A stretch of DNA of 20,550 nt, from the IMG/VR virus record IMGVR_UViG_3300010430_000544, positions 1 to 20,550 of that record; one strand, 5' to 3'. Source of the DNA: a virus. The position numbers were made by a program, and so were the translations under genes. Of the stretch, positions 1-20,550 are shown piece by piece; position 1 is the first letter of the stretch, and every line of letters starts with the position of its first letter. The notes under the pieces were generated by a model. That model was given only the letters and a program-made list of their open reading frames with translations, searched no databases and was not told where the DNA came from.

Positions 1-61
1 CGATTACGAAACCTTCAAAAATTCCGCCGGTCATGTGCTTTTTGAATGCAACTGTTACCAT
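1..61 (-). CDS. 5' end of a gene cut by the window edge
   Basis: An open frame starts with ATG at 61-59 and runs off the left edge, giving about 20 residues beginning MVTVAFKKHMTGG. The start overlaps the stop of the upstream small gene as TAATG, and a GGGAG Shine-Dalgarno sequence lies about 8 nt upstream inside that gene. This is the translational-coupling pattern seen elsewhere in this phage. A second in-frame ATG at 34 is possible but has no clear ribosome binding site. Too little is visible to suggest a function. Confidence 0.6.
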   Translation of the reverse strand, partial: MVTVAFKKHMTGGIFEGFVI

Positions 62-246
62 TATTTTGACTCCCGGTTGCGCAGTTCCATCGCAGCGTAA
101 TGAACTTCGTCAGCGTAGTATCCAGCATTTTCGCCGTCTGGCATGGCTTCCATTGCTTCGCGAGCGTCCTTGGCAAGGAACCGCAGTTCTGCAACCGTCT
201 TGCTCTTCAAGCCTTTCTGGTATTCTGCGTGGTTCATTGTCTTCAT
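61..246 (-). CDS. Small phage protein of unknown function (61 aa)
   Basis: A 61-residue, mostly hydrophilic protein beginning MKTMNHAEYQKGL, rich in Ala, Glu, Lys and Met, probably helical, with no membrane segment or cysteine. A GAGGA ribosome binding site lies about 9 nt before the ATG. The stop overlaps the next start (TAATG), which supports a real coupled gene. It sits at the distal end of the replication operon, where phages usually keep small host-interaction or accessory proteins. I do not recognise the family. Confidence 0.65.
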   Translation of the reverse strand: MKTMNHAEYQKGLKSKTVAELRFLAKDAREAMEAMPDGENAGYYADEVHYAAMELRNRESK

Positions 247-283
247 TGTGCTTTTCCTCGACTGTTGCGTTGTGCTGTTACTA

Positions 284-309
284 GGTTTATCGGCGTCACT
301 GCCGAAACC
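284..309 (-). other. Hairpin in the leader of the 61-aa gene
   Basis: GGTTT and CGGC pair with GCCG and AAACC, giving a 9-bp stem with a 2-nt bulge and a 6-nt loop. It lies in the 145-bp non-coding stretch 247-391. No T-run follows on the minus strand, so it is not an intrinsic terminator. It may be an mRNA processing or stability structure, or chance. The remainder of this gap is AT-rich, with a run of seven T on the minus strand around 330, and I see no convincing promoter. Confidence 0.3.
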
Positions 310-391
310 TTTAGCGTTTTAGAAAAAAATTTGTTCAATTCTCGGTTGCGTTCATTAATAATGGACAATCAAAGTCCCTGTACGCGTTCCT

Positions 392-556
392 TCAGGTTTT
401 CTTCGTCCATTTCAATCGCCAAATCGGGTCACGTGAAAGCGTAAAAGCCGCTTCGAAAAACCGTGCGGACAAAGCCCAGTTTTCGGCGTGGCGGGATTCT
501 ATGCCCTTTCTGACCAGTGCGTGTAGTTCGGTTTTGATGTCGTCTGCGTTGATCAT
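392..556 (-). CDS. Small protein of unknown function (54 aa), possibly frameshifted near its end
   Basis: ATG at 556-554 with an AGGA ribosome binding site about 8 nt upstream opens a 54-codon frame beginning MINADDIKTELHALVRKG and ending at TGA 394-392. The first 40 or so residues look like an ordinary small helical phage protein. The last dozen (IWRLKWTKKT) do not. In the -1 frame from about position 426 the sequence instead reads DLAIEMDEENLKERVQGL and stops at 371-369, a more natural acidic helix. Either the gene has lost one base, or there is a sequencing error, or ribosomes shift frame. The function is unknown. Confidence 0.5.
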   Translation of the reverse strand: MINADDIKTELHALVRKGIESRHAENWALSARFFEAAFTLSRDPIWRLKWTKKT

Positions 557-630
557 TTCTGTATCCTATTTCTATGTGGTCTTACTTATGTTATCGACCA
601 TATTACGCCGAACTTTATAGAACGCAATAA

Positions 631-1143
631 TTATTTTTCGTCTTTAACATACACAAGCACATTGTATTCCTGCGGCGACACGTTAACAAGTTCGATGCTA
701 TCGAAAAACTCGGACAATGACGCGCGCCACCAACGCGAGTCGTTCACGATCAAGTGTGCGTTGCGCCCGTCGTTCAGGTACTTATTTGCCCGCCGGGTGC
801 TGATATTCAGGAACGCGACGGTTCCGGTCAGCTCGGCAATGTGTCGCAGGACTGAACGCAGGTTTTCTGGCTCGATGTGTTCCAGAACATCGGTACATAC
901 AACTATGTTCGCAGGTAACGGAACGCCGTCCTTGCCGGGCACCGCAGGGTCATACTCGCCAATCGGGAATGGAAGTGCTGCCCTCAGTGCGCCTTTGCCG
1001 CAACCGTAATCAAGAACGCTGCCGCCGAACTGGTCGACAAGTCCCTTGATAGTGTCCGCCCATCGTGATCCGCCGGTACCATACCCCGGACGGTCGCGGT
1101 GTAGTTGCTTGTTCAATTGAACATAACTGTTTGAAATCAACAT
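631..1143 (-). CDS. Class I SAM-dependent methyltransferase
   Basis: A 170-residue protein with a Rossmann-fold SAM-binding signature. Motif I is VLDYGCGKG (residues 43-51), an acidic motif EYDP lies near 63-66, and VVCTDVLEHIEP at 81-92 matches the motif IV region of small-molecule and RNA-type methyltransferases. There is no DPPY or PC catalytic motif of the usual DNA adenine or cytosine enzymes, so the substrate is open. I chose ATG 1143 rather than a longer frame to 1203. The shorter start overlaps the end of the UvrD-like gene by 7 bp and is preceded by a purine-rich AAAAGG site, whereas the extra 20 residues lie wholly inside the helicase C-terminus. Its position at the end of the primase-helicase genes suggests nucleic-acid or nucleotide modification, or defence evasion (inference). 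Confidence 0.8.
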   Translation of the reverse strand: MLISNSYVQLNKQLHRDRPGYGTGGSRWADTIKGLVDQFGGSVLDYGCGKGALRAALPFPIGEYDPAVPGKDGVPLPANIVVCTDVLEHIEPENLRSVLRHIAELTGTVAFLNISTRRANKYLNDGRNAHLIVNDSRWWRASLSEFFDSIELVNVSPQEYNVLVYVKDEK

Positions 1144-2714
1144 GTCGCTACCTTTTCGCTGAATGAAGGGAATTTGTATCGGCTTTCGCCCTGTGGTCCG
1201 CAAATATACAGGTTGTTTTTCGTCCTACTCGCCCCGACATAGAACACGCGGTGTTCTTCGTCGCGGTACTTCGTGCCACGGTTGAATATTTTGGCGGTTT
1301 GTCTTGCCATATCCGGCAATAACAATACATTATCGGCTTCCCCGCCCTTGACGCCGTGGATTGTCGACAACGTAACGCGTGGATTTTTCAAGCTTTCGCC
1401 ATTTTTAAGGACCCTGCGGTAATAGTCGCACTTTTTTTCAGATATTTTTGTTAGCGTGTCCCACCAGTCGCAGGTAATGTCAGCCATTAAGCCGAATTCG
1501 TCGCGCAGTTCGTCGTAACATAGCGGGTCGTCGTCTTTCACGTCAGACATACGGACTTTAGCGCCATAGGCGACGTGTTTTTTCGTCACCAAAACGTCGT
1601 ATAGCTGTTTTGCACGCCCGCCGGTAATACACTCGCCTTTCGAAAGCGCTACCCACGCATGAATTGCGCCCATGTCGGACGGGTTTATGATTTCGTAATC
1701 GCTGCGCTTGATCGGCACGCCCTTGTTCATAAGCCACGCTTGCACGGATTTCAAAAACGCATTGTTGCGCGCTAACACCATCCATTCGCCGCCTTCCAGT
1801 ATTGGCGCCATGCCGAAAGTTTGCACGTGCTTAACAATTCCTTCGCCTTCGCGGTGGGCCCATTGCTTTTCGTACCGTGCGGTAATTTTCCCGGCAATCC
1901 AGTTCGCTAACATCCACGGTCTACGCGGCAGGCGCCAAGACTTCGACAACACACGGCGTTCGCCTTGCAGCTTCAGGAACTGCCCGACGTCGGCGCCGTT
2001 CCACTGATAAATCGCCTGATCGTCGTCGCCGGCAATATACAGTTCTTTGACACCTGAGAACATGCGGTTGACGAAATCCCACTGCGCGGCGGTCAAGTCC
2101 TGCGCTTCGTCGATTATTGCAATATCAACGTCAAGCGGCGGATATTCCATCGCTACGGGTTCAATTATCAGATCGGTAAAATCCCGCAGACCGAACGTTT
2201 GCTTGTACGCGCTCAGTTCCGCCGATAAATCTTTGAACTGCTTACCATTTCGCCCGATGCTGTAGTTCAACGCGTCAAGTGGTAGCGTTCTAATGTATTC
2301 GATCAACGGCAGTTTCATGTTTCGGGCAACGTCGATCATATTCAACAAGTGGTTGCTTTCGTTTGTGTTTCTGGTTTCTGTCGTGGCCCAACTGGTTTTT
2401 TGCCCGGTCAGGTTGTCCAACCCGATTCGTGCGCCGATTTCCTTGTAGTTGTCAGCGTGCATGAAATCATCGTTTTTCAATCCCATAATGCGCGACGATA
2501 ACGAATGCAACGTGCGGAAATACGGGAAGTCTTCCGCCGTGAAGCCGAACCGGTCCATAGCGCGCCCCCGTGCTTCGTATGCCGCCTTTTGCGTGAACGA
2601 CACGTACGCTATCTTGTTCGGGGAAATCTTGCGCGACAGGCAGTCGTCGACCACGTCAAGCAACGTCGTTGTCTTGCCGGTACCCGGCGGTCCCAGTATT
2701 AACTGCCGATTCAA
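1137..2714 (-). CDS. UvrD/Rep-like superfamily 1 DNA helicase
   Basis: A 525-residue SF1A helicase that would unwind DNA 3' to 5' using ATP. Visible motifs in order are Walker A GPPGTGKTT (8-16), VSFTQKAA (motif Ia, 38-45), IIDEAQD (motif II, 200-206), GDDDQAIYQW (motif III, 229-238), SWRLP (motif IV, 259-263), STIHGVKGGEADNV (motif V, 450-463) and VFYVGASRTKNNLYI (motif VI, 490-504). It is shorter than cellular UvrD (about 720 aa), as is usual for phage versions. The start appears to be TTG at 2714, overlapping the primase TGA as TTGA. No ATG is available before Walker A, and the GGAG upstream is very close, so translation probably depends on coupling with the primase. It likely serves replication with the adjacent primase. 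Confidence 0.92.
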   Translation of the reverse strand: MNRQLILGPPGTGKTTTLLDVVDDCLSRKISPNKIAYVSFTQKAAYEARGRAMDRFGFTAEDFPYFRTLHSLSSRIMGLKNDDFMHADNYKEIGARIGLDNLTGQKTSWATTETRNTNESNHLLNMIDVARNMKLPLIEYIRTLPLDALNYSIGRNGKQFKDLSAELSAYKQTFGLRDFTDLIIEPVAMEYPPLDVDIAIIDEAQDLTAAQWDFVNRMFSGVKELYIAGDDDQAIYQWNGADVGQFLKLQGERRVLSKSWRLPRRPWMLANWIAGKITARYEKQWAHREGEGIVKHVQTFGMAPILEGGEWMVLARNNAFLKSVQAWLMNKGVPIKRSDYEIINPSDMGAIHAWVALSKGECITGGRAKQLYDVLVTKKHVAYGAKVRMSDVKDDDPLCYDELRDEFGLMADITCDWWDTLTKISEKKCDYYRRVLKNGESLKNPRVTLSTIHGVKGGEADNVLLLPDMARQTAKIFNRGTKYRDEEHRVFYVGASRTKNNLYICGPQGESRYKFPSFSEKVATC

Positions 2715-4273
2715 AACTCCAGACCGTCGTCATAATCGTTGTCAGCGACCACCTTGCCGGTACGCACGAACGATTCAGGCACGACCCAATAGTTCAGTTT
2801 CTTGTTCCCTGTCGCCGTGGTTGTTTTCTTTTCAAGCCCAAGGTTGCGCAGTTGCGTCCATAGCACGTTGGCAACCTTCACCGGGTATCTGTGTTGCTGT
2901 AGGAACTTCGAAAAGTGTTCAAAATGGAACAGGTATGACCCATTTTCGAACAGAACCATGCCGCTCAGGATGTCCACACGCGTCTGTGCTTCCGGCGCCA
3001 CTTCGATATAGTCTTTCAGGTATGCGCCAAGGTTCGCGGTTTCCGTCAGTTCGTATGGAATGTCAACAACTTCGTGGTTCATTAACCAGTGTTGTATCAT
3101 TTGGTCCCACATGTTGTTGTTCATGCGCGGCGGCATTTTGTCCAGTTTTTCAAACACTTTTTCGCGGAATTTCATATTGCTGGTCAGTTCCGGACGCGAA
3201 AATTGGACGTCCCTGCCATTAATGGAAATGATGTATCGCGGCGGGTCGTCCATCTGTTCACCGGAAACGTTGACCTGCACAAGCTTTCGCACGCCTTCAA
3301 TGTTCCATTCGTCCCATACCTGCACCAACCCGCCCATAATGCCGTACTCGCGGGTTTGACATAGCGGCTTGTTGCACACTTCGGCGCACACCGGTTCCTT
3401 GCAAAGGTACCCGTATTCCTTGTCACCCGCCAGCGACTTGAATATTGTCGCCTGAATTTCCTTGAACGGCAGTCCCGGCGCGAAATATTCGCCGTTCCAT
3501 GTCAGGACCTGTTCTTCCCAGTCGTCTGGGTGCTTTTTCTTGGCGTATATCGCGAACTGAAATAGCGACTTGTTACGCTCGCCATCGCTGACGCCAGATG
3601 TTGCCATTTGCTGGATGCACGGCGGCGCATCGGAAAACGGTATGTCCTGCGCAACGATCTTTCTTGCCTCGAAGTCTTCCGGCAGGACCCGCTTGCTTTC
3701 GGCATAGTCAAGGAACTTTTCGAAATCTGCGATAGGCTGGTTGTCGTCGTCGAACGCGTACCGTTCGGTGTATTTCGCGTTGAAGTACGGCAGGTTTATC
3801 CAGTTGCCGACCTGTCCTTTTTCCAGCTTTTCTTGTTTTGGGAATATCTCGATTTTCGGATATCCTAACGCGGTCGCCAGTGTGCCCAGTTTCTTCCGTA
3901 CTGTTTCCGCAGACATCGGTTCCGCGAAGAACATGTACAGATGTGCGCCGCCTGATTTTGATTTGCACCATACCAGCGGAAAACCGGATTTCTTCGCGTC
4001 GCCCACGAACCGCTGTACCGCGAATTCGTCGTACACGTCGAAGTCTACAGCGGCGAAACTACACGTGCCGTCGTCAGTGATAGGAACAACGCCAATACCG
4101 TATTCGCCGGACAAGTGGGCTTCCCAGTGCTCGCGGGTCACTTCGCCTTCGACGGTCTTTGCGCTGCCTTCAACCTTGCTGTCGCGTTCGCGGCGGTTCC
4201 CCTTTTCGCGGAATTCGCCGTGTGCGCGGTCAAGCCCAGAAAATAATTTACTGATTCGTTCGATTTTATCCAT
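2711..4273 (-). CDS. Archaeo-eukaryotic-type DNA primase
   Basis: A 520-residue protein with an AEP-superfamily catalytic core. AAVDFDVYD carries the metal-binding DxD (Asp77, Asp79). SKSGGAHLYMFF (105-116) is the SxH nucleotide-binding motif with His111. KIEIFPKQ, then GNWINLPYFN (156-165), complete the core. It resembles the primase domain of TOTE-type and phage bifunctional primase-polymerases. A helical PriCT-like region follows at about 228-285. Then comes a four-cysteine cluster with spacing C-x4-C-x3-C-x4-C (Cys291, 296, 300, 305), probably zinc binding. The C-terminal 200 residues are unassigned and contain no Walker A, so helicase activity would come from the adjacent UvrD-like protein. 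ATG 4273 is preceded by GGTGA and, 12 nt upstream, by the T-run of a terminator. Confidence 0.85.
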   Translation of the reverse strand: MDKIERISKLFSGLDRAHGEFREKGNRRERDSKVEGSAKTVEGEVTREHWEAHLSGEYGIGVVPITDDGTCSFAAVDFDVYDEFAVQRFVGDAKKSGFPLVWCKSKSGGAHLYMFFAEPMSAETVRKKLGTLATALGYPKIEIFPKQEKLEKGQVGNWINLPYFNAKYTERYAFDDDNQPIADFEKFLDYAESKRVLPEDFEARKIVAQDIPFSDAPPCIQQMATSGVSDGERNKSLFQFAIYAKKKHPDDWEEQVLTWNGEYFAPGLPFKEIQATIFKSLAGDKEYGYLCKEPVCAEVCNKPLCQTREYGIMGGLVQVWDEWNIEGVRKLVQVNVSGEQMDDPPRYIISINGRDVQFSRPELTSNMKFREKVFEKLDKMPPRMNNNMWDQMIQHWLMNHEVVDIPYELTETANLGAYLKDYIEVAPEAQTRVDILSGMVLFENGSYLFHFEHFSKFLQQHRYPVKVANVLWTQLRNLGLEKKTTTATGNKKLNYWVVPESFVRTGKVVADNDYDDGLEF

Positions 4274-4285
4274 AGTTCACCGGGT

Positions 4286-4316
4286 AAAAAATGCTGCCCG
4301 GGTTTCCCCGGGCGAC
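4286..4316 (-). terminator. Intrinsic terminator/attenuator before the primase gene
   Basis: On the minus strand a perfect 7-bp GC stem GCCCGGG/CCCGGGC (4313-4307 and 4302-4296) encloses a GAAA tetraloop. Three bases (AGC) separate it from the six-T run at 4291-4286. The lower stem can extend through imperfect pairs almost to the T-run. It lies between the SSB-like stop (4352) and the primase start (4273), and the T-run ends only 12 nt before the ATG. With no room for a new promoter after it, it should work as a partial terminator that lowers primase, helicase and methyltransferase expression relative to the SSB-like gene, or be overridden by antitermination. Confidence 0.8.
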
Positions 4317-4351
4317 ATTATTATGCTTCCAAAATAACAACTTTGTTACCG

Positions 4352-5158
4352 TTAGAACGCGGTCCCATCGTTCGGCTCTTCGTGGTAGGCTGGCGCTGCC
4401 TCTTCGTCCGAATCGGACAACGTGTCGGTGGCTTCCTTAATTTCACCGGCACGGATTTGACCTTGGAATTCAACGGCGGCGTCAAACAATTCCTGATTCT
4501 GCACCAAACCGCTAAACTTCAAGTCCCAACCCCACCACGAATTGTCGTCCTTGCTTTCGCCTTCGATACCGACCTTGTACATAATGGCAGCGGTCGGAAC
4601 GCCTTTCGCCTTACGCTTCAGGTTGATATCGGAGTTTAACCGCTTGCTTTTCTTCAACTGCGACCGTTCCATGGTGATAATCAGCGGTTCAAACGAACCG
4701 TCTTCGTGCACCAGCATGACGTAATGGTACCGGGTATCGGAAATCTGGTTACCATTTGGCAGAATGTCACGGCTCTTGTCGTCGCGTTCGGCAGTTAACA
4801 GCATTTCCAGACCGACAGACGTCGGATGCTCGGCAACATATCCGCCGCCGTCTTCCCGGGTCTTCCATTCCATGAATGCGCGGCGGTAGTATACCGGCAC
4901 AATATGGACGTCTTCCTTGGTGGTATCAAGGAAATCTTGTGAAACGGTGTTGAATATCATGCCCTCTTCGGCGCCTTTGATATACTTGCCGTTTGATTTG
5001 GAAGCCTGCGGCGACAGTCCTTGCAGGATACGCAGGAACGGAATTGCGAACGAATCACTATCCGCCTGTTCCAGCGCAGCGTCTTCGAAATCTGCGTACT
5101 TGTTGTCGTTCAGGAATGCGGGCAAAGTCTCGCCCTTTTTGGCTATTGCTTTCGTCAT
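4352..5158 (-). CDS. SSB-like phage protein (probable single-stranded DNA-binding protein)
   Basis: A 268-residue protein whose body is rich in aromatic and basic residues (VPVYYRRAFMEWKTR at 87-101, ERSQLKKSKRLN at 164-175, NSWWGWDLKF at 206-215), compatible with nucleic-acid binding. It ends in an acidic tail (DSDEEAAPAYHEEPNDGTAF, 249-268) with a terminal Phe, like the C-terminal protein-interaction tips of SSBs and gp32/gp2.5-type proteins. It lies just upstream of the primase and UvrD-like helicase. Proteins of this appearance in related phages are, as I recall, annotated as ssDNA-binding. Its leader contains a hairpin and a pseudoknot resembling the T4 gene 32 autoregulatory site, and a terminator follows the gene, both fitting a stoichiometrically controlled SSB. 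No OB fold can be proven by eye; an annealing or recombination mediator is the alternative. Confidence 0.62.
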   Translation of the reverse strand: MTKAIAKKGETLPAFLNDNKYADFEDAALEQADSDSFAIPFLRILQGLSPQASKSNGKYIKGAEEGMIFNTVSQDFLDTTKEDVHIVPVYYRRAFMEWKTREDGGGYVAEHPTSVGLEMLLTAERDDKSRDILPNGNQISDTRYHYVMLVHEDGSFEPLIITMERSQLKKSKRLNSDINLKRKAKGVPTAAIMYKVGIEGESKDDNSWWGWDLKFSGLVQNQELFDAAVEFQGQIRAGEIKEATDTLSDSDEEAAPAYHEEPNDGTAF

Positions 5159-5181
5159 TTTTCAGTTACCTTTCAACGTTT

Positions 5182-5213
5182 ATGGGCGTAAGATGCCGCG
5201 CCCATATCGGCAT
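5182..5213 (-). promoter_or_regulatory. H-type RNA pseudoknot in the SSB-like gene leader
   Basis: Read as minus-strand RNA, the arms come in order S1 5' UGCCG (5212-5208), S2 5' AUGGGCG (5205-5199), S1 3' CGGCA (5198-5194) and S2 3' CGCCCAU (5188-5182). Every pair is Watson-Crick. Loop 1 is 2 nt, there is no gap between the stacked stems, and the last loop is 5 nt. An extra A-U pair (5213/5193) can lengthen S1 to 6 bp and leave 4 nt. This is sterically sound: a 2-nt loop spans the deep groove of a 7-bp stem. The structure ends 23 nt before the ATG, and the linker between them is A-rich and carries AAAGG. It resembles the gene 32 autoregulatory pseudoknot of T4/T2 in size and gene context. 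Confidence 0.6.
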
Positions 5214-5220
5214 TTTTAAC

Positions 5221-5241
5221 GGTAACCGTTCACCGGTCACC
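5221..5241 (-). other. RNA hairpin 5' of the pseudoknot
   Basis: As minus-strand RNA, GGUGACCG pairs with CGGUUACC over 8 bp with a 5-nt loop (GUGAA), including one G-U wobble. The same sequence as plus-strand RNA would have an A-C mismatch, so it suits minus-strand RNA. No U-run follows, so it is not a terminator. It starts 7 nt after the stop of the upstream gene and could insulate the pseudoknot leader or mark a processing point. Confidence 0.4.
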
Positions 5242-5248
5242 TGTCAAA

Positions 5249-5830
5249 TCACTTTTTCTTCGCTTTTGCCTTTTTCGGAAGTGTGACTTTAGCCACAGAG
5301 AACCGGAATACACTAATGATTTCTTCCGGTATCGCCTGTTCTGGGTCGTCCAGCTCAAGCTGTTTTTTGGCCCACGCGTTCAGTGTGCCGGCGTGGATCG
5401 CTTCCTTGATGGAATACGGCAGGTCCTTTTCTTCCGCGTAGTCAATCGCTTCCTGCTTCGCTTCGTCTTCCCCGGTACCGAACGAAAACAACACGTCGTT
5501 TTTGATAATGTCGCCGTGCCCATGTCCGCGCAGCCAATCAAACGCCGGCAGTTTGTTTGCCGCCTTGATGTTGCAATTCAGATCGTCCTTGACCGAAATC
5601 TTGGCGCCGTTCGACAGTGTGAATTCCGACAAACCGACCTGCTTCATTGCTTCAGGTAGTGTTTCCGTGCGCATTTGCAGGTATGAAGCCTTCAGGTTTT
5701 TAACGGTTTCTTCGGCGTCGTTTATCTGCTGTTCAAGCTTCACCTGTTGTTCCGCCAGTTCGGCGATTGTTGACAGTTCGCCTTCGTTCGGCAGCTCGGC
5801 TTTTTTACCCGCTGAATAATCAATTGCCAT
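5249..5830 (-). CDS. Coiled-coil phage protein of unknown function (193 aa)
   Basis: A 193-residue acidic-to-basic protein. Residues 20-52 (STIAELAEQQVKLEQQINDA and onward) form a clear heptad-like coiled coil. A central segment (about 70-130) is followed by a lysine-rich tail (KKAKAKKK). ATG 5830 has an AGGAG site about 10 nt upstream. It sits directly upstream of the SSB-like gene in the replication operon, which suggests a partner or accessory in DNA metabolism (inference). The basic tail could contact nucleic acid. I recognise it only as a type commonly found beside phage SSB genes, without a known activity. Confidence 0.8.
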   Translation of the reverse strand: MAIDYSAGKKAELPNEGELSTIAELAEQQVKLEQQINDAEETVKNLKASYLQMRTETLPEAMKQVGLSEFTLSNGAKISVKDDLNCNIKAANKLPAFDWLRGHGHGDIIKNDVLFSFGTGEDEAKQEAIDYAEEKDLPYSIKEAIHAGTLNAWAKKQLELDDPEQAIPEEIISVFRFSVAKVTLPKKAKAKKK

Positions 5831-5836
5831 TTCTAT

Positions 5837-6181
5837 TTAACTCCTGATATCAAAGGAAAGTTTCATGTATTCCCGCCGGGTTCTGTCCCAGCGTAGAACG
5901 TTGAATTTCCCACGGTTGATTTCTGACGCCAGCGCCAACGTTAACCCGATGGCTGCCGGGTCCCCAATACATAGAATGCAGTCGTCGTCCATGTAATCCT
6001 TTAGCAATTTACGCACTTCGTGTACGTCGTGTTGTGTAAAATACGACACCCCATGGTGTGGAAACATCGGTGCCGTGATTTCGCCAAAGGCGGACGCAGA
6101 CGAAATGTCATGCACATTTACACGGCGCCCGCTTTCCCTGTCGAAGCGTGAAGGTTGTTGCACCAAATAAACTTTTGCCAT
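5837..6181 (-). CDS. Conserved-looking phage protein of unknown function (114 aa)
   Basis: A 114-residue soluble protein starting MAKVYLVQQPSRFDRESGRR, with no membrane segment. I chose ATG 6181 over a frame extending to 6214 because AAGGGAG lies about 7 nt upstream and the longer frame would run into the end of the SNF2-like gene. It contains a hydrophobic strand-turn ILCIGDPAAIGLTLALA (about residues 69-85) and a basic C-terminal region (RWDRTRREYMKL). It begins 10 nt after the SNF2-like helicase stop, so the two are co-expressed. Its function is unknown, but the position implies a role in replication or helicase regulation. Confidence 0.78.
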   Translation of the reverse strand: MAKVYLVQQPSRFDRESGRRVNVHDISSASAFGEITAPMFPHHGVSYFTQHDVHEVRKLLKDYMDDDCILCIGDPAAIGLTLALASEINRGKFNVLRWDRTRREYMKLSFDIRS

Positions 6182-6191
6182 TCTCACTCCC

Positions 6192-7658
6192 TTAGAGCCA
6201 TGACGACGGGTCATCTTGCATGATAACGTCGGATATGCTCTTTTTTGTCCGCAGTGCGGTAATAATTTTAGTGTCGATTGTCTTTTCAGCTTCTAAGTCT
6301 ACATAAGTCACCTTGTCAGTTTGTCCGATTCTGTGCGCCCTATCTTCGCTCTGCAAGCGTGCTTCCAAAGAAAAGTCGTTGCTGTAATATATTACAGTCT
6401 TTGCTTGCGTAAGTGTCAAGCCATATCCGCCGGAATGTTGCTGCCCGACGAAAAAAAGACATGTTTCGTCGTTCTGGAATCGGTCAACGTGCGTTTCGCG
6501 GTCGTGCTTGTCGACGCCGCCGTGGTAGTCCACAACTGATTTACGCCCGTATTCCTTCCGCAATAGAACGGTGATTGCTTCAAGTTCAGCGCGGAATCGC
6601 GCCCAGATTATAATTTTACCGTCGGGCAACGCCTCTTCCACGACGTCTGACAGCGCCGACAAGCGGTTATTCGGTCCGGGTATAGCAACGGCTGGCGCAT
6701 ACTCTTCCGCCGGCACAAACCCGCCCAGAACTTGTTGCAAGCGCAATAGCTTCGTCAGGACGTTGGCAACGGTGATTTCTTCGCCGTGCGTCAGTTCGTA
6801 CAAGCTTTTTTCCTTGATTTCCCGGTACAGCTTCGCCTGTTCTGTGCTAACAGGCACAAGGCGGCGTTCAAAAATCTTGTCTGGCAGGTCCAAGCATTCG
6901 TCTTTCGTTACCCGGTAGCTTACTGACTGAATGTTGCGCGTCAGTTCGTCAAGGTTTTTGTAACACACCAGCGATTCATAATGTTGATTCGTCTTGCGGT
7001 TCAGCTCCCGTTTCCATTCTGCGTAACGGTGTTTGTAACTGTAAAAATTATCGAATCCAAGGTATTTACTTCCAAGGAACCCCATTTGCGCGAATGCGTC
7101 AAGGGGTCCGTTCGTGATAAGTGTTCCGGTCATGATCCTGCGGAACGTTGCACGCTTGCCCAACGTCGTCAAGGTTTTGGTGCGCTTGGCGCCCGGCGTC
7201 TTTATCTTGCTGGATTCGTCAATGCAGACCATTGCAGGGAATGCGTTCAGCAACTGCGCAAGGAACTTGGCAGCCTTGCCGGTCATGCCGCTTCCGAACG
7301 CTTCGATGTTCATTGCAACAATGCGCAGCCCGGGTCCTTCGTCCCACAACTTGTCGATTTCCTTTTTCTCGGCTGCTTTCATGGTCGACGCCCAGACTGC
7401 CGCCCGGTACTTTGTCCATTCTGGCACGTGTGCCGGCACTTCGCGCAGTATCCAATTCCTATGCACACCGTTTGGCGCGATAACAACAAGCAACCTGATT
7501 TTGTCGCGTGCCCACAACCACGCCGCAGTGTCACAGCCTACCTTTGACTTACCGGTGCCCATGCCCATTAAAAAAGCAAAGTCGGTTTCGTCGCGGCTCA
7601 GCCTAAAGACTTTGTCTTGATGGTCAAAGGGTTTGGTCTTGTAATCGTAATCAAGCAT
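6192..7658 (-). CDS. SNF2-family (superfamily 2) DNA helicase/translocase
   Basis: A 488-residue ATPase of the SNF2/Rad54-like group, common in phage replication modules. Motifs: Walker A MGMGTGKS (31-38), VVIAPNGVHRNW (58-69), IDESSKIK (motif II, 146-153), MTGT (motif III, 176-179), HSGGYGLTLTQAKTVI (motif V, 408-423) and QSEDRAHRIGQ (motif VI, 436-446). The HRIGQ arginine finger is typical of SNF2 enzymes. It has both RecA-like lobes and no obvious extra domains. It is the first gene after the long intergenic control region, with promoter-like sequences about 30-90 nt upstream, so it leads the replication operon. It probably remodels or translocates on DNA during early replication or transcription. 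ATG 7658 has a modest GGGAAG site. Confidence 0.92.
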   Translation of the reverse strand: MLDYDYKTKPFDHQDKVFRLSRDETDFAFLMGMGTGKSKVGCDTAAWLWARDKIRLLVVIAPNGVHRNWILREVPAHVPEWTKYRAAVWASTMKAAEKKEIDKLWDEGPGLRIVAMNIEAFGSGMTGKAAKFLAQLLNAFPAMVCIDESSKIKTPGAKRTKTLTTLGKRATFRRIMTGTLITNGPLDAFAQMGFLGSKYLGFDNFYSYKHRYAEWKRELNRKTNQHYESLVCYKNLDELTRNIQSVSYRVTKDECLDLPDKIFERRLVPVSTEQAKLYREIKEKSLYELTHGEEITVANVLTKLLRLQQVLGGFVPAEEYAPAVAIPGPNNRLSALSDVVEEALPDGKIIIWARFRAELEAITVLLRKEYGRKSVVDYHGGVDKHDRETHVDRFQNDETCLFFVGQQHSGGYGLTLTQAKTVIYYSNDFSLEARLQSEDRAHRIGQTDKVTYVDLEAEKTIDTKIITALRTKKSISDVIMQDDPSSWL

Positions 7659-7692
7659 TCTATCGCTTCCCGCGTTTGTGTCGTCGGCATTG

Positions 7693-7720
7693 ATAGTACA
7701 GTTTTAGCGCTGACTGTCAA
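7693..7720 (-). promoter_or_regulatory. Sigma70-type promoter for the replication operon
   Basis: On the minus strand a perfect -35 TTGACA (7720-7715) is followed after 16 bp by a -10-like TACTAT (7698-7693). Transcription would start near 7686, leaving a leader of about 28 nt before the SNF2-like ATG at 7658. The spacer contains ACAGT...ACTGT inverted half-sites around AGCGCT, which could be an operator. The -10 matches consensus at 4 of 6 positions. Confidence 0.5.
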
Positions 7721-7731
7721 CGCGGAAAAAG

Positions 7732-7755
7732 TCCCTATAAGAGAAATACTATACC
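7732..7755. repeat. 24-bp inverted repeat, left copy
   Basis: This sequence, starting TCCCTATAAGAG and ending ATACTATACC, is exactly the reverse complement of 7974-7997. Nothing outside the 24 bp is conserved between the copies. It lies 74 bp before the SNF2-like start codon. Confidence 0.9.
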
Positions 7756-7778
7756 ACCCAATTCGCATTTTGTGTCGA
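7748..7778 (-). promoter_or_regulatory. Second, extended -10 promoter overlapping the left inverted repeat
   Basis: The minus strand reads TGGTATAGT (extended -10, hexamer 7753-7748, 5 of 6 matches). A TCGACA -35 candidate (7778-7773) lies 19 bp away, slightly longer than ideal. The -10 is built from the left copy of the 24-bp inverted repeat, so any protein binding the repeat would affect this promoter. Confidence 0.35.
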
Positions 7779-7820
7779 AAAACCCGATACCCACATTGCA
7801 AGCGTGGTTGTAAAGTGTAG

Positions 7821-7829
7821 TTATCCACA
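7821..7829 (+). other. Consensus DnaA box
   Basis: TTATCCACA is an exact match to the E. coli high-affinity DnaA box. It lies between the arms of the TAAAGTGTA/TACACTTTA inverted pair and beside the TATACC array, next to an AT-rich run (7881-7950). A single box does not prove an origin, but this is the only long intergenic region in the window and it abuts the replication genes. Confidence 0.45.
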
Positions 7830-7950
7830 ATTTGTATACCATGTATACCGGGTACTGGTATATGGTTGGTATACACTTTAGCGTTGATCTATAACATAAA
7901 ACAGGGAATATACTAGTATACTACCCAAAATAAATAAAACTGACCAAATC

Positions 7951-7969
7951 AGGCAACTTCAAATTGCCT
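7951..7969. other. Short hairpin/inverted repeat next to the right 24-bp repeat
   Basis: AGGCAA and TTGCCT (6 bp each) are separated by a 7-nt loop, 4 bp from the right 24-bp repeat. On the minus strand the sequence that follows is T-rich only after about ten bases, so terminator function is doubtful. It may be part of the same protein-binding region. Confidence 0.3.
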
Positions 7970-7973
7970 AGTA

Positions 7974-7997
7974 GGTATAGTATTTCTCTTATAGGGA
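7974..7997. repeat. 24-bp inverted repeat, right copy
   Basis: Perfect reverse complement of the left copy, 218 bp away. It contains TATAGT reading rightwards, but without a good -35, and it lies 14 bp from the T-run of the late-operon terminator. I see no recombinase gene in this window that would argue for an invertible segment. Confidence 0.9.
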
Positions 7998-8010
7998 AGT
8001 TTCGATTTGG

Positions 8011-8063
8011 GATAAAAAGCCCAGTCCGCCCGGCTGGAAGCGTGCCGATAACGGCGGACTGGG
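8011..8063 (-). terminator. Intrinsic terminator of the tail/lysis transcription unit
   Basis: On the minus strand a perfect 11-bp stem CCCAGTCCGCC/GGCGGACTGGG (8063-8053 and 8030-8020) holds a 22-nt loop, which itself contains a CGGC/GCCG helper stem. It is followed directly by CTTTTTAT. It starts two bases after the Rz1 stop codon, so it ends the leftward late transcript before the intergenic control region. Confidence 0.9.
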
Positions 8064-8065
8064 AA

Positions 8066-8350
8066 TCACTCGGACTCGACCCACTCCCGCAGCGCTTCGT
8101 GTTTGCGCTTGCAGTCGTGATAGGCGGCGATATCGTCCAAATGCGCCGTCAGGATCAAGGACACGGCGTCAGACACGCCGATTTCAGGAAGGTTAGCTGG
8201 CAGCTCGGACAGCGGACCGCAGTCGGAAAACGCTTCTACGGGCTTCTGCCTGCTCAGGTCGTTATTGATCAGCGGCAGAGTCGTTCCACAACCGGGCAAA
8301 ATCAGCCCCGAAAGGATTACGGCTGCCACCATCGGCGCAAATTTCGTCAT
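8066..8350 (-). CDS. Rz1-like outer-membrane lipoprotein spanin (o-spanin)
   Basis: A 94-residue protein with a lipoprotein signal peptide: basic start MTKF, hydrophobic run to about residue 19, then lipobox LILPGC with the lipidated Cys21. The mature part is about 74 residues, typical for o-spanins, though not strongly proline-rich. It has two further cysteines (CGPLSE and DCKRK). Its start lies inside the 3' end of the Rz-like gene in another frame (89-bp overlap), the classical overlapped Rz/Rz1 arrangement. With Rz it would bridge and fuse the inner and outer membranes at the last step of lysis. The pair shows that the host is Gram-negative. Confidence 0.85.
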   Translation of the reverse strand: MTKFAPMVAAVILSGLILPGCGTTLPLINNDLSRQKPVEAFSDCGPLSELPANLPEIGVSDAVSLILTAHLDDIAAYHDCKRKHEALREWVESE

Positions 8351-8654
8351 CTGACTTCACCACAGCCGCAGAGCGCAGCTTTTCTTGTAGGTTGCTGCGT
8401 TGCATACGCAGTGTTGCTAGGTCTGCCGACAGCGCTTGTGCTGCCTCTTCATCAATCTGTTGCTGTGCTTTGTACTTGTGCAAGTAAGCTTCCCGCTGCT
8501 TCGCGTAATCGCTTACGACTTCGGCTTGCTTCCGTGCCATTTTGTTCTGGTACCGCCAGCCGTTCGTCGTCCACCCGGCCGCAAATATCCCCAGAATTAC
8601 CGCCGCGATTCCGACTCTTTTTGGGGTTACGAACTTTAAGGCTTGCAAATACAT
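8262..8654 (-). CDS. Rz-like inner-membrane spanin (i-spanin)
   Basis: About 130 residues, with one N-terminal membrane anchor (VGIAAVILGIFAAGW). A long periplasmic helix rich in Ala, Gln, Lys and Glu (about residues 35-95, including YAKQREAYLHKYKAQQQIDE) follows, suited to a coiled coil, and it ends in a short soluble tail. This is the type II i-spanin topology. The start may be ATG 8654 or TTG 8660. An AAAGG site sits about 8 nt before the TTG and 14 nt before the ATG, so TTG is a real possibility. The gene follows the dNMP kinase by about 20 bp and overlaps the o-spanin gene downstream. Confidence 0.83.
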   Translation of the reverse strand: MYLQALKFVTPKRVGIAAVILGIFAAGWTTNGWRYQNKMARKQAEVVSDYAKQREAYLHKYKAQQQIDEEAAQALSADLATLRMQRSNLQEKLRSAAVVKSDDEICADGGSRNPFGADFARLWNDSAADQ

Positions 8655-8672
8655 CGACAATAAACGCCTTTT

Positions 8673-9212
8673 TCATACGGTTGTATTGCTCCAAACGCTA
8701 TAAACGTATGCTGCAACTTGGTGTAATTGCTCTATTGTACCAGTATTCCGAATGGTTGTGGTGATTAAGCGTCTATCAACGCCAGTTTCTGACGAATGTC
8801 CGGCGTTATCTACCGGCGGCGCGATTCCGCCGACGACTTCAACCAGAATTCCGTCGTTCTTTTCGATCCATTCCGCTTCGTTATCAAACCGAATGTCGGG
8901 GACTATGACGTGCGGGTGTTTAGCAAGCCTTTGTTCTGCCAGCAATAGCCACAAATCGGGGTGTATCCAGTCCCTGCCCCATTCGGTGCCAAGCGTCTGC
9001 GCAAGGTAACGCGGCGAAAGTGAAAGCCAGTCAATTTCCTTTTCTTTTTTCTCGCGGTCGTCCCATATATCAGGCGTCAGGTCAAACCCTGCTTCAATCA
9101 TTCGTTTGATAGGGTCCGCCAGACTGTATCGGAAAAAATTATGGTTTTCAATGAAGTATTTCGCGAAAGTGTCTTTACCGCTCCCGGCTTTTCCAGTGAT
9201 CCCAATCAGCAT
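8673..9212 (-). CDS. Deoxynucleoside monophosphate kinase
   Basis: A 179-residue P-loop kinase phosphorylating dNMPs to dNDPs for phage DNA synthesis. It has Walker A GITGKAGSGKDT (4-15), RYSLADPIKRM (33-43) and LGTEWGRDWIHPDLW (74-88), characteristic of the phage dNMP kinase family (T4 gene 1 type), followed by VIVPDIRFDNEAEW (98-111). The ATG at 9212 lies inside the 3' end of the upstream Ntn-hydrolase gene (38-bp overlap), and AAAGGTG is found about 8 nt upstream. It sits among takeover and lysis genes instead of with the replication genes. Confidence 0.88.
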   Translation of the reverse strand: MLIGITGKAGSGKDTFAKYFIENHNFFRYSLADPIKRMIEAGFDLTPDIWDDREKKEKEIDWLSLSPRYLAQTLGTEWGRDWIHPDLWLLLAEQRLAKHPHVIVPDIRFDNEAEWIEKNDGILVEVVGGIAPPVDNAGHSSETGVDRRLITTTIRNTGTIEQLHQVAAYVYSVWSNTTV

Positions 9213-9654
9213 AATTTCGCACCTTTTTTATTTCGTTCAAATTCAGGACAGATAAGCCGATGCCTGAATAAGCGTCGTGCCGTATCCCGATGTCGACCGC
9301 CCTTACAGCGTCGGCGCCTGCTTCCATTGCGCCCATTGCCAAATCACAGCCACTTCCCCACGAATCAAACTGCCCCCAAACCTGCATAGGGACCATATTA
9401 CTGTCGTATTCTACCAGCTCGCCAGTGTTCAGGTCCACAACTACAATCGTCGTGTCGTCGTTAATATGCCACCCGTTGTCTGGCTTTCCGGCCTGCCACC
9501 AGTCGCGGAACTTCAACCCGTCGGATAACACGCCGGCAACCGCAATTACGGCGCCCTTCACTGCCCACATTTTCGCGCATTCCTTCCGGCTGTTCCCGCA
9601 AGTTGTTTGCCGGTCAGACGCCAGAATACCGTCCTTGTAGGCAATCGTTGTCAT
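9175..9654 (-). CDS. Proteasome/HslV-like Ntn-hydrolase
   Basis: A 159-residue protein starting MTTIAYKDGILASDRQTT, closely resembling the start of HslV and proteasome beta subunits, where Met removal exposes the catalytic N-terminal Thr. Following landmarks fit the fold: the ASDRQ turn, a lysine in ECAKMW (about residue 29) in place of Lys33, a hydrophobic strand AVIAVAGVLSDG, and a C-terminal GSGCDLAMGAMEAGADAVRAV segment matching the G-S-G nucleophile-support loop and following helix. I chose ATG 9654 because it overlaps the upstream stop as ATGA and puts Thr at position 2; a longer frame exists to 9792. No partner ATPase is visible here. It may use host HslU, act alone, or process host proteins (inference). 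Confidence 0.78.
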   Translation of the reverse strand: MTTIAYKDGILASDRQTTCGNSRKECAKMWAVKGAVIAVAGVLSDGLKFRDWWQAGKPDNGWHINDDTTIVVVDLNTGELVEYDSNMVPMQVWGQFDSWGSGCDLAMGAMEAGADAVRAVDIGIRHDAYSGIGLSVLNLNEIKKVRNYADWDHWKSRER

Positions 9655-11189
9655 ATTTTCCAGCGCCCGTCTATAACGTGCAATAGGGAACGCTTGCCGT
9701 TGGCATATACAACGCAGTTCGTGTGTAACCAGCTCGAAGGACCGCGATTGTACTGAACCTTCAACTTGCTGTTCGTGCCCACCTGAAAGCAACCCTCTTC
9801 AATACCCGGGCTGTGGCTGTGTCCGATTACGGATTTAACGCCGATCCGCTTCAGGTTGGCGAGACTTCCCCGGGAACCGTTCGGACCGATGTCACCGTGC
9901 ATGGCTAGTTCGATTTTCAGCGCCGCGTATGCTTCGTCGCGTTTTAGTAACTTATGCGGTACCTTGAGCATTTTCGCTGCCCAGTACGAAAACGGGTCGA
10001 CTGTGCTTGCACCGCTTTCGGTCATGGACGTGTTTTCGACCATTGCCAGCGCCGTTTCAAGGTAAAATTCCATGTTTGCCGGGTCTTTTTTCCAGTCTGT
10101 GTCTAGTATCCACCTCGATAACCCTTCGTTGTGGTTGCTCGGCACAATGACATTTTCCCGCCCCTTGCCGTACCGGTTGACGTAGTCGCAGGTTAGTTTG
10201 ACTTCTGCGCGAACGCACGACATTTCCGCTCGGTGCTTCGCCAAAGCGATGAATGGATTTTTCTGGTCGTGCCAATTTCCGACATAGTTGTCGAACACGT
10301 CATGCCAGACGAAACGCCGTGGATTAAGTACGGCAGCCATTGACTGCGGACCCTCAAAATTAGCTTGTGCAACCCCTTCGTCGGCAAATGCTGCATGCGT
10401 ATCCCCAAATATCAAAGCGGCAGCCGGCGGCGCCTTTTGTACCGTTGTCGGTGTGTACCGCTTGTTAAGATCAATAATGGAACCATTCTTGCATGCGCTC
10501 AATTGTCGCATGTAAAACACGTCGTCTTCAATCTCGACAAGCATGGCTCCGAACGAATGGTGGAAACCGCCCTTTTTGCCAACTGGCGTGTCGGTGTAGT
10601 TTTCCACCGTGCACGCTCCGGTCGTGGCCATGATCTTGGGCAACTTGTGGTTCGGCGTCGGTACGGACTTCAACTGAACTTTCGGGTGCGCAAGGATTCC
10701 CGAACAGGCGCCGGTCATGGACTCAAACCCGGTCAGTGGTAAAACTGCCGTCGGCTGTGTCCGTATATCCGCCAACAGTATCAGGTTTTCGTTAAGCGCT
10801 GACCGTGACGAATACAGATAAGGTTCAACGTCTTCGTGCCACCAGTCGTCGCACTCAGCATTTTTACCCCAGTGACTTGTTGGGTTTTTGTATCGAATCG
10901 GCACGACAACTAGCTGCGCGTCGTTGTGATCGCAGTAAACTTGCAGGGTTTTCAGTGAAATGTGCGGGTCGGTTGCGTTTTGCGCTGCCGTTATGACGAA
11001 TCGCGTTGACGATGGCAGCCGGCGCTCAAACTTTTTGTAAGCCGGTACCGGTACCGGTGCTTTATCTAATGGGTTCGCTGTTGTTCTTTCGCATCCTTTG
11101 CACTTGTACATTTGTTGCTTGCCATTCTGGCGTGAACGCGACCCGTTCTTTGTAAGCGAACCGCGTTCGCCACAGTGCGGACAATACAT
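9651..11189 (-). CDS. Zinc-ribbon plus metallophosphoesterase protein (T5 A1-like architecture)
   Basis: A 512-residue two-part protein. Residues 1-40 form an InsA/transposase-type zinc ribbon: CPHC (3-6) and CKGC (30-33) around a basic stretch. A proline-valine linker (APVPVPA) leads to a large domain whose C-terminal half carries calcineurin-like phosphoesterase motifs: GDTH (262-265), WHDVFDN (295-301), SNHNE (351-355), MHGDIG (430-435) and GHSHSPG (456-462). Such proteins are metal-dependent nucleases or phosphatases. The architecture and the segment around ILAHPKVQLKSVPTP recall the T5 A1 protein, which acts in host-DNA degradation and DNA transfer; that match is from memory. It is followed, with an ATGA overlap, by the Ntn hydrolase. 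AGGGG lies about 7 nt before ATG 11189. The DNA target is unknown. Confidence 0.75.
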   Translation of the reverse strand: MYCPHCGERGSLTKNGSRSRQNGKQQMYKCKGCERTTANPLDKAPVPVPAYKKFERRLPSSTRFVITAAQNATDPHISLKTLQVYCDHNDAQLVVVPIRYKNPTSHWGKNAECDDWWHEDVEPYLYSSRSALNENLILLADIRTQPTAVLPLTGFESMTGACSGILAHPKVQLKSVPTPNHKLPKIMATTGACTVENYTDTPVGKKGGFHHSFGAMLVEIEDDVFYMRQLSACKNGSIIDLNKRYTPTTVQKAPPAAALIFGDTHAAFADEGVAQANFEGPQSMAAVLNPRRFVWHDVFDNYVGNWHDQKNPFIALAKHRAEMSCVRAEVKLTCDYVNRYGKGRENVIVPSNHNEGLSRWILDTDWKKDPANMEFYLETALAMVENTSMTESGASTVDPFSYWAAKMLKVPHKLLKRDEAYAALKIELAMHGDIGPNGSRGSLANLKRIGVKSVIGHSHSPGIEEGCFQVGTNSKLKVQYNRGPSSWLHTNCVVYANGKRSLLHVIDGRWKI

Positions 11190-11205
11190 AGGAACCCCTT
11201 AATCG

Positions 11206-11481
11206 TTAGTTCTTTCCCCTATTGTTGAACTTTTCCTGAAGACTTTCAACCTGTAATTGCAAAAAAAGCTTTTCTGTCTCAGTTTTGTTGCGGTCGGATT
11301 CGGCGCGAATGGCAGCCACCACAGTTTCGAGGTGGTCTGACAACTCTTCGCGTGTCACTGATTGATTGATTCGTTTACTAACCCAATACACCCAATTAAC
11401 CCCGAAAAACCCTGCGATTGAAGCACCTACACCCGCCAGATACTTCCACACCGCAACCCCGCCAAGAATCTCAGCCGACAT
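11206..11481 (-). CDS. Small membrane protein with coiled coil, possible holin-system component (91 aa)
   Basis: A 91-residue protein with one N-terminal hydrophobic segment (about residues 12-33, including YLAGVGASIAGFFGVNWVYW). An amphipathic, charged helix follows to the end (TREELSDHLETVVAAIRAES and onward). The start overlaps the upstream small membrane gene by 11 bp and has an AGGG site. Placed immediately after the endolysin and a two-segment membrane protein, it may be an antiholin, a holin partner or a lysis regulator. It is not the i-spanin, because a better Rz-like gene lies next to Rz1. Confidence 0.72.
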   Translation of the reverse strand: MSAEILGGVAVWKYLAGVGASIAGFFGVNWVYWVSKRINQSVTREELSDHLETVVAAIRAESDRNKTETEKLFLQLQVESLQEKFNNRGKN

Positions 11482-11683
11482 TTTCCCTGTTTCCCCTGCG
11501 CCACTTAAAAAGTCCGATTGCGACCGCCGGAATCCCTACAACGACAGTCAGCGCGCTTGTGACCGCCGCGTTTATCAAGGTGACATCGTCAAAAACCTTG
11601 TACACAACCCACGTCATAAGCCCATAGGTCCATAATACCAGAATTGCAGAAAGTATTTTGTTCTTTTCCATGTAAACCCACAT
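11471..11683 (-). CDS. Small two-segment membrane protein, holin candidate
   Basis: About 70 residues, with two hydrophobic segments (ILSAILVLWTYGLMTWVVY and INAAVTSALTVVVGIPAVAI) joined by a short loop with charged residues (KVFDDV). It ends in a basic tail (KWRRGNREN), as in class II holins with both ends cytoplasmic. Starts at 11683 (MWVYMEKN) and 11671 (MEKNKIL) are both possible, and a TTG at 11689 overlaps the endolysin stop. None has a strong ribosome binding site, and the dual nearby starts recall holin/antiholin pairs. The endolysin directly upstream lacks a signal peptide, so a holin is needed, which supports this role. Confidence 0.72.
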   Translation of the reverse strand: MWVYMEKNKILSAILVLWTYGLMTWVVYKVFDDVTLINAAVTSALTVVVGIPAVAIGLFKWRRGNRENVG

Positions 11684-11685
11684 AT

Positions 11686-12225
11686 TCAAAACGCTGCCCG
11701 CCTATACCAACCAAGTGAAAACGCCTGTAACTTCGGCTTTCTCTTCATTATACCGGTATAGAACGCCCTTTGCAGCTCCCTGATACTTATCACCAGATCA
11801 TAATCGAAATGGTTAAGGGAATTAACCACTTGTAATGTGTTAGGACCAACCACCCCGTCGTCAATCAATGGGCTGCCCATGGCGCTACATGCCCGCTGCG
11901 CGATTTTCCACGCCTGTTTGCTGCCCATGTTCACGCACATGTCGAATATTTTCGTTGCAGCCATCTGACTTTTGACACTGTCAAGCTGGCTCGCGTCCCA
12001 GAACGCCACACGGTACACGTTCTTCGCCTGTGGAACTGTCATTGCCATAATGTCGTCAATGTCAACGTCGCCGTCGCCGTCGAAGTCGCCCAGCAGGTCG
12101 CCGCGCTTCGTCAGGAAACGCAAGGAAACGCCGTACTTGGTAGCGCCGCCCGGGTCGCTCTTGTGATTCACAAAACCGCCTTCGTGCTCCAATATGTGCG
12201 GGATAGATATCTGAAAATTAGCCAT
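11686..12225 (-). CDS. Endolysin, GH108-type lysozyme with an EF-hand-like loop
   Basis: A 179-residue cytoplasmic muralytic enzyme. The N-terminus ILEHEGGFVNHKSDPGGATKYG (11-32) is the glycoside hydrolase family 108 signature with catalytic Glu15 in EGG and the DPGG motif. Residues 47-58 (DFDGDGDVDIDD) form a textbook EF-hand/dockerin-type calcium loop, with Asp at positions 1, 3, 5, 7, 9 and 12 and Gly at 6. The C-terminal part (about 110-179), with FYTGIMKRKPKLQAFSLGWYRRA, matches the peptidoglycan-binding domain usually fused to GH108. No signal peptide or SAR segment is present, so release depends on a holin. ATG 12225 overlaps no gene and has AGGA about 11 nt upstream within the tail-tip gene end. 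Confidence 0.88.
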   Translation of the reverse strand: MANFQISIPHILEHEGGFVNHKSDPGGATKYGVSLRFLTKRGDLLGDFDGDGDVDIDDIMAMTVPQAKNVYRVAFWDASQLDSVKSQMAATKIFDMCVNMGSKQAWKIAQRACSAMGSPLIDDGVVGPNTLQVVNSLNHFDYDLVISIRELQRAFYTGIMKRKPKLQAFSLGWYRRAAF

Positions 12226-12227
12226 TT

Positions 12228-15200
12228 TTATGTCGTCCTGTTGATTGATTCCGGAACTGTACTTGTCTGCGGTTCCAGTACGCCGAACGCAAGTATTCTG
12301 CTGGTCGTTTGGTCTTCAATATGGAAGAAAATAGGACGTCCAGTGTTGTGGTAGTGTTGAATATTCAACGTCTTGCCCTTGAAGTTGCTCGGACTGTTGC
12401 CGTCGTCGATATTTGGGAAGTCGTTTTGGCTTGCCGGCGAATTGACCTGCGCATTATAGATCAACTGCGACGGGCTGGCGTCGTCAATTAGCAGGTAGAA
12501 CTTGCCATTTTCACCTGTGCCGGGTCCTTCGCTTAATCTGGCGCCGTTTGCGAAGCGAATTCGCAATAATGGGATATCGGCCGGGCTGCCGGGCGAACCG
12601 GGCACGTCAGCAACTACACCGGGCGACACGACCGCCCCGTATGGTATGCGCCCAAGGTTAACCGCCGGGTCATAGAACCACGTCGGGTTGTTTTCGACGA
12701 AGTTGAACGAATGAATCAGCTTTTCGCGTGACGGTAACCCCGGACTGGTCGTGCGGTGGAACGCCTGAATTTCAATGCGTAGCCGCCCGCCGTTCGGGTC
12801 GGCAACCATACCGAAAATGTCGTTCATGTCAACACCGAAAATCTGCAAGTTCGGCTGGTCAATAGGGGTTTCGCTTGTACCTATTAACGAAGGACTGCCG
12901 ATTGACGGGCTGCCTTCGTCGTACAGTTCCCAGATGAACGACAAGCCGTCGCCTGTGTCTGCCGGGTTGAACGTGCTTCCGTCACTATTCAGCGCCGCCA
13001 CGGTGTTTACGCCGCCTACGGTCCGCCAGTTCAATGCCTTAAACGTAAAGTCAAGGTCGCTTGAATTCATGGCAAAATTCGAACTGTCGATATACCGCTG
13101 GTTGTTTATGCTCAACTCGTTTGGCTTCAGCGGTAGGTTAACCCTGAAACCGTCGTCAATTCGAATGGTGTTCGTCGGGTTTGCGCTGCCTTCAGGAAGC
13201 GTTCCGCTTTCTTGCGTGCTCGGCAATAGCTTTGCGTCCGCATAATTCAAATTCACGAACGCTTCAGACGTGATACCAGCGCCGCCAAATCCGATGAACC
13301 ACACACGGGAACCCACCGGCCAGCTCTGTATTGCGCTGTCCATTACGCCGCGCCAACAGTCGTTCAACTGAAGTCCAGTCAGTGCGGGGGAACCGCCGAT
13401 TGATTCTACCGCCTGCGTGTACAGGATGAATTCGCCACGGTCGCGGTCTAGGTCCGGGCTGCCGGGCGCCGTATTAGACGTGATATAAACCAGCGTTATA
13501 AGGTTGTTTATCTCGGTTTCCGTCCGTGCGCTTGAGTCAATCAGCGGCGCCAAGCTTTCGCTTATAGGGTCAACCTGAATGTCTTGTGTACCAATTACCG
13601 GCCACACTCCGGGGTCACTCGTTGACGGCAAAAGATTTCGTAAAGTTCCAGCAACGACGAAATTTGGGGTCGCCCCTAAGTTTTCGGTGAACGCCAGCGC
13701 TTGCAGCGACGACGCAACGCTGGTTTCGCGTGTTAGCGTAAAGTATTCGTCACCGGCGCCGCCAGACCTGCGGGCAAGTGTAGTTAAGCGGGGATTCAAT
13801 AACGGCTGTTCCGGGTCCTGCAAGTTCAGGTTTCGCGGCGTTTCGAAAATCAGTTGGTCGACTTCTGAAAGTGCCGCAACGACCTGTTCAAGCGGGGTCC
13901 AACCGCTGTCGATCGGGTCACCGAAACTCGCTGCCTGACTTGTGAATGCGTCTTCGATCGCGTCAATGGTAATCTTGTTGTTCAACATTTCGCCAAAATC
14001 AAGACGGTTGACGCGCATTAACAGGTTAGTGATTCCGAGCGGCGGCCACGTCAGCAGGAATGGGTCGCCCGGCTTGATGTCGTAGAACTCGCGGTTAACC
14101 GTCAGCGTAGCTTTCGCCAGCGGCGTTGCCAGTGAACGCATGTCCCGCCATGCAAGCTGATTCGCAAGTGCCGCGTTCTTGACGCCCATGAACGACTGTG
14201 TAACTGACACGTTCGCGTTCTGAATGATGCCGTTCGCCATGTCCTGCGCGAGCGCGAACGTCTTTTTGAAGTTTTGAGAAACGTCGTTGAAGTCGACGCG
14301 AACCTGATTGGTTGTTTCAGACCATGTCGACCGACTGAAATTAACCTTTTCTGTGTTCGTGCTGTCGGCGGTAGGTAACGCTGTTATCGGACTAGGTATA
14401 GTCGCTTCGCGAATCAGATTAAAGGTATACTGCCCCGTGGCCGTGTCACGTATAAGCACGCCGTCGCATTGATTTTCAATTTCTTGAATTATCTGGTTAA
14501 CCTTTCGCTGGTTGTCAAGAACAGCAGAAAATCCGTTGCCCTCTTCGAACAGGATTTGCGCATTTTCGGAAAACGTCTGAACGTCGATGTCGCCCTGATT
14601 TACGGCAAGCCCCCAATCGGTGTCCGTAAGGATTTCAAACAAAACGTTCATAGGGTTGGCGTCGAACAAATTTACAATGTGCGCGTTGGTGCCCGGCGAC
14701 CCGCCTTCGAGTCCCAGCCCGTCAGGGATACGGCGAACGGTGAACTTGAACGGGCGCAAGCTCGGCTGGTTTCCGATGTAAATTTGTTCCGCAACAACGT
14801 AGTGCGTGCCACGGTATGCCGGCAGGATATCGGGTGACTGCACAATGACGCCTTCAAGGTATGTGCTTCGTGACTGCGTTTCGTTGCCTGGCTTGACAGT
14901 GAAATTGCCGACGATACCGCCGGAATCCGATCCGAAAAGCTGCGGCTGATTAATAAAAAGCGTTGCGTCAGATACTGGAGTAATCGGCGAAGCGTTTAGG
15001 TTATCAAAAACTATGTCGTCGTCAATCTTGATCTGCAACAAACCATCGTTCGCGTCCATTGGACCTCGACACAGACCGAACTGCATTCCAACGAAATATT
15101 CGTACCCGACTGTAACCTTTTTCGACGAAAAAATGCCAGTCTTTACTTTTTCGCGAATTCTATCCGTGCGCAAGTCGCCATACCATATAACATTCGGCGC

Positions 15201-15374
15201 AGATATTTCCACGGTGCCCCACACCAACGGTACAACGCGCCCTTCGGTAGCTGTCGGAAAGTTGAAATCACCTAACCCGGCAGGTTTCGCGTTTTCAATA
15301 TCCGGTTTCGGCTTGAACAGCTCGGCCAGCAGGAACGCTGCGGCGTAGATCAATAGATAAATGAAAAAGCCCAT
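12228..15374 (-). CDS. Tail-tip/central fibre protein (lambda gpJ-like)
   Basis: A 1048-residue protein and the largest in the window. A hydrophobic N-terminus (FIYLLIYAAAFLLAELF, 4-20) precedes TEGRVVPLVWGTVEISAPNV (about 43-62), the usual opening of gpJ-type tail proteins. The segment around ILTDTDWGLAVNQGDIDVQTF, with QIIQEIENQCDGVLI further on, matches the phage tail family between residues about 245 and 330. The C-terminal half is beta-rich, with many Gly-Ser-Pro turns, probably surface domains including the host-binding part. It follows the gpL-like hub protein, as J follows L, K and I in lambda, although no NlpC/P60 (K-like) or I-like gene lies between them here. It likely forms the tail tip and contacts the receptor. 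Confidence 0.82.
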   Translation of the reverse strand: MGFFIYLLIYAAAFLLAELFKPKPDIENAKPAGLGDFNFPTATEGRVVPLVWGTVEISAPNVIWYGDLRTDRIREKVKTGIFSSKKVTVGYEYFVGMQFGLCRGPMDANDGLLQIKIDDDIVFDNLNASPITPVSDATLFINQPQLFGSDSGGIVGNFTVKPGNETQSRSTYLEGVIVQSPDILPAYRGTHYVVAEQIYIGNQPSLRPFKFTVRRIPDGLGLEGGSPGTNAHIVNLFDANPMNVLFEILTDTDWGLAVNQGDIDVQTFSENAQILFEEGNGFSAVLDNQRKVNQIIQEIENQCDGVLIRDTATGQYTFNLIREATIPSPITALPTADSTNTEKVNFSRSTWSETTNQVRVDFNDVSQNFKKTFALAQDMANGIIQNANVSVTQSFMGVKNAALANQLAWRDMRSLATPLAKATLTVNREFYDIKPGDPFLLTWPPLGITNLLMRVNRLDFGEMLNNKITIDAIEDAFTSQAASFGDPIDSGWTPLEQVVAALSEVDQLIFETPRNLNLQDPEQPLLNPRLTTLARRSGGAGDEYFTLTRETSVASSLQALAFTENLGATPNFVVAGTLRNLLPSTSDPGVWPVIGTQDIQVDPISESLAPLIDSSARTETEINNLITLVYITSNTAPGSPDLDRDRGEFILYTQAVESIGGSPALTGLQLNDCWRGVMDSAIQSWPVGSRVWFIGFGGAGITSEAFVNLNYADAKLLPSTQESGTLPEGSANPTNTIRIDDGFRVNLPLKPNELSINNQRYIDSSNFAMNSSDLDFTFKALNWRTVGGVNTVAALNSDGSTFNPADTGDGLSFIWELYDEGSPSIGSPSLIGTSETPIDQPNLQIFGVDMNDIFGMVADPNGGRLRIEIQAFHRTTSPGLPSREKLIHSFNFVENNPTWFYDPAVNLGRIPYGAVVSPGVVADVPGSPGSPADIPLLRIRFANGARLSEGPGTGENGKFYLLIDDASPSQLIYNAQVNSPASQNDFPNIDDGNSPSNFKGKTLNIQHYHNTGRPIFFHIEDQTTSRILAFGVLEPQTSTVPESINRTT

Positions 15375-15379
15375 GCGGG

Positions 15380-16198
15380 TTATTCCTTTGTTATTTGCGT
15401 TTGGTTGAACGGGTTTATGACCGGAACGAACGGGTGCCCGCCGTGGTTCAGGATGTTGTTAAACTTCTGGGCGCACGTAGTCGCTGTATGATCGCATCCT
15501 TGAAAGGCGTCAAGCGTCCCGCCGCTGACGTTCGCAAGGAATGGGAACAAAATAGTAACTTCGATTCCTGTCTGGTCAATGACTAACCGTTGTTCCGAAC
15601 CCCCGGGGATTTCTACATAACCCCCGATGAATGGTAACCCCGCTGTCGGCAGTCCCTGAATTTGTATCTTGTTCCCGACGACGCCAAGAACCGTGCCAGA
15701 ATGCTTAAAACTGCCCTCATTAACCTTGCAGCGCGCATCGTAAAGGACGTGATTACACAACCCTTGATATTGGAACCGGGGAATTTCACGCGTAAACAAT
15801 TCGTTGAAAGGTATACACCGAAATTCCGCCGTCTCGTCTTCGAACGACACGGACGACACGAACCCGTCGAACATAACAATACTGGTCGTCGCCGGTACGG
15901 CGTCAGGCTGTATCCGTTGTATTAACACGTCCATTGTCTGCGACGGCTGAATTGCGATGAACGGGCGCGCCGGGTCGGAATCCGACGGAAGCGTGATCCG
16001 CAACGCCGTCGATTTCTGTTCTTTCGATTGCGTCGGATTCGTGCGTTTCAGTGGCAGCGGCGCGTAATCGGTTCCGCCGAATGTCACGGTGCCTTCGGCG
16101 CTGGTAAACAGGAAGTTTGTTGCACCGAACGAAAACGTGTACAGCTCTACCGGGCGCGACTCTTCAACGCTTTTTTCAAGTTCGTCTAATGTTGCCAT
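15380..16198 (-). CDS. Tail hub protein, gpL/BR0599-like with probable Fe-S cysteine motif
   Basis: A 272-residue protein of the DUF2163/BR0599 type found in siphoviruses and gene transfer agents. The N-terminal half (1-140) is a beta-rich tail domain. The C-terminal half carries LCNHVLYDARCKV and FQGCDHTATTCAQKFNNILN, followed by HGGHPFVP. The four cysteines 148, 157, 235 and 242 have spacing C-x8-C and C-x6-C, the same pair spacing as the [4Fe-4S] ligands I recall for lambda gpL. Its start overlaps the upstream stop as TAATG, and it precedes the gpJ-like gene by 5 bp. It would form the ring or plug linking the distal tail to the tip. Confidence 0.8.
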   Translation of the reverse strand: MATLDELEKSVEESRPVELYTFSFGATNFLFTSAEGTVTFGGTDYAPLPLKRTNPTQSKEQKSTALRITLPSDSDPARPFIAIQPSQTMDVLIQRIQPDAVPATTSIVMFDGFVSSVSFEDETAEFRCIPFNELFTREIPRFQYQGLCNHVLYDARCKVNEGSFKHSGTVLGVVGNKIQIQGLPTAGLPFIGGYVEIPGGSEQRLVIDQTGIEVTILFPFLANVSGGTLDAFQGCDHTATTCAQKFNNILNHGGHPFVPVINPFNQTQITKE

Positions 16199-18075
16199 TA
16201 TTCGTCATACGCTCCAGAAACAGGCATACTCACCTGTGAATCAATTTGTTGCCCTAAAGCATCAGTCCATCGGTGAACCAATTCCACAGAATCGCTATTA
16301 AGTCGCGATTTTACAATGAATTCAATTCTTTCCACGTCTTCGGGCGCGAAGCCAACGGGCGACGGCGGCGAAATAGCTAGCCGTTCCACGCCTGGCGTCA
16401 AATCCGTACTGCTTAGTATATCGAAAAACAGGAAGTTTTGCCCGGGAACCCAAATATTCGGGCTTCCGACCGGCGCAATCGGACTAGGGAATGTCCCGGC
16501 GCCGTCTTTCAATATGACCGCTATCTGCGTGAACGGCTGCCGCGTCTTGATGAACTGCGTATACCCAATATTCACAATGTCGATCGCGCTGCCTCCGATA
16601 CCCACGGTCGCGACCGGTTCAACGTCCTTGTTGAACGTCGGCAATAGGAACGAAACCTGCCGACCGCGCAGGGTATACAGCATTTGCTTAATTTCCCACA
16701 ATCGTTGTGCTTCGTCCACGTTCCAGCGCTTGTTCGTTGTCGGCGTCGACCTGTCTTCCGTAGACACCTGCAATATCTCGCCAGTGTCGCCGTCGATCCG
16801 TGTAATTTTCTTTGTGTAGGATTCCGACAACTCGCGGTTCATGCAGTTGGGGTCGTCGATTACAACCTTACCATCAAACTCGTTGAACGCTGACGCGTCA
16901 GGCACAAGGCGTGTACCGTCGTTGTCTAATGCTGTGAATGACACCGTCGTTTTTTGCTCGGTTGTCGGAAACCGCGATTTCGGAATGCTGGTATTCAATA
17001 CGCCCGGCACAACTGGTACCAGCAACGCGGTGCCGGCAGTGTACGCGTTCGCCGTTCCGCTTGTGAATTCCACGGTTGACGGTGACGTGTTCACTGCGGT
17101 AATTTCCAGCGTGTCGGCTGTCCTGTTACCTTCCGCATCGAATCTTATTGCAACGGCAAGTCCGCCAACGCGGAAATCTGCCCATTCAGTTGTTGCCACA
17201 TGAATGACGGCGTCGTTTATCGCAACGTCTTGGTCAATTATCCGCGCATCCCACCACAACGGAACGCCGAAAACCCTGCTATGCCAATCGAAAAGGAATG
17301 CATTTAGCTGGTTTCTGTCGATATCCCTTACAGATAGCGCTGTATAGCTGATTTCCTGACGTGGAAATAGTCGTGTTGAAAGCCGCTGTTCTGTTCCGTC
17401 CGACGCTTTCATGACATCAGTCAACCATGATAGTTTTTCGTTCATTACGCCGTCGCCCGGCGGTAACCCGAACAGAATAATACGGGTGCCAGTGATCGGA
17501 ACAGAAACTGCCGTCACGTCGAAAGTGAAATCAAGCGTTCCGTTGATTGTCGGCGGTCCATTCGGTGAAATCTGAACTTCGACGTTGAAGGATGTCTGGT
17601 TGGCGATGGTTTTCGGGAACGTTGGCAGGTTGGCGATGGTTATTCCGTCGCCAGCGTTGTTCACAAACGCTGTCCAGTCCCTGTCGTCAATGCGGTAAGC
17701 GTTGTACAGTTCAAGGAACTGCGTTATTTCGCTGACTACATTACCCAAGTCAAGCCGCTGCGGGTTCACGTGGATTCGCTCAAACCAATCGAAGCCCATG
17801 CCCATTCCGTCAATCGGCGCTTGCCCAAGGTTCGCAGCGCGGTTTCCGCGATTCGCCGTTTGGCTATTCGCGAATACCGAAACAATCGAACCTTCCGTGA
17901 CGCGTGTCTTTTTGAACAAGCGCAAGCCCAAATCGACCGGCTGTACCTGCCCGGCAGGGTACGCCAGCGGTGCGCCAAGGCTGAACTTCGCATGGAATCC
18001 GGGCCACGCCTGCACGGACGCGGCAAAAGATACCGTGCCTATGCCCTGTTGATTGGCGCCGCGAAACGTGGCCAT
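16198..18075 (-). CDS. Large tail protein with two distal-tail-like segments (625 aa)
   Basis: A 625-residue beta-rich virion protein. Residues 226-277 (SDGTEQRLSTRLFPRQEISY onward to WHSRVFGVPLWWD) resemble the DUF2460/Dit-type distal tail proteins of siphoviruses and gene transfer agents. A second similar pattern, EDRSTPTTNKRWNV to LRGRQVSFLLPTF, lies at about 440-481. The N-terminal (1-210) and C-terminal (490-625) parts are unassigned. The gene stands between the tape measure region and the gpL-like hub gene, where lambda has gene M and gene transfer agents have the distal tail protein. It starts 1 bp after the preceding stop. It probably forms the distal tail ring with decorations. Confidence 0.68.
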   Translation of the reverse strand: MATFRGANQQGIGTVSFAASVQAWPGFHAKFSLGAPLAYPAGQVQPVDLGLRLFKKTRVTEGSIVSVFANSQTANRGNRAANLGQAPIDGMGMGFDWFERIHVNPQRLDLGNVVSEITQFLELYNAYRIDDRDWTAFVNNAGDGITIANLPTFPKTIANQTSFNVEVQISPNGPPTINGTLDFTFDVTAVSVPITGTRIILFGLPPGDGVMNEKLSWLTDVMKASDGTEQRLSTRLFPRQEISYTALSVRDIDRNQLNAFLFDWHSRVFGVPLWWDARIIDQDVAINDAVIHVATTEWADFRVGGLAVAIRFDAEGNRTADTLEITAVNTSPSTVEFTSGTANAYTAGTALLVPVVPGVLNTSIPKSRFPTTEQKTTVSFTALDNDGTRLVPDASAFNEFDGKVVIDDPNCMNRELSESYTKKITRIDGDTGEILQVSTEDRSTPTTNKRWNVDEAQRLWEIKQMLYTLRGRQVSFLLPTFNKDVEPVATVGIGGSAIDIVNIGYTQFIKTRQPFTQIAVILKDGAGTFPSPIAPVGSPNIWVPGQNFLFFDILSSTDLTPGVERLAISPPSPVGFAPEDVERIEFIVKSRLNSDSVELVHRWTDALGQQIDSQVSMPVSGAYDE

Positions 18076-18076
18076 T

Positions 18077-19048
18077 TTACGTCGTCACTTTTTTATAGGC
18101 AATGCCGTAGTCAAAGCTTTGTTCTTGGTTGAACGAACTGCCGTTGTTGCCCTTACGGGTTATCGGGAACACAATCCACGTGTCTGACGCAACGGTGATT
18201 TCTTGTCCGACGTTCAAACCTAGTAAGCTAATGCTGCGCATGTCCGGAATGTATCCCAGCAGGCGCGCACGGTCAGGGACCGAACCGAAATGCCAGTTAT
18301 AAAGTGGAATCGGTATCAGCGGCTTAAAGCCATTCAATTGCGACGCACCAACCGCCATGAAATGCACGTTTTGTCCGTCCATCCATCCGCCCGGGAACAC
18401 GTTGCCGATGTCTTCGCCATCGTTATCGTTGGTCGACGTGTTCGTTGTCTGGCGCAAGTATTTCGCGGCGCCGACTTGATCCGGTAACCCTTCGGCATGC
18501 ATGCCGGCACCACGCGTCGCGTTGCCGGAATTTGAACCGCTCCACGCTGCGAGGTGGTTTAGGCTCGTTGGAACATCAATTGCTGCGGTTGTCTGATCCC
18601 AAAAATGACCGTGCGCGTACATTCCGCCAGTCCATTTCCCCAACTTTAACGATTGACCGAAACCGAAATGTCGGTATATGCCGGAATCTTTCTCAATAAC
18701 CACGTGCACATAGTCGTCGTCTTCGAAAAAGTGGTATGACGGGTAAGGGCCCGGCACAAGGTTGCAGTATCGGCGCGATGTAATCGTGTTCGAAGTGAAT
18801 TCGGAACCAATCTGACTCAGCAACGCTTGATCTATTGGCGACGCAACGTCCTGAATCATCGAAACTCCGATGTTGTTTGCGTCCCAGTCGCCATATAGTT
18901 TTGCGCTGACGCCAACCTTGGACCATATCGCCCGGTTATTGGCCGCGCTGAATAGCTCGGAAGTCCATCCCGGCGTACCGGTCAAGAACGTGTCCAACTT
19001 CGTCATTAAGTCTTCTGGGTCAGTGGCCGTGCCTGTCTGGTAGCTCAT
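18077..19048 (-). CDS. Tail-associated virion protein, paralogue of the upstream gene (323 aa)
   Basis: A 323-residue protein rich in Gly, Asn and aromatic residues, beta in character, with no signal peptide or membrane segment. Its N-terminus (QTGTATDPEDLMTKLDTFLTG) shares the pattern TGTA-x4-DLMT-x4-F-x-TG with the 358-aa neighbour, pointing to a shared N-terminal domain. Histidine-rich strands such as VHVVIEKDSGIYRHFGFG and MYAHGHFWDQ occur mid-protein. It has an AAGGATGA site about 8 nt before ATG 19048. Its position after the tape measure suggests a tail or tail-tip component, but I do not recognise the family. Confidence 0.72.
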   Translation of the reverse strand: MSYQTGTATDPEDLMTKLDTFLTGTPGWTSELFSAANNRAIWSKVGVSAKLYGDWDANNIGVSMIQDVASPIDQALLSQIGSEFTSNTITSRRYCNLVPGPYPSYHFFEDDDYVHVVIEKDSGIYRHFGFGQSLKLGKWTGGMYAHGHFWDQTTAAIDVPTSLNHLAAWSGSNSGNATRGAGMHAEGLPDQVGAAKYLRQTTNTSTNDNDGEDIGNVFPGGWMDGQNVHFMAVGASQLNGFKPLIPIPLYNWHFGSVPDRARLLGYIPDMRSISLLGLNVGQEITVASDTWIVFPITRKGNNGSSFNQEQSFDYGIAYKKVTT

Positions 19049-19051
19049 AAT

Positions 19052-20128
19052 TTATTCATCCTTTACTGCGCCGAATTCCCATTGATCGGTTCGGTGGATA
19101 TTCTGAAATGCAAGATACCGCTGTTGCGGACTTACGCCGTTATCAAAAATTTCGTCTTCCGACGTAACGCCGCCAGTTGCAGAAATCCAAAACACGCCCG
19201 AAATTTCGCCGATTGCCTGAATGCTTGGGTCGTTCCATACAATCGTCAACGGGTACAGCGGCGTAATATCGTCCGGGCTGCCGGGTGTTTGCGCCAGTAA
19301 CGACGTCGGAGTGCCGCCCGCCGTAGCCGAAAGGAACTGTTGCCGCCACTCGCGGGTAGGTGCCGGTGGCGCGCTATCCGGTGGCCAGTCCGCACCAACA
19401 AACCCCGCCATCGGCCAGACGTTGCGGTCTGTCTGTTCCGCTTCGGCGCTACCGCTAACCCTGAAATTTTTGATCGGGTACCATTGACCGTCAACGAATC
19501 GCATGTACATGACTGATTCATTGCTGATAATTGGCAGTTCGGTATCATTTCCGCCGGGGTTAATCATGGACGAATAACGAAGAGCATTGCTATTGAACGC
19601 CACGGTGTCGTCGTGGGTACTGCCGCACACCATCAACGGGTAAGGATACTCGGTTTCTGTGGCGAACGGGTCAAGGAACCCGGCATGGAACCACTGGTAC
19701 GCTGTGCCGGTTTTCACAACCATGACAACGCGACGTTCGTTCGCCCATATCCAGTATGTCATTGTTGTGTTTTGCAACGGAATATACGTTGGCGGGCTGG
19801 CGTCCGGCTGGTCTTCGAATACAACGCTGCCGACCGGGCTGCCGTCTTGGAATCCTGTGAAGCCGCGCAGTTCCCAGCCGAACACCCCTGCGCCCGGTTC
19901 TTCATAACTGCGTATCCCGAAATACAAGTTGCGGGTCGGGCTTCCGCCGTTGCTTGCGTCGCCTTCAAAAATCATTTCAGTAACGTTCGGCGAATTGGCG
20001 CCGACCGGGCTTGTCGACGTGTCGCGGACTGTAATCCACGAAATCGTCGGTGATAATCCGGTGATGAAATCACGGAAGTCTGTCATTAAATCAAGATAAC
20101 TATCTGCCGTACCTGTTATTTTTGCCAT
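19052..20128 (-). CDS. Tail-associated virion protein of unknown function (358 aa)
   Basis: A 358-residue soluble, beta-rich protein starting MAKITGTADSYLDLMTDFRD. Its opening about 30 residues pattern-match the following 323-aa protein, suggesting duplication and divergence. It is rich in Ser-Pro and Gly-Ser-Pro turns (NGGSPT, DGSPVGS, DASPPTY, TPGSPDD), mostly in predicted loops. The ATG overlaps the tape measure stop (TAATG), so translation is coupled to it. It is likely a tail-tube-end or adhesion-related protein; no catalytic motif is visible. Confidence 0.72.
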   Translation of the reverse strand: MAKITGTADSYLDLMTDFRDFITGLSPTISWITVRDTSTSPVGANSPNVTEMIFEGDASNGGSPTRNLYFGIRSYEEPGAGVFGWELRGFTGFQDGSPVGSVVFEDQPDASPPTYIPLQNTTMTYWIWANERRVVMVVKTGTAYQWFHAGFLDPFATETEYPYPLMVCGSTHDDTVAFNSNALRYSSMINPGGNDTELPIISNESVMYMRFVDGQWYPIKNFRVSGSAEAEQTDRNVWPMAGFVGADWPPDSAPPAPTREWRQQFLSATAGGTPTSLLAQTPGSPDDITPLYPLTIVWNDPSIQAIGEISGVFWISATGGVTSEDEIFDNGVSPQQRYLAFQNIHRTDQWEFGAVKDE

Positions 20129-20550
20129 TAGCTTAAAGCCCTTCTGACTGAATCGGGGTTTGACTGAATCACATTAAGGATAGCTTTCTGCCCCTGTGCG
20201 CTTTCCATGGCCGCCGGAATAGCCGACGGGTCCGTTACATTTATGATTTCGACTGGCACGTTTACGTTCGGCGCCGCGCCGGCACCCTGCCGCATTTCAC
20301 GGTTTGAAACAACCTGACCGGCTTCGCGTGGTATGAATGCTTCCTGCCCGCGCTCATTCACCATTGATCCTTGACCGGCAACCAACGGGCCGCCAGTCTG
20401 ACGACTGGTAAAGGCACCTGCCACGGCACCAAGAATTCCGCCAGCGCCAGCGCCGGCACCACCAGTCGCGACGTTCAATATACCCGAAAGTATCTGCTGG
20501 GACAAGGCTTCCGCCGCCATCCTGCGCAATGCATCGGCAAAATTCGACAC
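20128..20550 (-). CDS. Tail tape measure protein, C-terminal end (partial)
   Basis: At least 140 residues of a frame open at the right window edge. A Gly/Ala-rich hydrophobic stretch (GGAGAGAGGILGAVAGAF, about 31-48) is followed by GGPLVAGQGSMVNERGQEAF and IPREAGQVVSNREM, the hallmark C-terminal motif of tape measure proteins (G-x-V-x-E-x-G-x-E-x-F-I-P). It then has a short tail domain ending VIQSNPDSVRRALS. The first codon in view is GTG, but the gene very probably continues beyond the window. The protein sets tail length and enters the tail lumen. Its position upstream of the distal tail genes is as expected. Confidence 0.85.
   Translation of the reverse strand: MSNFADALRRMAAEALSQQILSGILNVATGGAGAGAGGILGAVAGAFTSRQTGGPLVAGQGSMVNERGQEAFIPREAGQVVSNREMRQGAGAAPNVNVPVEIINVTDPSAIPAAMESAQGQKAILNVIQSNPDSVRRALS

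Follow-up and report, generated by a model that had tools for sequence, protein, structure and literature searches.

A conserved pseudoknot before a probable phage SSB gene as a candidate translational operator resembling that of T4 gene 32

Might a phage SSB that bears no resemblance in sequence to the gene 32 protein (gp32) of T4 control its own translation in the manner of gp32? The question is raised by a leader of 90 nt (5159-5248, minus strand) that lies between the end of a DUF7307 gene (PF23984, Pam3 gp33-like; 5249-5830, minus) and the start of the gene for a 268-aa probable SSB (5158-4352, minus) in a viral sequence of 20,550 nt (positions 1-20,550 of IMG/VR record IMGVR_UViG_3300010430_000544), the whole of which we term the window. 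The T4 leader has a pseudoknot of about 28 nt at its 5' end; gp32 nucleates there and goes on to coat the less structured ribosome binding site (PMC535899, PMC3014915). A preliminary description of the window had read the leader as a hairpin followed by a pseudoknot of this kind, and had proposed that the SSB-like protein regulates itself through it.

On the minus strand, positions 5212-5182 of the leader read UGCCG-AU-AUGGGCG-CGGCA-UCUUA-CGCCCAU, an H-type pseudoknot with a first stem (S1) of 5 bp, extendable to 6, a second stem (S2) of 7 bp, and loops of 2, 0 and 5 nt. S1 joins UGCCG (5212-5208) to CGGCA (5198-5194), with a sixth pair possible between A5213 and U5193, and S2 joins AUGGGCG (5205-5199) to CGCCCAU (5188-5182); loop 1 is AU (5207-5206), loop 3 is UCUUA (5193-5189), and the 3' arm of S1 abuts the second stem, so that loop 2 is 0. 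The pseudoknot is followed by an A-rich linker of 23 nt (5181-5159, 70% A+U), which contains the Shine-Dalgarno sequence GAAAGG (5174-5169), and by the ATG at 5158. The preliminary description had placed both the pseudoknot, optional sixth pair included, and the linker correctly, and the pseudoknot is beyond what chance would supply: when the 130 nt upstream of the gene were shuffled 5,000 times with dinucleotides preserved, no shuffle yielded an H-type pseudoknot of equal quality at a distance of 15-35 nt from the ATG. The leader as a whole folds 3.7 SD below its own shuffles, a figure that refers to the nested fold and includes a hairpin at the 5' end to which we return below. Taken singly, the S2 hairpin reaches -9.7 kcal/mol and S1 -5.6, and the predicted transcript has -13.2 in its best nested fold; by our own estimate, made without a pseudoknot program, S1 and S2 jointly would probably exceed that nested fold after the usual pseudoknot penalty. 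We note that in the best nested fold UGCC of the S1 5' arm (5209-5212) pairs with GGUA at the Shine-Dalgarno sequence (5167-5170, minus), a possible alternative fold that is weaker in the relative L001. An Rfam search returned zero families at the gathering score and only sub-threshold matches that we judged to be chance, the best of them tpke11 at 24.3 bits vs 43. A role as frameshift stimulator for the upstream gene was considered and rejected, as the pseudoknot stands about 36 nt beyond the end of that gene in the window.

Relatives of the protein were gathered from IMG/VR, GTDB genomes and phage records, and several of their leaders carry the same architecture in other letters. In L001, whose protein is 84% identical, both stems are kept and the loops differ; L002 (64%) has GCUG-AA-GGGGAA-CAGC-AUAU-UUCCCC, L181 has GCCG-CUA-CGGGAA-CGGC-UAAU-UUCCCG, and L101, L262 and L263 (48-52%) have CGCCG-AG-GGGCUGA-CGGCG-ACACU-UCAGUCC and similar sequences that lie partly within the end of the upstream gene. 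Further pseudoknots occur in L004, L104 and L269, and laxer limits add L102, L037 and L264. S2 changes in a compensatory way, appearing as AUGGGCG/CGCCCAU, GGGGAA/UUCCCC, CGGGAA/UUCCCG, GGGCUGA/UCAGUCC and GGGCUG/CAGCCC, and the columns of S1 keep their register across 7 relatives. When 12 pseudoknots are aligned by hand, two or more canonical pair types occur at every position of S1 (pairs 1-5) and S2 (pairs 1-7); because most of the 12 were picked by a descriptor that itself demands pairing, significance rests on the shuffle and control tests. The loops are free to vary where the pairing of the stems is kept, loop 1 being AC, AA, CUA, AG or AAG in relatives and loop 3 UCCAA, AUAU, UAAU, ACACU, AUAAU or ACUUCA, which suggests that it is the shape that is recognised. 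Linkers in the relatives measure 19-31 nt.

The controls were as follows. A structure-blind MAFFT alignment places the S1 arms of seven sequences in shared columns, with one compensatory change from C-G to U-A; when S1 pairs were counted on this alignment, 69 of 500 shuffles did as well as that one compensatory pair. Such counting is informative for S1 only, since the 3' arms of S2 do not align without structure, and the evidence for S2 consists of per-sequence tests, namely shuffles and draws in which S1 is fixed, where random downstream DNA completes S2 in 0.2-3% of draws per sequence. Among 85 distinct leaders of the family, 10 pseudoknots were observed vs 0.1 expected from shuffles, a pseudoknot being counted if its stacking reached -20 kcal/mol, loop 2 was 0 and it stood 15-35 nt before the ATG. 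These records supplied 123 other gene starts as controls, of which 2 reached the same score and distance: one match, in L083 at 1763, overlaps an annotated terminator, and the other, in L166 at 1434 on the reverse strand, reads CUGG-G-CGGACC-U-CCGG-AGA-GGUCCG and stands 23 nt before the ATG of a gene that starts at 1435 of the reverse complement. One more control with a high score, in L166 at 2346 and 9 nt from the start, is a plain perfect hairpin. The preliminary description had named conservation and covariation of both stems in relatives as the check on its reading, and both are found, with compensatory changes in each stem. On this comparative evidence, the pseudoknot before the SSB-like gene is a conserved RNA shape.

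The distribution of the pseudoknot within the family is patchy. In a tree of 60 proteins it is present in 8/8 members of one clade (the W clade, support 100/99), in seven under strict limits and in L264 under relaxed ones. L004, L104, L269, L102 and L037 fall elsewhere in the tree, and hence there were several gains or losses. We rejected the possibility that the pseudoknot is universal in the family: many members, including most marine relatives, have almost no leader and no pseudoknot, and the family can therefore do without it. When viral contigs were scanned twice for the exact sequence, the element turned up solely before genes of the PF23977 family, to which the SSB-like gene belongs, and one scan of genome contigs gave a single distant relative, without the pseudoknot.

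Other leader elements precede genes of the same family. In Pbunavirus LBL3 (L083, 723-810) a promoter-like sequence is followed by a plain hairpin, CAGUUA-GAAA-UAACUG, and in tabernarius (L086, 755-849) by another, GUUCC-GGCAA-GGAAC; neither has a pseudoknot. YuA (L093), CN1 (L091), Bhz59 (L094) and their IMG/VR relatives L276, L279, L283 and L288, which form one separate clade in the protein tree, carry a YuA-type pseudoknot in an element located about 90 nt before the PF23977 start. This pseudoknot matches no Rfam family, and its S1 covaries (GGGC/GCCC, AGGC/GCCU, CGGC/GCCG or CGUC/GACG). It is like that of the window in having a loop 2 of 0 and in preceding a PF23977 gene, from whose ATG it is separated by 23-30 nt, but differs from it in a loop 1 of 6-8 nt, in a nearly invariant S2 of 4 bp (CGGG/CCCG) and in a conserved ACCGGGG. 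We also observed a conserved element, approximately CCCGUCACCUGGGYAGUGGUGAG, just after the upstream gene and upstream of the PF23977 gene in L090 (Ab18), L092 (RHph_I65), L097 (Pam3), L284, L288, L289 and L291, among them phages of Pseudomonas, Rhizobium and others; in Pam3 and RHph_I65 it can be drawn as GAUCC-CG-UCACC-U-GGGUC-AGU-GGUGA.

The 268-aa protein matches Pfam PF23977 (Pam3_Gp34) at E 3e-63, with 214 bits vs a cut-off of 27, and phrog_2402 at E 4e-64. An AlphaFold2 model, with pLDDT of about 90 in these elements, places strands at residues 84-99, 138-150, 156-164, 192-203 and 206-218 and a helix at 165-185, and the resulting order, b-b-b-a-b-b, is that of a predicted OB fold with an insert. 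The acidic C-terminal tail ends in F (...EEPNDGTAF), and those of relatives end in F or Y (...DDEVPF, ...DDDSPF, ...EEEVPF). The gene adjoins helicase and primase genes in what is a replication module; the primase beside it (2711-4273, minus) is of the archaeo-eukaryotic (TOTE-type AEP) kind. From the modelled strand order, the acidic tail and the place in the replication module, we take the PF23977 protein to be probably an SSB. The same reading is favoured by near-hits in the PDB that include RPA, PrgE, Teb1 and SsbA, although these are weak (best E 0.045, none at E <= 0.001) and no known SSB fold is matched significantly; by a viral structure search with 41 hits at E <= 0.001, of which one is annotated as SSB and almost all lack a named function; and by the absence of the SSB family PF00436 from six related phage records. 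A separate profile search of the PDB found no homologue and no gp32 chain. Against an SSB, in Vibrio phage QH (L098) a gene annotated as SSB (1671-2147), which has no Pfam match, lies directly behind the PF23977 gene, and this raises the question of which of the two is the SSB in that phage.

Ahead of the pseudoknot, the preliminary description had counted an 8-bp hairpin (5241-5221, minus) as part of the leader structure. The hairpin exists, but we would read it otherwise, for its bases are also those of the spacer and the greater part of the -10 element of a likely promoter, TTGACA-N17-TACCGT (5247-5219, minus), in which the -35 hexamer TTGACA occupies 5242-5247 and, 17 nt after it, a -10-like hexamer with 3/6 matches to consensus, TACCGT, occupies 5219-5224. 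Patterns of the form TTGACA-N16..18-TANNNT occur three times in the window vs 0.33 expected. In L001 (TTGACA-N17-TACTGT), L002 (TTGACA-N18-TAATTT) and L181 (TTGACA-N18-TAACGT) the pattern persists at the same place, and its TTGACA is kept despite differing surroundings, whereas the hairpin is lost; for this reason the hairpin is probably promoter DNA and not leader RNA, and its lack of conservation and its place within the likely promoter led us to reject it as a component of an operator. The pattern, kept in 4 phages, ends 5-6 nt ahead of S1; it is a prediction, its -10 is poor, and a stricter promoter scan does not list it. If the promoter is real, transcription would begin within a few bases of the first base of the pseudoknot (about 5215-5211). 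Behind the gene, a terminator-like hairpin (4313-4296, minus) reads GCCCGGGGAAACCCGGGC and then AGCATTTTTT, and terminators are annotated behind the homologous gene in LBL3, WFH and YuA. Together with the predicted promoter, these features suggest that the SSB-like gene may be transcribed as a unit by itself. Another promoter-like match to this pattern, TTGACAGTCAGCGCTAAAACTGTACTAT, is seen at 7693-7720 (minus), ahead of a gene for an SNF2-type helicase (7658-6192).

How close is the resemblance to gene 32? The same descriptor, applied to T4 gene 32, recovers UGCC-A-GCUAUGA-0-GGUA-AAGUG-UCAUAGC, 39 nt before the ATG, so that S1, loop 1, S2, loop 2 and loop 3 measure 4/1/7/0/5 in the T4 operator vs 5/2/7/0/5 in the window, and the likeness to the gene 32 leader that had been proposed at the outset amounts to a near-identical geometry. 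The paired shape is thus conserved, its place before the gene is fixed, and its geometry matches that of the T4 gene 32 operator. The operators of T4, T2 and RB69 share with it an H-type pseudoknot with abutting stems ahead of an SSB gene (here a probable one), an A-rich ribosome binding site behind it, and divergence in sequence; a location at the 5' terminus of the RNA or close to it would be shared as well if the predicted promoter of the window is real; the RB69 operator is diverged in sequence and similar in structure, and RB49 is seemingly without the pseudoknot (PMC535899, PMC3014915). There are differences too. The linker of the window is 23 nt, vs 39 in T4, and the window has its own predicted promoter and terminator; the unstructured A+U-rich stretch of T4, more than 40 nt long with UUAAA repeats, has as its counterpart here only 23 nt without UUAAA, a motif that is present in the linker of L002. 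Homology to gp32 was rejected, as BLAST against T4 gp32 gave no similarity (best E 7.8) and the PDB profile search no gp32 chain. The absence of detectable sequence similarity fits the earlier suggestion of an independent instance in an SSB-like protein unrelated to gp32, and we suggest that the element is an independent, probably convergent variant of the gene 32 operator; we have not filed it as a member of that class, because its protein is other than gp32 and it lacks the UUAAA-rich stretch of more than 40 nt. Two further systems are related by type of control. The gene 5 protein of M13, which represses the translation of gene 2, is likewise a phage SSB acting as a specific translational repressor, but its target is the mRNA of another gene and no pseudoknot is described for it in that source (PMC535899). 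In Escherichia coli rpsO, ribosomal protein S15 exerts autogenous translational control through an mRNA pseudoknot operator (PMC3014915); S15 is not an SSB, and the likeness lies in the mode of control.

We posit that the pseudoknot is a translational operator and that autoregulation by nucleated binding is the best explanation of these observations, one in which we place moderate confidence. Transcription would begin at TTGACA-N17-TACCGT, almost on the first base of the pseudoknot, whose two stems, with a loop 2 of 0, would stack coaxially. Once in excess over the available ssDNA, the SSB-like product would recognise the pseudoknot by its shape and spread along the A-rich and otherwise unstructured linker of 23 nt, covering the Shine-Dalgarno sequence and the ATG, and translation would stop; exposed ssDNA would draw the protein away and relieve the block. 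Three steps of this model are inferred, namely the identity of the protein as an SSB, its binding to the leader RNA, and the repression of translation.

The main rival to autoregulation is passive protection of the mRNA, in which the pseudoknot acts without any protein, either as a stable 5' cap against decay that depends on the 5' end or by setting the rate of ribosome loading, so that much SSB is made. The likely start site does place the pseudoknot at the extreme 5' end, the mRNA of T4 gene 32 is also unusually stable (PMC3014915), and no recognition of RNA by the protein need be invoked. However, a plain hairpin would suffice for such a role, and yet the abutting-stem geometry of a pseudoknot is kept; moreover, in L101, L262 and L263, where the last bases of the upstream gene form part of the pseudoknot, no promoter is apparent by eye and the structure is probably internal in a longer mRNA. 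We regard this explanation as unlikely. Less probable still is that the pseudoknot binds another regulator, whether a small ligand or some other protein of the phage or its host. Short H-type pseudoknots also act as riboswitches, a use that speaks for this reading. So does the fact that proteins of other kinds, ribosomal protein S15 among them, have mRNA pseudoknots for operators (PMC3014915). Against it, no loop or stem sequence is conserved as a ligand pocket would be, Rfam holds no family at threshold, and in the two exact-sequence scans of viral contigs the element kept solely to the PF23977 family. That the arms act at the level of DNA, perhaps as the half-sites of an operator at which the adjacent upstream promoter is repressed, is very improbable: the arms do begin 6 nt past the -10 hexamer, but two inverted repeats that interleave, change in a compensatory way and leave no gap between the stems are to be expected of RNA pairing and not of a protein site under conservation, the letters themselves vary, and the elements of the L101 type lie inside the end of the upstream gene. 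Chance complementarity of arms within a GC-rich stretch, conceivable for any single relative at the rate of the fixed-S1 draws, is refuted by the excess over shuffles in the family leaders and by the presence of the pseudoknot throughout the W clade.

Autoregulation through the pseudoknot also admits a wider reading, which we put forward tentatively and consider somewhat less probable than its operation in the window: a widespread phage SSB family unrelated to gp32 may have repeatedly evolved H-type pseudoknots with abutting stems as shape-read operators of its own mRNA, in the W clade, in L004, L104, L269, L102 and L037, and, as a variant, in the YuA clade. If this is true, the control of SSB synthesis by nucleation at a pseudoknot would be a convergent rule and not a peculiarity of T4. 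That two unrelated SSB families should have arrived at almost one geometry would suggest that proteins which bind ssDNA non-specifically can find their own mRNA through a generic RNA shape, and the reading of shape bears on how gp32 distinguishes its operator from other nucleic acid, which is an open question (PMC535899). Laboratory hosts are infected by many of the phages that carry the family. Finally, the large PF23977 family, whose members are now mostly labelled 'hypothetical', gains a hypothesis of function.
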